DNA from: Pedobacter steynii
GTDB taxonomy: Bacteria > Bacteroidota > Bacteroidia > Sphingobacteriales > Sphingobacteriaceae
Assembly: GCF_001721645.1 (NCBI RefSeq)
Contig: NZ_CP017141.1
Coordinates: 4,960,001 to 5,024,000 of the forward strand
Reading direction: 5' to 3'
DNA length: 64,000 nt
The notes under the pieces were generated by a model. The model ran no database searches. It saw only the letters and a list, made by a program, of their open reading frames with translations, and was not told the origin of the DNA. Below are positions 1-64,000 of this stretch, piece by piece (position 1 is the stretch's first letter; each line of letters starts with the position of its first letter). The translations under genes and the position numbers were made by a program.

Positions 1-953
1 CTACCATTAAGACCATGCCTTATCATCCAACACTGACAATGGTAGATACCGCTTATTGGGCTTTTGCTTTTAAAAAGCGGGGTTTAATGGGGGTACGTAA
101 TTTTTTCTTAGAAGGGAATGTAACGATCACAGGTAAAACTCTGGAAGATGCAAAAGTGTCAGGAAGCAAGGAACAGGATCTTTACGAGGCGTTCAGAAAA
201 AAGCTAAACGCGCTCAATAAAGACATGGACGCCATCCTTGAGAAAAGCCGGCCGAGCCGAGCTGAAAATGACGACGATTCTGAGGCTGAACAACAGGAGC
301 CGACGCCACGGGTAATTACCCCTGCTGAAGAGCAATTGCTCAAACAAATTGCTGAGCTGAAGATTAATTTTGTGAAACGTTATCCAAACAGTTATTACAG
401 TTTGGAACTTACAAAATTTGAAAGCCGTCTTGATCCGCATACGTTTGAAAGCATGCTTAGCTTACTGGGAGCTCCTGTACAGGGAAACACCTTGTATAAG
501 GCACTAAAGAAAATGGAGGAGGGAAGCAAAATGGCTAAAATTGGTAATGACGCTTATGTTTTTACACTTCCCACACCAGAAGGACAGCAAATATCATTAG
601 CTGCTTATAAAGGTAAGTATGTATTACTTGATTTTTGGGCAAGCTGGTGCGCTCCCTGCAGAGCGGAGAATCCGGTACTGATGGCTGCTTATGATAAATT
701 CAAGGCCAAAAACTTTGAGATTCTTAGTGTTTCGATTGACGATAAGAAAGACCTTTGGATACAAGCAATTAAAGAAGACAAACTGCCATGGACACAGGTA
801 CTGGATAACAGGGCAAATGGTGGTGGTATTTCCACCTCATATGCCATCACCGCTATTCCACAGAATTTTTTGATCGATCCAAACGGTAAAATTATTGCCA
901 AAGATCTTCGTGGCACAGCCCTGGAAAAAGCACTTGCCCAGTTTATCCAATAA
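1..953 (+). CDS. TlpA-family thiol-disulfide oxidoreductase with DUF4369-type N-terminus (5' end outside window)
   Basis: The frame is open to the window edge (first full codon at base 3), so the methionine at 15 is probably internal and the signal peptide and start lie upstream. The visible N-terminal half matches the end of a DUF4369 domain, a Bacteroidota domain usually fused to redoxins. It is followed by a Lys/Glu-rich linker and a thioredoxin-fold TlpA/AhpC-TSA domain. The active site WCAPC lies at about 645-657 and the cis-proline region reads AIPQNFLID. Family knowledge says such proteins reduce or isomerise cysteines outside the cytoplasm; the partner is unknown. The next gene starts 44 bp downstream on the same strand, so it is probably the first visible member of a redoxin operon. 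Confidence 0.9.
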   Translation, partial: TIKTMPYHPTLTMVDTAYWAFAFKKRGLMGVRNFFLEGNVTITGKTLEDAKVSGSKEQDLYEAFRKKLNALNKDMDAILEKSRPSRAENDDDSEAEQQEPTPRVITPAEEQLLKQIAELKINFVKRYPNSYYSLELTKFESRLDPHTFESMLSLLGAPVQGNTLYKALKKMEEGSKMAKIGNDAYVFTLPTPEGQQISLAAYKGKYVLLDFWASWCAPCRAENPVLMAAYDKFKAKNFEILSVSIDDKKDLWIQAIKEDKLPWTQVLDNRANGGGISTSYAITAIPQNFLIDPNGKIIAKDLRGTALEKALAQFIQ

Positions 954-997
954 TCAGCACGATAACCTAATCGTATAATAGATAGAAATAAAAATAG

Positions 998-2011
998 ATG
1001 AAAAGAATAATTTTTTTAATGGTTGCCTCATTGATGACGACATCGGTGGTCGCACAGATTAGTTTTAATATTAAAGGCAAGGTTGCGCCAGGTATTTCTG
1101 CAACACGTGTTGCCCTGGGTTATGGGGAAGATGGTTCTGAACATGACACGGTCAGCATTGTAAACGGGCTATTTGAGTTTAAAGGTAAGGCCAGAAGGTC
1201 TGCGCTCGTGGTATTAGATTTGATCAGCCCTCAAGCAGCAGGTTCATCTGAAAATGAAGAGGGGCCTGTCGCGTTCTTCTACCTGGACCAGGGTGTTACA
1301 TCAGTTGAATTTGATAAAGATGGAAAGTCTAAAATAACCGGAGGTAAAGAGCAAAAAATCTATGCGGAGTATAGTAGCCGTAAACAGGATCCTAAGAACT
1401 TTGGCATGGATACCGAGGAAGATATTGCGAAACTGATCAAAAAATATCCCGACAGTTATGTGGGCTTTGATAAGCTGTCCTATCATTCTGTAAGGATGAA
1501 GCCGAAGAACGTTCAGCAAGTATTTGGCAGTCTGAGCAAAAGGATAAAGAATACTGTAGATGGCATCGAATTTAGAAAAACTTTAGACATCGCTCTAAGA
1601 TTTGATATAGGTAAACCTTCTGTTGATTTTTCACTTCCCGACACTTCAGGAAAGGCAATATCACTGGCCTCCTTTAAAGGTACTTATGTTTTGCTGGACT
1701 TCTGGGCGAGCTGGTGTGGTCCCTGCAGAGCAACACATCCGGAACTGAAAAAGACATACAGCAAGTTCAAGGACAAAAACTTCCGGATACTTGCTGTTTC
1801 CCTGGATAGGCAAAAAAGCCCTTGGCTTAAAGCAATAGAAGAGGATCAGCTCACCTGGGCGTTGGTTCTTGATGCTTCAGGTGATGTGGCACGTAATTAC
1901 GGGATTAAGCAAATACCACAAAGTCTGCTGCTAGATCCGGATGGCAAGATTGTCGGAAGGAACCTTAAGGGTGAAGCTTTAGATGCAGCACTATCAAAGT
2001 TACTTAAATAA
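998..2011 (+). CDS. DUF4369 + TlpA-family thioredoxin-like protein
   Basis: This 337-residue protein begins with a signal peptide (MKRIIFLMVASLMTTSVVAQ). Residues about 22-110 look like a DUF4369 domain, then a helical linker, then a TlpA/redoxin domain from about residue 205. The catalytic motif is WCGPC with its first Cys near residue 240, and the cis-Pro loop reads QIPQSLLLD. It should act in the periplasm or at the membrane as a disulfide reductase or oxidase. It is the second member of a tandem array of paralogous genes with gaps of 32-45 bp, consistent with one operon. The paralogs diverge mostly in the N-terminal half, suggesting different partners with a conserved redox module. Confidence 0.93.
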   Translation: MKRIIFLMVASLMTTSVVAQISFNIKGKVAPGISATRVALGYGEDGSEHDTVSIVNGLFEFKGKARRSALVVLDLISPQAAGSSENEEGPVAFFYLDQGVTSVEFDKDGKSKITGGKEQKIYAEYSSRKQDPKNFGMDTEEDIAKLIKKYPDSYVGFDKLSYHSVRMKPKNVQQVFGSLSKRIKNTVDGIEFRKTLDIALRFDIGKPSVDFSLPDTSGKAISLASFKGTYVLLDFWASWCGPCRATHPELKKTYSKFKDKNFRILAVSLDRQKSPWLKAIEEDQLTWALVLDASGDVARNYGIKQIPQSLLLDPDGKIVGRNLKGEALDAALSKLLK

Positions 2012-2043
2012 GCATTGCATAGTAATTTTTAAACTAAAAACAT

Positions 2044-3153
2044 ATGATGAAGAAGATAATTCTTACCCTGCTCTGCCTGTATATGACAGGAACATACGCG
2101 CAAGATAAACCCTTTGTAGTAAAGGGGAAACTAAACGGCACATTAGCAAATGGTCGTTATGTCCATTATTATTTCCTGAAAGGGGGCGACTTAGTTATGG
2201 ACTCGGCAAAAGTGCAGAACGGAACTTATACTTTAAAAGGAAAGGTTGACCACATGCTCATGTTGAACATCAGCCATAGACCATATGGTGGGGATGTGAA
2301 AATTTTTGTTGGTCCTTTAACCCAGGTTGCTGTAGCGCATCATAAAACCCTAAGGGAAGCGAACGCTACAGGTACAAAAGCAAATTTGGAGTATAATAAA
2401 GTCCGCACTGCATTGAACGTCTATATGGCTAAAATGGATGCCATCGACAAAAAATATGATGTTGCACTAAAAGCAAAAGACAGTGCTACGCAGGAAGCAT
2501 TATTTGCCGAGTCTGAGGTGATATTTAAAGCCATGAATAACACGGTGTATCCCAACTATATCTCAAAAAACACGAATTCTCCTATTGCGCTGGCAATGCT
2601 GGATGAATATCTGGCTGGTGTTATAGATGACCGCAAACTCGAACCTTTGTTTACAAAATTGTCTCCGTCAATAAAAAAGACTGCCGAGGGGAAAAGATGG
2701 GCGAAATTATTGGCTACAGCTAAGCTGACCTCTATTGGTAAGCCAGCCCCGGACTTTGTGCAACCTGATACTGCAGGCAAGCCGGTAAAACTCTCGTCCT
2801 TAAGGGGCAAATATGTGTTGGTCGATTTTTGGGCCAGCTGGTGCGGGCCGTGTCGTGCAGAAAATCCGAATGTGCTTAAAGCATACCAAAAATTGAAAGA
2901 CAAGGGTTTTGATGTAGTCAGCGTTTCGATTGACGGCGACAGGAAAGCATGGCTGAAAGCAATCAAAGAGGATGGTATGCCATGGATACATGTCAGCGAT
3001 TTAAAAGCCAACAAGAATGAAGCTGCGATGCTTTATGGGGTAGATGCCATCCCGCAAAACTGGTTACTGGATCCAAACGGACTAGTCGTGGAAAAGAATC
3101 TGAGGGGAGAGGATCTGGATAAGCAAATTGAACGTTTAATGGCTGGGAAATAA
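2044..3153 (+). CDS. DUF4369 + TlpA-family thioredoxin-like protein
   Basis: This 369-residue protein has a signal peptide ending near TGTYAQ and an N-terminal DUF4369-like domain (VVKGKLNGTLANGRYVHYYF and following). A helical middle segment leads to a C-terminal redoxin domain with WCGPC, first Cys near residue 266, and cis-Pro loop AIPQNWLLD. It lies 32 bp behind the preceding paralog in the same orientation. The redox motif is intact, so an extracytoplasmic thiol-disulfide exchange role is well supported, but the substrate cannot be read from the sequence. Length and architecture are typical for this Bacteroidota family. Confidence 0.93.
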   Translation: MMKKIILTLLCLYMTGTYAQDKPFVVKGKLNGTLANGRYVHYYFLKGGDLVMDSAKVQNGTYTLKGKVDHMLMLNISHRPYGGDVKIFVGPLTQVAVAHHKTLREANATGTKANLEYNKVRTALNVYMAKMDAIDKKYDVALKAKDSATQEALFAESEVIFKAMNNTVYPNYISKNTNSPIALAMLDEYLAGVIDDRKLEPLFTKLSPSIKKTAEGKRWAKLLATAKLTSIGKPAPDFVQPDTAGKPVKLSSLRGKYVLVDFWASWCGPCRAENPNVLKAYQKLKDKGFDVVSVSIDGDRKAWLKAIKEDGMPWIHVSDLKANKNEAAMLYGVDAIPQNWLLDPNGLVVEKNLRGEDLDKQIERLMAGK

Positions 3154-3234
3154 GGCCAGGTGAGGATGTCTGACAATCATCCGTCCATCCTGCCTATTAA
3201 AGCTAATCTTCATTAAAAAATAAAAAAAACAAAT

Positions 3235-4641
3235 ATGAAAAAACTATTTTTAGCTATTGTGATGCTTTGCTCGTTAAGTATCATGGCGCAAGAAGAACAG
3301 GAGAGTAATCCCAAATTAGAGGCTTTACGAACTGAAAAAGATCAAAAAATTCTGCAGACAAAGATAAAGGACCTGGAAAATGGTACTGCGGAGGACATGG
3401 ATCTTTTGATTCAGTATTACAATAATGATGCAGCTAAAAAGGATGCGATAACCAAAAGTCTGCTTACAAAATTTCCCGATAGTCAGTCTGCCAGAATGCA
3501 AAGAATGGTTTCTTTTCTTAAAGTTAAAGGAGCTGAAAATATAGAAGCACATCTTCAGTCCATGATTAAAGCTTACCCCAAAGTAAATTTAGACATGGAA
3601 AAGAGTATGCTTTCCAGCATGTATGCTGAAGAACCGAATTCAACTAAAGTTCTTCAATATATAAATGCGATGAAAGATCCTGTATTTAGGTTGAGGGCCC
3701 TGGTAATGGCCATTGATCTCATGGCAGCAATTGACAACGCTAAAGCTTTAGATCTTGCTACGGGCGAATTAGCCGAAGCGAAAAAAATGAAAGGCCGGAC
3801 TGTGTTAAGCGAACCTTTGAAAGTAGATCCTAAAGCTGTTTATGACGATTACATCAATATTTATGGTAAGCTACTTTTCAAGGCAGGTAAAAATGATGAG
3901 GCTTATAAATATACTTCTGAAGCCTATAACAGTATAAAAGAAAGAGATGCTGAGCTTATCGAGAATTATGCATTCCTATCCAGCCTAAAAGGCCAATATG
4001 AGGAGGCATTACCTATTTTATCAAAAGCGGTAGAAGAAGGTAAGTTTGAGCAAAAATATATGGAGCAGGTGAGAAGGGGCTATGCAAAATTAAATCCAGG
4101 AAAGGATGTTGATGCCTACATTGCCGGGTTGCAAAAAGTTTTCATAGATAAGATCAAAACGCATGTTTCAAAATTAATGATCAACGAATCTGCACCAAAT
4201 TTTACGGTAACAGATGTGAGCGGAAAAAAAGTTTCTTTAGTTGATTTTAAAGGCAAAACGATTGTGCTGGATTTTTGGGCTACCTGGTGCGGTCCTTGTG
4301 TGGCTTCATTCCCTGCTATGCAAATGGCCGCAAACCGCTATGCGAAAGATCCGAATGTTAAGTTTCTTTTTATACATACCTGGGACAACGTTCCGGATCC
4401 TTTGACCGATGCTAAAAACTTTTTAAGCAAACGCGACTATAAATTTGATCTATACATGGATCTGGTAGATCAGTCGACCAAAAGAAGTCCAGCTGCAGAC
4501 TCATTTAAAGTAAAGGGAATTCCCGCAAAATTTATTATCGATGGGAATGGCAGAATTCGCTTCAACATTGAGGGTTTTGAAGGAAAAGCGGAAGCTGCTG
4601 CAGAAGAAGTATCTCAAATGATAGAGCTGGCAAGAAGTTAA
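3235..4641 (+). CDS. TlpA-family redoxin with long helical (TPR-like) N-terminal region
   Basis: This 468-residue protein has a signal peptide (MKKLFLAIVMLCSLSIMAQ). Residues about 25-315 are helix-rich and resemble tandem TPR-like helices rather than DUF4369. The C-terminal 150 residues form a TlpA domain with TWCGPC, first Cys near 352, and cis-Pro loop GIPAKFIID. It is probably a periplasmic thioredoxin carried on a protein-interaction scaffold. The stop is 11 bp before the next start, so the two are surely co-transcribed. Its C-terminal end (RIRF..GFEGK..AAAEEVSQMIE) is nearly repeated in a gene remnant at 11763-11891, showing past duplication of this subtype. Confidence 0.9.
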   Translation: MKKLFLAIVMLCSLSIMAQEEQESNPKLEALRTEKDQKILQTKIKDLENGTAEDMDLLIQYYNNDAAKKDAITKSLLTKFPDSQSARMQRMVSFLKVKGAENIEAHLQSMIKAYPKVNLDMEKSMLSSMYAEEPNSTKVLQYINAMKDPVFRLRALVMAIDLMAAIDNAKALDLATGELAEAKKMKGRTVLSEPLKVDPKAVYDDYINIYGKLLFKAGKNDEAYKYTSEAYNSIKERDAELIENYAFLSSLKGQYEEALPILSKAVEEGKFEQKYMEQVRRGYAKLNPGKDVDAYIAGLQKVFIDKIKTHVSKLMINESAPNFTVTDVSGKKVSLVDFKGKTIVLDFWATWCGPCVASFPAMQMAANRYAKDPNVKFLFIHTWDNVPDPLTDAKNFLSKRDYKFDLYMDLVDQSTKRSPAADSFKVKGIPAKFIIDGNGRIRFNIEGFEGKAEAAAEEVSQMIELARS

Positions 4642-4652
4642 AATAAGATATC

Positions 4653-5102
4653 ATGAAACGGACCCTAATGTTAACTGCACTCGTTTTTCTGTTGAATGCA
4701 AGTAGCTACAGTCAGATTCTTAAACCGATCACCTGGAGTTATGTGGCAAAAAAAATGAGTGCTACTGAAGCAACACTATACATCAAAGCAAGTCTGGAGA
4801 AGGGTTGGCACCTCTATTCTCAAAATGTTGGTGAAGGAGGCCCTGTGGCTACTTCTTTCTACTTCCCGGCTTCTAAATTATACGATATGGTGGGCAGAAC
4901 CATAGAGCCAAAGCCGATTAAGAAGTTTGAGCCTGTATTCATGATGGAGGTTAGCTACTTTGAAACTACTGCCATTTTCCAACAGAAGGTGAAACTAAAA
5001 GGTAAACAGGCTACAGTAAAAGGATCAGTCAAATTCATGGTCTGTAATGACAAACAATGCCTTCCTCCTTCAGAAATATTCTTCAGCATACCTGTTAAAT
5101 AA
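4653..5102 (+). CDS. DsbD N-terminal-domain-like (disulfide bond corrector) secreted protein
   Basis: This 149-residue protein has a signal peptide (MKRTLMLTALVFLLNASSYSQ). The rest matches the immunoglobulin-like DsbD alpha/DsbC-type domain found at the N-terminus of protein-disulfide reductases in Bacteroidota. It contains the phrase GWHLYSQN and the C-terminal CNDKQCLPP pair (C-x4-C), the position of the redox cysteines in this domain. In DsbD this domain receives electrons and passes them to periplasmic thioredoxins. Here it is a stand-alone protein inside a TlpA operon, 11 bp after one TlpA gene and 47 bp before another. It is plausibly the electron-transfer partner of the array, though no membrane DsbD-beta domain is visible in the window. 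Confidence 0.85.
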   Translation: MKRTLMLTALVFLLNASSYSQILKPITWSYVAKKMSATEATLYIKASLEKGWHLYSQNVGEGGPVATSFYFPASKLYDMVGRTIEPKPIKKFEPVFMMEVSYFETTAIFQQKVKLKGKQATVKGSVKFMVCNDKQCLPPSEIFFSIPVK

Positions 5103-5149
5103 GCTTCAATTTTTGAGCATTAATTTAATAACATTAAATATTTAAGCGA

Positions 5150-5689
5150 ATGAACATAAAAGTAATGATAACGATGGCTGCGATGCTGGCAACGGGATAC
5201 GCATATGGACAATCAAAGCAAAAGCCAACTGTAAAAAAAAGACCGGCTATAGCCAAAGCGCCGCAGGAAAATGGACAATTGCTTGCAGGTATGAAAGCGC
5301 CTGTGCTGAAAGTGGCGGAATGGCTTTCTGAGGTTCCGGACATGAAAGGTAAATTTGTTGCCCTTGATTTTTGGGGACCCTCTTGCAAACCTTGTATCGC
5401 TGGCTTTCCGCACATCAACGAGCTGCATCATAAGTACAAAGATCAGGTTGTTTTTATAGCGGCTACTACAGATGAAGATCCGGGGGAAGTTTATTCTTTT
5501 TCAGCGGGTGCTCCGGTTGAATTTTATAGCATGATGCAAAAAGCAAAAGCCTGGGAAGACTACAAGGTACAGGGCATTCCACATATGCTATTGATTGATC
5601 CAGCGGGAATCGTTCGCTATAGCGGAAATGGTTTTGAGCTGAGTGAAACCATGCTTCAGGACATCATTAAGAAACACGGTAATAAATAA
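5150..5689 (+). CDS. Short TlpA-like thioredoxin-fold protein
   Basis: This 179-residue protein has a signal peptide (about residues 1-22, ending TGYAYGQ) and a thioredoxin-fold domain with almost no N-terminal extension. The active site reads PSCKPC, first Cys near residue 79, instead of the WCGPC of its neighbours, which should change its redox potential. The cis-Pro loop is GIPHMLLID. It sits in the redoxin array between the DsbD-N-like gene and a DUF4369 gene with 30-47 bp gaps. The family assignment is firm; the substrate is unknown. Confidence 0.9.
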   Translation: MNIKVMITMAAMLATGYAYGQSKQKPTVKKRPAIAKAPQENGQLLAGMKAPVLKVAEWLSEVPDMKGKFVALDFWGPSCKPCIAGFPHINELHHKYKDQVVFIAATTDEDPGEVYSFSAGAPVEFYSMMQKAKAWEDYKVQGIPHMLLIDPAGIVRYSGNGFELSETMLQDIIKKHGNK

Positions 5690-5720
5690 GCGGCTGTCCT
5701 CAAATTTAATTTAGAAACAA

Positions 5721-6419
5721 ATGAAATACTTTTTTTTAGCAATAGTAATGTCAGTCGCCTTGGCGGGCAATGCGCAGATCCTAAAATTTGAAGGGGAGCT
5801 TTCCGGATTAACAGCAGGTACAAAAGTGATCCTGTCAGACATGATGAAGCAGCAGTTCCATGATACGGCGAAGGTGCGCAACAATGCTTTTGCGTTTGAG
5901 TGTAAACTGCCAGGTGCAGGCTTGTATGTACTACGTGTAGGCCTGGTTGGGAAAAGCCCTGAAAGCCGCATCTTTTATTTGGATGCGGGAAATGTTTCCT
6001 TAAAGGGCGAACGTGGCAAATTGAAAAAAGCTACATTGTCGGGTGACGAACCTTTTATGAAGGATTGGCTTCGATTCGATCATATTCAGCAAAATGATCC
6101 CATTTTGTCTCGCCAGAAACGTGAGAATGATACGGTGATCATGTTGGCGATGAAGACCGGTTCATACGATGGCCTAATGTCGGATACTGCTTTTGTCAGG
6201 CGATCAAGTGCCACTTATCCTTTAGTAGATGCGAAAAAGATAGCATTGGCCAGAACCTGGCTTGCGGAAAATCCAAATTCTGATATCAATGCTTACATCA
6301 TTTATAAATACCTGCGCCGGGATTTTACAGAAGAGGAAATGAAACGTGCGCTGGATAAACTCAGTCCAGCCTCTCGTAATTCGTTGATTGGAAAAACGCT
6401 GATTACCGGAGGAAGGTAA
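5721..6419 (+). CDS. DUF4369-domain protein lacking its redoxin domain (probably truncated)
   Basis: This 232-residue protein has a signal peptide ending near AGNAQ, a DUF4369 domain (residues about 22-120) and the usual helical linker ending LSPASRNSLIGKTL. In the paralogs the linker continues straight into a TlpA domain, but here the frame ends four residues later. A decayed TlpA domain in the same orientation is present about 410 bp downstream (6831-7004). The simplest reading is one DUF4369-TlpA gene split by an insertion or rearrangement. The truncated protein may still be made, as it keeps its start and signal peptide, but it has no CxxC motif. Confidence 0.75.
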   Translation: MKYFFLAIVMSVALAGNAQILKFEGELSGLTAGTKVILSDMMKQQFHDTAKVRNNAFAFECKLPGAGLYVLRVGLVGKSPESRIFYLDAGNVSLKGERGKLKKATLSGDEPFMKDWLRFDHIQQNDPILSRQKRENDTVIMLAMKTGSYDGLMSDTAFVRRSSATYPLVDAKKIALARTWLAENPNSDINAYIIYKYLRRDFTEEEMKRALDKLSPASRNSLIGKTLITGGR

Positions 6420-6540
6420 GCAATGGCGTGTCTATGGACAGCGACAATATTTCCCGGGCAGTAGCAGATCAGCTTATGAACAGGAGATATATGAGGATGT
6501 CCTTTACCAAAAATATCAACACCAACCGTGTGGTGCGGTT

Positions 6541-6588
6541 AGCCCAACACAGGCTGTACGACGTTCGCGGTACAGCCTGTGTTGGGCT
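6541..6588. repeat. Perfect 19-bp inverted repeat with 10-nt loop
   Basis: Bases 6541-6559 (AGCCCAACACAGGCTGTAC) are the exact reverse complement of 6570-6588. The intervening 10 bases are GACGTTCGCG. The hairpin lies 8 bp beyond the stop of a small minus-strand gene remnant and inside the segment separating the DUF4369 gene from its lost redoxin domain. No T-run follows on either side, so it is an atypical terminator at best. It could be the end of a small mobile cassette or a REP-like element. Confidence 0.85.
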
Positions 6589-6596
6589 GCTAATTA

Positions 6597-6787
6597 TCAC
6601 TTTAATTTTTCCTTATATTTCGCCAGTTCCACCTCATATTCTTTCACAGTATCTTCAAGTATGAAACCTGCGAATTTCCCGTTCTTCAAATATTCCTTTG
6701 CTTTCGCTATAGCAATAACTTGTACGGAGAGGTTGGCAGCATACTGCCAATCCTCCTTACTATTCAATTCTTTTGATCAAATGTCAT
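6597..6787 (-). pseudogene. Small frameshifted gene of unknown function
   Basis: Reading the minus strand from the ATG at 6787 gives MTFDQKN and then a stop. A one-base shift continues cleanly as LNSKEDWQYAANLSVQV and on through YEVELAKYKEKLK to a stop at 6597. The total of 191 nt is not a multiple of three, supporting a single indel. An AGAAGGA stretch lies just before the ATG. The product would be about 63 residues, helical and Lys/Glu-rich. I do not recognise the family. It lies within the insertion that split the DUF4369-TlpA gene. Confidence 0.5.
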
Positions 6788-6830
6788 TCCTTCTTGTTAA
6801 GTATATATTTCAAAGCGACCCCTCCATTTC

Positions 6831-7004
6831 GGAGCAAAGTGGCCGCCAGCTTGGCTGCATGCTCCTGACTTTGAGTTCACTGATCAGGATGGCAAATCGC
6901 ATACCCTTCAGGATTATTAAGGTAAGTATTTGATATTGGATCTTTGGAGCGTCACTTGCGGCCCCTGTCATACCCTCCTTTATTGTCTTATGGATAAGCA
7001 CTGA
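6831..7004 (+). pseudogene. Decayed TlpA redoxin domain
   Basis: From 6861 the plus strand reads APDFEFTDQDGKSHTLQDY, then TAA at 6918-6920 where paralogs have a lysine codon, then GKYLILDLWSVTCGPCHTLL. The redox motif CGPC is at 6957-6968, and a TGA ends the frame at 7002-7004. Just upstream a different frame gives RSKVAASLA, the expected linker, so there is also a frameshift. The part after CGPC, including the cis-Pro loop, is missing. It is a dead TlpA domain, most likely the C-terminal half once joined to the DUF4369 gene ending at 6419. Confidence 0.8.
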
Positions 7005-7099
7005 GCGTGATCCAGAGTATCTGAGGCAGTCGCTTGCCCCTAAAGGCATTTTGAATGATATCTCGGTCGGTATGGCGCTCCCAGTGCGCGCTGTCGTTA

Positions 7100-7819
7100 T
7101 TAACGGAAGCGTTCAAGCAGTTCTCGCCTGAAGGTGTTTCCGATTGGCAGGATGAAATCATTTTCCAGGAGTAATTGCCCGCCAGCAATTTTTTGTATAC
7201 GACTCAGTGCGACTATATAGGACTTATGGATCCGGATAAAACGTAACCTATCCAGCTTATGCTCGATCTCAGTGGTAGTGATCGGACTTAAGTAGGTGTG
7301 TTTACCGGTGTGTACCTGGACATAGTTTCCCCAGCTTTTAACATACAGGATGTCGTCGAATATGACCCGGATAAAGTCGCCTTCAACCTTTAGCATCAGG
7401 TGATCTACAGCAGGGACAATGAAGCTCTGATCAATTGCGGTTTGCTGAGGGGCAGGTTTTAATCTGTTGAAAGCATGGTCAACGGCAGTCATAAAGCGGG
7501 GGAATTCAATGGGCTTGACCAGGTAATCAACAACCTGGTATTTATAGCTTTCCAACGCATATTGGCTATATGCCGTCGTTAGAATCACAAGGGGTGGTTT
7601 GGACATGGAGGATAACATTTCCAGACCGGACATTCCAGGCATGTTGATGTCCAGAAAAATCAGGTCTACGTGATGTTTATACAAAAAGTTCATCGCCTCT
7701 ATCGCGTTATAAAATCCACCGGAAAGACAAAGGGTAGTCATTTTTTCCAGATAATGACCGATCACCAGATGTGCCCCCTCTTCGTCATCAACTATGATAC
7801 AGCTTAGTGGCTTTGGCAT
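7100..7819 (-). CDS. LytTR-family response regulator
   Basis: This 239-residue protein has a receiver domain (residues 1-120) with the acidic pair D11/D12 (VDDEE), phospho-acceptor D57 in FLDINMPGMSG, and the conserved K in VKPIEF. A C-terminal LytTR DNA-binding domain follows (about 140-239, with YVKSWGNYVQVHT and FIRIHKSYIVAL). LytTR regulators bind imperfect direct or inverted repeats upstream of target promoters. The start codon lies one base after the stop of the histidine kinase gene, so the two form a coupled two-component operon. The likely target is the divergent outer-membrane receptor gene at 9013, whose upstream region has a long inverted repeat. Confidence 0.95.
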   Translation of the reverse strand: MPKPLSCIIVDDEEGAHLVIGHYLEKMTTLCLSGGFYNAIEAMNFLYKHHVDLIFLDINMPGMSGLEMLSSMSKPPLVILTTAYSQYALESYKYQVVDYLVKPIEFPRFMTAVDHAFNRLKPAPQQTAIDQSFIVPAVDHLMLKVEGDFIRVIFDDILYVKSWGNYVQVHTGKHTYLSPITTTEIEHKLDRLRFIRIHKSYIVALSRIQKIAGGQLLLENDFILPIGNTFRRELLERFR

Positions 7820-7820
7820 T

Positions 7821-8849
7821 TCAGAGGCGATTTAACTGGATGGATAAAATTGTTTTATATTCCATTTCATTTTCGGTGGTTACAAACTGATAGCCGTCCT
7901 TGTACAGCAATTCAAGACGTTGACGGATGTTTCCCAGTCCGATTCCGGTGGAGCTATCTGTAAGGGACTCATCCGGTAGGGAGTTTGTAACGCATACGAC
8001 CAGCGATTCAGTGGATATTTCAATGTTGATTTTTACAGACCACTTTCTGGTAATCGTCAGGCTATGTTTAAATGCGTTTTCTATCAAAGTGATCAAAATC
8101 AACGGCGCAATCCTGAACCTGCTGAGTGCTGCCTGGTCGCTGGGAAACGAAAATGAGATTTCACAGCGCTTTCCGATGCGCTCTTTTTCCATCACAATGT
8201 AATCGGCTATAAACTGAATTTCTTCAGCAATGCTTACAAGGGGCTTATTTCCGTTTTCCAATTGATAACGCATGAGGTTGGATAGCTTTAAAATTAGTTG
8301 TGGGGTTCTTTCAGGGGCCGTCAGACTGACGCCATACAGATTATTGAACATATTGAAGAAAAAGTGCGGGTTTAGCTGCGCATGCAAAAACTTAATGTTC
8401 ATCTCGCTCATCATCAGCTGGTCCTGACTACGTTGCTTGAGCTCAATAGCAAACTGACGGATCAGAAAAAGGGACATGATGGTGATGGTACTGATCAGGC
8501 AAATGACAAAATGGTATAGGATCCAGAACCAAATGCTTCCGCGGTGATAAAAATCCGGCTCGATCAGGTAATAATTCAACGTGTATAATAGTGTCGCTCC
8601 TGCCAGGGTGGAAAGAATGGTGACTACTGCATAGGAGCTGAAACGCTTTTGAAGGTACAGCGGAAATACAAAGTAGCGATGTACCTTAGCTTGCAAATAA
8701 AGCACCAGAAAAAACGCCAGTCCTTTAATGAAGCCGGCAAGGGTATCGATCTGAATCCATTCATGCAACATCGTAAGAATGAACATCGCAATAAAGAACC
8801 CGGCTTCCTGTATATACCTGCTTTGGTACCATTTTCGTTTCTCTGCCAT
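7821..8849 (-). CDS. Sensor histidine kinase of the LytS/YehU (His_kinase, PF06580) type
   Basis: This 342-residue protein starts with about four predicted membrane helices (residues about 15-130) and no large extracellular sensor domain. A helical linker leads to the His_kinase motif AQLNPHFFFNMFNNL with phospho-His H162. A HATPase domain follows (LIENAFKHSL as N-box, GIGLGNIRQRL as G-box). Such kinases pair with LytTR regulators, and this gene directly precedes one with a 1-bp gap. It likely senses a membrane or envelope signal. Confidence 0.93.
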   Translation of the reverse strand: MAEKRKWYQSRYIQEAGFFIAMFILTMLHEWIQIDTLAGFIKGLAFFLVLYLQAKVHRYFVFPLYLQKRFSSYAVVTILSTLAGATLLYTLNYYLIEPDFYHRGSIWFWILYHFVICLISTITIMSLFLIRQFAIELKQRSQDQLMMSEMNIKFLHAQLNPHFFFNMFNNLYGVSLTAPERTPQLILKLSNLMRYQLENGNKPLVSIAEEIQFIADYIVMEKERIGKRCEISFSFPSDQAALSRFRIAPLILITLIENAFKHSLTITRKWSVKINIEISTESLVVCVTNSLPDESLTDSSTGIGLGNIRQRLELLYKDGYQFVTTENEMEYKTILSIQLNRL

Positions 8850-8903
8850 GGCTAATCATTTTGTTGTGTGACAATGATCCGTTTTTTTTTCTAACGATCC
8901 AAG

Positions 8904-8955
8904 AATACATGACCAACGTTGTTCATCATGTAAATGGCCGGCTTGGTCATGTATT
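8904..8955. promoter_or_regulatory. Inverted repeat in the divergent promoter region (candidate LytTR operator)
   Basis: AATACATGACCAA at 8904-8916 is exactly complementary to TTGGTCATGTATT at 8943-8955. Inside, ATGACCAACGTTGTTCAT (8909-8926) is itself a near palindrome centred on AACGTT. The element is the only obvious symmetry between the histidine kinase start (8849) and the receptor start (9013). It is a good candidate for binding by the adjacent regulator; that role is inferred. Confidence 0.55.
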
Positions 8956-9012
8956 TTCTTGTCAGGCGCCTTGAATGATTTTCTTTGGGCGTTTAAAACT
9001 TGAATTTCTAAT

Positions 9013-11487
9013 ATGTTAACCTATTTTTTACGCATTTGCTTTGCTGTGTTTTTTATGCTGGCCATCCATCAGCCTTTTGCTGTTGCCCAGGTTCCTGCTC
9101 AACCTGCTACAGGTAAAAAGACTTCAATCATCAGTGGATTAGTGGTCGATTCGGCAACTCACAAACCGCTGGATTTTGTCACGCTCATTCTAACGTCTGA
9201 TAAGGGGGCAGTAATTAAAACAGCTGCCAGTGCCCAAAATGGGACGTTTACTTTTGAAGTTGCAAATGGCGGCAATTACATCCTGAATGCCTCTTATATG
9301 GGCTACAGGAATTATACTTCTTCGGCAATTACTTTAAAGGGAGGGGGTACCATTGATCTCGGACGTATCGCACTGCATCAGCAGCCTGGGATGCTGTCAG
9401 AGGTAACCGTTGCCGGTAAGAAGGCTTTAATCCAGAATAAGGGAGACAAGATCATTTACAACGCTTCTTCAGACGTCAGCAATAAATCGGGATCTGCCTC
9501 AGATGTTTTTAGGAAGGCGCCTATGGTAACGGTTGATGCCGATGGCGGAATTAAAATGAGGGGCAGCTCCAATATTAAAGTATTGTTGAATGGACTTCCG
9601 TCTACTATCCTTGCGAAAAATTTAAAGGAAGCGTTAAAGACAATTCCGGCATCCTCCATTGAATCCATTGAGGTGATCACTACGCCTTCGGCTAAATATG
9701 AAGCGGAAGGCGCCGCAGGCGTGATCAATATTGTTACGAAAAAGAAGATGCAGGGAACCAGCGGGAACGTTGATATCAGTGGTGGTAATCTTGAACAGAG
9801 CGCTGCTGCGGGGTTAAATGTAGCTGCCGGGAAATTCAATTTCAATCTTTCCCTGAATTCAAACAGGGAAAGAAACCGGAGCCTCTCAGAATTGAGCAGG
9901 CAGACGATATTTGAGGGGCAGCAAATCGGTAATCTCTTTCAGCGCAATGAGTCCGTCACGCGCAGCAAAGGTGCTTACGGAAACTTTAGCACGGAGTTTC
10001 GACCTGATTCGACTCAGAAAATTGGCGCTACTGTTTCGTTATGGCATGGCAGCTGGCCGGTAGAAAGCAAGCTCTATAATCTTTACAATAGCCCTCAGGG
10101 TACCAGCGAATACAACCAAAATAGCAATCAGGATGGTAAATTTACCACTTTTGATCTTTCTCTTAATTATCAGAAAAAGTTCAGACAAGTAGGGCAGGAG
10201 CTGTCATTGATCGGTCAATACAGCCCTTCCAATGATCAGTCTGATTATCTGACCCAGCAATACCTGCCTACAGGTCAGCGCTCTTTTAGGGAGACCAGCC
10301 CCAACAGAGGTAGTGGCAACGACAAGAGTTTGCAGGCGGATTATGTACATCCCCTGGGAAACGCCGGTAAAAATATTGTTGAGACCGGTGTACGATATAG
10401 CCGTACCCAGTCAAAAAGCGCATACTCAGTTTTCAATAACCGCAACAATCCATCCTCGGTCGATCTGACCGAAGATCCCAGCCGCTCGGATACCATGAAT
10501 TACTTTCAAAATATCTTTGCCGGATATTTCAGTGTTAAGTTTGAAACCAAAAATCATTGGGCTTTCCGGTCCGGACTACGGTATGAAAGTACCAATCTGG
10601 GTGGGAGTTTCCAGGGGCCTATTCCTTCGTTTAAGGCGAAGTTCGGCAATTTTGTTCCCAGCATGCTCATCACCAAAAAGCTTGGTGAGTTCCATGAGCT
10701 GAAACTGAATTATACCGAACGTATCCGCCGCCCCTGGATCTGGGACCTGAACCCCTATGTCAATGCAAGCGATCCTAGAAACCTGACTTATGGCAATCCA
10801 AATCTAAGGCCGGAAATTACAAGGATGCTGGAAGCCGGATATGGCTATACTTCGGCCTCGGGATTCAGTCTGAACAGCAGTGTCTATTTCAATTCAAACC
10901 GCAATGCCATTGAATCCCTCAGTACACTGGACAGCCTTGGAATATCCAGGACGACTTCCCGGAATATTGCTGCAAACAGGCGTTTAGGGACCAACGTCTT
11001 TACCAGTTTACAGCTCAATCCCAATTGGTCTTTAAGCGCTGGCGCGGAATTTTATCATGTGTGGTTTGAAAGCAAGGCGTTGAATGTAAAAAATGACGCC
11101 AACTTCTACTCGTTTAACTTTAATACTGCCTATGTGTTTTCATCGGGTTATACCATTCAGGCTTCCGGCGATTACAGCAATGGATATGTTACCCTGCAGG
11201 GCAGGAGCTCGGCGAATTATACTTACCGTTTCTCTGCGCGCAAAGAGCTGCTGAATAAGAAAGCAAGTGTTACGCTCGGTATTAATAATCCATTTCAAAA
11301 CAGGTTCCTTCAAAAAAGTTTTACATCGGCTTCGACCTTCAATAGTACCAGCAACAGCTGGCATTATAACCGGTCATTCTCGCTGGCTTTGAGCTACAGG
11401 TTTGGAAGTATGCAGGCTGCTCCGGATTATTCGAAAGGCAATCATGAACAGGGGGCGCAGCCGGTCAGAAGAGGCCGCGGGAATTGA
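9013..11487 (+). CDS. Outer-membrane beta-barrel receptor (TonB-dependent-like, OMP_b-brl_3 type)
   Basis: This 824-residue protein has a signal peptide (about 1-26). A CarboxypepD-regulatory-like domain follows (about 38-120, SGLVVDSATHKPLDFVTL), then a plug-like region (about 130-220, including DVFRKAPMVTVDADGGIKMRG and EGAAGVINIVTKKK). The rest is a beta-barrel with alternating aromatic strands ending near SLALSYRFGS. There is no SusD partner. Proteins of this type are often divergent from LytTR two-component systems in Bacteroidota. The substrate is unknown; by context, expression is likely under control of the neighbouring kinase/regulator pair. Confidence 0.9.
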   Translation: MLTYFLRICFAVFFMLAIHQPFAVAQVPAQPATGKKTSIISGLVVDSATHKPLDFVTLILTSDKGAVIKTAASAQNGTFTFEVANGGNYILNASYMGYRNYTSSAITLKGGGTIDLGRIALHQQPGMLSEVTVAGKKALIQNKGDKIIYNASSDVSNKSGSASDVFRKAPMVTVDADGGIKMRGSSNIKVLLNGLPSTILAKNLKEALKTIPASSIESIEVITTPSAKYEAEGAAGVINIVTKKKMQGTSGNVDISGGNLEQSAAAGLNVAAGKFNFNLSLNSNRERNRSLSELSRQTIFEGQQIGNLFQRNESVTRSKGAYGNFSTEFRPDSTQKIGATVSLWHGSWPVESKLYNLYNSPQGTSEYNQNSNQDGKFTTFDLSLNYQKKFRQVGQELSLIGQYSPSNDQSDYLTQQYLPTGQRSFRETSPNRGSGNDKSLQADYVHPLGNAGKNIVETGVRYSRTQSKSAYSVFNNRNNPSSVDLTEDPSRSDTMNYFQNIFAGYFSVKFETKNHWAFRSGLRYESTNLGGSFQGPIPSFKAKFGNFVPSMLITKKLGEFHELKLNYTERIRRPWIWDLNPYVNASDPRNLTYGNPNLRPEITRMLEAGYGYTSASGFSLNSSVYFNSNRNAIESLSTLDSLGISRTTSRNIAANRRLGTNVFTSLQLNPNWSLSAGAEFYHVWFESKALNVKNDANFYSFNFNTAYVFSSGYTIQASGDYSNGYVTLQGRSSANYTYRFSARKELLNKKASVTLGINNPFQNRFLQKSFTSASTFNSTSNSWHYNRSFSLALSYRFGSMQAAPDYSKGNHEQGAQPVRRGRGN

Positions 11488-11762
11488 TAGTTGTACTGTT
11501 TTAGGGAAATGGGGGATTAGGAACTGCCTTGGTTTCTGGGACAACTTTCCTTATCAGGGTATCTGGAATGATAATAGGCTTAGTTAAAATCGGTTCTGCT
11601 CAGTATTTCTTTAATAAGTTAGTTTAAAAGTGGCGAAGTGGTCTATAGGAAAACTTCGCCTGTTTTATTCATATAAAAATGAATAAATATTAATTATTTA
11701 AAGCTTAATGCTTCATTTATTTTTTGTGGATTGATTTCGTGACTTGGCCTTGGTGCATCAGC

Positions 11763-11891
11763 TCTGTCGTCAAGACTGATGTAAAGAAATACAACGTCTT
11801 AGGGAGAGTGCGATTTAGCGTGGCTGGTTTTGAGGGTAAAAATGAGGCTGCTGCAGATGAAGTTTCACAAATGATTGAGATGGCCCCGTAG
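11763..11891 (+). pseudogene. C-terminal remnant of a TlpA-family redoxin
   Basis: The frame ending at TAG 11889-11891 gives GRVRFSVAGFEGKNEAAADE followed by VSQMIEMAP. This closely matches the last 28 residues of the intact redoxin encoded at 3235-4641. The upstream 40 codons (SVVKTDVKKYNVL) only loosely follow the expected sequence and no start or CxxC is recoverable. It is the tail of a deleted paralog. The rest of the 11488-12003 interval holds no other supportable gene. Confidence 0.75.
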
Positions 11892-12003
11892 AGCTAATAA
11901 ATCAAAGTAAGGCGATCAACAATCACTAAAAATTACCATAATTCATAGATATTCACTAACATTGAACAATTTAACTCTCTAAATTTATTATTTCGGGACA
12001 AAA

Positions 12004-12576
12004 TTGAAAAGTGATAAGCATAAATCTTCAGATCTGGAACTGCTCCTTTCTTTAAAGAAAGGTAACAAAACTGCATATGCTGAAATTTATGAGCGATACT
12101 GGTCGCTTCTTTTACAACACGCTATTGGGATGCTGCAGGATGAAGATATTGCTCAGGACGTTGTTCAGGACATTTTTCAGATGTTGTGGGAAAAACATCC
12201 GGTTCTAAACATTCACACCTCACTTTCCTCATTTCTGTATACTGCTGTCAGGTACCGGATTCTAGACCAGTTCAAGCGCAGTAAGATAGAAGACAGGTTT
12301 CTCTCCACATTACTAACAGAGATGGAATGTGCGGTTACGAGTACAGACGATGCGATTGCGGAAAAAGAATTTGCCAGAAAAATGGAATATGGGTTAAGTA
12401 AACTTCCGCCAAAAATGCGAAGGGTCTTTGAATTGAGCAGAATTCATGAATATTCTTACCGGGAAATTTCCGAAGAAATGAATCTTTCGGACAATACCGT
12501 GAAAAGACAAATCAGTAATGCTTTAAAAATCATGCGTGAAAGTGTAAAAAAGGGCTATTTGTTCTTTTGTTATTAA
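12004..12576 (+). CDS. ECF-family RNA polymerase sigma factor
   Basis: This 190-residue sigma factor has a region 2 helix set (about residues 15-85, with DIAQDVVQDIFQMLWEK) and a region 4 helix-turn-helix (about 120-180, YREISEEMNLSDNTVKRQI). No upstream in-frame ATG is available, so the TTG at 12004 is taken as start; this start is less certain than the gene. It precedes a FecR anti-sigma gene and an STN-domain SusC gene. That is the standard trans-envelope signalling arrangement of Bacteroidota: receptor occupancy relieves FecR and the sigma factor activates the locus. Confidence 0.93.
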   Translation: MKSDKHKSSDLELLLSLKKGNKTAYAEIYERYWSLLLQHAIGMLQDEDIAQDVVQDIFQMLWEKHPVLNIHTSLSSFLYTAVRYRILDQFKRSKIEDRFLSTLLTEMECAVTSTDDAIAEKEFARKMEYGLSKLPPKMRRVFELSRIHEYSYREISEEMNLSDNTVKRQISNALKIMRESVKKGYLFFCY

Positions 12577-12652
12577 TTATTTCATTTTAATCTAACACAA
12601 AAGACATTTTCAATCTTCATAACTATATACGCGCCTAATAGTGTTAAGAGTT

Positions 12653-13768
12653 ATGAATAAAAAGGAAGCCAGCCAACTATTCGAAAAGTACCTTGCCGGC
12701 AATTGTACGCCGGACGAGTTAATATGGATTAAAAGGGCCTACAACAAAGATATTCCGGATGATATCAAGCAGATTTCCGAACAAAAGTTCAATGAAATGA
12801 AGGCTGATATATGGAACAAACTGGATCTGGCAGATCCGGCCCCTTTTAGAAATTATCGTTTATGGCCAAGGATCGCTGTAGCAGTTGTTTTATTAATGAC
12901 CATAGGGGCAGGTTGGTACTTCTCTACGTTTAAAAAAGAAACAGCTGATCAGCAAGCTGTATCGCTGTACGCCAATGATGTCTCCGCTGGAAAAAATATA
13001 GCTGTGCTGACATTAGCCAACGGCAAAAAAATCAGCTTAAGTGATGCCAAATCAGGCATTGTGATCAAAGCTTCGGAAATGACTTATAACGATGGTGCCG
13101 TCATAGGAAGCATCAACGCAAAAGGTTCTGAAATCTCTGCCATAAGTACCCCCCGTGGCGGACAGTATCATATCGAATTACCGGATGGCACAAAAGTAAC
13201 CTTAAACGCCGCCAGCACACTTAAATTCCCTTCAACGTTTTTAGGATTAATGAGCAGAACTGTTGAGCTGGTTGGCGAAGGCTATTTTCAGGTAGCGAAA
13301 GATAAAAAGCATCCGTTCATAGTTAAAAGTGCTCATCAGGAAGTGAAGGTGCTCGGGACCCAGTTTAATGTCAATTGCTATCCTGATGAGGCCGGTATAA
13401 AAACTACATTGGTAGAGGGCAGCGTGCAAATCACTGATCTTTCAGGTAAAGCGGGTATTAAAAAGCTGATGCCGGGACAGCAGGCTGAATGGATAAATGG
13501 TACGATAGGAGTAAGTGAAGTGGATACCGAATCGTCGCTTGCCTGGAAAAACGGGGATTTCATTTTCAATGAGGATATCCAAACAATTATGCGACAGATT
13601 TCACGCTGGTATGATGTAGATGTGGTGTATCAGGGCAATATTTCTGAAAAAGAGTATGTAGGGACATTTTCCAGATCAAAAAATATCACTGAAATTCTAA
13701 AAGCGCTTGAGCTGACCAAACGTGTGCACTTTAAAGTTGAAGGAAGGAGGGTTACCGTTATGCCTTAG
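12653..13768 (+). CDS. FecR-family anti-sigma factor
   Basis: A GTG at 12641 is possible, but the ATG at 12653 with AAGAG just upstream and the typical MNKKEASQLFEKYLAG opening is preferred (371 residues). A cytoplasmic sigma-binding region (1-70) is followed by one membrane helix (about 71-91). A periplasmic FecR domain follows (TPRGGQYHIELPDGTKVTLNA; VELVGEGYFQVAKD; VKVLGTQFNV). The C-terminal DUF4974-like segment reads SRWYDVDVVYQGN. It should hold the ECF sigma factor encoded upstream inactive until the SusC-like receptor signals through its STN domain. Confidence 0.95.
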   Translation: MNKKEASQLFEKYLAGNCTPDELIWIKRAYNKDIPDDIKQISEQKFNEMKADIWNKLDLADPAPFRNYRLWPRIAVAVVLLMTIGAGWYFSTFKKETADQQAVSLYANDVSAGKNIAVLTLANGKKISLSDAKSGIVIKASEMTYNDGAVIGSINAKGSEISAISTPRGGQYHIELPDGTKVTLNAASTLKFPSTFLGLMSRTVELVGEGYFQVAKDKKHPFIVKSAHQEVKVLGTQFNVNCYPDEAGIKTTLVEGSVQITDLSGKAGIKKLMPGQQAEWINGTIGVSEVDTESSLAWKNGDFIFNEDIQTIMRQISRWYDVDVVYQGNISEKEYVGTFSRSKNITEILKALELTKRVHFKVEGRRVTVMP

Positions 13769-13893
13769 TTTTACAAAATGAGGTTAACTGGTAAAGAACC
13801 GGAGGCGTTCGAACCGCCCCCGATCAATGTCCGGTTAATCTGAACTTCATGCGACTAAACACAAATTTTTCAATCATTAACCAAAGCAAACAA

Positions 13894-16800
13894 ATGTATA
13901 AAATTTACTATACAATTGGGCATGGCTTAACCAGCTGTGGCCGGGATACCATAATGAAGTCATTGTGGCGACAATTATATCACAATCCGAAATGTAAAAG
14001 ATGGCTTATGCGGATTAATTTTACTTGTATCATACTACTATTTGCTTTTATTCAAATCGCGTTTGCCGCCAAAGCGCAAAAGATCAGTATGTCAAAATCA
14101 AATGCAAGTCTGACAGAACTGTTCAAAGAAATCCGCAAGCAAACCGGATATGATTTTGTCCTGCCCAGTGACCTGCTTAAACAATCAAAACCAGTTTCTC
14201 TCCAGGTAAAAAATGTAGAACTGGAAGAGGTGTTAAAAATTTGCTTCGAGGCACAGCCTTTTACTTATGAGCTGAATAATAAAACGATCATTGTTAGTGA
14301 AAAGGAAAAGTCTCTATTTGACAACCTTGTTGCCCGATTTCAGTCGATTGATGTCAGAGGTAAAATTGTTGATTCGTTAGGAAACAAACTAATTGGTGCT
14401 ACCGTTAAAATAAAAGGTACAAACAGAATTACAAAAACAGATACCAACGGAGAATTTATATTAACCAATGTGGACGACAAAGCCATATTGGTAATTACCT
14501 ATCTGGGATTTAAAGAAAGAGAATTGAAAGCAGTCCCAAATCTTGGCCGTATTATATTGACTGCGTTAGTTGGGGAACTGGAAGGCGTTAATGTGGTCAG
14601 TACAGGGATTGTTCAGCGGAACAGGGATAGTTTTACCGGCTCTACCCGTACCATCACCAATGAAGAATTAAAAAAGATAAGCGCGACGAATATATTTGCG
14701 GGTATATCAGCGATGGATCCATCTTTCAGGATTATTGCAAACAATGCCACAGGGGGGAATATTAACCAAATACCAGATATCCAGATGCGTGGAACGAACT
14801 CCCTGCCCAATCTAACTGGCGATCTCTCCGCCAATCCAAACGCACCGCTGATCATCCTGGATGGCTTTGAAGTTTCTATCCAGCGTTTAGTGGATTTAGA
14901 CATCAATTTGATTGAGCGGATTGATTTATTAAAAGATGCCTCCGCAACTGCGTTGTATGGATCGCGCGGCGCGAATGGTGTATTGGTCGTAACCAGCATT
15001 GCGCCCAAACCGGGGAAGGTTCAGGTGACCATAAATAACGATTTCAGGTTTACCACACCTGATTTGTCGGATTACAATCTGGGGCTTTCTTCATTCGAAA
15101 AGTTAGATTTTGAAAAACGGGCTCAGGTTTATACCGCAACGGATAACAATGCAAATACGCAATATGAACTGGACCAGCAATACAATAAGCGTTATATGGC
15201 CGCGGTGAGTGGGGTGAATACAAATTGGTTAACCTTACCGCTTCAAAACGGAACCAGTAACCGTACTTCATTATACATTTCTGGTGGTGACCAGGTCATT
15301 CGTTACGGGCTTCAGGGCAATACTGATTTTCAATCTGGGGTCATGAAGGGTCAGGACCGCAATGATATTGCCGGTCAGTTTGATTTGCAATACCTGATGA
15401 AGAAGCTCCAGTTTAGAAATTCAATCCGTATTTTCCAAAATACCAGTAACGAATCTCCCTACGGCAGTTTCGCTGAGTATGCGCGATTAAATCCATACTG
15501 GTCTCCGTATAATGCAGACGGTTCCTTATTTAAGGGTAGCTACGAATCTCTTTTTATTCAGGATCTGCCGACCATCCTAAATACCTATGGCAATCCTTTA
15601 GCGGATGCTTCACTTCATTCAGTTAATAAAAACCAAACTTTTGGCATTTCAAATAACTTATCCTTACGCTATAATATCATACCAGGTTTATTTATAGAGT
15701 CGAATTTCAGTCTGAATAAACAAAGTGGCACTACAGATCAGTTCTTCTCGGCAGAAGACAGCCAGTTTCTTACCCAAAATGATCTCAGCAGAAGAGGAAG
15801 TTACACGGCTAGAAGTAGTAAATCGAATAGTTACGAAAGCATCACCACGGCCAGTTATAATTTATCATTAGGCAGACACCAGATTTTTAACAATGCTTCC
15901 TTTAATCTGGCCAGCAATGCCAATTCTTTTTATAGCGTAGTTGCTGAAGGCTTTCCTTATGATCGCCTGGATAACCTTTTATTTGCCACACAATATCAGT
16001 TAAACAGCAAACCAACTGGTGATGAAAGTACAACTCGAAGATTAGGGTTATTGTATAGCGGAAACTATAGTTTTGACAACCGGTTCCTGGCGGATTTTAC
16101 CATTCGCAGGGATGGTTCCTCACAGTATGGAGCTGACAGGCAATTTGGAACATTCTGGTCTGCGGGTATTGGATGGAACCTTCATAACGAATCTTTCATT
16201 AAATCGATTTCTTTTGTGGACAGGTTAAGGCTTCGTGCGTCTTATGGTTCAACAGGATCCTTAAATATTCCTGCTTACTCCGCCCAGACCCGCTATAATT
16301 TTGGTACAAATACCTCTTATTATGACGAACTGGGCGCAAGCATAAACAGCTTAGGAAACCCATTATTAAGTTGGCAGAATGTGTATAAAACTAATTTTGG
16401 CGTGGAGGCAACGATCTGGAAGCAGCGTATTGATGTACGTTTAGATGTTTATAGCGAGCAAAACCGATCGGCCATTTCACCAGTGTCCATTCCTAGTTCT
16501 TCGGGATTTACCAAGTATTATGAAAATTTAGGCTATATCACTAATAATGGCATTGAATTCTCTGCCCGTGTCAAAGTATTAGAGAACAGGGCGAATAATT
16601 TATCCTGGAATTTAAGTGTCAATGGCTTTTCAAATCACAACATCTTAAGTAAGCTCTCTGATAAGTTTAAGAATATCAATGAGCAGATCGAAGCGGCTAA
16701 TAGTACAGAAAATACAGACCAAACCGCACCAAATATCCAATTCCGAGAAGGCGAGTCCATGCAGACTATTTATGGCGTACGCTCTTTAGGCATTGATCCG

Positions 16801-17358
16801 GCAACAGGGCATGAGGTTTTTTTGAAGTTGGATGGAACCAGAACGCTTGTTTGGGATGCTGCTGACAAAGTTCCGCTTGGTATTGCTCAGCCAAAATGGA
16901 ACGGAAACGTTAACTCGATGTTTATCTTAAAAGGCTTTGAAGTAAACCTGGTATTTAATTATCAGTTTGGCGGGCAACTGTATAACCAAACCATGGCTGA
17001 TAAGATAGAAAATACAGCGCCAGGTTTAAATGTAGACAGAAGAATTTATGACTTAGGCTGGAGTACACCTGGTCAGGTAAGCCATTTTAGGACACCAGTA
17101 TTGATACGCGCAGGCTATATAACCACAAGAACGACTTCACGATTTGTACAGGATAACAACCTGATCAATTTATCTTCTGCTTCTTTGGCGTATAATTTTA
17201 GACATCAGCCTGCGTTGCTGCGCAGTTTAGGCTTAAGGAGCTTAATGGTTACCGCCATTACAAACGATGTTTTCCGGACAAGTACCATTGCAACTGAGCG
17301 GGGGACCGACAATCCTTTCGCCCGTACCTATTCATTGTCTTTAAGAGCAGGATTTTAA
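13894..17358 (+). CDS. SusC/RagA-family TonB-dependent receptor with STN signalling domain
   Basis: The frame opens at 13849, but the ATG at 13894 gives the common opening (MYKIYYTIGHG) before a long signal sequence ending AFAAKAQ, so 1154 residues are preferred. Domains in order are STN (about residues 65-125, SLTELFKEIRKQTGYDF), CarboxypepD_reg-like (about 145-220, DVRGKIVDSLGNKLIGATVK), plug with the SusC signature DASATALYGSRGANGVL, and a large 22-strand barrel ending SLSLRAGF. It forms the outer-membrane channel capped by the SusD lipoprotein encoded 11 bp downstream. The STN domain links it to the FecR/ECF pair upstream. Confidence 0.95.
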   Translation: MYKIYYTIGHGLTSCGRDTIMKSLWRQLYHNPKCKRWLMRINFTCIILLFAFIQIAFAAKAQKISMSKSNASLTELFKEIRKQTGYDFVLPSDLLKQSKPVSLQVKNVELEEVLKICFEAQPFTYELNNKTIIVSEKEKSLFDNLVARFQSIDVRGKIVDSLGNKLIGATVKIKGTNRITKTDTNGEFILTNVDDKAILVITYLGFKERELKAVPNLGRIILTALVGELEGVNVVSTGIVQRNRDSFTGSTRTITNEELKKISATNIFAGISAMDPSFRIIANNATGGNINQIPDIQMRGTNSLPNLTGDLSANPNAPLIILDGFEVSIQRLVDLDINLIERIDLLKDASATALYGSRGANGVLVVTSIAPKPGKVQVTINNDFRFTTPDLSDYNLGLSSFEKLDFEKRAQVYTATDNNANTQYELDQQYNKRYMAAVSGVNTNWLTLPLQNGTSNRTSLYISGGDQVIRYGLQGNTDFQSGVMKGQDRNDIAGQFDLQYLMKKLQFRNSIRIFQNTSNESPYGSFAEYARLNPYWSPYNADGSLFKGSYESLFIQDLPTILNTYGNPLADASLHSVNKNQTFGISNNLSLRYNIIPGLFIESNFSLNKQSGTTDQFFSAEDSQFLTQNDLSRRGSYTARSSKSNSYESITTASYNLSLGRHQIFNNASFNLASNANSFYSVVAEGFPYDRLDNLLFATQYQLNSKPTGDESTTRRLGLLYSGNYSFDNRFLADFTIRRDGSSQYGADRQFGTFWSAGIGWNLHNESFIKSISFVDRLRLRASYGSTGSLNIPAYSAQTRYNFGTNTSYYDELGASINSLGNPLLSWQNVYKTNFGVEATIWKQRIDVRLDVYSEQNRSAISPVSIPSSSGFTKYYENLGYITNNGIEFSARVKVLENRANNLSWNLSVNGFSNHNILSKLSDKFKNINEQIEAANSTENTDQTAPNIQFREGESMQTIYGVRSLGIDPATGHEVFLKLDGTRTLVWDAADKVPLGIAQPKWNGNVNSMFILKGFEVNLVFNYQFGGQLYNQTMADKIENTAPGLNVDRRIYDLGWSTPGQVSHFRTPVLIRAGYITTRTTSRFVQDNNLINLSSASLAYNFRHQPALLRSLGLRSLMVTAITNDVFRTSTIATERGTDNPFARTYSLSLRAGF

Positions 17359-17369
17359 AAATATATCAC

Positions 17370-18785
17370 ATGAAAAAGATAGTTATCATATTAACCTTGT
17401 TAATCATTACCACCCTGGTTGTTCCTGGTTGTAAAAAATATCTCCAGGTAGAACCTAAATCCAGTATAAGTGAAAAAGAGATGTTCACCTCCGAAGCTGG
17501 CTTTAAACAAGCCCTCACAGGCGTTTACTCGCAAATGGGAGCCAGGAAAATGTATGGGGATTATTTGTCATACGGCTTTGTTAGTGCGCTGGCACAAGAT
17601 TATACGAGCCCCGGGTCCCGGTATGCCACTACCATTTCACTTACGTATACAGACGACGCTGTAGTTACCTATATAGACGAAATATGGACAAGTACGTATA
17701 CTGCTATTGCTGGTCTGAATAATATACTTGCCCATTCAGGCCAAAATGCAAATGTATTATCACCCAAAAGCGCTAAGCTTATTCGCGGAGAAGCTTTGGG
17801 CTTACGCGCCTATCTGCATTTCGATCTGCTGCGTTTATTTGGAGCTACTTTTAGCAATGAGCCAGGCCGGAAAGCCATTCCTTATCAAACCATAATGAGC
17901 GAAAAAGCAACTGTCCCTTCTACCACCAGCCAGGTGATAGAAAAAGCATTGGCAGATATCAATGAGGCTTTACCGTTGTTAAAAGAAGTAGATCCTATTT
18001 TGTCTGCATCGACCAACAGAAAATTTAAAATGAACTATTACGCTTTGAAAGCTTTACAAGCAAGAATATTGCTTTATAAAGGGGATAAGCAAGCTGCTTT
18101 TACAGCAGCGGGAGAAGTGGTAAATGCGAACAAATTCCCCTTTGTATCAGCTTCAGCATTATCAGGTACTGAAAGGCTTAAGGATCGTCTTTTTTCTACG
18201 GAACTGGTTTTTGCAATCCGGTCCAGAGATATGCTGCCCTGGGTTGAAGATTATTTTAAATTTAACAGCTCTATCAATACCGCGCTTACCCGTACAGTAG
18301 CTCAGTTTCAGGCCATTTACGAAAACAGCTCTACCGATCATCGCTATAATTATTTAATTGAGGCTTCTAATGGTGGCACATTTCCTTCTAAATACTGGCA
18401 AACCTGGACCGCGGAAGACGAACAATCTTCTGTAGATTCTACGCGTTTAGATCAAACCATTCCTCTTTTAAGGATATCTGAAATGTATTATATTTTGGCA
18501 GAAACCGCATCTACCCCACAAGACGGAGCGGGTTATTTGAACAAAGTACGCATGGGGAGAAATATTCCTGAACTGACTGTATCAACCATTACTACCCCAC
18601 AATTGCTTCAGGCGGAAATTACAAAAGAATACCAAAAGGAATTTCTGGGCGAAGGGCAAACTTTTTATTATAACAAGCGGATCAATAGAACAACCCTACC
18701 CGCACCTTATAATAAAACCATTACCGTCCCCCAATATATTTTACCTAAGCCGCAAAGTGAACTTGAGTTTAATCCTAACTATTAA
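17370..18785 (+). CDS. SusD/RagB-family outer-membrane lipoprotein
   Basis: This 471-residue lipoprotein has a lipobox at LVVPGC followed by KKYLQVEPKSSISEKEMF, the classic SusD N-terminus. Helical TPR-like segments include IRGEALGLRAYLHFDLLRLFG and ISEMYYILAET. The C-terminal part has EYQKEFLGEGQTFYYNKR, as in SusD proteins that cap SusC channels. It begins 11 bp after the susC-like stop. The substrate specificity is not predictable from this sequence, and no glycoside hydrolase or lyase is nearby, so a glycan substrate should not be assumed. Confidence 0.95.
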   Translation: MKKIVIILTLLIITTLVVPGCKKYLQVEPKSSISEKEMFTSEAGFKQALTGVYSQMGARKMYGDYLSYGFVSALAQDYTSPGSRYATTISLTYTDDAVVTYIDEIWTSTYTAIAGLNNILAHSGQNANVLSPKSAKLIRGEALGLRAYLHFDLLRLFGATFSNEPGRKAIPYQTIMSEKATVPSTTSQVIEKALADINEALPLLKEVDPILSASTNRKFKMNYYALKALQARILLYKGDKQAAFTAAGEVVNANKFPFVSASALSGTERLKDRLFSTELVFAIRSRDMLPWVEDYFKFNSSINTALTRTVAQFQAIYENSSTDHRYNYLIEASNGGTFPSKYWQTWTAEDEQSSVDSTRLDQTIPLLRISEMYYILAETASTPQDGAGYLNKVRMGRNIPELTVSTITTPQLLQAEITKEYQKEFLGEGQTFYYNKRINRTTLPAPYNKTITVPQYILPKPQSELEFNPNY

Positions 18786-18789
18786 AAAA

Positions 18790-19500
18790 ATGAAAACGAA
18801 ATATTTTATCTGTTTTTTATTTGCAGCTACTTTGTTGGTGAGCTGTAAAGAGGAGGAGGTGCCTACATTTGACGCCATGCCTACAGCTTATTTCAGTACA
18901 GATCAGGACAGCACCTATTTTACTTTCGCTTTACGTTCGCCCCGTGCACAGGACACCGTATCGCTTACTATGCGCATTATGGGACAGGCTACTGGTCATG
19001 ACCGGCCAATTAATGTACAACCCTCATCAGGTACAACAGCTGCTGAAAATAAGGATTATAAACTTTTGCCTACTGTTCTCGCTGCGGGCAAAGTTGATGC
19101 AGCCGTTAAAGTAGTAATTTACAATTTAGACAAACTTAAAACAGAGACTCCCCGGTTGTATCTTGAAATGCAGCCCAATGAGCATTTTGTAAAAGTAAAT
19201 GTGGAGGGTACAACGCTTAATCCTGCTCGTATGAGATGTTTGATCAAATTCGATAATCGCCTGGAAGAACCTATCTACTGGCCTATAGTCGTGCGCTTTT
19301 TTGGACCGTTCAGCGTAACTAAATTCAAATTTATGATGCAGGTTTTTGGCGGCAAAACTGATTTTAATCCCGGCGTTGGCGGAGGGTTAACCTATGCGGA
19401 CACCAGGAATTATCCATTAATGCTGCGTACCGCACTTGCAGAATATGAAGCCATAAATGGGCCATTAATTGATGAAAAAGGAATAAGAGTAACGTTTTAA
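18790..19500 (+). CDS. DUF4843-family lipoprotein
   Basis: The frame opens at 18757 inside the SusD gene, but the ATG at 18790, 4 bp after the SusD stop, gives a clean lipoprotein signal (MKTKYFICFLFAATLLVSC). The 236-residue product matches DUF4843 in pattern, with AYFSTDQDSTYFTF, then VSLTMRIMG, then a conserved Trp-Pro motif (PIYWPIV). DUF4843 proteins regularly follow SusC/SusD genes together with PKD-like lipoproteins and are presumed surface-exposed accessory proteins of the uptake complex. Function beyond this is unknown. Confidence 0.88.
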   Translation: MKTKYFICFLFAATLLVSCKEEEVPTFDAMPTAYFSTDQDSTYFTFALRSPRAQDTVSLTMRIMGQATGHDRPINVQPSSGTTAAENKDYKLLPTVLAAGKVDAAVKVVIYNLDKLKTETPRLYLEMQPNEHFVKVNVEGTTLNPARMRCLIKFDNRLEEPIYWPIVVRFFGPFSVTKFKFMMQVFGGKTDFNPGVGGGLTYADTRNYPLMLRTALAEYEAINGPLIDEKGIRVTF

Positions 19501-19511
19501 TCAAAAAGACA

Positions 19512-21023
19512 ATGAACAGGAATTTTTTTAAAATCGCAATATATATGCTGGCATTGTTGAGTTTTGCCGGCTGTGTGAAAGATGAAAATATATTTGAGTT
19601 AAAAACTTTAAATACATTAAGCATCCAAACTGCCACCGATGCCTATTCCGTTACGCAAAGCGAAAGATTGGTAATTGCTCCGGCTGTAAAGGAGAGTTTA
19701 CCAGAAGGCACCGTGTATAAATATGAATGGAAATTATCTTCTACTGCAACAGGCGTTGAAGTCAAAGATACCTTAATCTCTGATAAAAAGGATTTAGATG
19801 TAGCTATTAATGTAAAGTCAGGGAACTATTATCTGCGTTATTACATAACCGATACCAAAACGGGCCTGGTAACCATTAAACAATTTACACTTGCTGTAAA
19901 TGGTTTTTATAATTTAGGTTGGATGATCGCCAGTAATAAAGGTGAAAAAGGTATGGTTAGCTTTATCAGAGAAGCTGATCAGCAATTGATCCTGAATGCG
20001 CCCGAAGCCGCTAATGGCAAAACTTATGGCAAGGCTAAGGGTATTTACAACGCCGCCTTGTTGAATATGCCTGAAGTTCTTTACTTTTCAGATCAAGGTG
20101 TGTTTGCGTTTGATGCCAATAACTTTAAACTGTTGAGAACAACCATGGATTTATTTGGTAGAAATATGACTTTTGGTACTAACCCTTATTATATACAAGC
20201 TCCATTAGAATCTGATCAGTATATCATTAACAATGGTAACATATATGGAACATTAGGGCCTTATTGGTACAATATTGGGTTTGGTGAATTTTATGCGGAT
20301 CTTGGCACGTATTCAGAGCGCTTTGAAGGAAACTATGCTTTATTTCCGCTGGGTATGCCTCAAACCACAGGTTCCTCTACCTACTTTTACGACAATAACA
20401 GTAAGAAATTTATGTTGGTGACTTATGGTACCAGAACCATTAACCCAACTACCGGAAATAGTTTCAATGCAACGAGTAATCCACTGGGCTTTAACCTGGC
20501 CGAAAGTACGGGTAAAACCATGGTTGGCGGCGATTATTTAAATGGAGGAGAACATGTATGCGTAGTGAAAGACAACAGTAATGAATATTACATTTATACC
20601 CTGAGGTCGAATACAAGTCCATTCGCAGGTATTACGCAAAAAATAGAGAACAGTCCTGATATTCAGAAATCAATTGCATATGCCACCTCAACTCTGTATC
20701 GTCATATGTACTATGCTGCTGAAAACAAAATTTATTTATATGATATCATAAATAATTCTTCACGACTAGTCTATACCTTCCCACTTGGTTACCAGATTAA
20801 AGACCTCAAAATGTTTAAGCGGGAAGGAACCAGAAATGTCAGGTCTGCCGCAGATCCTATGCACAATAAGCGGCTGGTAGCAGCTGTAAACACAGGTGTT
20901 GCGGGTGAAGGAGAGGTCTATTTTCTCAATTTAACTTTATTGGGTGATATAGAAAATAACACTTTCAATAAAAAATATGCGGGTTTAGGTGAGATTGTAA
21001 ATATGAAATACCGTTATCCCTAA
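19512..21023 (+). CDS. PKD-like family lipoprotein of a SusCD locus
   Basis: This 503-residue protein has a lipobox at LLSFAGC (MNRNFFKIAIYMLALLSFAG then C). An N-terminal PKD-like beta-sandwich (about residues 35-140, KYEWKLSSTATGVEV and LRYYITDTKTG) is followed by a longer beta-rich region that may be a propeller (repeated YFSDQGVFAF, YFYDNNSKKFMLV and YYAAENKIYLYDI units). It starts 11 bp after the DUF4843 gene. It is probably a surface lipoprotein that binds the substrate. The SusC-SusD-DUF4843-PKD order is a recurring Bacteroidota arrangement. Confidence 0.88.
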   Translation: MNRNFFKIAIYMLALLSFAGCVKDENIFELKTLNTLSIQTATDAYSVTQSERLVIAPAVKESLPEGTVYKYEWKLSSTATGVEVKDTLISDKKDLDVAINVKSGNYYLRYYITDTKTGLVTIKQFTLAVNGFYNLGWMIASNKGEKGMVSFIREADQQLILNAPEAANGKTYGKAKGIYNAALLNMPEVLYFSDQGVFAFDANNFKLLRTTMDLFGRNMTFGTNPYYIQAPLESDQYIINNGNIYGTLGPYWYNIGFGEFYADLGTYSERFEGNYALFPLGMPQTTGSSTYFYDNNSKKFMLVTYGTRTINPTTGNSFNATSNPLGFNLAESTGKTMVGGDYLNGGEHVCVVKDNSNEYYIYTLRSNTSPFAGITQKIENSPDIQKSIAYATSTLYRHMYYAAENKIYLYDIINNSSRLVYTFPLGYQIKDLKMFKREGTRNVRSAADPMHNKRLVAAVNTGVAGEGEVYFLNLTLLGDIENNTFNKKYAGLGEIVNMKYRYP

Positions 21024-21082
21024 CCGAACCATTTGCGAATTCATTTGCTTGTTTATTAAATCGAAACTTAAAAAAAAATATA

Positions 21083-22216
21083 ATGAAAAAACAATTTTTC
21101 ACTACACTACTGGTCTTGTTTATTGCGATTGCAGCATTTTCTCAAGAAAAATATACCATTCGGGGAAAGTTAACAGATGTGGATAAGGCGACCAAAGTCT
21201 TTCTGTATTATTATGCTAATGGTAAGTACATCCGCGATTCCACGACAATTTCAAAAGGAGAATTCATTCTGTCAGGGCTCATTTCTGCGCCCATTAAAGT
21301 TACGCTGGAATTGAATTTTCCCAAAGAGGGAATACCAGATTTTAGGGACAATCAGGAGCTCTTTCTTGATAAAGGGCTGATTGAGGTTAACGGAAAGAAG
21401 TTAAGTAATGCTTTAATCAAAGGTGGTAAGACACAATCTGAATACCTTATTCTGAAAAGCAGGCTTAAACATATAGAAGATGAAGTAGCGGCTAATACCA
21501 GGCAAATAGTAGCCCTTAAAGAACCAAGGAGTGAGCAAGCCATCTCTGAATGGTATATCAAGTTACACGAGTTAAAGAAAAAAATGTCCCCTATAGAAGA
21601 GGGTTTCATAAGAGAATTTAACGATTCTTATGTAAGTCTTGATTTGGTGGAAAGCAGGATATCTAATCCATCTGGCCTGGCATCCCTATATCCCTTGCTT
21701 TCGGATTCACTAAAAAATACAGAAAGAGGGAAGAGAATGGGGGACAGGTTAGCAGGTGCAAAAAGAACTGATGTCGGACAACAAGCTATCGACTTTACAA
21801 GAACGACCATTGATGGAAAAAGGCTTTCATTATCCGATTTAAAAGGGAATTACGTGTTGTTAGATTTTTGGGGCAGTTGGTGCGGACCCTGCAGAGCAAG
21901 TTTTCCTCATTTAAAAGAAGTGTATAGCAAGTATAAAGATCAGGGTTTTACCATCGTAGGAATTGCACATGAGCGCGGTACGCCCGAGGCAGGAAAGAAG
22001 CGATGGAAAGCTGCTCTGGAAGAAGAGGGATTACCATGGTTACAGGTGATGAATGATGATGAAAGTGTCTCACAGTTTAATATTGTGGATGCTTACGGAT
22101 TGAGCGGATTTCCAACGCTGGTTTTATTAGACAAAGAAGGCAAAATCATTGCGAGATATCTTGGAGCGAATGAAAACAGCTTGGATGAAAAATTAAAGGA
22201 AATTTATGGTAAGTAG
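21083..22216 (+). CDS. DUF4369 + TlpA-family thioredoxin-like protein (SusCD-linked)
   Basis: This 377-residue protein has a signal peptide (MKKQFFTTLLVLFIAIAAFSQ), a DUF4369 domain (IRGKLTDVDKATKVFLYYY), a helical linker and a redoxin domain with SWCGPC, first Cys near residue 267. The cis-Pro loop is GFPTLVLLD. It begins 59 bp after the PKD-like lipoprotein, and a second redoxin follows 67 bp later, so both likely belong to the SusCD transcription unit. Their presence suggests the imported or surface-bound ligand, or the surface proteins themselves, need thiol-disulfide handling. Confidence 0.93.
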   Translation: MKKQFFTTLLVLFIAIAAFSQEKYTIRGKLTDVDKATKVFLYYYANGKYIRDSTTISKGEFILSGLISAPIKVTLELNFPKEGIPDFRDNQELFLDKGLIEVNGKKLSNALIKGGKTQSEYLILKSRLKHIEDEVAANTRQIVALKEPRSEQAISEWYIKLHELKKKMSPIEEGFIREFNDSYVSLDLVESRISNPSGLASLYPLLSDSLKNTERGKRMGDRLAGAKRTDVGQQAIDFTRTTIDGKRLSLSDLKGNYVLLDFWGSWCGPCRASFPHLKEVYSKYKDQGFTIVGIAHERGTPEAGKKRWKAALEEEGLPWLQVMNDDESVSQFNIVDAYGLSGFPTLVLLDKEGKIIARYLGANENSLDEKLKEIYGK

Positions 22217-22283
22217 GTAATTTCTGGCCCGTGTAAAGTAAAAGCTATATTTCAATAAATAACCGCGTAATAACTCATAAACA

Positions 22284-23435
22284 ATGAAAAAAACATTATT
22301 AACAGCAATGGCGTTCTTGCCATTTGCTACTATGGCGCAGAAGCCATTCAGCATTGACGGAAATGTCAAGGGATTAAAAACAGGAGACAAAATATATCTG
22401 GTTTATGCTGCAGATGAGAAGAATATTTCAGATTCCACAACGGTAAACGGGGGGGTGTTCTCATTTAAAGGAACCCTAAAAGATCCGGCAATGGCTAATT
22501 TATTCTTAAACAAAAATCCTTTTGTAAACCGCCCTGCAAAAGGTGAAGTACTGGATTATCTTGCTTTATACCTGGAGCCTCTCCCTATGAAACTTATCGC
22601 AGCAGATTCTTTGAAAAATGGAGTCATCACGGGATCAGTGATTAATGATGATGATAAAAAATTGAAAGCGCTGAGCAAACCAGTGGAGGACCAGCTAGCT
22701 GTGATTCAGGCAGAATTTACGAAATTTACAGATGAACAGAAGAATGATAAAGTTGCCATGGAAGCGATTAGGGCACGTTATGATAAGGCATCTGCGGGGC
22801 TAGCGCCTATTCTGCTGGACTATGCTAAAAACAATCCGAAATCTTACATCAGTTTATCAGCCTTGGGTCAGCTTGCTGGTGATCCGTCCATGGCCGCAGA
22901 GGCTGAGAAAGCATTTAACGGACTTACGCCTGCGCTAAAGGCGACAAAAATAGGTTTGGGGCTGGCAGAGACTTTTAACGCAGCTAAAAAAACAACAGTT
23001 GGCGTCATGGCAATGGATTTTACTCAAAATGATGTGAACGATAAACCTGTTAAGTTGTCAGATTTTAAAGGCAAATATGTATTGCTTGATTTCTGGGCCT
23101 CATGGTGCGGACCTTGTCGTGCGGAGAATCCAAATGTGGTAAATGCATATAATAAATACAAAACCCGAAACTTCACAGTCCTGGGTGTATCTTTGGACAA
23201 TCCCGGTAAAAAAGATTTATGGCTACAGGCAATTGAAAAAGATGGCTTAAACTGGACTCAGGTGTCTGACTTAAAAGGTTGGTCTAATGTGGTGGCCAAA
23301 CAATATGGCATTCAGTCTATTCCTGCAAACTTTCTGATTGATCCGACTGGAAAAATCATCGCGAAGAATATCAGGGGAGAAGAATTGCAGAAGAAACTTG
23401 CTGAAGTGATTGACGGGGGAGCTAAATCAAAATAA
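22284..23435 (+). CDS. DUF4369 + TlpA-family thioredoxin-like protein (SusCD-linked)
   Basis: This 383-residue protein has a signal peptide ending ATMAQ, DUF4369 (FSIDGNVKGLKTGDKIYLVY), a helical linker, and a redoxin domain with SWCGPC, first Cys near residue 275. The cis-Pro loop SIPANFLIDP is followed by the ending GKIIAKNIRGEELQKKLAEV, much as in the redoxins of the first array (compare GKIIAKDLRGTALEKALAQF at the end of the gene stopping at 953). A strong hairpin terminator follows at 23464, marking the end of the locus. Confidence 0.94.
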   Translation: MKKTLLTAMAFLPFATMAQKPFSIDGNVKGLKTGDKIYLVYAADEKNISDSTTVNGGVFSFKGTLKDPAMANLFLNKNPFVNRPAKGEVLDYLALYLEPLPMKLIAADSLKNGVITGSVINDDDKKLKALSKPVEDQLAVIQAEFTKFTDEQKNDKVAMEAIRARYDKASAGLAPILLDYAKNNPKSYISLSALGQLAGDPSMAAEAEKAFNGLTPALKATKIGLGLAETFNAAKKTTVGVMAMDFTQNDVNDKPVKLSDFKGKYVLLDFWASWCGPCRAENPNVVNAYNKYKTRNFTVLGVSLDNPGKKDLWLQAIEKDGLNWTQVSDLKGWSNVVAKQYGIQSIPANFLIDPTGKIIAKNIRGEELQKKLAEVIDGGAKSK

Positions 23436-23463
23436 GCTAATTTTCTTAACAAAGCATTTAAAT

Positions 23464-23498
23464 GGCGCACTAGGATGTTTCCTGGGGCGCCTTTTTTG
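23464..23498 (+). terminator. Rho-independent terminator of the SusCD-redoxin locus
   Basis: GGCGC (23464) pairs with GCGCC (ending 23491) and an inner AGGA/TCCT stem closes a short loop. Six T residues follow directly. It lies 28 bp after the last redoxin stop. Confidence 0.85.
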
Positions 23499-23736
23499 TT
23501 CGATTTCTTAAAATGTCATTTTTTCTAGAAGCATTAGTCAACAACCTTAGAGTTCTCTGGTTTTAAGTTACTGGCAAACGAACTGAATCTATAACTCTTT
23601 CTCAAATTGGTTTGTTACCATGGGATGTAGAGCTTCTGGTTTTTCTAGTTCAGGAGAAAAACAATATCTTGAGGCAAGTATATTGCCCTGAATTTATAAA
23701 CTTTAATCCTAATACTCCCAGATCATACAAACGGCC

Positions 23737-23982
23737 ATGGCTTTAATCTGCTTCATGGGATTGGTAAGGATGGTATCTATCATCTCCTTTTCCCATTGCC
23801 ACAAGCTGATTTTTCACCAACAATGGCCTGATTGGAAATTTACGATTTGGGCATTATTGTCTACGCTGACTTTAGGCATTATTATAGCGAGAATATTTGG
23901 ATTTATTTTGGATGGCCTCTTTGCAAAGCAATTCCTGTGGCTGTTGATCGAATTGGTAATTTTAGCTACTTTTAGCTTTTAA
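23737..23982 (+). pseudogene. Fragment of a DUF4345-like membrane protein
   Basis: The 81-residue frame has two hydrophobic segments. Its C-terminal part, GIIIARIFGFILDGLFAKQF followed by LWLLIELVILATFSF, resembles the last two helices of DUF4345 proteins (about 120-130 residues, usually with an R(I/L)xxxxLDG motif). The first third is missing and the start is not convincing, so it looks like an N-terminally truncated remnant. The 240 bp before it hold no recognisable coding sequence. Family assignment is from memory of the motif and moderately sure. Confidence 0.4.
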
Positions 23983-24027
23983 TATTGGAGACAGAAAGCT
24001 ACAAACTGATCACTATCAACTTTAACT

Positions 24028-24789
24028 ATGAAGCTATTTGACTCTCATTTTCACATTATTGATCCAAAATATCCGCTTGTCGAAAATAACGGTTACTTGC
24101 CGCCCGACTATACAACCGATGATTACCTGCAAGCCACAGCTATGTATGGGATAACAGGGGGAGCGATTGTTTCCGGATCGTTTCAGGCGTTTGATCAGAA
24201 ATATTTAATTAACGCTTTAGATAGGTTGGGTAAGAATTTTTTTGGTGTAGCAAATATTCCTTTAGATATTGACCAGGAAGAGTTAGAGCGCTTGCAGATA
24301 GCGAATGTTGTTGCTGTTCGCTTTAACGTCAAAAGAGGCGGTTCAGAGAAAATGGACCATATCGAGAAACTTTCGAACTTTGTATTTAAAAAATTCGGCT
24401 GGCATACAGAACTCTACATCGACAGCAAGGATTTAAGTAATTTTAAGTCAGTCTTACACAATATTCCAAAGTTTTCGATAGATCATTTAGGACTTTCCAA
24501 AGAGGGGCTTGACGACTTGTATTACTGGGTTGAAAAAGGGGTGAAGGTGAAAGCAACAGGTTTCGGCAGAATAAATTTTGATCCATTGCCCGTCATGAAA
24601 ACAATCTATAGGATTAATCCGGCCGCTCTCATGTTTGGTACAGATTTGCCTTCAACCCGTGCTAAGGTGGCTTTTTCAATAAAAGATTTGCAGTTACTAG
24701 AAAAAAACTTTGCACCCGATGAACTCGAAAACATCTTCTACCTAAACGCTTTGAATTGGTACAGCAAATGTAATAGTAAAATTTATTAA
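24028..24789 (+). CDS. Amidohydrolase-family TIM-barrel hydrolase
   Basis: This 253-residue protein matches the amidohydrolase 2 (PF04909) family of metal-dependent hydrolases and decarboxylases. The N-terminal HxH metal motif is DSHFHIID, the mid-barrel His is in FSIDHLGLS, and the C-terminal MFGTDLPSTRA carries the catalytic Asp. It is a short member (many are 270-330 residues). It has no signal peptide, so it is cytoplasmic. It stands alone, without a metabolic cluster, so the substrate (often a lactone or aromatic acid) cannot be named. Confidence 0.88.
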   Translation: MKLFDSHFHIIDPKYPLVENNGYLPPDYTTDDYLQATAMYGITGGAIVSGSFQAFDQKYLINALDRLGKNFFGVANIPLDIDQEELERLQIANVVAVRFNVKRGGSEKMDHIEKLSNFVFKKFGWHTELYIDSKDLSNFKSVLHNIPKFSIDHLGLSKEGLDDLYYWVEKGVKVKATGFGRINFDPLPVMKTIYRINPAALMFGTDLPSTRAKVAFSIKDLQLLEKNFAPDELENIFYLNALNWYSKCNSKIY

Positions 24790-24806
24790 GTAATTTTGGT
24801 AAAAGC

Positions 24807-24998
24807 TTATAACTTATACAAAAATAAAAAATTCACTATTTTGAGTGTATCGCTTATGTTCTCGTTGGTAAATATTATTGATTTCTGAATTCCGTCAATA
24901 GAAGATTCTAGAATGGCCTTATCCTCTTTAAATTTTTTAAACCATTCTGATAAGTTGTTGACGGGCGATTCTCCGCCGGAGAATTCCTTAGAGTTCAG
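24807..24998 (-). pseudogene. C-terminal fragment of an unrecognised protein
   Basis: The minus strand is open for 63 codons with plausible protein sequence (NLSEWFKKFKEDKAILESSI followed by DGIQKSIIFTNENISDTLK) but has no start codon; a stop lies directly upstream. It ends in a TAA at 24807. It is helical and charged. It is probably the tail of a deleted gene; the family is not recognised. Confidence 0.3.
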
Positions 24999-25011
24999 TT
25001 AAACGCGAACG

Positions 25012-25590
25012 CTATCCATTTCTCTTACGGATCATGCTCAAAAACACTGGCGTAATACCCAGATACGAGGCAATGTGTTTTTGGGCGATGCGTTGTTCCA
25101 GTTTAGGGTAAAGGTGCTGAAACTGTATATAACGTTCTTCGGCGGATCTGGAGATGATTGAATTAACGCGCCGCTGATATAAACTGAAACCGTTTTGGGC
25201 CAGTATCCGAAAAAAACGTTCCAGTTTGGGCACATCAATATACAATTGCTCCAAAGACTGATAACTGAAATAAAATAGTTCGGTAGTTTCCAGCGCGGCG
25301 ATGCTATAATAGGCCGGTACCTGACCCGAGAAGCTAGTCATGTCTGCCGCCCACCAATTCTCGGGGCAAAACAGAACGTTATGCTCCAAACCGTCCTTAT
25401 CCCGGTTAAAAACACGCAGGCAACCTTTGTCAATGAAATAAAGATTACGGCATGTCTCACCGGTTTCTAACAGCATTTTATTCTTTTCTAACGTTTTATG
25501 TTGCAGAACAGACGTTACGTACGCCTCTTCTGCAACATCAAGATTAACGTGAAGGGCAAAGTTTGCAAGTATGTGTTCAAAAACAGGCAT
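25012..25590 (-). CDS. Crp/Fnr-family cyclic-nucleotide-binding-like regulator
   Basis: The ATG at 25590 is preferred over a TTG at 25608, giving 192 residues. The cNMP-binding-like fold is visible (KMLLETGETCRNLYFIDKGC, then LRVFNRDKDGLEHNVLFCPE). The C-terminal HTH segment (AQKHIASYLGITPVFLSMIR) is shorter than in classic Crp. The key cyclic-nucleotide-binding Arg/Glu motif is not evident, as in many Bacteroidota members. The stop of the upstream NTF2-like gene (TAG) and this ATG are separated by one base, so the pair is translationally coupled and the regulator probably controls its own small operon. Confidence 0.88.
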   Translation of the reverse strand: MPVFEHILANFALHVNLDVAEEAYVTSVLQHKTLEKNKMLLETGETCRNLYFIDKGCLRVFNRDKDGLEHNVLFCPENWWAADMTSFSGQVPAYYSIAALETTELFYFSYQSLEQLYIDVPKLERFFRILAQNGFSLYQRRVNSIISRSAEERYIQFQHLYPKLEQRIAQKHIASYLGITPVFLSMIRKRNG

Positions 25591-25591
25591 C

Positions 25592-25948
25592 CTACAAGGT
25601 AGGAACAAATCCTATAATCTTAGTCATCTTATTTTCTTCATTATATTCTGCATAGTCGCTGCCTGCAAATTCACCATGGCCGGGAATATTGATGCACCAC
25701 GAGTAATAACAATGATGATCGAAATACTCCGGCTCAGTCAATAAGGAAAAGGTACGGCCGGGCACTTTCTCATGCGAAGACATTACCAAATCAACAAATG
25801 CATCAATTCCTTTTACCAAAGGTGTTTGCTTGTCCTGGTAAGTGATTTCATCAGCGAAGATTTGTGCAAAAGCAGCTTTCACTTCTGCTGCTGTCTTTTT
25901 GTTCCAAGCGCTTGTGTAGCGCTCAACTGTTTCTTTCATATTTTTCAT
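25592..25948 (-). CDS. SnoaL/NTF2-like small protein
   Basis: This 118-residue protein opens MKNMKETVERYTSAWNKK, the usual NTF2/SnoaL-like start in which an N-terminal helix ends in W. The cone-shaped fold is suggested by ITYQDKQTPLVKGIDAFVDL and the C-terminal strands FSLLTEPEYFDHHCYYSWCI. A second start at 25939 is possible. Members of this fold are small-molecule isomerases, cyclases or binding proteins; no substrate is inferable. It is coupled to the downstream Crp-like regulator. Confidence 0.75.
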   Translation of the reverse strand: MKNMKETVERYTSAWNKKTAAEVKAAFAQIFADEITYQDKQTPLVKGIDAFVDLVMSSHEKVPGRTFSLLTEPEYFDHHCYYSWCINIPGHGEFAGSDYAEYNEENKMTKIIGFVPTL

Positions 25949-26818
25949 ATCATAAAATTAGGGATTCGTCCTCAGCTGAAAATTAAAGTAGTTTAATAAA
26001 TGAAAATTTTTAAAGTAAGAGCATGACAAGTAAATTCAGGACTGCACACAGTTTAAATGCGGAACGAATGGCCACTTTTGGCGAAATACCCATGCTGACA
26101 ACATCCGCAAAACTTATGGATTACTCTAAGCTCCAGGTTCAGCTTAATTACCTTTGCTAAGTAGAATAGGGAACTGCATTGGTAGAGTTGAGCAAAGAAT
26201 GCTTGAATAGAGATGCCATGCTGTAAAGCTGGAAGTCTGGCTTGAGAAAGTTAATATGAATTTTTTAAAGAAAACATCAAGGATCACAAGTGACGATTCA
26301 ATTCAAATTTTGTATATTTGTCTATTATAAACACAAAGTAATTAAAGATCAATTTAAAAAAGAGATCTGCTTTATATGTTTACTGTTATAAATGGCTGAT
26401 AACCAGTGTTTTACAAGAGTTATTTAAATGGTTATTTTTGGACTCTGGTTGTACCTTCATCTTCATAACTTGCTGATAATCAGTGTTGCTTACTTTCTGT
26501 ATTGGCAAGTAGCCCTGTGTAATTACGAATAATTATGTTTAATAGTGAATAGTAAGTAGCTTATTGTTAATAAGTTATGTGTATTTCTTTTGTCTAAATT
26601 CTTGGATAATTGCCATAGTTTTTCACACATTTATACCTCGAGCACAAAATTTTACCCCCAAAAAAGACAGGGTAAAACATTGCGCTTAATGTCATCTAAT
26701 TCCTCTTAATTCTCCTTAATTACCCTAAAAAGGGCTAAAAAAAGGAGAGATAACTACCGATGATTTAAGCGAGAAAAAGGTGCCAGTGGGATAATGAGAA
26801 GGAACAAAAAAGAAAACA
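25949..26818. other. AT-rich non-coding interval with degenerate coding traces
   Basis: No intact gene is supportable in these 870 bases. Around 26041-26160 a plus frame reads TAHSLNAERMATFGEIPMLT before a stop, and around 26180-26250 a frame gives ALVELSKECLNRDAML before a stop. Both look like decayed coding sequence of unknown origin. The second half is strongly AT-rich and holds a pair of near-identical 16-bp repeats. It leads into the broken HTH and integrase genes, so it is probably the edge of a degraded integrated element. Confidence 0.5.
26395..26487. repeat. Pair of 16-bp direct repeats with internal dyad symmetry
   Basis: GCTGATAACCAGTGTT (26395-26410) recurs as GCTGATAATCAGTGTT (26472-26487) with one mismatch, 77 bp apart start to start. 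The second copy contains the perfect palindrome CTGATAATCAG. They lie about 330-420 bp before the HTH pseudogene and could be regulator or recombinase arm sites of the degraded element. Confidence 0.5.
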
Positions 26819-27385
26819 ATGAGTTCAAACATCAACATCCAAAGAATATGTGAACACTGCGGAAAACCGTTTCGGGCGAAAACCACCGTAACGAGGTTCT
26901 GTAGCCCAAGATGCAATGGCAGACATGCCAAACAAAAGATCCGCGATTTAAAGATCAAAGTGTCCGATACACAGGTTAAAGAAAACCTACCTTTAGTCAT
27001 AAACCATCCGGTTTTATTGGAATTCTTAACCATTAAACAAGCTGCTTAACTTTTAGGGCTCTGCACCAAAACCGTACATAACATTCTCCAAAGTGGTAAA
27101 ATTAAAGCCGTTAGGTTCAGTGCTAGAAAAATCATCATTAAAAGAATAGAAATCGGCAAAATATTTGAACAACCCGAATTTGAAGCCCCGATAAGAGAAA
27201 AGCCTAAAAAGAACCCCCATCCAAGATATTGTTATACTATGGCGCAGGCACAGGATAGATTCAACTGTTCTGAAAAGGCTCTGTATGACCTGATCAAAAG
27301 GAATAACCTGTCCAAATTCCAAGATGGCTGGTACACCTATGTGCTGAAATCCGACCTCCACGGCATTTTTAATCAAAACCTTTAA
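26819..27385 (+). pseudogene. HTH (MerR/excisionase-like) protein with zinc-finger-like N-terminus, interrupted by one stop
   Basis: The frame starts [18 protein letters not shown] with two cysteine pairs (CEHC and CSPRC, residues about 11-29), then a linker ending [12 protein letters not shown] at codon 77 (27047-27049) falls inside the first helix-turn-helix. The same frame continues with LLGLCTKTVHNILQSGKIKA and ends with a second HTH-like unit (MAQAQDRFNCSEKALYDLIK) and a stop at 27383-27385, 188 sense positions in all. Intact relatives are common beside tyrosine recombinases of Bacteroidota integrative elements, where they act as excisionase or DNA-binding accessory proteins. A single substitution would restore the frame. 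Confidence 0.8.
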
Positions 27386-27388
27386 GCT

Positions 27389-27520
27389 ATGTCTAAAGTC
27401 ACTCTGCGCAAAAAAGCTATCACTAAAAACAGGCACAGTCTGCTTTTAGATTATTATCCGCTGCCTTATAGTTCATTTTCTTATGCTTTAAAATTGTCGC
27501 AATGGAGTCAATCGAATTAG
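27389..27520 (+). pseudogene. N-terminal fragment of a tyrosine recombinase/integrase
   Basis: The ATG at 27389 follows the HTH pseudogene by 3 bp. The first 25 residues, MSKVTLRKKAITKNRHSLLL and DYYPL, match the N-terminal arm-binding region that opens many Bacteroidota phage/transposon integrases (usually continuing NPxTGKxTRREFL). From there the sequence is unrelated and stops after 44 codons. The catalytic domain is missing. It supports the view that an integrative element once sat here. Confidence 0.65.
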
Positions 27521-27790
27521 TTTGTACAAGTGCATTTGTTGGAAGCCTTACGAATATTTATTGAAACCTTACAAATATAAAAAGAGCCTTGCATTGCCAG
27601 GCGCTTATGCCCAACTTTAAAATAATTATGGCGGTAGTGCTAGCAAATTAAATTTATACCGTGGTAGTTAGCAATTTATATTAATATTTTTTGTAGACGT
27701 ACAACTGATTTTTTATAAATAGCAATTTAACCAAAACCCAAACGCCAGGGTAAGTTGGCGCTTATCAATCAAATATTAAAACTTAACAAA

Positions 27791-28006
27791 ATGATAAATT
27801 TAAAAGGGATGCAAAAAAGCTTGTCTTCATTGGAAAACAAGAAGCTAACTTTAGAAAGTTCTAAAGCTATATTAGGTGGTTTAGCTGGGGGCCCTAAGTA
27901 TATCGTATCTAACCTTCGAGACGAAAACGGGTGTCAATTGGTCGATTACTATCATAATGGTAAATGGTGTGCTAGATTTAGCGATTGTAAGAATGAATAT
28001 TGCTAA
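27791..28006 (+). CDS. GG-leader secreted peptide (bacteriocin- or RiPP-like precursor)
   Basis: The ATG at 27791 is preferred over an upstream codon at 27755 and gives 71 residues. Residues 1-30 form a leader with hydrophobic spacing (LSSLENKKLTLESSKAILGG) ending in a double glycine, the cleavage site for C39-peptidase exporters. The 41-residue core has four cysteines (core positions 18, 30, 36, 41), several aromatics and a second GG (LAGG), which offers an alternative cleavage point. About 320 bp downstream are remains of just such a C39-peptidase ABC exporter. No maturation enzyme is visible, so an unmodified disulfide peptide is as likely as a modified one. Function (antibacterial or signalling) is inferred. 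Confidence 0.7.
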   Translation: MINLKGMQKSLSSLENKKLTLESSKAILGGLAGGPKYIVSNLRDENGCQLVDYYHNGKWCARFSDCKNEYC

Positions 28007-28106
28007 TAATCAATTCAATGTAATAAAAAATAGGTGGCATGAAGAGCTTTTCTTTTTAAAAAACGAAAAGCTTGCAGACTTAAATTTTATTAGCGGTGAA
28101 GATTGA
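27993..28106 (+). CDS. Small ORF overlapping the GG-peptide gene
   Basis: An ATG at 27993 inside the last codons of the peptide gene opens a 37-residue frame (MNIANNQFNVIKNRWHEELF, then FLKNEKLADLNFISGED). The 14-bp overlap is typical of translational coupling. After its TGA the same frame stays open for another 16 codons, so it may be the start of a longer, now truncated gene. No family is recognised. A weak hairpin (28045-28072) lies inside it. Confidence 0.35.
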   Translation: MNIANNQFNVIKNRWHEELFFLKNEKLADLNFISGED

Positions 28107-28160
28107 GCTCATCGAACTATAGTTGATTTAATTTTCCTAAATAACGTAGTTTCATGAATA

Positions 28161-28189
28161 AAAAAGCCCCACAGTGATGGGGCTTTTTA
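28161..28189. terminator. Hairpin terminator downstream of the GG-peptide gene
   Basis: AAAAAGCCCC pairs exactly with GGGGCTTTTT around an 8-nt loop (ACAGTGAT). The T-run on one strand and A-run on the other make it able to act in both directions. Confidence 0.85.
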
Positions 28190-28324
28190 AAAATCTATAA
28201 TAATTTAAAATCCAAATCAGCAAATGACATTAAACAGGACTAAAAATAGATAAGTAACTGATAATCTTTATGATGGATGCATTACTTACACATCGCAATT
28301 AGAACGTACAGCACATAACAAAAA

Positions 28325-28628
28325 ATGAAGAAGTCTAAAAATTTCCCTTTCTTTAAACAACCTGATGCCAAAGACTGTGGTCCAAGTTGCTTGCGTATTA
28401 TTGCAAAGGACTATCAAAAAAATATTAGTTTACAGCAAATCAGAACACTATCTGAAACGACGAGAGAAGGAAGTGGTTTACTGGGGCATTAGTAATGCGG
28501 CAGAACATTTAGGCTTTAAAACATTAGGCGTAAAAATAGATTTTAATACGGTAAATAAAGCGGCAGGAAAAGTTAGCTTCAAGCGCAATAAAGCCAAAAT
28601 GCTGAGGTATAATATACGCGAGCATTAA
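28325..28628 (+). pseudogene. Truncated, frameshifted C39-peptidase domain of a peptidase-containing ABC transporter
   Basis: From the ATG at 28325 the frame reads MKKSKNFPFFKQPDAKDCGP with the catalytic-Cys motif DCGPSC, then LRIIAKDYQKNISLQQIRTL. After EGSGLLG it runs into TAG (28490-28492). A one-base shift at the GGGGC near 28483-28487 restores the expected continuation ISNAAEHLGFKTLGVKIDFN, which ends at 28626-28628. The catalytic His, the membrane helices and the ATPase domain are absent. In intact form this protein cleaves GG leaders and exports the peptide. It is the degraded partner of the upstream GG-leader gene. Confidence 0.8.
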
Positions 28629-28867
28629 TTTAGATGACGGGGAATGGTCAATATGATCTGTTCCCCGTCTTTTTTTTGTTTAAATAGCACCGGAATCTCT
28701 GCCAGTGGGATAACCGGCATGGTCCTTATTATTTGTTGTTCTTTAGCCAGATGATCTTCCTTAAGCGTAGGTCCATTAAGGTGAATCCGCATCGGAACCT
28801 TAATTTGCTTTTTCGCTTCCCTGACATCAGGCTGATCGTCAAATCCGACGCTTACATCTGTTCGCAT
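28625..28867 (-). CDS. Hypothetical small protein
   Basis: This 80-residue minus-strand frame (MRTDVSVGFDDQPDVREAKK, then QIKVPMRIHLNGPTLKEDHL) has plausible amino-acid composition and no signal peptide or membrane segment. It ends overlapping the stop of the exporter remnant by 4 bp, head-on. The family is not recognised. It could itself be a fragment of a larger gene, because no promoter-like TAnnTTTG is evident upstream. Confidence 0.4.
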   Translation of the reverse strand: MRTDVSVGFDDQPDVREAKKQIKVPMRIHLNGPTLKEDHLAKEQQIIRTMPVIPLAEIPVLFKQKKDGEQIILTIPRHLN

Positions 28868-29014
28868 TGTGGGGACTAAACATAGAAATAATATTTCACC
28901 ACCCTCGGCGCTGCCTTACTTGATTATATTTGCAGTGCTGATCAGACTGGTCCGGAAACCTTTATGGGGATTGTCAGGCCATTTTCATTCAATCTAAATT
29001 GATTTTATATTTAG

Positions 29015-29022
29015 TATTTTTG
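29015..29022 (+). promoter_or_regulatory. Bacteroidota-type -7 element for the PAS kinase
   Basis: TATTTTTG fits TAnnTTTG and lies 15 bp before the ATG at 29037. The -33 element is not clear, so this is a tentative call. Confidence 0.4.
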
Positions 29023-29036
29023 TTAAAATAACCAGC

Positions 29037-30551
29037 ATGTACGAGACGAAAGATATTCAGCAACTGCGTGATACCATGGCTCAGGATCAGATTCGGATCA
29101 AGGAGTTGGAACTTCGCAACGAGGAACTTACCGACTTTATAGAAAATGCTGCTGTTCCTTTGCATTGGGTCGATAAGCATGGAAAGGTCATCTGGGCGAA
29201 CCAGGCGGAGCTGGACGCGTTGGGATATACGCGTGAGGAATATATCGGAGCGCCGATAGCTACCTTTCATGCTGACGAAGATGCGATTGGCGAGATCCTG
29301 AACCGCTTAACGAACAATGAAACATTAAATAATTACCAGGCCAGGCTTAAATGTAAAGATGGCAGTATCAAGCACGTGCTGATCAGCTCTAACGTGCGCA
29401 GAACCGATGGTAAATTTGTACATACACGTTGCTTTACCAGGGACATTACCCAGATCGTTTTGGAACAGGAGCGAAAGAACGAATTGATCCGGCAGCTTGA
29501 AGAAAGCGAGGCCCGGCTTCGAATGGCTACTGACATTGTCGACTCGTCCTTTGATGCCATCATCAGTAAGAAACTGGACAATACCATTACCAGTTGGAAC
29601 AGGACCGCAGAGCAGCTATTTGGCTATACTGCTGAAGAAATGATTGGCAAATCCAGTCTGCTGCTGGTCCCCGGGGAAGTGATGGAGCATGAAAAGGAGA
29701 TGTATGCGCGCCTGGAGCGGGGAGAGCGTATAGCCCACTTTGAAACTAAACGTAAAACCAAAAGTAATCAGGTCCTGGATGTATCGATGACCTTGTCGCC
29801 GATCATCGATGCCACTGGAAATATTATTGGAATATCTAAAATCATCAGGGACATCACTGAACGAAAGCTGGACGAACAGCGGAAAAACGACTTTGTAGCC
29901 ATGGTTAGCCACGAGCTCAAAACACCTATTACCTCTATTCTCTCTTATATACAAATGCTGCATGCAAAAGCCAAAAAGAATGGGGATGATTTTGGTATTC
30001 AGATACTTGCCAGAACCGAGGTCCAGGTCAAACGGATGACTCAGATGATCAACGATTTCCTGGATATCGCCAGGCTTGAGGATGCCAAAATCCGGCTTTC
30101 AAAAACGGAGTTTGAACTGGAGCCTCTTCTCCGGGAAGTCGTCTCTGAGATGCAGGTCGTTTACACCAGTCATCCAATACAGTTCGATGCTTGTCCCGGA
30201 GTAAAGCTTTATGCGGACCGCGGAAAAATCGGACAGGTCTTTACTAACCTCATCAGCAATGCGATCAAATACTCGCCAGAGGGCAGTGACATCCTCATCA
30301 GGTGTGAGCTTATAGGTGAAAAAGTGCAGGTATCTGTTATCGACCATGGCGTCGGGATCAGTAAAGAAAATCAGGAAAAACTGTTCGAGCGGTTTTACCG
30401 GGTTGAAGATGACCGGATCAGGAATATATCTGGTTTTGGCATCGGCCTGTATCTGGTGTCTGAGATCTTGCGCTATCATGATGCAACTATTAGGGTGAAA
30501 AGCGCTATAGACAAAGGTTCTGCTTTCACATTTTCTATCCAGGTTCTGTAG
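29037..30551 (+). CDS. Soluble PAS-domain sensor histidine kinase
   Basis: This 504-residue protein has no membrane helix. A short coiled coil (residues 5-35) is followed by a first PAS domain (about 30-145, HWVDKHGKVIWANQAELDAL) and a second PAS/PAC domain (about 157-278, SFDAIISKKLDNTITSWN, ending IIRDITERK). HisKA has the phospho-His H292 in VSHELKTPI. HATPase motifs are FTNLISNAIKYSPEGS, DHGVGIS and GFGIGLYLV. It likely senses a cytoplasmic cue such as redox state or a ligand. A receiver-only protein is encoded 171 bp downstream and is a likely partner. Confidence 0.95.
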   Translation: MYETKDIQQLRDTMAQDQIRIKELELRNEELTDFIENAAVPLHWVDKHGKVIWANQAELDALGYTREEYIGAPIATFHADEDAIGEILNRLTNNETLNNYQARLKCKDGSIKHVLISSNVRRTDGKFVHTRCFTRDITQIVLEQERKNELIRQLEESEARLRMATDIVDSSFDAIISKKLDNTITSWNRTAEQLFGYTAEEMIGKSSLLLVPGEVMEHEKEMYARLERGERIAHFETKRKTKSNQVLDVSMTLSPIIDATGNIIGISKIIRDITERKLDEQRKNDFVAMVSHELKTPITSILSYIQMLHAKAKKNGDDFGIQILARTEVQVKRMTQMINDFLDIARLEDAKIRLSKTEFELEPLLREVVSEMQVVYTSHPIQFDACPGVKLYADRGKIGQVFTNLISNAIKYSPEGSDILIRCELIGEKVQVSVIDHGVGISKENQEKLFERFYRVEDDRIRNISGFGIGLYLVSEILRYHDATIRVKSAIDKGSAFTFSIQVL

Positions 30552-30722
30552 GACAAGCCTATTTCTTATTGACTTTAGATGATGTGTTTATGGATGTCCA
30601 GACACGTTTCCTGAAAAGCAAGGAATCTGTTTTTTAATTATAAGAAACACACACTTCCAGTCTGCAATCAAACTATTAGGGCTCCCAATGGTTATAACTG
30701 TAACATCAACCTTGCGAAAACT

Positions 30723-31091
30723 ATGAATACCCCGAAACCACGCATTTATGTAGTTGAAGACAATTACGACATTGGATTTGTTCTTGAGTTATTTCTGAAC
30801 GAAGAAGGCTTTGAAGTCAAATTATTGCCGACGGCAAAAGAATTTAAAAAAGCCGTAAAACAGGAATTGCCTGATCTGTTCTTGCTGGATGTAATGTTGC
30901 CGGACGGAAATGGCATAGATCTCTGTCATCAAATCAAAAAAGATCCCCGCAGTAAACGTTTACCCATTTTAATCATGTCTGCACAAGAAAATGCAGATGC
31001 TGCAAAGAATTGTGAAGCAGAAGATTTTATTGCCAAACCGTTTGATCTGTTTGGCCTTTTACATAAAATTAGACAGAATCTGCCTAATTGA
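30723..31091 (+). CDS. Single-domain response regulator (receiver only)
   Basis: This 122-residue receiver domain carries the acidic residues E12/D13 (VVEDNYD), phospho-acceptor D56 in LFLLDVMLPDGNG and the conserved Lys in FIAKPFD. There is no output domain, so it acts by protein-protein contact or phosphotransfer. It follows the PAS histidine kinase in the same orientation and is probably its target. Confidence 0.92.
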   Translation: MNTPKPRIYVVEDNYDIGFVLELFLNEEGFEVKLLPTAKEFKKAVKQELPDLFLLDVMLPDGNGIDLCHQIKKDPRSKRLPILIMSAQENADAAKNCEAEDFIAKPFDLFGLLHKIRQNLPN

Positions 31092-31320
31092 GGTGCTTTC
31101 TTTGTTTAACCTGCTGAGGTAAATTAGCCGTAGTTCCTTTTCCAATCATTTTTGAGTTTGGTGTAGATCGTTTCGCTGCTCTCTTTTCCAATGTCAGGTG
31201 TCTTGAACATGGTAAGCCTCCAGGTTTTCCAGGTAAGAAGATTTGCGTTGCTTAGACATTTGGGATATTAACAAATTGCTGCAAAACAGGCTGAAAGAAG
31301 CCGTGATTTTAAGATTATTC

Positions 31321-31674
31321 TTATACCACTAAGTTTTCAATCAGATAAGCGTTGACGGCAGAAAGGTATTCCTTTGGTATATCGTCGCATCCTTTGTGCT
31401 CCAGGTGATGCAGGTCTTTTGCCGTTGCTTCAATAAAAACCCCGGACTGGCTATTGTATTTGAGAAATCCCAGGTTGAAAAATCGCTCCTGGACTGATGA
31501 GGAGCTGTCCCTGGTTTTCAGCAGCATTCTTTTGATGTGAAGACTTTCCTTGCCTATGAGCAGCCATTCATAGCTGCGCTCAATGCCATCCTCCTCCGGA
31601 AGAGAAATCTCCAGGATGGCCAAGTTGGTGTTGTCGAGAAATTCGTGGCAGTCAAAGTCGATCTGTCTGTTCAT
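31321..31674 (-). CDS. Hypothetical protein
   Basis: This 117-residue minus-strand frame (MNRQIDFDCHEFLDNTNLAI) has mixed alpha/beta composition and no signal peptide or membrane helix. A repeated EISLPEEDG..YEWLLIGKE pattern suggests a small beta-sheet fold. I do not recognise the family. It is isolated between a receiver gene and a permease. The 230 bp downstream show only short decayed frames on the minus strand (for example MFKTPDIGKESSETIYTKLK). Confidence 0.5.
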   Translation of the reverse strand: MNRQIDFDCHEFLDNTNLAILEISLPEEDGIERSYEWLLIGKESLHIKRMLLKTRDSSSSVQERFFNLGFLKYNSQSGVFIEATAKDLHHLEHKGCDDIPKEYLSAVNAYLIENLVV

Positions 31675-31741
31675 ATGCTAATAAAATGTGAAATTATCCC
31701 GTTTCGGATGTGCATCAATTGTGCCAGATTTTTAATTGCCG

Positions 31742-31882
31742 ATGGCGGCTTATAATCAAGAGAAAATTAAGCATCCGATTCTTGAAAATTATGAGGATTA
31801 TGAATGGTCGCCTGTTGCTACGACTGGACTGCACCACGGTTGGTTTTGGGGAAGTAATGTGAGATGTAAATGTTTAATTTAG
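31742..31882 (+). CDS. Small ORF, possible gene fragment
   Basis: ATG at 31742 to TAG at 31880-31882 gives 46 residues (MAAYNQEKIKHPILENYEDY, then EWSPVATTGLHHGWFWGSN). The Trp/His-rich composition looks like real protein rather than chance, but it is short and unmatched from memory. It may be the N-terminal piece of a deleted gene. Confidence 0.25.
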   Translation: MAAYNQEKIKHPILENYEDYEWSPVATTGLHHGWFWGSNVRCKCLI

Positions 31883-31952
31883 CACTTAAAAAGCCGTTTT
31901 ATTTGTCTTTAAGGCTAGGTTTTCTCATCCTGAATCGTTATATTAAAGACTT

Positions 31953-32690
31953 ATGGAGTTTATTTATATTTATGTCTTTGTAGTGAGTTTTATGGCTACG
32001 CTCGTACGTTCAACGTTTGGTTTTGGTGAATCTTTGGTTGCTGTTCCCTTGTTTATTTTGTTTATTCCGCTGAATATCGCTGTCCCGCTTTCAGTTTTGA
32101 TTTCAATTTTGGTTGCGCTGGTCGTGGTTGTCCAGGATCATCGCCAGATACATTTCAATAGTGCCAAATGGTTGATCTTTTTTGCAGTTCTGGGTATACC
32201 AATTGGTTTGGTTATTTTGATCTATTGCAATGAGTTCTGGGTTAAGATTGCTTTAGGACTGCTGATCATCACTCATGCGCTTTATTCAATTTTTGGGAAA
32301 AATACGCAGCATCTAAAGACAGATAGCAAGTTATGGCTTTTCATTTGCGGTTTTTTGTCGGGTGTATTCGGGGGTGCCTATGGGGTAAATGGACCGCCAC
32401 TAGTGGTTTACGGCAATATGATGAATTGGAGCGCTAAGCAGTTCAGGGCAACCCTTCAGGCTTATTTCTTACCTGCAAGTTTTATTGGTGCTGTTGGATA
32501 TTTTGCAAATGGATTGATTACAATTCAAGTGCTCAAGTATTTTGTGATTTCTCTGCCTGCTGTCATTCCAGCAATATTTTTTGGGCGATATTTGAACCAT
32601 ACCATTAAGGAGGACTTTTTTAGCTATGTTTATTTTGCACTTATTGTAATCGGCGTTTTTTTAATTGTCAATTCATTTATGGCGTCTTGA
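31953..32690 (+). CDS. TauE/SafE-family sulfite exporter-like permease
   Basis: This 245-residue integral membrane protein has about 7-8 hydrophobic helices arranged as two similar halves, as in the TauE/SafE (DUF81) family. Conserved motifs are FGFGESLVAVPLFILFIPLN in the first half and GFLSGVFGGAYGVNGPPLVV in the second. Members export sulfite, sulfoacetate or related organosulfur anions. There is no sulfur metabolism gene beside it, so the substrate is open. Confidence 0.92.
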   Translation: MEFIYIYVFVVSFMATLVRSTFGFGESLVAVPLFILFIPLNIAVPLSVLISILVALVVVVQDHRQIHFNSAKWLIFFAVLGIPIGLVILIYCNEFWVKIALGLLIITHALYSIFGKNTQHLKTDSKLWLFICGFLSGVFGGAYGVNGPPLVVYGNMMNWSAKQFRATLQAYFLPASFIGAVGYFANGLITIQVLKYFVISLPAVIPAIFFGRYLNHTIKEDFFSYVYFALIVIGVFLIVNSFMAS

Positions 32691-32793
32691 GAAGAACTTA
32701 TAAAGCTACCCAAATGAATAGCTTTCACAAACTCTGAAACTTTATCTTTTCAATATTGTTCTGATTAAGTCCTTAATTTTAATACGCCTACAT

Positions 32794-33011
32794 ATGCCGG
32801 AATTACCTGATCTTGAAGTCTTCGCCGCCAACCTGGAAAAACGGTTCAAGCATAAAACCTGGAGCGCCTGGAGGTGCAGGTGGCTAAAAAGTTAAATGTG
32901 GCGGAAAAGGAGCTTAAGTAAACTTTAGAGGGGTATCAGCTGAATGCACTAAAACGCGAGGGGAAAACCATCCAGCTACAGATGGGTTTTAGTTGCAGGC
33001 TGTCAGGCTGA
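32794..33011 (+). pseudogene. Fpg/Nei-type DNA glycosylase remnant
   Basis: The ATG at 32794 begins MPELPDLEVFAANLEKRFKH, with the catalytic N-terminal PE of formamidopyrimidine-DNA glycosylases. A frameshift near 32859 moves the sequence to LERLEVQVAKKLNVAEKELK, followed by a TAA and then TLEGYQLNALKREGKTIQLQ before diverging and stopping at 33009-33011. The H2TH and zinc-finger domains are gone. Bases 33027-33176 contain another open stretch (LFKREDGVPFPQGLRNCSYD) of unknown origin. It is clearly a dead gene. Confidence 0.8.
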
Positions 33012-33284
33012 GCAGCACGTTTCGGCTGATTTGGTAATCACTATAGGTTTGTTCAAGCGGGAGGATGGTGTTCCATTTCCTCAAGGGCTGCGGAATTGCA
33101 GTTATGATCAGCTTTCAGTGAACGTACGGCTGATCAGCAAAGAGGTCATCAAGTATCTGAATCTTGAAATTTAGTTATGAAGTTGAATTCAAAAAAAAAT
33201 ATTTTGATCTATAATTGTTGCGTAAAATATAATTCTAATTTTTTTTTTATTTTGAAATAAAATTTTATATCTCAAATATTTTAG

Positions 33285-33292
33285 TATCTTTG
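33285..33292 (+). promoter_or_regulatory. -7 promoter element of the cold-shock gene
   Basis: TATCTTTG is a perfect TAnnTTTG match 22 bp before the ATG, in a very AT-rich upstream region, which suits a strong promoter. Confidence 0.55.
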
Positions 33293-33314
33293 GATATAAT
33301 TAATATATAATACA

Positions 33315-33506
33315 ATGCAACAAGGAACAGTAAAATTTTTCAATGAGACAAAAGGTTTTGGATTTATCGTGCCAGCGAATGGTGATAGCGAAATCTTTGT
33401 TCATTCTTCTGGTTTAATGGACAACATTCGTGAGAATGATTCAGTAAGCTATGACATCGAGCAAGGTAAAAAAGGCTTGAACGCAATTAATGTTAAAATC
33501 AGCTAA
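33315..33506 (+). CDS. CspA-family cold-shock protein
   Basis: This 63-residue single cold-shock domain has both RNA-binding motifs: RNP1-like KGFGFI and RNP2-like IFVHSS (GTVKFFNETKGFGFIVPANG). It binds single-stranded RNA or DNA and acts as an RNA chaperone. It is monocistronic, with a clear -7 element upstream and a strong terminator downstream. Confidence 0.97.
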   Translation: MQQGTVKFFNETKGFGFIVPANGDSEIFVHSSGLMDNIRENDSVSYDIEQGKKGLNAINVKIS

Positions 33507-33532
33507 TTAGATTTCCTTCATAATTGATGAAT

Positions 33533-33560
33533 CACCTGCTTTTAGCAGGTGTTTTTTTTT
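33533..33560 (+). terminator. Terminator of the cold-shock gene
   Basis: CACCTGC pairs with GCAGGTG around a TTTTA loop, followed by nine T residues. It lies 26 bp after the stop. Confidence 0.92.
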
Positions 33561-33658
33561 GCCTTTTTTTGCGTGTGATTAAGAATGAGCCGTATGGAGT
33601 TTAGTTTTTTGATCTCTCTATGGGTGTGTGTTTTTGCCCTGGAATTCAATAGTACATT

Positions 33659-33986
<328 letters not shown>

Positions 33987-34141
33987 TTTCTCAACTAAAG
34001 GCTTGCGCGATTTCTAAGGTTTTCAGAAGGGAGGCGCCTCAGGCGGAATGTAGAGATTATAGATTTGATTTATCTGAAATCTTCAATTATTAAGCTTTTT
34101 AGTAAGGAAGCGGTAAGGACTGGTTTGCATGTCAGGACTGC

Positions 34142-34396
34142 TTAGGTGTAATGTGCGTCAATCGCCTGTCCGATGGACTGAATTTCTTCCTGCTCCAGAT
34201 TGCCCTCCACTAGGTGCCAGCGACTGTCTGCATCTTGATGAAGGATGCCCAAGGCTTCGTTGTCACGGGTCACGCGGTAATTCCGCTCGTGTTTTGGATT
34301 AGCGGCCGGATAGTATGTGGTGATCGTGAATGTTAAGGGTTCAAGCCCGGTGTTGATCGCTACTGATATGTTAAATATTTCTTCTTCTTGCTGCAT
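34142..34396 (-). CDS. Small hypothetical protein with a decayed paralog nearby
   Basis: This 84-residue protein (MQQEEEIFNISVAINTGLEP, ending EIQSIGQAIDAHYT) has no signal or membrane segment. Its second half (RVTRDNEALGILHQDADSRW) aligns well with a remnant on the same strand at 37596-37755 (VIRDNNPLAVLGADADHRWK, ending INGHYT). Conservation of the pattern RDN-LA/G-L-ADADxRW-L-G-EQ-I-AI-HYT across a diverged pair suggests a real protein family, unknown to me. Confidence 0.6.
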   Translation of the reverse strand: MQQEEEIFNISVAINTGLEPLTFTITTYYPAANPKHERNYRVTRDNEALGILHQDADSRWHLVEGNLEQEEIQSIGQAIDAHYT

Positions 34397-34552
34397 GGCC
34401 TGTTATGGTTTATAGGGTAAACATCTGCCAACTGAAATAGTTAGTCCAAATCGTACACTGTTTTGAAAGCCGTTTGCCATTACCTGCTCGTGATGGCTAA
34501 TTGATGGTTTATGATTTTGGGGCACCATTATTGGAAGCTAATAGGAAAACCT

Positions 34553-34906
34553 ATGATAGCGATTGATAACGTACAACCTTTAAGCCCTGAAAGTTTATTT
34601 GACCTTTTAAAAACGGAATTTCCTGCTTATGTGAATGAACAGCTCGGTAGCAACCTGGCTGTGGAATTTGTCCACGTAGCTGATATTGTGAATATCAGCT
34701 TCCCTGAAGTTATTGACGGTAATGCCTACACGATTAGGGTAGGCGATAATAGCCTGGAACTCACTGACCACACTATAGGTGGCACTTACAATACAGCGTT
34801 GCTGGAACAGCGTCTGATGGAATTTCTGACTTTGAAGGCAGGATATGCTGGAAACGATCATCTCGCTTCCCATAATACTACCGGACTTTTAATCGCAATA
34901 CAGTAG
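34553..34906 (+). CDS. Hypothetical protein
   Basis: The frame opens at 34511, but the ATG at 34553 (MIAIDNVQPLSPESLFDLLK) gives a more natural cytoplasmic start and 117 residues. It looks like a small alpha/beta protein. Its end overlaps, head to head, the last 18 bases of the minus-strand lipoprotein gene at 34889. No family is recognised. Confidence 0.55.
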   Translation: MIAIDNVQPLSPESLFDLLKTEFPAYVNEQLGSNLAVEFVHVADIVNISFPEVIDGNAYTIRVGDNSLELTDHTIGGTYNTALLEQRLMEFLTLKAGYAGNDHLASHNTTGLLIAIQ

Positions 34907-35563
34907 GTCGCCGCTACTCATTTCACCAATGACCTGGTCTGCATATTCCTTCTTGATAATATATATAAATGCTTTTAGATAAGGTTCTTTCTTTCGCTCT
35001 TTTATGATCTGTTGGTCCTTATCAGTACCAACTTTCAAAGCATTGCTATCATTTTCACTTACCACACAATATTTAATGATCCTGTCTTTTAATTGCCAGG
35101 TATAAATATCAAATGGTTTAATGAATTCTCCCTTGGTTTTAGCTGCCTGCCCATATTTGTCATTCAATAGCTGTACAAAGCTTTGAGTCTCTTTCAAAGA
35201 AATCTTCCCTGCAACCGCGTTGAAAACCATTAATTTCCCGGTTACAGTTGTGGCAAAATTAATTGCATTAAATTCAAAATCACCGAATCTTGCAATAACA
35301 TCTTTGTAGGAAAATGTTTGCTGTTTATAGTCAATTCTTACGGACTGCTCACTTCCTATAAATTCGCCATCTGAAACGGTGTCCGCACCAATTATTTCAG
35401 ATTTTATTTGGTAATAATTAGTATAAGTTTTGTGCTTGTTTTTGGCTGATACAAACGTCGATAACTTGCTGTCCAGGTTAAAATCTTCCAGTTCTATAGC
35501 TGGCTCCTTTTTACAACCAATCAGCAAAAGCGCTAAAAGTAACAATCGATATTGTTTTATCAT
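34889..35563 (-). CDS. Hypothetical lipoprotein
   Basis: The frame opens at 35614, but the ATG at 35563 gives a clean lipoprotein signal (MIKQYRLLLLALLLIGC followed by KKEP), so 224 residues are preferred. The mature part is beta-rich (VSDGEFIGSEQSVRIDYKQQ; FATTVTGKLMVFNAVAGKIS). It should be anchored at the inner or outer membrane. The family is unknown. It is convergent with the gene at 34553, overlapping by 18 bp. Confidence 0.65.
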   Translation of the reverse strand: MIKQYRLLLLALLLIGCKKEPAIELEDFNLDSKLSTFVSAKNKHKTYTNYYQIKSEIIGADTVSDGEFIGSEQSVRIDYKQQTFSYKDVIARFGDFEFNAINFATTVTGKLMVFNAVAGKISLKETQSFVQLLNDKYGQAAKTKGEFIKPFDIYTWQLKDRIIKYCVVSENDSNALKVGTDKDQQIIKERKKEPYLKAFIYIIKKEYADQVIGEMSSGDLLYCD

Positions 35564-35776
35564 TTTAATAGGGTTATGTCTGTTATTCGTTCCGGTAAGA
35601 GATTCTAAATTCATTGGATGTTGATGCCCGTATGGTTCATCATGAAACAGGAGACATCGTCGGCAATTTAGCCATTATTTGTTTATTCTATAATATGCCC
35701 GCAAGACCAGCCGTGTCAGCCGGTTATATTTAAGGAAGAAATTCATAACTTGTGCCAACTACTTTTCCGTTTCCTT

Positions 35777-36292
35777 ATGTTCGAGCAAAGAAGCTTTCAG
35801 CAACTGTTCAGTGAGTTTTCATCCAGAAAGTCACCTGTGAAAAACGCCGACAAGATCGGGTTAAATGATCCTTTCTATCTTGATTACATCCTGAACTATG
35901 AAGGCCTGGAGATTATTCCCGATATCGGGCTACTGGGCTATGAGGAAGTATTGCGGGAAAACAATTATCTGGCGGCGAACTATCCTCAATTGGCTGACCA
36001 GGTATGGATGATTGGCACTTCCGGTCAGGGTGACGGCTGGTTTGTGGAGTGCAATACGAACAATGTCCTTTTCTACGATCATGATTTAGGTGAGTACGAA
36101 AGTGTGCTCTCTTTCCGTGATTTTAGCATTGGCTTTAGTGAGTTCGTACCGGCCGCTTTCATGCTCCGGGAACTGGAAACTAAGCTGTATGAAGAGGAGG
36201 TGGAGGCCGAGACTGTCGAGCATGTTTTTAAACAGTCAATGACCTGTATAAGCAGCACTTTTATGGAGCTGTATCCATACCACTATTTTTAG
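35777..36292 (+). CDS. SMI1/KNR4 (SUKH)-like protein
   Basis: The ATG at 35777 is preferred over 35750, giving 171 residues. The middle part carries the SUKH-type pattern: a turn like IGTSGQGDGWFVECNTNNVL, then FYDHDLGEYE and a downstream SFRDFSIGFSEFV helix. SUKH proteins are a large class of immunity proteins against polymorphic and contact-dependent toxins, and also occur as solitary genes. No toxin gene is visible here, so this may be an orphan immunity gene. Confidence 0.6.
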   Translation: MFEQRSFQQLFSEFSSRKSPVKNADKIGLNDPFYLDYILNYEGLEIIPDIGLLGYEEVLRENNYLAANYPQLADQVWMIGTSGQGDGWFVECNTNNVLFYDHDLGEYESVLSFRDFSIGFSEFVPAAFMLRELETKLYEEEVEAETVEHVFKQSMTCISSTFMELYPYHYF

Positions 36293-36558
36293 TTGGCTAT
36301 GGCATGCATCTTGAAGACAGTCGTATTGGTCTATTAAATAGCTAATTTTATGATTTAAATCTATTTACTTTTTTTGTCGGTTATGAAGCTATCATCAGCA
36401 TGTTCATCGCTGTTTGTAAGCGGTATGCTTATGGTGGTTTCATTGGAAAATTGACTAAAGCGTTTATTTTATATGATAAAGATTTCGTCCATATATTCTA
36501 ACTCAAGTCAAAAACATGGCGGTAGTGAGGAGTATTTACTCAGCAATATTTTATAATT

Positions 36559-37023
36559 ATGGAAAGAAAAGAACCTTTTTGCATCGCTTTAGGAGAAAAC
36601 CTTATCGTTGCAATTTTCAATGATGAACTTGCAGAATTGCAAGATTATGCCATGGATGCAGGAGATACATTGGGGTATATTATGGGGACGGATGCCTGGC
36701 TGGAGTTGCAAACAAAAGGAGCCAGATCCGCACTTGTGGCCAGAAGCTACGACAAAACTTATTTTACTTGTTTTGTAGGTGATGAAATCGTCGAAAAAAT
36801 AAAATACCTTGAGGAGAGTGGGATTCTTGTCCTTTCATCAAATGTAGAATTAAGACCGGAAGAACTCTTGAAAGACTTTAAAGAAGATTCGAGCCTTGAT
36901 GATATTAGTTACTGGATTGAAGACAGGAGCGAAAAGAAAGGTGTGGATATGGGAGGCCTTATATTTTGTTATTACTCAATAGCGGCAAGAAAAAGGCTTC
37001 ATGGAAACGATTATATCGATTGA
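36559..37023 (+). CDS. Hypothetical protein, possible orphan immunity protein
   Basis: This 154-residue cytoplasmic protein (MERKEPFCIALGENLIVAIF) is acidic, with alternating strands and helices (YFTCFVGDEIVEKIKYLEES). I do not recognise the domain. Its position beside a SUKH-like gene and other small isolated genes fits the makeup of immunity gene clusters, but that is context only. The 36293-36558 interval before it holds no gene. Confidence 0.55.
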   Translation: MERKEPFCIALGENLIVAIFNDELAELQDYAMDAGDTLGYIMGTDAWLELQTKGARSALVARSYDKTYFTCFVGDEIVEKIKYLEESGILVLSSNVELRPEELLKDFKEDSSLDDISYWIEDRSEKKGVDMGGLIFCYYSIAARKRLHGNDYID

Positions 37024-37126
37024 TAACTGGCTGACAGGTCTAAGTTCTATAATGTTTGATTTTGGCAAGATGTGATCAATTATCGTTTTTCTTACACTTA
37101 TATATCTAATTAAACTGTTTATAATA

Positions 37127-37134
37127 TAAATTTG
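37127..37134 (+). promoter_or_regulatory. -7 promoter element
   Basis: TAAATTTG fits TAnnTTTG and lies 40 bp before the ATG at 37175. No clear -33 element was seen. Confidence 0.4.
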
Positions 37135-37174
37135 TCCCGCTATGGCGATCCATAGTCGTATAAATAGATTTATT

Positions 37175-37549
37175 ATGGATAATAAACTAACAGAAAACAA
37201 CATCCTGGAACAGGAAAATAAACTTTACAACGCAATCAAAGATGGGAATATCACCGCTCTTGACCAGTTGCTGCATGATGACCTGTTGTTTATTCTTCCA
37301 AGCGGGGAAACCATAACCAAGGAGAATGATCTGGATACTTATCGCGATGGAGCATTAAAGGTGGACGAACTTCTACCGGAAATTGAAAACCTAAATATTA
37401 TCGATGATCTAGCGGTGATCACATTGACTATGAAATTGAAGGGAAAGTTTAATGACGTACCATTTGAAGGTAACTATCGTTATATCAGATTTTGGAAAAA
37501 ATTCGGTGATGGGATTAAAGTAGTAGGCGGAAGTGGAAGAGCAATTTGA
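37175..37549 (+). CDS. DUF4440/NTF2-like protein
   Basis: The frame opens at 37142; the ATG at 37175 (MDNKLTENNILEQENKLYNA) is preferred, giving 124 residues. The N-terminal helix, LHDDLLFILPSGETITKEND turn and C-terminal strands (VPFEGNYRYIRFWKKFGDGI) fit the DUF4440 subgroup of the NTF2-like fold. These are small cytoplasmic proteins of varied or unknown function. It is monocistronic by spacing. Confidence 0.75.
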   Translation: MDNKLTENNILEQENKLYNAIKDGNITALDQLLHDDLLFILPSGETITKENDLDTYRDGALKVDELLPEIENLNIIDDLAVITLTMKLKGKFNDVPFEGNYRYIRFWKKFGDGIKVVGGSGRAI

Positions 37550-37595
37550 CCAGAATAATGATAATTACAAAAACTGGAGCAGTTAATGAATTTCA

Positions 37596-37755
37596 CTAGG
37601 TATAGTGGCCATTAATTGCCGCGCCTATTGCATCTACCTGTTCCATATCACCGTCGAGTAGCTTCCAGCGGTGATCGGCATCTGCTCCGAGGACGGCAAG
37701 GGGATTGTTGTCGCGTATGACTTTGAAAGCGGGGTAGCCGTAATCTAAATCTGCA
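37596..37755 (-). pseudogene. Decayed paralog of the small protein at 34142
   Basis: The minus strand reads ADLDYGYPAFKVIRDNNPLA, VLGADADHRWKLLDGDMEQV and DAIGAAINGHYT before a TAG at 37596-37598. It matches the C-terminal 50 residues of the protein at 34142-34396. Upstream the frame hits a stop and no start is present. It is a 5'-truncated duplicate, cut off close to the promoter of the Crp-like gene on the other strand. Confidence 0.75.
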
Positions 37756-37770
37756 TTAACTAATCATTTG

Positions 37771-37778
37771 TATATTTG
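37771..37778 (+). promoter_or_regulatory. -7 promoter element of the Crp-like gene
   Basis: TATATTTG matches TAnnTTTG exactly and is followed by CACCA. A possible TTG start of the downstream frame (37776) lies inside this element, which argues for a start further downstream. Confidence 0.6.
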
Positions 37779-37871
37779 CACCACGTAAAAGCAAGGAAAT
37801 ATAATGAATGGAGTTTTGAAATAGGTTTGAAAGATAATCTTGGATATTCCAATTTGTGTTTTTATAACAGT

Positions 37872-38480
37872 ATGCAAAAGACAGATGCTTCCCCAGACAG
37901 ATTAATGGATAATTTTAAATCTTTTTTAAAAGAGCTTTCTCCTATTTCAACTGAAAGCTGGAATAGGTTTTCCAGATTGTTCAGTCCAAAAATTTTGAAA
38001 AAGGGTGATTATTATATCAAGGAGGGTCAGATAGCAAATGAGATTGGCTTTCTCCAAACAGGTGTCCTTAGAGTATTTTATAGAAATAATGAGGGTGTTG
38101 AATATAATAAACATTTTTTTCTACCCTATTGTTTTATTGGTGGATATGCCTCATTGATCTCCAAAAAATCAAGTCTGATCAATCAACAGGCACTTACCGA
38201 CTGTAATCTATTCGTGGCTAACTTTAAAGATATACAAGATCTCTATCACACATTTCCCGACATCGAGCGAATGGCAAGTGTGGTAGCAGAACAGCTTTTT
38301 ATACAAAAAGAAAAACGGGAAATAGAGCTCGTCCTATTGGATGCAGAAAAACGGTATCATATTTTCCAAAAGGACTTTCCATTATTAGAACAGCAAATTC
38401 CACAATATCATATTGCTTCCTATCTCGGTGTAAGTCCTACCCAGCTCAGCCGTATCAGAAGAAAAATTCTCAGCAAGTGA
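37872..38480 (+). CDS. Crp/Fnr-family regulator
   Basis: The frame is open from 37776, but a promoter element covers that position; ATG 37872 (202 residues) or ATG 37905 (191 residues) is the likely start. The cNMP-binding fold is clear (ILKKGDYYIKEGQIANEIGF, LQTGVLRVFYRNNEGVEYNK). The C-terminal HTH is IPQYHIASYLGVSPTQLSRI. It closely parallels the Crp-like regulator at 25012. The SDR gene starts 57 bp downstream on the same strand with its own promoter-like element, so the regulator may control that gene. Confidence 0.9.
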   Translation: MQKTDASPDRLMDNFKSFLKELSPISTESWNRFSRLFSPKILKKGDYYIKEGQIANEIGFLQTGVLRVFYRNNEGVEYNKHFFLPYCFIGGYASLISKKSSLINQQALTDCNLFVANFKDIQDLYHTFPDIERMASVVAEQLFIQKEKREIELVLLDAEKRYHIFQKDFPLLEQQIPQYHIASYLGVSPTQLSRIRRKILSK

Positions 38481-38520
38481 TTTCTTTACCTATGTAAATG
38501 GAATTCATCAGTCCCTTCTC

Positions 38521-38528
38521 CATATTTG
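38521..38528 (+). promoter_or_regulatory. -7-like element of the SDR gene
   Basis: CATATTTG (one mismatch to TAnnTTTG) is followed by CAC and the ATG only 9 bp later. The core ATATTTGCAC is shared with the promoter at 37771, hinting at a common site. Confidence 0.45.
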
Positions 38529-38537
38529 CACAATAAA

Positions 38538-39194
38538 ATGAGAATTACAAACAACACCATACTGATTACAGGCGGTTCTGATGGGATCGGTCTGGCTCTG
38601 GCAAAACGTTTCCTCTTATTGAAAAACAAAGTTATCATTACAGGAGAGGAATTTGGAAAACTTGAAGGGATAAAAAAAGATTTTCCTGAATTGATCGTAC
38701 TTGCAGGAGACCTGACCGAACAAAATTCAATAAATGAACTGGTCCTTTTTATTGAGCAGGAATATCCTGAAACAAATATATTGATTAACAGTGCTGCTGT
38801 TCAGTACAACTATGATGTAATGGACGAGCCAGACTTTCTTCGTAAAGCCGACCATGAAATTTCTTTAAACCTTATTGTACCATTAAAACTTACCGCATTA
38901 CTGTTGCCAACATTGCTAAAGAATAAAAACAGTGCGATTGTAAATGTCAGTAGTGATGAGTTTATAATACCACAGAAATCTGCTGCCGTTTATTGTGCTA
39001 CAAAAGCTGGAATTCGCAGTTTTACCAAGTCGCTCAAGTATCAGTTAGCAGATACACAGGTCAAAGTTTTTGAAATCATTCCCGCATTGATCAATACACC
39101 AATGACAGCAGAGCGTGGCAAGTCATTAATAGAACCTGACAATTTGGTTGATAAATTTATCACAGACTTTTACAATGACAGAAATGATCAGTGA
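38538..39194 (+). CDS. Short-chain dehydrogenase/reductase (DltE-like)
   Basis: The ATG at 38538 is preferred over a TTG at 38526, giving 218 residues. The Rossmann cofactor motif TGGSDGIG is at residues 11-18, the NSAAV (NNAG-type) motif at about 84-88, the catalytic Ser in NVSSD (about 136-140) and the catalytic pair Y152-x3-K156 in YCATK. These fit a classical SDR similar to DltE-type oxidoreductases. It follows the Crp-like regulator, and this regulator-SDR pairing is probably functional. The substrate is unknown. Confidence 0.92.
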   Translation: MRITNNTILITGGSDGIGLALAKRFLLLKNKVIITGEEFGKLEGIKKDFPELIVLAGDLTEQNSINELVLFIEQEYPETNILINSAAVQYNYDVMDEPDFLRKADHEISLNLIVPLKLTALLLPTLLKNKNSAIVNVSSDEFIIPQKSAAVYCATKAGIRSFTKSLKYQLADTQVKVFEIIPALINTPMTAERGKSLIEPDNLVDKFITDFYNDRNDQ

Positions 39195-39256
39195 AACGGT
39201 CAATAAGAATTCATTTGGGAGCAAAAGATGGGTAAGTTTCGGGAACTGTGTAAGCA

Positions 39257-39281
39257 GGTCCGGGCAGCAAAGACCCGGACC
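39257..39281. terminator. Hairpin between convergent genes
   Basis: GGTCCGGG pairs with CCCGGACC around a 9-nt loop. A second small stem, GACTCT-AGATA-AGAGTC, follows at 39288-39304. They lie between the SDR and the convergent lipoprotein gene. A long T-run is missing, so the terminator role is likely but not certain. Confidence 0.55.
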
Positions 39282-39319
39282 AAAATAGACTCTAGATAAG
39301 AGTCGACTATGTTAATGTT

Positions 39320-40078
39320 CTATCTGGGAAAGATTGCCACCAGATCAGTTTGAGGATCCGGCACTGGTTTGTTTGACGCCGCATCATACCTTATACCTAC
39401 ATGCCAACTTTGTACACCGCCTCCCTGATACCCGTATTTATTCGGCAATATAAGTGCAGACATGTAGCTACTGTTTACGTCATTGTTCATGATGTACTCT
39501 TTTTTTCCGGCTTTCAGCAATAAAACGTACATTTCCCCTTCCAATGGCGGCACTTTGATGAATTCTGTCCACTCACCCGGTTTGACATTTCTAGCCAGAT
39601 ATTCTACGGCGTTGACATCGGAGCCGTCGCCATACACAATATCCACAGGCATATTTGCTGGGAAATCAAAATAAAATGCAATCTGTTCCGTATTTGGAAT
39701 TGCTTCAGGATATTGATATTTCTCTGTCAGTTTTTGCCCATCATAAAAGAAAGAAATAGATTGAGTATTTGCATTACTGCGCTCGATAGTATGAGTATAG
39801 AGCACTTCCCCGGTACGCTTTTTTTTGAGTTCCATTTTTACAGGAGCTTCACCTTGAAAAGCAATATTGCCTTCAAACCTAACCTGACCGTAAAATTCCC
39901 TCATTTTGACACCGTCAAAATACTGTTCCAATGTATCTTTCATCACGAAACCTTTAAATGCAACGGGGCTCAACTTTTCAATTGGAAGGACGGCCAACTC
40001 ACCATTCTTTTCACAAGACTGAGTAACCATGGCCAGCATCAGCATGACCACTATTATAATATGATATCTTTGTTTCAT
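39320..40078 (-). CDS. Hypothetical lipoprotein of the second TonB-receptor locus
   Basis: This 252-residue protein has a lipobox MVTQSC (signal MKQRYHIIIVVMLMLAMVTQ). The mature part is beta-rich, with AVAFKGFVMKDTLEQYFDGV and a C-terminal region ending PDPQTDLVAIFPR. It starts 25 bp after the stop of the TonB receptor on the same strand, so it is co-transcribed and probably surface-exposed as a binding partner of the receptor. It does not look like SusD. The domain family is not recognised. Confidence 0.75.
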   Translation of the reverse strand: MKQRYHIIIVVMLMLAMVTQSCEKNGELAVLPIEKLSPVAFKGFVMKDTLEQYFDGVKMREFYGQVRFEGNIAFQGEAPVKMELKKKRTGEVLYTHTIERSNANTQSISFFYDGQKLTEKYQYPEAIPNTEQIAFYFDFPANMPVDIVYGDGSDVNAVEYLARNVKPGEWTEFIKVPPLEGEMYVLLLKAGKKEYIMNNDVNSSYMSALILPNKYGYQGGGVQSWHVGIRYDAASNKPVPDPQTDLVAIFPR

Positions 40079-40102
40079 GTTTTATTTTTTATTAATCAGG
40101 AA

Positions 40103-43100
40103 TTAGAAATTGTAGGAAAGCGAGAGACTAAAGCTACGTCCTACATATCTGGTAAAAGTTTGTCGGTCTCCGACCTGCTGAGAGAAGCCTTTACTGTTGT
40201 CCGCATAGCCTTCTTCGAATTTATTTGTAAAGCCCCACTTATATTTAAATACATCGTTCCACTCCGAATTGGCTGGGGGGTTCGCGTTTTTAATTTCGTA
40301 TGTAGAAGCATCATTGATGTAAAAACGGTATGGTCTGTCCGTCAGGTTACTCATGTTTAGCTTAAATTGCGCTTTGTTTCGGTAAAAACGGTAACCAACC
40401 TGTGCATCGATCTGACTTCTCGGTCTTTCATATTCGACGAGGTTGGGGTCATTTCCGGTGATAAAAGTCTTATATCCCATGTAATTGTACACCAGGTTTA
40501 GGCTTAAATGTTTGCCTGTGTAGTTTATTCCGCCATTGACTACCGTTGGGACCTGACCATATAGCGGGCGTTTATATTTCATATACTCAAAATAGGAGCG
40601 TTGTTCTCCTTTCTCATCAACTTCGTATCTGGTGACTCTTGACTGCACCTCCGACTTCAATAAGGTAAGATTTCCGCTCAGTGTAATTTTCTTAAGCAGG
40701 GCGACGGATGGGGCAATGAAGCCAAGAGATTTGCGGACTTCGAGCTCAATACCACGAATCTTGCCCCAGTCGGAATTGTTGGTGTAAACATAAAGGTTAT
40801 CTGTACCGGAGACATCATTGACTGCATAGAATTCCGCAGGCTTGTCAAAGTATTTATAAAAGCCGCCAATTGAAATGACGTCACCTGCACTGGGAAACCA
40901 TTCTAGTTTGACATCATAATTGTCAATAATAGAAGATTCCAATCCCATGTTGACCTGCATCCTTCCGAAGTTTGTATTGTATCTGGAGAACCTGGAATTA
41001 TCCATCAATGATGGCCTCACAGCTGTCTTGGCATAGGAAACACGCAGGTTGAGGTTATTTACTGGTGTATAAGTAAGGTGGGCTGAAGGCATAAACTTCC
41101 ACCTTACACTGTCTCTAAGCGTCACTTCCGGCGTCCACTGCATATTGCTGCTGTTCTGCAGACTGTCATACCTGAAGTATTCGTAACGGCCACCCCAAAC
41201 CAACCTTAGGTTTTTAGCAATCCTGTTGTCAAACATTGCATATACCGCCTTGTTGACATCCTTACCTTCGTATCTGCTTAAGTGATAAGAATAGGGCATG
41301 TACAGGACATCTGTCATAGGGTTTTCCATCCCCATACGATCACCGAATTGTTGTACCGGCATATAACCGTATGGATTGTCCGTTGCCACAAAGCTAACTA
41401 TCGGCAGCATATTCCATTCATAGGTCGCATGCCTGTCCAAATAGAAAACCCCGGTTTTAAATATTTGCTTTTGTTTTCCAATGGCGAAGTTTACAGATGC
41501 GTTAAGGGCTGCGGTTTGATTGCGCTCCTTGTAAACGAACTTGTCACGTTCCAGCATTCCGCCACCACCCGATGTGCTGCCCTGACCTGGCAGGTATTTA
41601 TAGATTAGCTTATTGGCCATCTCTTCCGGAGCGAGTCCTGCTTTGATCGCATCAATTTCCCGGGCATCTATCGACACTCTGGCGGCATTCCATTCCAGCT
41701 TTATGATTCCCAACAAATGCTCCCCGCTGATCTTATTTTGCAAAAGATCAGTAAAAACAGGGCGGTCATCTTCCATAATCCCAGGATGCTTTTGAAGGTC
41801 ATCGTCTTTGGGGTTGCCATATCTCCAGCCGCTGATCCGCTCAAGTTGCTCGTTGAACACGCGCGAATAAAAATTATTTAAGGTAATCTGATGTTTCTCA
41901 CCGCGGTAACCTCCATTCAGTAATGCGCCCAGTGTTGTGTTGAAATTGTACAAATTCCCCTTATTGATATTGTCAGGGTCATCCGGAGTCGCATTGATTT
42001 CCCAGCCCCCACGCCTGATATTGGGAATGTCATCTATACTTTGGGTATTGCGGTAACTCAAGGAACCAACGAAACCAATCTTTTGTGATTGCTGTTTTGA
42101 TAGGCTGTAGCTCCGTCCGATGCTCAGCTGATAATTCTGGGAGGGCATGCCGCGAAAAATTCTGCTACCCAGACGCTCAGTTCCTCCAATTCTTTTGTTC
42201 TGCTCCGCTATCTCGGCAGCTGTGGTGTTTCCCGGATTGTTATTCCTTGGGTTAAAACTCGAAACTTCTTTCAGCCCAGCAGGAAAGTAATTTCTGCTTC
42301 CGTCATCAAAGCCGAGATGATCATATTTTCCACGCTTATAGCCGTAAAAATCTTCCCCTACGGTTCGTGTATTAAATGAAGTTCCGGCACTGAAAGAAAG
42401 AAAATTTTCTGTCGGAATGGAAATGGTATGGACCTGGATCAATCCGCCACCGAAACCGGCGGTCATGTCGGGTGTGGCTGATTTGTTGACGACGATGCTT
42501 TCCACCAGATTACTCGGAATGAGCGTAAAGTCGAAATTCCGGCTTTGCACATCTGTACTGGGCAGCATGATGCCATCTAATTGTGCTACGTTATATCTTT
42601 CTGCAGCACCACGTACTACTACGTTTCGGTTATCTGTAGTGCTTAGGCCCGTGATTCTTTTTAAGGATTCACCGATGTGCTTATCCGGTGTAGCGCTGAT
42701 TTGCTCTGCGGAGATCCCGTCAGTTACGGAGGCTGCATTCTTTTGTCTGGCATATAGACCTTCTACAGAAGCTTTCTTGTAAGAACTGGTGATGACCACG
42801 GCATTCAGGCGCTGAGCATTTTCTTCGAGTACGATATTCAAAGGCGTATTTTGACCGGATAACACCTTTACATCTGAGATCCGGGTGGTGTGAAAGCCGA
42901 TGTAGCTTGCCTCTATGGTATAGGTACCTGGGGGCAAGGAAATCTGATAACTACCATCTACAGCATTGGCTACCGTTTGGTTGAGTTCCAGGATTTTGAT
43001 AGACGCACCAGGAAGTGGTCCTCCCTTATTGTCGAGTATTTTTCCTGATAGACGGCCAGCCTGAACAGGTTTAGACGTAGGTTTTGCCCTACCGATCACC

Positions 43101-43426
43101 ACATTGTTATTGATGACTTCATAATCATATACTGTTAATTTTAGTAGTTTATTTAGTACTACAGGAAGGGATGTTTCACGATAAGACTGTGCGGGTACCG
43201 ATACCCTTAGGAGTAAATTTTTGTCATACGAAAAAGCAATGCCTGTACTTTTTTCAATTCTGGCTAGTACAGCTGCCAGGTTTTCGTTTTTAATACTTAT
43301 GGTAACTTTAATTTCATTCAGTTTCTGGCCGCTGCTTTCGCTGGCCCAGATTAAGCTGCTGAAACCAATAAATAGTCCTAATACAACGGTCGTGACTCTC
43401 ATAATCGCCGTGACGTTTTTTTTCAT
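40103..43426 (-). CDS. TonB-dependent receptor with STN signalling domain
   Basis: The frame opens at 43495, but the ATG at 43426 (MKKNVTAIMRVTTVVLGLFI) starts the signal peptide and gives 1107 residues. Domains in order are STN (about 40-90, VTISIKNENLAAVLARIEKS), CarboxypepD_reg-like (about 120-205, AGRLSGKILDNKGGPLPGAS), plug (QISATPDKHIGESLKRITGL, VVRGAAERYNVAQLDGIMLP) and a barrel ending SFSLSLSYNF. It lacks the SusC DASATALYGSRGANG signature, so it is a non-SusC receptor of the siderophore/peptide type. FecR and ECF sigma genes lie directly upstream, forming a trans-envelope signalling unit. Confidence 0.94.
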   Translation of the reverse strand: MKKNVTAIMRVTTVVLGLFIGFSSLIWASESSGQKLNEIKVTISIKNENLAAVLARIEKSTGIAFSYDKNLLLRVSVPAQSYRETSLPVVLNKLLKLTVYDYEVINNNVVIGRAKPTSKPVQAGRLSGKILDNKGGPLPGASIKILELNQTVANAVDGSYQISLPPGTYTIEASYIGFHTTRISDVKVLSGQNTPLNIVLEENAQRLNAVVITSSYKKASVEGLYARQKNAASVTDGISAEQISATPDKHIGESLKRITGLSTTDNRNVVVRGAAERYNVAQLDGIMLPSTDVQSRNFDFTLIPSNLVESIVVNKSATPDMTAGFGGGLIQVHTISIPTENFLSFSAGTSFNTRTVGEDFYGYKRGKYDHLGFDDGSRNYFPAGLKEVSSFNPRNNNPGNTTAAEIAEQNKRIGGTERLGSRIFRGMPSQNYQLSIGRSYSLSKQQSQKIGFVGSLSYRNTQSIDDIPNIRRGGWEINATPDDPDNINKGNLYNFNTTLGALLNGGYRGEKHQITLNNFYSRVFNEQLERISGWRYGNPKDDDLQKHPGIMEDDRPVFTDLLQNKISGEHLLGIIKLEWNAARVSIDAREIDAIKAGLAPEEMANKLIYKYLPGQGSTSGGGGMLERDKFVYKERNQTAALNASVNFAIGKQKQIFKTGVFYLDRHATYEWNMLPIVSFVATDNPYGYMPVQQFGDRMGMENPMTDVLYMPYSYHLSRYEGKDVNKAVYAMFDNRIAKNLRLVWGGRYEYFRYDSLQNSSNMQWTPEVTLRDSVRWKFMPSAHLTYTPVNNLNLRVSYAKTAVRPSLMDNSRFSRYNTNFGRMQVNMGLESSIIDNYDVKLEWFPSAGDVISIGGFYKYFDKPAEFYAVNDVSGTDNLYVYTNNSDWGKIRGIELEVRKSLGFIAPSVALLKKITLSGNLTLLKSEVQSRVTRYEVDEKGEQRSYFEYMKYKRPLYGQVPTVVNGGINYTGKHLSLNLVYNYMGYKTFITGNDPNLVEYERPRSQIDAQVGYRFYRNKAQFKLNMSNLTDRPYRFYINDASTYEIKNANPPANSEWNDVFKYKWGFTNKFEEGYADNSKGFSQQVGDRQTFTRYVGRSFSLSLSYNF

Positions 43427-43605
43427 GTTTTTTTTGTTGTTCAAAAGATAGGGGAGGTAATGCGAATTAATCCCGACTTGATATTGCCAGTTCACATAGG
43501 TTTCCTATTTTTGATTGTTGTTAAACGGTTATGCCTTTTAATTACACAGCGGGACTAACGAACTTTCGACGGGGAGTTAGCCGCTGTTTCTTTTTTAATA
43601 CTTAT

Positions 43606-44538
43606 CTACTCATAAAGTGTGATGATATGGTCCCTTATGCGGTATTTCGCATCCGTCATTTTGCTGATTGCTTTCATAACTTCTGTAATTTGATTATTTG
43701 TTTGGAATGTGGTTTTATAACTTGCTGTGGCCAGTCTTTCACTTTTGGTCTCCAAGGTAAGTCCCCAGGTATTTTTGATCACTAAAGCCAGTTCCCGAAA
43801 GGAAGCACCGTCCAATCTGATTGATCCATTTTGCCATGAGTGGGCCATCTGGGCGTTGAACTCCTTCACCTGATAGGCTCCGCTAGCGACCTGGAAAGTG
43901 ATCTGCTGATTGGGTAGCAAAGCAGCAAGTGTCTTACCGGAGGCGGAGATGCCAACTTTACCAGTTGCCACATTCACCACAACCTGATCCATAGCCGAAT
44001 AAGCGCGTATATTGAAGGATGTGCCTAGTACGGTCGTTTGTAGTTTCCGGGTGGTCACCACAAATGGCTTGTCCGGATTATGGGCAACTTTGAAAAAAGC
44101 CTCGCCGTTCAAATAGATTTCTCGTTTTGTTCCGGTAAAATGGCGTGGATATTTCAGTTCCGAGCCGGAATTCAGCAGGATTTCTGAGCCGTCTGACAAG
44201 ATCACCTTGAGCATCTTGCCCGTTGCCACTTTGCTAATGCTCCATGTCAAATCATTTTTGGTCTGATGTGCATTTCTATTTACCAGGTACTGATAAAGCG
44301 GAACGCTGCAGATAAAAAATGTCAGTACCGCAGCTATTTTTATCCAGTTGGCTGGCTGAAGTAAAAATATACCTGGGCTTTGGCTGGTTTCTGGTATATT
44401 GGAGATGATCCTGCTGAGCAGCCTGAGCCGAACTTTTTCCTCATGTTCTTTGTCCGTAAAAACTTTCAGCTCTTCGTCTGGAAGGTCAAAAGCTGCGTAC
44501 CAGTAGTCTATTGATTTTTTCTTTTCCTGCTCATCCAT
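43606..44538 (-). CDS. FecR-family anti-sigma factor
   Basis: This 310-residue protein has an N-terminal sigma-binding segment (1-65), one membrane helix (about 66-86, IKIAAVLTFFICSVPLYQYL) and a periplasmic FecR domain (VILSDGSEILLNSGSELKYP, YLNGEAFFKVAHNPDKPFVV, TVLGTSFNI). The C-terminal DUF4974-like end is TNNQITEVMKAISKMTDAKY. It lies between the ECF sigma gene and the STN receptor and should relay receptor occupancy to the sigma factor. Confidence 0.95.
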   Translation of the reverse strand: MDEQEKKKSIDYWYAAFDLPDEELKVFTDKEHEEKVRLRLLSRIISNIPETSQSPGIFLLQPANWIKIAAVLTFFICSVPLYQYLVNRNAHQTKNDLTWSISKVATGKMLKVILSDGSEILLNSGSELKYPRHFTGTKREIYLNGEAFFKVAHNPDKPFVVTTRKLQTTVLGTSFNIRAYSAMDQVVVNVATGKVGISASGKTLAALLPNQQITFQVASGAYQVKEFNAQMAHSWQNGSIRLDGASFRELALVIKNTWGLTLETKSERLATASYKTTFQTNNQITEVMKAISKMTDAKYRIRDHIITLYE

Positions 44539-44621
44539 ATGTTGTCCTTTGGATATATAACCGTACAGCAGGCCCAGTTGTCCCAGATCAAAATAAAACT
44601 TAATATAACTGGTGTTTTTTG

Positions 44622-45203
44622 TTAACGATCGCTTAACAATAGGGTCGCCAAAGTGATGATGATCGTTACAGAGGCAAGTTCGGGCTCCCCGGTACTGTAA
44701 GTTCGGACAGTAAGTCTGATCCGGTTTAAGGCAGTGCTCAGTTGGTTTCTTACCGTTTTACCGGAGATGTTTAAACGGCTGGCTATTTCTTCATTGGTCA
44801 GCATTTCTTCCCTGCTAAGCAGGAAAATCTCTTTCATTCTTTCAGGCAGTTTATTGATTTCCTGCATGACAACGGATTCCAGTTCTCGGGTCATCAAACG
44901 GTGGTCACTGGAAAGGGAATCGGCTTCGGTTCTTGAAGTTTCCTGACTTTCAAAATTCATTTTCAAAAGCTCTTTTCTGAAAAAATCTATGATCCGGCTT
45001 TTTAGGCGGGTATGAAGTAATGCGCGGACAGCATTTTCGTTTTCCAGGTCGTATTGCCCTTCCAGCAAGGATAGAAACAGATCCTGCAGGATATCCTCTA
45101 CCTGCGCCTCGTCCCCTAAACGGCGGAAGGCAACGAGGTAGAGTTCTTTCCAGAATTTATTGTACACGTTGGTAATGTATTGTTTCTTTGCCTGCTGTTT
45201 CAA
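44622..45203 (-). CDS. ECF-family RNA polymerase sigma factor
   Basis: This 193-residue protein has sigma region 2 (about 10-75, DEAQVEDILQDLFLSLLEGQ) and region 4 (about 120-175, LPERMKEIFLLSREEMLTNE, ASRLNISGKTVRNQLSTALN). The last 20 residues (ELASVTIIITLATLLLS) form a hydrophobic tail, which is unusual for a soluble sigma factor and common in this Bacteroidota subgroup. A promoter-like TAGATTTG lies 23 bp upstream. It heads the FecR-receptor-lipoprotein operon. Confidence 0.94.
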   Translation of the reverse strand: MKQQAKKQYITNVYNKFWKELYLVAFRRLGDEAQVEDILQDLFLSLLEGQYDLENENAVRALLHTRLKSRIIDFFRKELLKMNFESQETSRTEADSLSSDHRLMTRELESVVMQEINKLPERMKEIFLLSREEMLTNEEIASRLNISGKTVRNQLSTALNRIRLTVRTYSTGEPELASVTIIITLATLLLSDR

Positions 45204-45225
45204 TTTGAGTTCCCCGAATGCAGCG

Positions 45226-45233
45226 CAAATCTA
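45226..45233 (-). promoter_or_regulatory. -7 promoter element of the second ECF locus
   Basis: On the minus strand TAGATTTG matches TAnnTTTG, with a TTG 16 bp further upstream as a candidate -33 element. The start codon is 23 bp downstream. Confidence 0.6.
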
Positions 45234-45356
45234 GTAAGTACACTATTAACAATAGGTTAAGAAATTGATTTGCTTTACAATAGTGACCTGTAAGCGTTAC
45301 TATATTTTTGTATCGATGTAAATCTGGCCGCAGGATGAGTTAAATTGTTCTTTGCG

Positions 45357-46244
45357 TTATTTTTTATCAGTGACTACCCATTGCAAACCCTTGATAAAGG
45401 TTGGCAGCTGTGTATCCATATGGTCAAGATTTGAAAAAATATCGCTTTTGAATTGTACCCTGGAGTGCTTTCCCGAATCAAATACACCCGACAGATCTAG
45501 AGTGAGTTCCTTTAATCCCCTGCTGCCAGGCTCATCCTGACTGTCTTCCATGCCGCCATAAGTAACATATACCCTGAGGTTGGGATTGGTGTCTGAAGAT
45601 AAGGAGAGTTTTTTAAATTTATCCGCCAGAAAATACTTGTTGTAATGCAACGAGGGGCTGGCAGCAATAAAGCCCTGTATACCTGTTCTTTCTCCTTCCA
45701 GCGTTCGCAACAAGGCAAAAGTGGTAAAATAGCCGCCCAGAGAATGGCCCATCAAAACCCGTTTTGAACTGTTGCTGTGATAGTTCTTGTCAATATAAGG
45801 GATCAGTTCCCTAGCTATGAATGATAAGAATTTAGGAGCACCTCCGCTTGTACTCATTTCATATTCAGGTATGGCTACAGGATAGGTATCGTCTCTGGTT
45901 CTCAGTGAATCCATGGTTGAAAAATCTTTGTATCCGATGCCAACAAGAATAACATGAGGAGAAAGTCCCACCTCTGAATACTTTCGGAGGGTAGTCGCCA
46001 TAATGTCAAAATAAAGGTTCCCGTCCAGCAGGTAGACCACTGGGTATTTTTTGTCTTCTCTAGCTCTATAGCCTGTCGGCAGACTAATGCTGACGGTAAA
46101 GGAATCAGCAACAGATTTCGAGTATAAATGCTCAATAACCGGTCTTGCATCCTGGGCGGTGGTTGACTCTTTCTCAGGTATTCTTGAGCAACTGATTACG
46201 GTCGAGATGCCAGCAAATAGTAGCGCTAATTTTCTCATTGTCAT
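45357..46244 (-). CDS. Alpha/beta-hydrolase esterase (PF00756-type), lipoprotein
   Basis: This 295-residue protein has a lipobox-like STVISC near residue 19. It matches the putative esterase/enterochelin esterase family: SLPTGYRAREDKKYPVVYLL, then the nucleophile elbow GHSLGGYFT, with downstream DEPGSRG and the C-terminal His in NLDHMDTQLP. It probably cleaves esters, possibly of siderophores, at the cell surface or in the periplasm. It lies 122 bp after the DJ-1 fusion gene on the same strand; a link to the TonB receptor locus upstream on the map is possible but not shown. Confidence 0.88.
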   Translation of the reverse strand: MTMRKLALLFAGISTVISCSRIPEKESTTAQDARPVIEHLYSKSVADSFTVSISLPTGYRAREDKKYPVVYLLDGNLYFDIMATTLRKYSEVGLSPHVILVGIGYKDFSTMDSLRTRDDTYPVAIPEYEMSTSGGAPKFLSFIARELIPYIDKNYHSNSSKRVLMGHSLGGYFTTFALLRTLEGERTGIQGFIAASPSLHYNKYFLADKFKKLSLSSDTNPNLRVYVTYGGMEDSQDEPGSRGLKELTLDLSGVFDSGKHSRVQFKSDIFSNLDHMDTQLPTFIKGLQWVVTDKK

Positions 46245-46366
46245 TATTTAATTTATACTAAAGTAAAACTTAAGAAAAAGATTATTAGATATTTAACATT
46301 TATTAACTGGTTAATAGATAAACCCGGCAGAACAGCTCTTTATAGAGATTGCAGCAGATTGGCAAT

Positions 46367-48781
46367 CTATGGATTCTTAATATCTATTTTTTCAAAAAAC
46401 AGGTTTTTAGTCCTATCCGAAACTATATAAAACCCTGTAATGTTTTTTTGTTTGTCACGAGCAAACCTAATACTGCCAAAACTCCTGGCGCTACTTAAGA
46501 ATAGGTCAGTCTGGATAGGAGTGAAGCTAATTACGGGTTGATTTTTATTGCTTGTAAATAAGCCTTTTTCATTTTGAGACAATGAGTATATTATCTTTAA
46601 TGCACTGTTATAGAAGGTACCCCTAAACTCATTTAAAGCAGTAGCAGCGTGTTTGATAGGATTGTAGCCTTCGTATATATACTCATCGCTTTCACCGGAA
46701 GTGTAAATCATTTTCATGGTATCTTCTTCTTTTCGAAATTTCACCATGATCACATCATCGCCGTTAACCATCATTTGAAATTTATTTTCTGATACTGGTA
46801 CCAGAAGGCTCTCGTTATTGCTGTCTAAAGATTGGTAGCGTAATGTATCATTTTTCACATAAATCCTACGGGCCGCTACGTGTTCATTGTCCCAATAATG
46901 GCCACTGTATGTTTCTAATTGTTGACGTGTTAATTTTATGGTTTTAAGCTTATTGAAATCAATATTTGCGGGTGCAGGAAATATATCCCCCAGCACTTCG
47001 ACAGCCATATTCATGGCAAGACCACCATTGTATCTATTGTTGTTGCCAATAACAAATGAAGTGACATTTTGATGTGGAAATATGAAAATATTACTGGCAT
47101 AACCACCATCTAACCCATAAGTCCAGATTTTTGGAACACCTCGTTCCGCATGCTGATATTGTTGTCCGTATAGCAATCTTCCTGCAGTAGGGGTATAGGT
47201 TGTCGTGCCATCATTTAAAGTAACAGGCGAAGTCAGTTTTTCAATTAGTTTTTTACTGCCTATTTGGGGGTTCTCAAAATTGAGATACCAACGACTTAAA
47301 TCCGCTACAGAAGTATAAAGATTAGTAGTTCCAATAATGGAATAGTTGATAGGATTATTCTTTAACCCGTTTTTTTCAACTTGATAGGAGACAGCCACAT
47401 TAGGGATGATCAGTTGATTGTCATCATAAAACAAAGTATTGGTCATGCCCAGGGGTTGAAAAATATGTTGCTGAGAAAAGGCTGCCAGGGTTTGCCCGGT
47501 AACTTGTTTTACTACTTCGGTCAATAAAATGAGTCCTGATGCGGTCTGAGAAAATTTTGTACCCGGTATGTGATCCAATTTCTTTTGTTGAAAGATTAAA
47601 TCCAACGCATCTTGCTGTGTAAAAACATCGTTATCTCTCCAGCCTGCAATTTCTTTTAAGGCTAAAAAATCAGCCAATCCACTCGATTGGCTTAACAAAT
47701 GTTTGATGGTTATTGGATATCCAAAATCAGGTAATTGTGGGATGTATTTATGAACATCATCAGATAGAGACAGTTTCCCCTGTTCCTCAAGCAGTAAAAT
47801 TGCAAAGGCTGTAAATTGCTTTGACATCGCACCTATTTGGAATTTGGTGTCTGTGGTGATGTCTGATTGATGATGAACATCAGCCGTTCCAAATCCTTTC
47901 AGGTAGACAATTTTGCCGTTCTTTAACAACCCTGCCGCCACGCCCGGTTTATACGGCGCATTGTTCCAGTCGGAGAATACCTTATCCAAATTCTTAAAGG
48001 GGTTGTTCCGTATGTGGGGGGTATTGGCTCCAATAAGTGCTATAATATCATGAGCCATTTTTGATGCAGAACTAGGGTCCTGTCCGGTTACAAATCTACC
48101 ATCAACAATAGTAAAACCGTCCCAGCCTTTATCAGAATACACAAAGTTGCCTCCATTGCTTTTTATGGCCTCGTCAATTACAAAAGGAAATGTTTTGTAA
48201 TATTCGGCTTCCTTTCTCTCAAACTTGTTTGGAAACCCTGTTATCTTTTTGCCATTATACAGTGATTTTCCAGCATCATCTTTTAGGTAGACTAACCCTG
48301 CCGTGCCATGACAAATGGCGGCAACTACTCCGTCCTGGTTATAAATTTTCCTTGCGATGTTCTGAATAGTTTGATCTTCTGCCACACCAAACATGGCTGC
48401 TCCGCCACCGGTATAAAAAATTACACTATAATCGTCTGTCCTGATATCTGATGGTTTTAATGTATGTTGCAATTTGTCCATAAAAAATGCATCATAAAGA
48501 TGTTTTTTCTGAATACTATCAGATGAATTGATATAGCCAATTGGAATTGCCCCGCCCTTCGGACTGATAAAATCGACTGTCAGCCCTGCTTTTACAAATA
48601 GATGATAAGGAGCGACGATCTCCTCAAAGTGGTTCGCGGCAGTAATTTTACTGTTCCCATAAAACTCTTGATTGGATGTGACAAACAAGATCTTTTTTTG
48701 CGCATAAGCATGTGTAAGCAATGAGCTGAATAAAATGCCCATAATAATTACCTGATAAAATTTAGATGTCGATCTATACAT
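46367..48781 (-). CDS. Secreted DJ-1/PfpI domain fused to a degenerate beta-lactamase-fold (PBP4-type) domain
   Basis: This 804-residue protein has a signal peptide (ending THAYAQ, about residue 28). Residues 30-250 are a DJ-1/PfpI (class I glutamine amidotransferase-like) domain with nucleophile C157 in AICHGTAG. Residues 260-600 have the serine beta-lactamase/PBP fold of S12 proteins (AAGLLKNGKIVYLKGFGTAD and IKHLLSQSSGLADF). The SxxK motif is A318-M-S-K321, so the catalytic Ser is replaced by Ala. The YxN position reads Q412-T-A and the HxG motif reads D558-G-G. The C-terminal 200 residues form a beta-rich DUF3471-like tail. It likely retains DJ-1 chemistry (hydrolase or glyoxalase-like) and uses the second domain for binding. 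It has its own promoter-like element. Confidence 0.9.
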   Translation of the reverse strand: MYRSTSKFYQVIIMGILFSSLLTHAYAQKKILFVTSNQEFYGNSKITAANHFEEIVAPYHLFVKAGLTVDFISPKGGAIPIGYINSSDSIQKKHLYDAFFMDKLQHTLKPSDIRTDDYSVIFYTGGGAAMFGVAEDQTIQNIARKIYNQDGVVAAICHGTAGLVYLKDDAGKSLYNGKKITGFPNKFERKEAEYYKTFPFVIDEAIKSNGGNFVYSDKGWDGFTIVDGRFVTGQDPSSASKMAHDIIALIGANTPHIRNNPFKNLDKVFSDWNNAPYKPGVAAGLLKNGKIVYLKGFGTADVHHQSDITTDTKFQIGAMSKQFTAFAILLLEEQGKLSLSDDVHKYIPQLPDFGYPITIKHLLSQSSGLADFLALKEIAGWRDNDVFTQQDALDLIFQQKKLDHIPGTKFSQTASGLILLTEVVKQVTGQTLAAFSQQHIFQPLGMTNTLFYDDNQLIIPNVAVSYQVEKNGLKNNPINYSIIGTTNLYTSVADLSRWYLNFENPQIGSKKLIEKLTSPVTLNDGTTTYTPTAGRLLYGQQYQHAERGVPKIWTYGLDGGYASNIFIFPHQNVTSFVIGNNNRYNGGLAMNMAVEVLGDIFPAPANIDFNKLKTIKLTRQQLETYSGHYWDNEHVAARRIYVKNDTLRYQSLDSNNESLLVPVSENKFQMMVNGDDVIMVKFRKEEDTMKMIYTSGESDEYIYEGYNPIKHAATALNEFRGTFYNSALKIIYSLSQNEKGLFTSNKNQPVISFTPIQTDLFLSSARSFGSIRFARDKQKNITGFYIVSDRTKNLFFEKIDIKNP

Positions 48782-48798
48782 AAGTGTTTTTTTGATTA

Positions 48799-48806
48799 CA
48801 AATGTA
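48799..48806 (-). promoter_or_regulatory. -7 promoter element of the DJ-1 fusion gene
   Basis: On the minus strand TACATTTG matches TAnnTTTG, 17 bp before the ATG at 48781, separating this gene transcriptionally from the AraC gene upstream. Confidence 0.55.
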
Positions 48807-48870
48807 GAGTGACATCCGGCCTCCAGGGGCTTGGTTTGTAAACTGGGAGTACGGTATTATAGATTCGAAC

Positions 48871-49903
48871 TCATTTTGAGTGTGATTTTTGATATTCGGC
48901 GGGAGTGAAGCCAGTTGTTTTTTTAAATGCAGTAAAGAAGGTCGATTTAGAGTTAAAACCACTATCATAGCCTAAACTTTCGATGGTATAGTTTTTTTTC
49001 GGTTTCTAATAACCTTTTTGCTTTTTCAATTCTATATTCTTTAACAAGACTGGAGAAAGATTTACCTAAAATCTCATTTACATATTGTGATAATAGATGC
49101 TTTGTTACTTTCAATTCTTTTGCGGCTTCTTCAAGTGTGAAATTTGGATTAAGAAATAGTTCTTTTTCCATAATGATGGATAGTTTTTGCTCAATGACAT
49201 CAAGCGTTTTCTGATCGATTTCTTTGTTTTTATATTTCTCTTTTTCCTGAAAAAAGGCGGACTCTTTACTGTTTTTAAAAACTAAAAGTAAGACAATGAT
49301 GTACAAGATAAATGTAAATGACAAGGCTCCGGCTATATAAGATGTGTAAGCTGAGGTAGTATATGCCAACCATATAAGTGTAACCCCTAAATGAATGCTA
49401 ATTAACCATACCTCTATTTTGCGTAAACTTTCTTTCTCTCTGATTTTTTGAATAACCGGTAGAAGGTATTTTATGGACAAAATGATATAAATGCCCCACT
49501 GGGCAGATATTGCTGACAGAACCCATCTACTCCAAATTGTACGGTGTTCAACATAAGGATAAAAATATCCTAAAATGGTGATTACGGCCATATAAGGTAT
49601 GACATGTTTTGCCCAATTTGGCTTTTCCTCTTCTGTGTATGATTTCAGGTATAAAAAAAGAAATGGACCAATCAGAACACAGGCAGAAATCCCAACCTGA
49701 ATAAAAGCATTGGATAAATGTGGATTGAAATAGAAAAATACTGATTTAATAATTCTGATGCTAAGAACCAGCAGTAGCAAGGATAAAAAGTAGTTTGTGA
49801 AAATTTTCTTTTTAGCATTTATGGCAAAATATAATGAAAGTAAGAAACCATTAAAAGCTCCCAGGGCGCTAAAAAAGAAGAGCAATTGGTTTGTCTCCAT
49901 CAT
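48871..49903 (-). pseudogene. AraC-family regulator with membrane domain, frameshifted in a poly-A run
   Basis: The first frame (49903-48965, 312 residues) has about seven membrane helices (residues 5-215), then an AraC HTH (LFLNPNFTLEEAAKELKVTK, LLSQYVNEILGKSFSSLVKE) and ends abnormally in LYHRKFRL. A run of eight T (48992-48999, A on the coding strand) lies at the break. Removing one base restores [20 protein letters not shown] and [16 protein letters not shown], the standard second HTH and end, with a stop at 48871-48873. The whole protein would be about 344 residues. It is either truly inactivated or an assembly/phase-variation artefact. It is divergent from nothing and precedes the DJ-1 fusion gene, which it may regulate. 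Confidence 0.85.
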
Positions 49904-50139
49904 TTGTATTATTCTATTAAATCATTTTTATGATCTCTGGCCATGGTTAGGCTTTTATCATCTGTTAAAACAAATAAAGCAATTCTGCATGCTGTCTATT
50001 AAAAATCTTAAGCTAATTTAATACTATTTCCTGGTAACATATTATTGGTGCTGAAATATAACAGGGATAGTTTATTGAAAAGATTTTAACAAAACAGGAG
50101 TCCGAATTTTTAAAATATTGTCGTGGCCACGTAGTATGA

Positions 50140-50946
50140 TCAAATCAGCGATGGTGCTTTACCGAATTTTTGTTTGAACGAACGTGAAAAATGAGGCAGG
50201 CTTTCGAAGCCGAGATCTAAATAAATGGCCGATGGCTTTTGATGTTTCTGCTCGATCAGATGCTTTGCCGCTTTAAGGCGTTGATCTAACAGCCATTGAC
50301 GGGGAGGTGTGCCAAACGTTTTTGCAAAATCGCGTTTAAAGCCTGCGAGGCTGCGTCCAGTGAGCCGGGCAAATCTTTCAACCGGAACGTTAAAATGAAA
50401 ATTGGCCATCATAAACCGCTCCAGGTCAATTTTATGAGGTTCTGCAAAATCGAATAAGTATGACCTCAATTGTGGCAGGCTATGTAATAATAGTTTAACG
50501 CCTTCTTTGACTTTGAGGATGCCCATATCTTCTGTGAGCGTCCCTACCGGGGAGTGTGCATAGGGAATAATGGATTGAAAATAGCCGAGAAGAAATGGAT
50601 CGGTCGGAATGGGCACGTTAGATGGACCGAGATATTTAGGACCGGTGTCGATCTGTTCTTCCAGCGCTATTTTGCGTAACAGATCTTCCTGAAGGCAAAT
50701 AACAATGCTTTCATAACCCTGGCCGTGAAGAGGGGTTTTAGTCAGCGTACCCAGCTGATTTTTACCTACCAGCAGCATTTCGCCTGCTTTGAGCTCCAGG
50801 CGCTGGTCGGCCGTTTCTAAATGAAGTTGGCCGGAAACCATCAATACCAGCGTATGATGGTTCCAGAAGCATACTTTATCTTTCCGTTCTGCGGAGAGAT
50901 AGGAATAGAAGATCACACCGGGAAGTATTTCAGCTGGGTTGGTCAT
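50140..50946 (-). CDS. AraC-family transcriptional regulator
   Basis: This 268-residue protein has an N-terminal cupin-like AraC ligand domain (WNHHTLVLMVSGQLHLETAD). Two C-terminal HTH units follow (VPVERFARLTGRSLAGFKRD and KPSAIYLDLGFESLPHFSRS), typical of exsA-like AraC regulators. Its ATG directly follows the TAA of the aldo/keto reductase gene, so the two are co-translated. It probably activates that operon in response to a small molecule. Confidence 0.95.
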   Translation of the reverse strand: MTNPAEILPGVIFYSYLSAERKDKVCFWNHHTLVLMVSGQLHLETADQRLELKAGEMLLVGKNQLGTLTKTPLHGQGYESIVICLQEDLLRKIALEEQIDTGPKYLGPSNVPIPTDPFLLGYFQSIIPYAHSPVGTLTEDMGILKVKEGVKLLLHSLPQLRSYLFDFAEPHKIDLERFMMANFHFNVPVERFARLTGRSLAGFKRDFAKTFGTPPRQWLLDQRLKAAKHLIEQKHQKPSAIYLDLGFESLPHFSRSFKQKFGKAPSLI

Positions 50947-51918
50947 TTATCTCTGTAAGTAAGTGCCGCCTAAGATGGCGCCCGATGCAAAAGTAGTATT
51001 TAATAATTCCATTTCAGACATCGTAAATTCAATGCCCATGGCAGCGATATTTTCCGGTAACCTTGAACGGCGGCTCATGCTCACTAACGGCATCATATGT
51101 TCGCCTTGCGCATTTACCCAGGCGATGGCAATTTGTGTAGGTGTAAGCTGTTTATCTTTCGCCAGGGCTTTTAATACCTCCACTTTTTCCAGGTTTTTAA
51201 CAAGGTTATCACCCTGAAAGCGCGAGAAGTGCAGGTGATAATCATCACTTGAAAGCGGCGCTTTCATGTCGCCTGTTAACAGACCTTCAGCGGTGTTGGC
51301 AAAGGCGGCTACTGCGATACCCATTTCTTTAGCTGCCGGCAATAAATCGCTTTCTATCTGTCTGTCTGCGAGTGAATAGCCGATTTCCAATGCGCTTATC
51401 GGATGAATCCGGTTTGCTTCACGCAGTTGATCGGCCGTGATCTCAGAAACACCAATGTAGCGTACCTTACCTTCTTTGATCAGATCGGCTACGGTACCTA
51501 TGATATCTTCTACAGGTACGCTGTCGTCCATCCGGCAGGGCTGGTACAAGTCTATGGTGTCAATGCCTAAACGGATAAGCGAATAATTGATGAAATTCTT
51601 AATAGCCACAGGGCGCAGATCCAGGCCCAGCCATTGGCCGTTATGAAAAAGACCACCAAACTTAACGCTGATGAAAGCATCGTCTCTGCGGCCTTTAATG
51701 GCTTTACCGACTAGCAGTTCATTGTGTCCTGCACCATAAAAATCACCGGTATTTAAAAAATTGATGCCACTGTCAAGTGCAGACTGTATGGTAGCTATAC
51801 TTTCGGTTTCACCTGGCGTTGGACCTCCCCATACGGAAGACATGCGCATACAGCCCAAACCAAGTTTGGACACGAGTGGGCCGTTTTGGCCTAATTGAAT
51901 TTTTTTGATCGTTGTCAT
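50947..51918 (-). CDS. Aldo/keto reductase
   Basis: This 323-residue (beta/alpha)8 barrel has the AKR motifs LGLGCMRMS and NTGDFYGAGHNELLVGKAIK. Tyr61 and Lys86 (SVKFGG) of the catalytic tetrad are present. The usual Asp is Asn56 and the usual His is Cys128 (LYQPCRMD); a subfamily with NTGDFYG and QPxRxD is common in bacteria, so these changes are probably subfamily features. The NADPH-binding C-terminal segment is MPLVSMSRRSRLPENIAAMG. It is the first gene of a two-gene operon with an AraC regulator. Confidence 0.93.
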   Translation of the reverse strand: MTTIKKIQLGQNGPLVSKLGLGCMRMSSVWGGPTPGETESIATIQSALDSGINFLNTGDFYGAGHNELLVGKAIKGRRDDAFISVKFGGLFHNGQWLGLDLRPVAIKNFINYSLIRLGIDTIDLYQPCRMDDSVPVEDIIGTVADLIKEGKVRYIGVSEITADQLREANRIHPISALEIGYSLADRQIESDLLPAAKEMGIAVAAFANTAEGLLTGDMKAPLSSDDYHLHFSRFQGDNLVKNLEKVEVLKALAKDKQLTPTQIAIAWVNAQGEHMMPLVSMSRRSRLPENIAAMGIEFTMSEMELLNTTFASGAILGGTYLQR

Positions 51919-52016
51919 GATACAAAGATCAGCGTTCGATCATTATTGAGCTTATCTATACGGCTCAAATTAATTATCCCGGTAGCCCATGAATACAGTA
52001 AAGACGACAGATTGGT

Positions 52017-52604
52017 TTATTGCTTTTCCCAGGAACCTTTTTCGTCAAGAATTTTTAAATAGCTGTTATATGGCTCATTAATATAGTAAAGCTGATACAG
52101 CTGATCAGTTAGCACTGTGAGAAAGGTAAAGAAAATCGAAAATTCTTCTTCTGAGTTGTAAAGCCCGCCCCACTCATTCAACACCCAATTTAACGTTTTT
52201 CCATCCCGGGTGGTGATCGAAAATTCCAGATAAGGAGTGTCAACATCTGTTTTTTTGTAATAGTCCTGCTGCAGTCCCCCAAATAGAGCCATTTGCCATA
52301 TAGGAACCCGAATGGAGTGTATTTCCGAAAACAAAACAGAACCAAAATATAAGCTGGTAAAGCCTTCTTTACTTACTGAGATAATTTCTGTTGACTTCCT
52401 TTCGGAGGCCACTTTAAACAACTGGTAAATGGCCACTAACGTTAAAGGTAAGAAGATCAGCAATAGCCAGGGTGGGAAAAGTGGGTGTGAATTTTCCATT
52501 AAACCAGTGGTTGTTAATGTAATAGTTAGTAACGTGGTAAAAAACCAAAACAGAATAGTCGAGGTTTTTTTGCCATTATTAAAACGGAAGCGATAGGTAT
52601 TCAT
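52017..52604 (-). CDS. Hypothetical membrane protein
   Basis: This 195-residue protein has two predicted membrane helices (about residues 16-36, TILFWFFTTLLTITLTTTGL, and 42-64, FPPWLLLIFLPLTLVAIYQL). A cytoplasmic or periplasmic domain follows, with mixed strands (EFSITTRDGKTLNWVLNEWG). The short helical hairpin plus PH-like domain is reminiscent of small bacterial PH-domain-like membrane proteins, but this is not certain. It stands alone. Confidence 0.65.
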   Translation of the reverse strand: MNTYRFRFNNGKKTSTILFWFFTTLLTITLTTTGLMENSHPLFPPWLLLIFLPLTLVAIYQLFKVASERKSTEIISVSKEGFTSLYFGSVLFSEIHSIRVPIWQMALFGGLQQDYYKKTDVDTPYLEFSITTRDGKTLNWVLNEWGGLYNSEEEFSIFFTFLTVLTDQLYQLYYINEPYNSYLKILDEKGSWEKQ

Positions 52605-52726
52605 AATTAAGTACGATCTCTACAATCCAGATTGTTTGGGGGTTTTTAATAGTAAATCTAATTATTATTTGCCCGACTTAAATCTTTTTCATAAGGAAAA
52701 TAATCATTAGATAGGTCGAAAGGTTA

Positions 52727-53425
52727 CTAGCAAATCAGAAGCAGGCGGTATTCGCCTTCATTTTCTATAGGTGCCCGATGAACACAGGGTAAAACTTTTT
52801 GTTCAGGATGATCTACAGCTAATCTCCAAAGATGACCTAATCCTAAATTTATTGGCTGCGCATTGGGTTTAGGTTGATAATGCAGATCAAAATAATATTC
52901 CTGCAAAAAGGTTTCAAATTCCGCTTCTGAACCCTTATGTAACTTTTTGAGCTTTTCCCGAATTTCAGGAATCAATATTTTTTGTTCAACCTGACTATTG
53001 GGTAAGATATCACTTGCCGCACCATAATAGGTACATAGAAATGTATCCGTTCCAATTGTTGAACGATCTACGTGATAAGAATATACATCGGTTGAAATGA
53101 AATCTAACTCCTCATCCCGTTCGTAACTTTTAAGTAAATTGAGTGAAGGCGATGCTCCAAGATCAGCTAATAACTGTAAATCACTTAAGAGGGTTTCCCT
53201 TGCCATATCACCTTTTTCTGATAACTGAAGCGCTAAAAGGTCTTTAATGGAAACTTCAGTAATCTTCTCTTTTAAGTGAAGTTTAGACACGATTTCTTTA
53301 AAATCTCCAACTAAATTTCTGGACCAGCAAATCGCATTCATAGCCCCTTGAAAATTGGTATTCACAAGGTCAGAAAAAGTAAAAACCGTTCCAGTTTGAT
53401 TGTCGTCAGAAAATTTATCTTTCAT
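52727..53425 (-). CDS. DUF1826-family protein
   Basis: This 232-residue cytoplasmic protein fits DUF1826: AICWSRNLVGDFKEIVSKLH near the N-terminus, the core DVYSYHVDRSTIGTDTFLCT with YYGAASDILPNSQ, and the C-terminal CVHRAPIENEGEYRLLLIC. DUF1826 proteins resemble iron- or zinc-linked small enzymes of unknown activity, with the HxDR and VHRxP motifs as likely ligand residues. No neighbour helps define the role. Confidence 0.75.
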   Translation of the reverse strand: MKDKFSDDNQTGTVFTFSDLVNTNFQGAMNAICWSRNLVGDFKEIVSKLHLKEKITEVSIKDLLALQLSEKGDMARETLLSDLQLLADLGASPSLNLLKSYERDEELDFISTDVYSYHVDRSTIGTDTFLCTYYGAASDILPNSQVEQKILIPEIREKLKKLHKGSEAEFETFLQEYYFDLHYQPKPNAQPINLGLGHLWRLAVDHPEQKVLPCVHRAPIENEGEYRLLLIC

Positions 53426-53740
53426 ATTTTAGAATAATAGCTTAATTCTTTGCAAGAATAAGGAATAGGTTCGTAGATCATGCTAAGATCAAATTTGTTT
53501 TTATTTTGGTATAATTTGTACCTTGTGTGTACCGCCTAAATAAAATTTCGTTTTAAACCTCTATCCTGTGTTCTTGAGTTAATTCCTAATTGTTTATTAG
53601 ATCATGTTCTTTGTCACTCATTTTTAGCACCTGCGAAGTTACTGGTTTGTCAAAACGTAAAAGAACTTTCGCAGCATAACCGCGTTGTTATTAATTCCAC
53701 GTTCCGTAGTACATTTTACCTTGACCCAATCCTTGTTGAT

Positions 53741-53878
53741 ATGCAAAATTTAGATATGACAACAAGACCACAATTTATCAAAACAAAAGACGGTGAAATT
53801 TATCAAAAATCATCGTTAACTCCTGATTTCGAATTTTATACTGATGATAGATGGTTTAATGATGTTTTCATAAACTAG
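53741..53878 (+). CDS. Small ORF of unknown function
   Basis: ATG 53741 to TAG 53876-53878 encodes 45 residues (MQNLDMTTRPQFIKTKDGEI, then YQKSSLTPDFEFYTDDRWFN). The composition is protein-like, but there is no recognised family. The remaining parts of 53426-54075 are AT-rich with no other supportable gene. Confidence 0.3.
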   Translation: MQNLDMTTRPQFIKTKDGEIYQKSSLTPDFEFYTDDRWFNDVFIN

Positions 53879-54075
53879 ACACTGTACTTGAAAAAAAGTG
53901 GCGCTAGACAAATGAGAATATGAAGTACAATATTGCATGTATTTTGGAGAATGCTAATTGCAACGACGAGCTGATGCCTTAGATATTTTAAATTCGATTA
54001 CGTGATATTTTCAAAAAAGAATATTAAAAATATATCTAGCTTAGATATTTCGTTATTTTTTTCATAGGAACGCGA

Positions 54076-54091
54076 TATGTTTGTATTTTTG
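54076..54091 (+). promoter_or_regulatory. Two overlapping-phase -7 elements
   Basis: TATGTTTG (54076-54083) and TATTTTTG (54084-54091) are back-to-back TAnnTTTG matches, 21-36 bp before the lipoprotein ATG at 54112. A TTG inside the second one is not a likely start. Confidence 0.55.
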
Positions 54092-54111
54092 TGCAAAATA
54101 TTATTCAAATT

Positions 54112-55119
54112 ATGAAAAAACTATTATTGTCATTAATTACGTTAAGTTTGCTTAGCTGCTCTAAGGATGGATTTGAAATCCAAAACGAAGAAACCCAAAC
54201 TAAAAAGAATCAATTAATGTATGGCTTTGTAAACACCCCTACGGTATCAGATTCTAATAAAGTTTGGCAGGTCGGTACAAATCCCTGGACTATTTATGGC
54301 TTTTACAGTAGCCATACGAAGAAGCATATGTATTCAAATTCGCCATTACCATCCGAGCTCCCACGTACCCAACCTGGGCAGTATTATAATTTTCTGGAGC
54401 GAACTTTAGGTGCTGCTGATGATAAAGTAACCGGAAAAGGAAATATGATTACAGCCTGGTTTAATATCAACAACGAAGATTTAGTGTTAACGACCAATCC
54501 TAATGAATTTAACGGACAACCTGGCTGGAAAAAAGATCGTGATCTTGGCAAAAGTTTTTTGGGTAGCGAAGAAGGAAGTTTCCCTATTTACAGATATTAT
54601 AGAAATTCTACCAGTTCTCACTTTTATACAAGAGACAAAAATGAATTAGGGGATGGAAATTCTGGCTTTGTGTATGAAGGGGTTGCTTTTTACCTTAAGG
54701 AATCAGGTCCATGGGAATTTAGGATACAAGACGGCACTTTTTATAAAGATATTAATACAGGATATTATTATATCGTAATGGAAAGCCAGTTAAGAATTTT
54801 AGAATCCTTAGAAATGATAAGGAGAGTATTTGATTTTAGACCTGATACAAGATACGGACTTCCTGGACATCCAATTATAGAATTGGACATACAAACAATT
54901 AAGGGAACTAGAGGGCCCGCCATATCTGCAAATGCTTACCTTACCCAGGATGTTAATACTGGAATGAGGTATTTTAATAATCCTCAAAATGGGAGAGGAA
55001 ATTTGAAAATTATACCAAATGATGTAGTTTTTAGTAGGTACAATTTTCATAAGGATAATGTTCAAAAAGTAACCGGCACGAATAATTCCAGATTACAAGA
55101 ACTTAAAATTACATATTAG
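54112..55119 (+). CDS. Lipoprotein with DUF5648-like repeats
   Basis: The ATG at 54112 gives 335 residues with a lipobox SLLSC (MKKLLLSLITLSLLSC). Two units resemble the DUF5648 beta-propeller-like repeat: YGFYSSHTKKHMYSNSPLPS near the N-terminus and the clearer IYRYYRNSTSSHFYTRDKNE followed by FVYEGVAFYL. The C-terminal part is unassigned. DUF5648 domains occur in secreted, often cell-wall- or carbohydrate-associated proteins. The gene stands alone with its own promoter and a strong terminator, and its lower GC content suggests acquisition. Confidence 0.7.
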   Translation: MKKLLLSLITLSLLSCSKDGFEIQNEETQTKKNQLMYGFVNTPTVSDSNKVWQVGTNPWTIYGFYSSHTKKHMYSNSPLPSELPRTQPGQYYNFLERTLGAADDKVTGKGNMITAWFNINNEDLVLTTNPNEFNGQPGWKKDRDLGKSFLGSEEGSFPIYRYYRNSTSSHFYTRDKNELGDGNSGFVYEGVAFYLKESGPWEFRIQDGTFYKDINTGYYYIVMESQLRILESLEMIRRVFDFRPDTRYGLPGHPIIELDIQTIKGTRGPAISANAYLTQDVNTGMRYFNNPQNGRGNLKIIPNDVVFSRYNFHKDNVQKVTGTNNSRLQELKITY

Positions 55120-55144
55120 AAACATAAAAAATATATTCTCTTAA

Positions 55145-55183
55145 GCCACAATATCCATCGATGGGTAATTGTGGCTTTTTTTT
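55145..55183 (+). terminator. Terminator of the DUF5648-like lipoprotein gene
   Basis: GCCACAAT pairs with ATTGTGGC and eight T residues follow. It starts 26 bp after the stop codon. Confidence 0.9.
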
Positions 55184-55543
55184 GGCCTCATAAATGGTTT
55201 ATTTTTAGCAGGGTGCTATGCCATTTTATCAATTACTGAAATCAATCCCTGAATTGCCTTGTTTTTTATTACTACATATAAAGTTATGGGACAGCATTTC
55301 TATGAAAAGTAAGAAGAATCTGGTCAGGAAGTTGTCGGAATATTTTGCCGACCGGATTCGTCAAATTTCATAAACCGGAAATGCGTTGACTACATTCTAC
55401 ATCTCCTGTTTTTTTGCATGTAAAAACATCTCCCAAGATCGCAATGAACATTTCGCACTCCGATCATGAAGAACTCATGAAAGAAAAGGGATTGCTTTGA
55501 TCATTTGACAGGACAAAATTAAATGAGGTAGCTCGATGAAAGA
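55184..55543. other. Intergenic interval without a supportable gene
   Basis: Only very short plus frames are present, for example MKSKKNLVRKLSEYFADRIR around 55300 and MNISHSDHEELMKEKGLL around 55446-55500. Both look like small coding scraps, not genes. No repeats or strong hairpins were seen. Confidence 0.5.
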
Positions 55544-56113
55544 TTATTTTTTCAGCGATCCAAGGTGCTTATAAGTGTTGAGCAGCACACCTGTTGGTGT
55601 GGTCAATGTGCTGACGTATTCGAGTTCGCGTGCGTCAAAGCTGTCTGTAAATAGGCGTTTGCCTTTACCCAGTATTACAGGATATACGATGAGGGTAACA
55701 TCATCTATCAATCCCGCGTCGAGGAGCAAAGATATTAATGATGTACTTCCGGAAAGGACCAGATCATGGCCATCTGACGATTTGAGTTTGCGAAGCCCTT
55801 CTATGATATCTTCGCCCAAATCCTTAACAGGTCCCCATTCCAGGCCTTCACATCTGTGGGTAGCAACGTATTTGGTTGCAGCGTTTAGAGCGTTTGCCAT
55901 AGGAAAGTCCCCGGCATCAGGCCAGAAGCCCGACCAGGTATCGTAAGTGTTGCGGCCAAGCAGCAGGTCAAAGCTTATACCGTATGCCTCAAGAAGCATC
56001 GCCATTCCCGCAGGGCTGCGATAGGGTGTTGTCCATGCGCCATACACGTAGTTTTCGTCGTGCTCGATTACACCGTCAAGCGAGATATGTTCGAAGATTC
56101 TGATCTTTCTCAT
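55544..56113 (-). CDS. RibD C-terminal/dihydrofolate-reductase-fold protein
   Basis: This 189-residue protein belongs to the RibD_C/DHFR-like family (opening MRKIRIFEHISLDGVIEHDE, then LLLGRNTYDTWSGFWPDAG and LVLSGSTSLISLLLDAGLID). Members are NAD(P)H-dependent reductases of pteridine-like or unknown substrates. A second, shorter family member is encoded at 61798. It is monocistronic with a -7 element 28 bp upstream. Confidence 0.93.
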   Translation of the reverse strand: MRKIRIFEHISLDGVIEHDENYVYGAWTTPYRSPAGMAMLLEAYGISFDLLLGRNTYDTWSGFWPDAGDFPMANALNAATKYVATHRCEGLEWGPVKDLGEDIIEGLRKLKSSDGHDLVLSGSTSLISLLLDAGLIDDVTLIVYPVILGKGKRLFTDSFDARELEYVSTLTTPTGVLLNTYKHLGSLKK

Positions 56114-56140
56114 TTTGGTTCTATTAGTTTAATTCTTATC

Positions 56141-56148
56141 CAAATTTA
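56141..56148 (-). promoter_or_regulatory. -7 promoter element of the DHFR-fold gene
   Basis: On the minus strand TAAATTTG matches TAnnTTTG, 27 bp before the ATG at 56113. Confidence 0.5.
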
Positions 56149-56210
56149 AAGAGGAAGAGCTGCACAGGTGAGGTGTGATCGCGACAATATAAGGGGGCTT
56201 TTAACCATTC

Positions 56211-58754
56211 CTAAAGACCAAACCATCCTTTCTTTTTGATCAAAAGATCTTCTGGTATTTCCAAACCTGCTGCTTTTGCTGCGTCGATATGCTGCTGTAC
56301 TTTTTGTTCATCCTTAAAACCTGTTTCATTCTGGTAAATTAAGGCAAGCTCTATATGTGCCTGCTGATATCCAAAGTTTAATGAAAGTTTAAAGCTATCT
56401 ATTGCCTTGATGACATTTTTGCTGGTTCCTAATCCGTGTAGATAAAAAATGCCAAGATTGTAGGCGGAGACATCAATTCCTTCGTCGGCACCCAGCTGAT
56501 AATAATGCAGTGCCTTTTCGTAGTCGCCTTTTAGATCATTAAGGTAACCTAACCAGTTATTTCTAGGTTCACCGAGGTCTGCAGCAGCCTGATAGTATTG
56601 AAGTGCTTTATCGTGATCGGAGGGAAGCAGAAGATCTTCCGAATACAAGTCGCCCAGGTTGTTGTTGGCTATTGCCAGTTGTTCTTCCGCAGCTTGATTT
56701 AGCCAGAATAATGCCTGGTCTATATCTACCGGAGTTCCAATCCCATATTTATAGCACATTCCCAGCCCATTCATTGCATTTTCATTGCCACCCGTTGCAC
56801 TTTTATGGTACCAATAAAATGCTTTATCATCATCAATAAATCCTTCAATGTTATAGTAAAGATGTGCAAGGTTGTTCATGGAAAGCGTATAACCTTTTTC
56901 AGCTGCAATGGTATCATAGTAGATTGATTTTGCATAATCTTTAGCCTCGTAGGCTTCGGTAGCCAGGACACAAAGGGTGTAAGCAGGAACCAGTTCATCT
57001 GCTATTCGTTCATCATTCCGGTCTATCCCTTTTCCATAGGCCAGAAGTCTTTTCCTGGTTTCGTATTCGAAATAGTAGGCGTAATCCTCGCTGGCATGTT
57101 CCAGTGCAACTGATTTACTGGTAGGAGTGATTGCGGCCTCACTAACGGAATAGACCTTGTCTGCTTTAAATGCGTAGGCAAAACCATCTTCATTGGGTTT
57201 CTGTACAACCAGGTCAAATTCAAAATCACCGATGTTATGGTTTGTGGCATTGGCTATGCTCCACATTTGGTTTTTTTGAAGGGTAAAAACGGTGTCATGA
57301 AGCCAAAGGATTTGCTGATAGTCATCAAGGGGAATTAGCCAGGACGGCTTATCCGGATTACCATCGTAAATGCCCTTTTTATCTCCCTGATGTACGAGTG
57401 CGATGTCGCTTATCTCATCGTTAACTGTTGCGCGGATATCCAGAATTGCATCATATTGGCAGGGCAGAATATAACTTTCATTTTTTCTGCTGATGACGCC
57501 ATGTTTCTTGTCTTTTCGAATAACCAGTATGTCTTTGAAATTTGTTTGCCTGTTGATCTTTTCAAAGCCGCTATCCAACAGCGTTCCATCTTTTTTGTAT
57601 AGTAGGCTGGAATTAAGTCCTTTATGTGGTTTAATTAATAGCAAGCCCTTATCCAGATTTTCTATGGAGTCAATTGGGAATTCGCCCAGGTATTTAAAAA
57701 ATTCATTGTAAATCTTTTGGTTTTTCTGTCCACTAATTTGGATGTGATAAAAACCATATCCTGCATCAATTACATCCTGGTGCTCAAAATCAACAACAAC
57801 CTGGCCGGAGGTGTCGATGAGGCCCCAGAAAGCTTCTTTTTTTGCATTGAAAGCGCTTCCATCTCCAACAACTTCCAGTTCGTCATAAATAAGCGGTGTG
57901 ATCCGATCGCCTTTTGTGTTGATCAATCCGGATTTTTCCTGCGATATAACTACTGCGACACCTGAATACTCGAAATCATAGGCATCGTCCCAGACCAATG
58001 GAATTGCTATCCTTCCGGCGGTGTCTACGTATCCATATTTATTGTTTTGCGATACTACTGCAAGATTATGGGGACCAAAGGCGTAAAATTCATCAAACTG
58101 AGGATTTAATAAAACTTGGCCGTCTTTACTCCTTAATCCCCAAAGTTTATTCTCTTCAAATATTTCATAAGAAAGCTGTTCTTCAGCGGATACCCAGATA
58201 CAGGACCAGCCATAATCATAGTCTTCATAATTTAACAGTTCAGGAAAAGAGCGGAAAGCGGGACTAACATCTTTAAGATTTTTATAATTAAGCAAGCTGA
58301 TATCTCCAGCGTCCATTGCTGCCGTAATTGCCTGATTGTTGTAAGCAATGTTAGCCAACCACATTCTGGCCTGTTCTGCATGAGGGGTATCGTCCATATT
58401 CAAAACATCCCAGATGTCCAGGTGAAAGTAATTTCCTGTAAGCTTATCCAGGTAATTGAAAAGCTTATCGCGGGCATCTTTAAACTTTTCAGTATTTACA
58501 ATCAGGTCGGGCTGTTCTTCGAGAAATTTATAAAACCGTTTCAGGTTTTCAATTCCAGGTTTGGAGTCATAGAATAAGCCGGAATCGTTAAATTCCACGT
58601 GATTGTTGTAATTGTTGCCTGAAATGAAGCCTCCTGCTACTAATAATGGCTGAAGCATAAGTGGCATTTCGTAACCCCATTCCATCATCATCTTATCCGC
58701 ATTTTCGGCAACTGATGGGGTATTGATATTGTATAAATAGGTACGGTGTGACAT
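56211..58754 (-). CDS. WG-repeat and Sel1-repeat protein
   Basis: This 847-residue protein without a signal peptide has three parts. Residues 1-190 are helical. Residues about 195-480 contain WG-type beta-propeller repeats (WGLRSKDGQVLLNPQFDEFY, YGYVDTAGRIAIPLVWDDAY, SGLINTKGDRITPLIYDELE). Residues about 590-840 contain Sel1-like TPR repeats (AMNGLGMCYKYGIGTPVDID, QAAEEQLAIANNNLGDLYSE, SAYNLGIFYLHGLGTSKNVI). Both repeat types mediate protein contacts. It is 5 bp after the cysteine-pair protein gene, so the two form an operon and probably a complex. Confidence 0.92.
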   Translation of the reverse strand: MSHRTYLYNINTPSVAENADKMMMEWGYEMPLMLQPLLVAGGFISGNNYNNHVEFNDSGLFYDSKPGIENLKRFYKFLEEQPDLIVNTEKFKDARDKLFNYLDKLTGNYFHLDIWDVLNMDDTPHAEQARMWLANIAYNNQAITAAMDAGDISLLNYKNLKDVSPAFRSFPELLNYEDYDYGWSCIWVSAEEQLSYEIFEENKLWGLRSKDGQVLLNPQFDEFYAFGPHNLAVVSQNNKYGYVDTAGRIAIPLVWDDAYDFEYSGVAVVISQEKSGLINTKGDRITPLIYDELEVVGDGSAFNAKKEAFWGLIDTSGQVVVDFEHQDVIDAGYGFYHIQISGQKNQKIYNEFFKYLGEFPIDSIENLDKGLLLIKPHKGLNSSLLYKKDGTLLDSGFEKINRQTNFKDILVIRKDKKHGVISRKNESYILPCQYDAILDIRATVNDEISDIALVHQGDKKGIYDGNPDKPSWLIPLDDYQQILWLHDTVFTLQKNQMWSIANATNHNIGDFEFDLVVQKPNEDGFAYAFKADKVYSVSEAAITPTSKSVALEHASEDYAYYFEYETRKRLLAYGKGIDRNDERIADELVPAYTLCVLATEAYEAKDYAKSIYYDTIAAEKGYTLSMNNLAHLYYNIEGFIDDDKAFYWYHKSATGGNENAMNGLGMCYKYGIGTPVDIDQALFWLNQAAEEQLAIANNNLGDLYSEDLLLPSDHDKALQYYQAAADLGEPRNNWLGYLNDLKGDYEKALHYYQLGADEGIDVSAYNLGIFYLHGLGTSKNVIKAIDSFKLSLNFGYQQAHIELALIYQNETGFKDEQKVQQHIDAAKAAGLEIPEDLLIKKKGWFGL

Positions 58755-58759
58755 TTAGT

Positions 58760-59269
58760 TTATATTATTATTACAACTTCCGTGCAAATTTGGTTTTTGA
58801 ACCATATTTCAATCGGGAACTTTTCTAATCTCCAATTACCGGCCTCAATCCCGTAATCAAAACTAGCGAAGCTTTTCGGTAAACCTATCATCTGTTCTAT
58901 TTCTGCTAAAGAAAGGCCTTTAAAAAGCCTGTTGGTTAAATCCAGATCAATATTCTGCTGATCTGCTTTTAGTGAGGCTGAAAGATCATCCGCCAGTTTA
59001 TTTGCCTGTAGAATCCTGCTTTCGAATGTGCCCAGGTTATCTAAATATTCTTCTGCAGCTATGTAATTGTTAAAGCATCCGATGCAGGCAGCTTGTTTGT
59101 TGTTCAGGTAAATGCCGTAGGGGTTAAGCGGCAGGTTACAAAGTTCACAATCTTTTCCAGCCCATTCCTTCAAATAGGTATGGTAAGTGTACTGCTCTTT
59201 TATTAATCTTATCGCCTCAATTTTTTTCAGTAGGAGGGAGAAGTTTATTGCTCTTTTATTTAAAACCAT
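58760..59269 (-). CDS. Hypothetical protein with two CxxC pairs
   Basis: This 169-residue protein carries CELC (residues about 41-44) and CIGC (about 62-65) about 20 residues apart, a zinc-ribbon-like arrangement. A C-terminal domain follows, rich in aromatics (ASFDYGIEAGNWRLEKFPIE) and likely beta. The family is not recognised. It immediately precedes the WG/Sel1 gene on the same strand with a 5-bp gap, so they should work together. Confidence 0.65.
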   Translation of the reverse strand: MVLNKRAINFSLLLKKIEAIRLIKEQYTYHTYLKEWAGKDCELCNLPLNPYGIYLNNKQAACIGCFNNYIAAEEYLDNLGTFESRILQANKLADDLSASLKADQQNIDLDLTNRLFKGLSLAEIEQMIGLPKSFASFDYGIEAGNWRLEKFPIEIWFKNQICTEVVIII

Positions 59270-59382
59270 GTTTACTGTCCAAATTTCCCTGCTGATCTGT
59301 GAAGACTACCAGTAGCCAAAGTGTATTCCACGGTAGGTATAGATTCTTTTACAATATGTGTCAAATTTTTGGTAAATAAAAA

Positions 59383-59422
59383 ATCAAAGCACAATGATAA
59401 ATTATTGCGCTTCGATTTTTTT
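59383..59422. terminator. Bidirectional hairpin terminator
   Basis: ATCAAAGC/CAAT pairs with ATTG/GCTTcGAT with one mismatch, flanked by A-rich and T-rich runs. It lies between the minus-strand gene pair ending downstream and the DUF1062 gene. Confidence 0.6.
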
Positions 59423-59470
59423 TATAAGAGGAATGAGGTATGCTGTTAAACTTCATTTTATAAGTGGGCT

Positions 59471-60115
59471 TTAAGTAGGAGTGTGCTCAGTTTTGTTTTT
59501 ATTTTCCATATATGCCTTTAACTTTTCACGATTTACGGTAACTATAATTCCATTTTTTACTTTGCATTTTTTTAGGGAACACAGAGGGAGAGCGGTAATT
59601 ATTCCTGCACTCAGCATTTCCTCCAAAGGCTTTAACGAAATATCGAGGCATTTTCGAACGACATGGCTCAATTTAAGATCAAGGTTGAAACTTGATTTCA
59701 GTTCAAATTCAATCAGATCTTCTTCCAGGTTACAGATGTCTTCCAGCGTAAGGCCGTTATGGGTTATGTCGTATGTTACCTCGCTGTAATCGAACTCCAT
59801 TCTATTTCGCCTTATGGTATCTGCGTCGAATACGTATTTCCAGGCTGTTTTTTCATCATTATCACTAAACTTTTGGAATAGGTCTTTATCTATTAATCCG
59901 GTTTTGGTACGGGAAAAGATGGTAATATTAGTGGTGTCATCACAGTTCACACATCTATAAATCAACCATACATCAATGTTCTTTTTTTGTGAGTTTAGTC
60001 TGAATTTATTGCTACAATAATAGAGTTTACTATTTCTGCATTTACTGCATTTTTTTTTAAATAAGGGGGTATTGACTGGAGTAACTTCCCAGGTAAATTT
60101 CTTAACAACTTGCAT
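59471..60115 (-). CDS. DUF1062-family protein
   Basis: The frame opens at a TTG (60127); the ATG at 60115 (MQVVKKFTWEVTPVNTPLFK) is preferred and gives 214 residues. The zinc-binding cysteine pairs CSKC and CVNC flank YYCSNKFRLNSQKKNIDVWL, and the segment FDYSEVTYDI leads into a helical C-terminal half, as in DUF1062. The role is unknown, perhaps nucleic acid binding. Confidence 0.85.
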   Translation of the reverse strand: MQVVKKFTWEVTPVNTPLFKKKCSKCRNSKLYYCSNKFRLNSQKKNIDVWLIYRCVNCDDTTNITIFSRTKTGLIDKDLFQKFSDNDEKTAWKYVFDADTIRRNRMEFDYSEVTYDITHNGLTLEDICNLEEDLIEFELKSSFNLDLKLSHVVRKCLDISLKPLEEMLSAGIITALPLCSLKKCKVKNGIIVTVNREKLKAYMENKNKTEHTPT

Positions 60116-60213
60116 GTTTCTAATCAAAAAATGATTTGACGATAAGCTGTGGAATACCCTGCAATCAGGGCATCACGAGCCGACCATAAATAAATTAAGG
60201 GTATAAAAAACCG

Positions 60214-60273
60214 ATTTAGGCGGAGCGCCTAAATGAATAGAAATAATAACCTGCGGTTATAACGGTTATTATT
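60214..60273. repeat. Two tandem hairpins in the intergenic region
   Basis: ATTTAGGCG-GAG-CGCCTAAAT (60214-60234, 9-bp stem, 3-nt loop) is followed by AATAATAACC (60242-60251) pairing with GGTTATTATT (60264-60273). The second loop contains GGTTATAAC, which can compete for pairing. No T-run follows either, so they are not ordinary terminators. The interval 60116-60486 has no gene. Confidence 0.7.
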
Positions 60274-60389
60274 AAGCTGCTAAGTAAAAAGGGCGTTTTC
60301 TCAAAACACAGATATTAATAAGTAATTATACAAATGTATTACTTTTTTTTAAATCTGCCTGAACCAGAATTTAAGCGCTGCTAACTGAT

Positions 60390-60405
60390 GCGCAAACGAT
60401 TGCGC
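60390..60405. promoter_or_regulatory. LacI-type operator-like palindrome
   Basis: GCGCAAACGATTGCGC is a 16-bp palindrome centred on CG with one mismatched pair, the form of LacI/GalR operators. It lies 82 bp before the phosphatase gene. No LacI gene is in the window; the role is inferred. Confidence 0.4.
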
Positions 60406-60486
60406 TTTAAAATGTTTGCAATCGCAGTTATTTGTAATTAGAATTGTCATAGAGAAGTGAAAGCAACTTAAACCAACCAAAATCGT

Positions 60487-61698
60487 ATGAAAGAGAATTT
60501 ATTAAAGGGAAACAGAAGAAACTTTCTGAAGGGAGGGCTTGTCCTTGGTGGGCTGGCCGTGTTAAAACCTGAGCAGGTGATTTCTAGCCCCCTTAATGAT
60601 CGTTATGAGGATTTTCGAATTATCACAGGACCTTATTTACAAACAAATTTTGGCAATAGCATCTCCATTTTATGGATTACCAGTAAAGATAGTTCCAGTT
60701 GGGTGGAATATGGCGAGTCGCCGGATCAACTGGATAAAAAGGCGTATGGCAAAAGCGATCTGGGACTGAAACCTGCGGGTCGTCTGAACTGTGTTAAACT
60801 GGAGCGTTTGAAGACTGGTGTGACCTATCATTATAAGATTGTCTCAAAGGAAATCAAAGATTTTCAACCTTATAAACTGACCTATGGAGATACCATTTCC
60901 GGCAATATTGAAAGTTTCTTAAATGCTGACGTGGCAAAGGATGAGGTTTCTTTCGTTATGTTAAACGATATTCATGACAGACCAAAATCTATCGCTCACC
61001 TTTTGGACCTCGATAAAGGGAATAAACGTGATTTCATTTTCTTCAATGGTGATATTTTTGATTATCAGACTGATGAAAGGCAAATTATAGAACATATGTT
61101 GCAGCCCTGCGTAGACTATTTTGCAAAGAGTACGCCTTTTATATATGTCAGGGGAAATCATGAAACCCGGGGTAAATTTGCGCGGGATTTTGCAGACTAT
61201 TATGATCATGTCGGGTATACTGCATTTACACTTGGCCCGGTTCGTTTTGTAATTCTGGATTCAGGTGAGGATAAGCTGGATTCACATCCTGTATATGCGG
61301 GGATTGTAGATTTTGATCGATATCGAGAAGAACAGGCTGCCTGGCTTGAAAATGAAATTAACCGCAAGGAATTTAAAAAAGCGGCTTTCCGTGTGGTATT
61401 GATGCATATACCTCCCCGTTATTCGGGAGATGAACATGGAGCTGTTCATTGTACAGAATTATTTGAACCGATCATGAACCGTGGAAAGGTTGATTTGGTT
61501 TTAAGCGGACATACCCATCGGTACAAAATTCATCCGCCGGATAAAAAGTTAAATAACTATCCGATTATTATTGGAGGCGGGCCTCGTGATGGTTCCAGAA
61601 CCCTGACAAAAATCAACGCAACTAACAAGCAAATACAAGTGAGTATGGTAGATGATTCGGGGAAAGAAGTGGGCAATTATCTGGTGGAAAAGCGTTGA
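60487..61698 (+). CDS. Tat-exported calcineurin-like metallophosphoesterase
   Basis: This 403-residue protein has a twin-arginine signal (NRRNFLKGG, residues 9-17, followed by LVLGGLAVL). A fibronectin-like purple-acid-phosphatase N-terminal domain follows (about 45-130, GPYLQTNFGNSISILWITSK). The metallophosphatase motifs are LNDIHDR (D161, H163), NGDIFDY (D188, D192), RGNHE (223-226), MHIPP (H307) and SGHTHRY (341-346). The first motif has ND in place of GD. It should hydrolyse phosphoesters in the periplasm with a dinuclear metal centre. Palindromes upstream suggest regulated expression. Confidence 0.93.
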   Translation: MKENLLKGNRRNFLKGGLVLGGLAVLKPEQVISSPLNDRYEDFRIITGPYLQTNFGNSISILWITSKDSSSWVEYGESPDQLDKKAYGKSDLGLKPAGRLNCVKLERLKTGVTYHYKIVSKEIKDFQPYKLTYGDTISGNIESFLNADVAKDEVSFVMLNDIHDRPKSIAHLLDLDKGNKRDFIFFNGDIFDYQTDERQIIEHMLQPCVDYFAKSTPFIYVRGNHETRGKFARDFADYYDHVGYTAFTLGPVRFVILDSGEDKLDSHPVYAGIVDFDRYREEQAAWLENEINRKEFKKAAFRVVLMHIPPRYSGDEHGAVHCTELFEPIMNRGKVDLVLSGHTHRYKIHPPDKKLNNYPIIIGGGPRDGSRTLTKINATNKQIQVSMVDDSGKEVGNYLVEKR

Positions 61699-61797
61699 GC
61701 AAACTTTGTCTCTTTTACCCCCATAAGTTGTCGTTTATGCGGCCTGTAATATGTTAATAATCTTTAGAAGTTTGTGATCAGCAACATCCTGATTACT

Positions 61798-62352
61798 ATG
61801 AGCAAACTAAGTGTATTTAACTTTATAAGCCTGGATGGCTATTATAAGGATCTTAATAATGGTATAGACTGGCACCAACACGGCCAGGAAGAAGCTGGGT
61901 TCAGCGCCAAAAGTTTAGGGAGTGATCATATGTTGCTGTTTGGCCGGGTAACTTACCAGATAATGGCTTCATGGTGGCCAATGCAAAATGCTATCGATGC
62001 GATGCCCGAAGTGGCCAGGGGGATGAATAATGCCGAAAAGATAGTATGCTCCAATACCCTGCAAACTGTAGACTGGCAAAATACCCGCATAATGAGCGGT
62101 GATATATTCACACAGCTGGCGGAGGTAAAAAAAACATCGGCCAGGGATATCACCATTTTAGGTAGTGGTAACCTGACTACGCAACTGGCCCAGGCTGGCT
62201 TGATTGATAACTACCAGATCATGATAGACCCAATAGCTATTGGCAATGGTACTGCTATTTTTAAAGGCTTGCAGCGCGTGTTAAAGTTAAAACTAACCGA
62301 TATCCAATCATTTAAAAGCGGAACGGTATTGCTAAGTTATGAGGCTGTCTAA
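61798..62352 (+). CDS. RibD C-terminal/dihydrofolate-reductase-fold protein
   Basis: The frame opens at 61774, but the ATG at 61798 (MSKLSVFNFISLDGYYKDLN) is the natural family start, giving 184 residues. The motifs HMLLFGRVTYQIMASWWPMQ and ITILGSGNLTTQLAQAGLID fit RibD_C/YyaP-type reductases. It is a second member of the family found at 55544. A VOC-family gene follows 33 bp later and is probably co-transcribed. Confidence 0.93.
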   Translation: MSKLSVFNFISLDGYYKDLNNGIDWHQHGQEEAGFSAKSLGSDHMLLFGRVTYQIMASWWPMQNAIDAMPEVARGMNNAEKIVCSNTLQTVDWQNTRIMSGDIFTQLAEVKKTSARDITILGSGNLTTQLAQAGLIDNYQIMIDPIAIGNGTAIFKGLQRVLKLKLTDIQSFKSGTVLLSYEAV

Positions 62353-62385
62353 ATTAATCATCAATATACTAAACACCTATTCATT

Positions 62386-62775
62386 ATGAAAGTACAGATA
62401 TGGGCCAATCTAGGCGTTAAAGATGTAGCGCGAACTGAGGCATTTTACACTAAACTGGGTTTTGAGCAAACCCCAGGACAAAAGAGTGAGGAGTTAACCA
62501 GCTTTTTATTTGGCAATGATGGTTTTATGATCCACTTTTTTAAAGAGGAAAGTTTAAAAAACGGAATGAAGGGGGAGTTAGCCGATTTGAGCAAGGGAAA
62601 CGAAGTTATCTTTTCTATCTCGGCTGAAACAGAGGAAGAGGTTAATGACTGGGCGGTAAAAGTGAAAGATGCGGGAGGTCATGTGTTTAGCCCGCCCGAA
62701 GCCTTTCAAGGCATGTATGGTTGTGCTTTTGCCGATCCCGACGGGCATAAGTTTAACATTTTAAAATGGAAATAG
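62386..62775 (+). CDS. VOC-family (glyoxalase/bleomycin-resistance-like) protein
   Basis: This 129-residue protein has the two beta-alpha-beta-beta-beta modules of the vicinal oxygen chelate fold: VARTEAFYTKLGFEQTPGQK and the closing CAFADPDGHKFNILKWK. The module is common in stress and detoxification enzymes of unknown substrate. It lies behind the DHFR-fold gene in the same orientation. Confidence 0.92.
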   Translation: MKVQIWANLGVKDVARTEAFYTKLGFEQTPGQKSEELTSFLFGNDGFMIHFFKEESLKNGMKGELADLSKGNEVIFSISAETEEEVNDWAVKVKDAGGHVFSPPEAFQGMYGCAFADPDGHKFNILKWK

Positions 62776-62787
62776 GGAGCTATGATT

Positions 62788-62955
62788 TCACTTCTTTCTT
62801 AAGTCAGTCATGATGTAGTTGATCCATTGTTTTGGTGGTATACTTAACTTCCGGTCAGGACTGAAGCCTGTTTCATCAATTGGATGTTTATCAGTCCAAC
62901 TGGATTTTGAGACTGGTATCATCAAAATGAATTCCTTGAAGGGAAGCGGGGTTGC
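62788..62955 (-). pseudogene. C-terminal fragment, possibly of an S41-type peptidase
   Basis: The minus strand encodes LPFKEFILMIPVSKSSWTDK, HPIDETGFSPDRKLSIPPKQ and WINYIMTDLRKK up to a stop at 62788. The pattern (small-residue strand, ID-x-G-F-x-PD, trailing helix) recalls the end of tail-specific S41 peptidases of Bacteroidota. No start or catalytic region is present. The assignment is tentative. Confidence 0.35.
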
Positions 62956-62963
62956 AACTAAAA

Positions 62964-63068
62964 ACTGATGCTCAGGCTGAAGCTTATAAGGGACTGGGTC
63001 AGCTTTATCTAACTGATCCAAGATTTACCGATGAATATGGTTCGTCAGATCAGGATTTTCATTTGTGA
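62964..63068 (+). pseudogene. C-terminal remnant of a TipAS-type (MerR) drug-binding domain
   Basis: The plus strand reads TDAQAEAYKGLGQLYLTDPR followed by FTDEYGSSDQDFHL and a TGA. The YxGLxxLYxxDxRFTxxY signature is typical of the end of TipAS antibiotic-recognition domains. The MerR DNA-binding part and the rest of the TipAS domain are absent. Confidence 0.6.
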
Positions 63069-63113
63069 AACAATCGTTGCCTACGCGGATAGAAATCTTA
63101 GTATATGAACTGT

Positions 63114-63146
63114 CGTGTCATTTCGTAATGAAATGACACGATTTTT
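63114..63146 (+). terminator. Hairpin terminator
   Basis: CGTGTCATTTC pairs perfectly with GAAATGACACG around GTAAT and is followed by ATTTTT. It lies after the TipAS remnant and before the epimerase promoter region. Confidence 0.8.
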
Positions 63147-63150
63147 ATGG

Positions 63151-63166
63151 TGTGATTGTAATCACA
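63151..63166. promoter_or_regulatory. Crp-type palindrome
   Basis: TGTGATTGTAATCACA has perfect 7-bp arms and fits the TGTGA-N6-TCACA form of Crp/Fnr-family sites. It lies 82 bp before the epimerase-like gene. Two Crp-like regulators are encoded in the window, but neither is adjacent. Confidence 0.5.
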
Positions 63167-63247
63167 CTTATTTTGTGATTTCCTTCCTTTCTGGTTTTTC
63201 TGCGTTAACCCAACTTTGTGTGATCAACACATAAACAATAATAAGCG

Positions 63248-63931
63248 ATGAAATTTTTTTTAACCGGAGCCAATGGATACATCGGGGGTTCAATAGGTAA
63301 AGTATTTGTTCATACCTCAGGGTCAAGCGTAGTAGCGGATGATGTTTTGGGTGACATTGAAAATCCCGAGATTTTTGAGGAAGCTACTTCTTTTGTACCC
63401 TTGGAGGTACGTGAACGGGGGGGAGCTATCAATCAAATGGTGATAGATGCAGGAGTTCACCGAAACGTGCGGGCTATTGTCATTGTACCCTCTATGATTT
63501 ACGGTGATAGCCTCGGATTGGATGTGGAGAGTGTTCAATTACCTCCGATATATCGAAAATCAATTGAGGTTGGTAAAGGGGTTTACCTTGGAAAAGGGAT
63601 CAACCGCTGGTCAAATGTAAATATTTCTGATGTCATCGACCTGTACCTGCTTGCTTTGGAAAATGCACCTGCAGCTAGTTACTTATATATAGAGAGCGGA
63701 GAAGAATCCTACAGGGATCTTGCGGGTTACATTAGCCATGCTTTAGGCTTTGGTGGAGAAACAGAGAGTTGGAAAGCGGAAGAGGCTTTAGCAGAAATTG
63801 GTGGGCTTGCCCGGTATGGGCTCGGGTCTAACAGTAGGGTAAAAGCGGTAAATGTACGTAAGGTACTGGGCTGGAAACCTAAGGGTGGGAGTATATTTGA
63901 ATGGATTTCATCAAATAAATATTCCAGATGA
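63248..63931 (+). CDS. NAD-dependent epimerase/dehydratase-family protein with large internal deletion
   Basis: This 227-residue frame begins with the Rossmann motif FLTGANGYIGGSIG, then jumps directly to KVFVHTSGSSVVADDVLGD. In relatives of about 290-300 residues that segment lies roughly 80-90 residues further on. The following parts fit the family: VPSMIYGDSLGLDVESVQLP, VNISDVIDLYLLALENAPAA and a C-terminus ending LGWKPKGGSIFEW. The reading frame is kept across the join, so a shortened protein can be made, but it lacks most of the cofactor-binding sheet. It is likely inactive. Its stop overlaps the ATG of the next gene by two bases (ATGA). Confidence 0.85.
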   Translation: MKFFLTGANGYIGGSIGKVFVHTSGSSVVADDVLGDIENPEIFEEATSFVPLEVRERGGAINQMVIDAGVHRNVRAIVIVPSMIYGDSLGLDVESVQLPPIYRKSIEVGKGVYLGKGINRWSNVNISDVIDLYLLALENAPAASYLYIESGEESYRDLAGYISHALGFGGETESWKAEEALAEIGGLARYGLGSNSRVKAVNVRKVLGWKPKGGSIFEWISSNKYSR

Positions 63932-64000
63932 AAAAAATACTGTTAGTGATTGTAATCAGCTTGTTTCAAGCCTTAATGTTTTCGCTTTTTGCCCAGTCAA
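63928..64000 (+). CDS. Secreted protein, 5' end only
   Basis: The ATG at 63928 overlaps the stop of the epimerase gene (ATGA), a coupled start. The first 24 residues (MKKILLVIVISLFQALMFSL then FAQ) form a signal peptide. The rest lies beyond the window, so its function cannot be stated. Confidence 0.8.
   Translation, partial: MKKILLVIVISLFQALMFSLFAQS

What the first reader, a model, noticed from the sequence alone, without database searches (positions are those of the whole stretch)
27755..28628. Orphan GG-leader cysteine peptide next to a dead C39-peptidase exporter
A 71-residue gene has a double-glycine leader (ending ILGG after 30 residues) and a 41-residue core with four cysteines. About 320 bp downstream is the N-terminal domain of a peptidase-containing ABC transporter with the DCGPSC motif, frameshifted and truncated. 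The two belong together by known biology of GG-leader export, yet the exporter is lost while the precursor stays intact. The peptide could now be exported by another transporter, act inside the cell, or be on its way to loss. The core sequence is not one I recognise.
Basis: partly seen in the sequence, partly recalled or inferred. Interest (0 to 1): 0.62.

Follow-up and report, generated by a model that had tools for sequence, protein, structure and literature searches.

The report
Orphan peptide from a decayed operon
An intact gene for a small peptide of the exported kind survives in a Pedobacter genome after the enzymes and exporter that once went with it decayed, and close copies occur in several related species, so the peptide probably still does something, though its family is already known.

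Summary
Window 27791-28006 encodes a 71-residue peptide with a 30-residue leader ending in Gly-Gly; a frameshifted, truncated C39-peptidase exporter start lies 318 bp downstream (28325-28565).

The peptide is not unknown. It matches TIGR04139 and PF14406 above their curated cut-offs: precursors of Bacteroidota graspetide ("grasp-with-spasm") operons. Intact Pedobacter operons read precursor(s) - ATP-grasp - small protein - SPASM protein - C39 exporter - HlyD. The window holds the wreck of one: intact precursor, leader remnant of a second, terminator hairpin, scraps of the ATP-grasp gene, exporter fragment. P. punctiformis has the same cassette one decay step earlier, exporter and HlyD intact.

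Nine of 145 genus genomes carry this clade, eight copies intact, one frameshifted. The core is nearly invariant (dN/dS 0.09), but only two of its four cysteines are. In KBW06 a matching enzyme pair lies at another locus with no precursor found beside it. The window's genome has three divergent enzyme pairs and five full-length C39 exporters.

Best reading: a relic precursor still under selection, probably exported in trans and perhaps unmodified here. New member of a known kind; interest moderate to low.

The parts
27509..27790 (+). 5' region (likely promoter and untranslated leader) that goes with the gene; window 27531-27790 is 82-94% identical to seven other copies
   Evidence: blastn blocks start between window 27466 and 27548 in all eight relatives; identities. 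No promoter motif above chance.
27791..28006 (+). Intact GG-leader precursor, 71 aa (leader 1-30, core 31-71), TIGR04139/PF14406 family
   Evidence: 8 intact copies in Pedobacter genomes
28012..28102 (+). Remnant of a second, tandem precursor gene (leader part, frameshifted, core missing)
   Evidence: blastn of window 28021-28083 to the second precursor of L028 (66 bp, 75.8%, E 5e-4); local alignments to four precursor starts, without a shuffle control; the P. punctiformis copy reads KKLSGMESFSF*KTKSLQ, tblastn E 0.001 in a small database
28161..28188 (+). Terminator-like hairpin between the precursors and the former enzyme genes
   Evidence: RNA fold -18.0 kcal/mol, z -5.0, 0 of 200 shuffles as good; same hairpin in P. 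punctiformis, z -4.84. The consensus scanner did not list it.
28225..28291 (+). Two scraps of the ATP-grasp maturase gene (its start, and a piece near codons 162-170, my estimate) with about 370 bp missing between them
   Evidence: Collinear with the decayed ATP-grasp gene of P. punctiformis (window 28258 = L029 9778, window 28269 = L029 10147); that remnant matches ATP-grasp residues 1-162 at 35% and, at L029 10081-10169, the ATP-grasp gene of L038 at 71%
28325..28565 (+). N-terminal fragment of a C39-peptidase ABC exporter, frameshifted and truncated
   Evidence: PF03412 39.8 bits; 96% identical to the intact P. punctiformis exporter over residues 1-54 and 81% over 54-80 in another frame

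Best explanation
A grasp-with-spasm (graspetide-type) operon decayed in stages and left one intact precursor gene with its 5' region and a terminator-like hairpin (shown by comparison). The core peptide is under purifying selection across the clade (shown clade-wide; inferred for this strain). Most likely the peptide is made, cut after Gly30 and exported in trans by one of the five full-length C39 exporters elsewhere in this genome, the best candidate being the one at C1:868165 in the intact grasp-with-spasm operon (inferred). In this strain it is probably not given its original modification, because no closely matching ATP-grasp/SPASM pair was found in the genome (absence by search, consequence inferred). 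The extracellular role is inferred only: a competition or signalling peptide.
For: Family match. Intact operon order in relatives, with ATP-grasp TIGR04192 and SPASM TIGR04193 above cut-off. Decay intermediate in P. punctiformis, sharing the ATP-grasp-to-exporter deletion with the window. Core dN/dS 0.09 against leader 0.37 over 8 copies. Ser40, Asn41, Asp52, Tyr54, Gly57 and Arg62 kept in 27 of 27 family members aligned. C39 domains in 9 of 9 copy-bearing genomes; five full-length ones in the own genome, that at 868165 being 71% identical to the exporter of a matching-type operon. Trans arrangement: KBW06 has a matching ATP-grasp/SPASM pair with no precursor found in its 19 kb stretch, and its two TIGR04139 precursors on other contigs.
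Against: No expression or peptide data. Clade-wide constraint need not hold in this strain; the window copy alone has Thr20, Ile27 and His55 among the 8. One of nine copies is frameshifted. The clade is rare (9 of 145 genomes). Leader residue -7 is Ser, where a C39-leader structure has Leu, though -4 (Ile) and -12 (Leu) fit (PMC6363468, passages), so recognition is not assured. No promoter motif exceeds chance. The leader/core contrast is marginal (site test p 0.041) and one control group leans the same way.
Confidence: 0.5

Rival explanations
1. The precursor is still modified in trans: one of the genome's three divergent grasp-with-spasm pairs installs the Ser-Asp type linkage (and perhaps a Cys-linked change), then a C39 exporter releases it.
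For: 8 of 9 copy-bearing genomes have TIGR04192 and TIGR04193 above cut-off, against 29 of the other 136 genus genomes for TIGR04192 (Fisher p 7e-5, not corrected for relatedness). Candidate linking residues are invariant. In KBW06 a matching enzyme pair and the precursors sit at different loci.
Against: The three pairs of the own genome are divergent (ATP-grasp 277-305 bits, against 333-385 for ATP-grasps of the matching type) and have other leaders (MKKFEKLNSKKVES, MKTLEKLGVFN, MKKLEKLNEKKVEG); a fourth weak match is below cut-off (66 bits). P. punctiformis keeps precursor and exporter although neither enzyme was found in its genome.
Confidence: 0.2
2. Non-functional relic on its way to loss; intact only by chance or recent arrival.
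For: What remains of the operon beside it is dead; G009 carries a frameshifted copy; the block looks transferred between the window and P. punctiformis lineages (94% against recA 80.8%); three residues are unique to the window copy.
Against: Eight of nine copies are open, and synonymous changes far exceed amino-acid changes in the core (dN/dS 0.09), while the second precursor and the enzyme remnants beside it are broken.
Confidence: 0.2
3. Unmodified, disulfide-bonded bacteriocin that works like a bacteroidetocin.
For: GG leader, Cys-containing core of 41 residues, C39 exporter in the original cassette.
Against: Cys number varies from 2 to 4 and is three in 5 of 8 copies; no thiol oxidoreductase family among the flanking window ORFs that I scanned (not all ORFs, and no membrane-segment prediction was run); leader is 30, not 15-16, residues; core net charge about -0.2 where bacteroidetocins A/B are +2 and +6 (PMC6671954, passages).
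Confidence: 0.1

Closest known systems
TIGR04139 / PF14406 precursors of grasp-with-spasm (graspetide branch 5) loci
   Same: Scores above cut-off, leader with LENKKL then GG, core SN...D.Y..G....R
   Different: No ATP-grasp or SPASM gene beside it; the stretch before GG is two residues longer than in most other members aligned; Cys spacing is not the CxxCx5CxxC of the model's name
Intact grasp-with-spasm operon in the same genome (C1, about 865.7-871.7 kb; L044)
   Same: Same gene order and families as the operon from which the window relic derives
   Different: Precursor has another leader and core and gave no NCBIfam match; ATP-grasp and SPASM proteins are of the divergent type
Bacteroidetocins (class IIf bacteriocins)
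   Same: GG leader, small Cys-containing peptide, C39-ABC exporter in the region (PMC6671954, passages)
   Different: Different family by profile; longer leader; no thiol oxidoreductase found among the flanking ORFs scanned
C39-peptidase ABC exporters (PCAT/AMS, PF03412)
   Same: The fragment keeps the DCGPSC region
   Different: Only about 80 residues remain, in two frames; no membrane or ATPase part

Membership tests
TIGR04139 peptide family / PF14406 | Whole-protein score above curated cut-off | tested here: met
   61.7 bits vs 40; 39.2 vs 25
TIGR04139 peptide family / PF14406 | Double-glycine leader | tested here: met
   GG at 29-30, invariant in 8 of 8 intact copies
TIGR04139 peptide family / PF14406 | CxxCx5CxxC in the core (read from the model's name only; the membership rule is the score) | tested here: not met
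   Spacing is C-x11-C-x5-C-x4-C and varies between copies. A precursor of an intact operon that passes the cut-off (48 bits, L035:9643-9915) has a single Cys, so the motif does not decide membership
Grasp-with-spasm biosynthetic system | ATP-grasp (TIGR04192) and SPASM (TIGR04193) genes beside the precursor | tested here: not met
   Only scraps of the ATP-grasp gene remain by DNA alignment; tblastn with three ATP-grasp and two SPASM proteins finds none in the 64 kb. It is a precursor of that kind, not a working system of its own.
Grasp-with-spasm biosynthetic system | Ester/amide or thioether links in the peptide | not testable with these tools
   Needs mass spectrometry
C39 exporter (PCAT) | C39 domain joined to membrane and ATPase domains | tested here: not met
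   Domain start only, frameshifted, similarity ends at 28565
Bacteroidetocin (class IIf) | 15-16 residue leader | tested here: not met
   30-residue leader; definition from PMC6671954, passages
Bacteroidetocin (class IIf) | Adjacent ABC/C39 gene, five-TM protein and mostly a thiol oxidoreductase | tested here: inconclusive
   Exporter is a fragment; no thiol oxidoreductase among the flanking ORFs scanned; membrane segments were not predicted

The most novel reading that the evidence does not exclude
A clade of RiPP precursors has cut loose from its biosynthetic operon and spreads and persists as a lone unit (5' region, gene, and in some copies a terminator). Hosts supply maturation and export in trans, or use the bare core as an exported peptide, so that selection now acts mainly on the core and less on the leader.
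Probability: 0.3. Interest if true: 0.55.

Novelty: new member of a known kind. Interest (0 to 1): 0.36.

Why it matters
RiPP mining usually starts from a maturase or exporter and reads the precursors beside it (general knowledge). Here a selected precursor clade has no maturase beside it in any of nine genomes and no exporter in seven, so such mining would miss it. The series intact operon, P. punctiformis, window, lone gene also lets one ask directly what a RiPP precursor does after its enzymes are gone.

Tried and rejected
Mobile element: plasmid, phage and viral-contig searches found no relative; ten flanking proteins of relatives gave ordinary families or none (Fic, sigma factor, release factor RF-1, beta-lactamase fold, DUFs); right-hand block ends differ between copies. 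No element boundary was found.

Peptide-sensing two-component system: six fetched operon loci have a sensor kinase/regulator pair divergent from the precursors, but the nearest kinase in the own genome (57% identical, C1:3613616) has no evident GG precursor among nearby ORFs of 40 aa or more, so this was not used.

Four-cysteine disulfide motif: rejected as a defining feature because only two Cys are invariant.

Structure: AlphaFold2 on 8 sequences gave mean pLDDT 53.2; leader below 50; strands at 36-43, 49-55 and 58-65 in ten-residue blocks averaging 56-74. Too weak to use; no fold search was run.

Leader-versus-core contrast: pooled pairs are not independent; site-level Fisher p 0.041. Control groups from intact operons (leader, core): type A 0.05, 0.11; type B 0.24, 0.13; type C 0.15, not computable. 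Suggestive only.

Script errors: one search stopped on a fault; one search gave wrong recA identities for pairs in mixed orientation (values near 40%); one search replaced them.

Full report
What is there. Window 27791-28006 (+) encodes MINLKGMQKSLSSLENKKLTLESSKAILGG followed by a 41-residue core ending FSDCKNEYC. A TTG start at 27755 would add 12 residues, but the ATG form aligns with relatives. The peptide matches NCBIfam TIGR04139 (61.7 bits, cut-off 40) and Pfam PF14406 (39.2 bits, cut-off 25). A phylogenomic study of graspetides says that PF14406 came from precursors of its branch 5 ATP-grasp loci of Bacteroidota, and TIGR04139 and TIGR04149 from putative precursors next to SPASM maturases (PMC8939145, passages and part 1 of 3 of section 6). 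[quoted passage not shown]); I saw no characterised product of this type in what I read.

Intact operons. Among 148 relatives, 10 have TIGR04139 matches. I fetched 13 stretches from the nine besides the own genome plus six C39 loci of the own genome, and ten more later. In intact loci (for example L035) the order is precursor(s), ATP-grasp (TIGR04192, 340 bits), a 59-residue protein, SPASM protein (TIGR04193, 382 bits), C39-ABC exporter, HlyD. The genus is Pedobacter, judged from the titles of the named records that carry the same loci.

The decay series. P. punctiformis (L029/L047) has the same precursor (93% identical), then a decayed ATP-grasp gene (tblastn residues 1-162 of 300 at 35%), then an intact 733-residue C39 exporter and HlyD; its genome shows no TIGR04192 or TIGR04193 match at E 0.001. 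The window matches it at 27466-28258 (91.6%) and 28269-28550 (96.8%), lacking about 370 bp of the ATP-grasp remnant. In both, the remnant runs straight into the exporter with the small protein and SPASM gene gone, so they share that deletion. In the window the exporter is frameshifted and similarity stops at 28550-28565. Just after the intact precursor there is a remnant of a second precursor leader, and then a strong terminator-like hairpin at 28161-28188 (z -5.0).

The clade. A profile of six copies searched in 145 genus genomes matched 15, of which nine carry this clade: eight intact copies and one frameshifted (G009); the other six match more weakly. Exporter sequence lies next to the precursor in two of the nine (window, P. 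punctiformis); tblastn found none in the other seven within the flanks held, P. terrae having only about 0.8 kb downstream. By neighbouring ORFs (60 aa or more) there are five settings: four genomes share one, P. zeae and MAG BIN13 share three genes upstream, and P. punctiformis, KBW06 and the window share none with the rest; the window and KBW06 do share a 0.4 kb DNA piece, in opposite orientation. Identity between window and P. punctiformis is 94% in both 5' region and gene against 80.8% for recA, and between P. punctiformis and KBW06 95% and 94% against 80.4%, which points to transfer. Window and KBW06 (91.5%, 90.1%, recA 88.9%) are nearly level, and for PF22-3 and P. terrae the block (93.4%, 93.9%) is below recA (96.3%), which points to descent.

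Selection. Over the 8 intact copies dN/dS is 0.09 in the core and 0.37 in the leader. Pairs overlap, the site test is marginal (p 0.041), and three control groups from intact operons are mixed (leader/core 0.05/0.11, 0.24/0.13, 0.15/not computable), so the contrast is a hint; the constraint on the core is the firmer part. Ser40, Asn41, Asp52, Tyr54, Gly57 and Arg62 are unchanged in 27 of 27 family members aligned, including precursors of intact operons. The graspetide study predicts that a conserved Thr/Ser and Asp/Glu pair is linked, so Ser40 and Asp52 are my candidates (inference). Cys48 and Cys66 are in 8 of 8 copies, Cys60 in 5 and Cys71 in 4.

Enzymes and exporters elsewhere. TIGR04192 is above cut-off in 8 of the 9 copy-bearing genomes and in 37 of 145 overall; Fisher p 7e-5 without correction for relatedness. 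Six of the nine (KBW06, P. suwonensis, PF22-3, G009, BIN13, P. terrae) have an ATP-grasp of the type that goes with this leader: 335 bits or more, and clustered with or at least 62% identical to that of L035. The own genome has three divergent pairs (277-305 bits) with other precursors, only one of them next to a C39 exporter, and a fourth weak match below cut-off. KBW06 has a matching-type pair (ATP-grasp 78% identical) with no leader-like small ORF found in its 19 kb stretch, and TIGR04139 precursors on two other contigs; it also has two further ATP-grasp genes. All nine genomes have at least two C39 matches. The own genome has five full-length C39 exporters, a match in a 540-residue frame, the window fragment, and one match below cut-off.

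Mechanism. Shown: origin from a decayed grasp-with-spasm operon, an intact reading frame, constraint on the core across the clade, exporters present elsewhere in the genome. Inferred: expression, cleavage after Gly30, export by another C39 protein, lack of the original modification in this strain, an extracellular role. A caution is that the leader has Ser at -7, where a C39-leader crystal structure places Leu; Ile at -4 and Leu at -12 fit (PMC6363468, passages).

Novelty. In a sample of 395 genomes of the class, TIGR04139 matched 3, two above cut-off, so the family is uncommon. My paper searches listed no report that I recognised as describing this clade; they cover only the held open library, most hits I saw as listings, and no supplements were read. 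The peptide is a new member of a known family; its conserved state without its operon is the unusual part.

Noticed in passing
L105 (KBW06, G060:C18) 8813-10988: ATP-grasp, 59-residue protein and SPASM gene of the matching type with no precursor or exporter found in the 19 kb stretch: an enzyme island that may serve precursors on other contigs.
   Followed up: partly
L031, L035, L038, L110, L111, L112: A sensor kinase/response regulator pair lies divergent from the precursors in these six operon loci, suggesting peptide-linked regulation; in L110 (G202, P. zeae) kinase, regulator and exporter are 91-96% identical to those of L035 while precursors and SPASM protein differ, so modules are swapped.
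   Followed up: partly
L044 8388-8576 and L035 10954-11133: A 59-62 residue protein without NCBIfam match sits between the ATP-grasp and SPASM genes in intact operons; it could be a partner protein.
   Followed up: no
window 26819-27385: Two same-frame ORFs (zinc-finger-like and HTH_17-like, both below cut-off) look like a broken regulator; 26491-26871 recurs inverted right beside the precursor block in KBW06 (87.5%).
   Followed up: partly
window 28625-28867: 80-residue minus-strand ORF just after the exporter fragment with no Pfam or NCBIfam match.
   Followed up: no
G000 C1:6128809-6131027 and C1:6157946-6160143 (L103, L104): Two further ATP-grasp/SPASM pairs in the own genome with GG-leader small ORFs but no C39 match beside them, so if those peptides are exported by C39 proteins it must be in trans.
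   Followed up: partly
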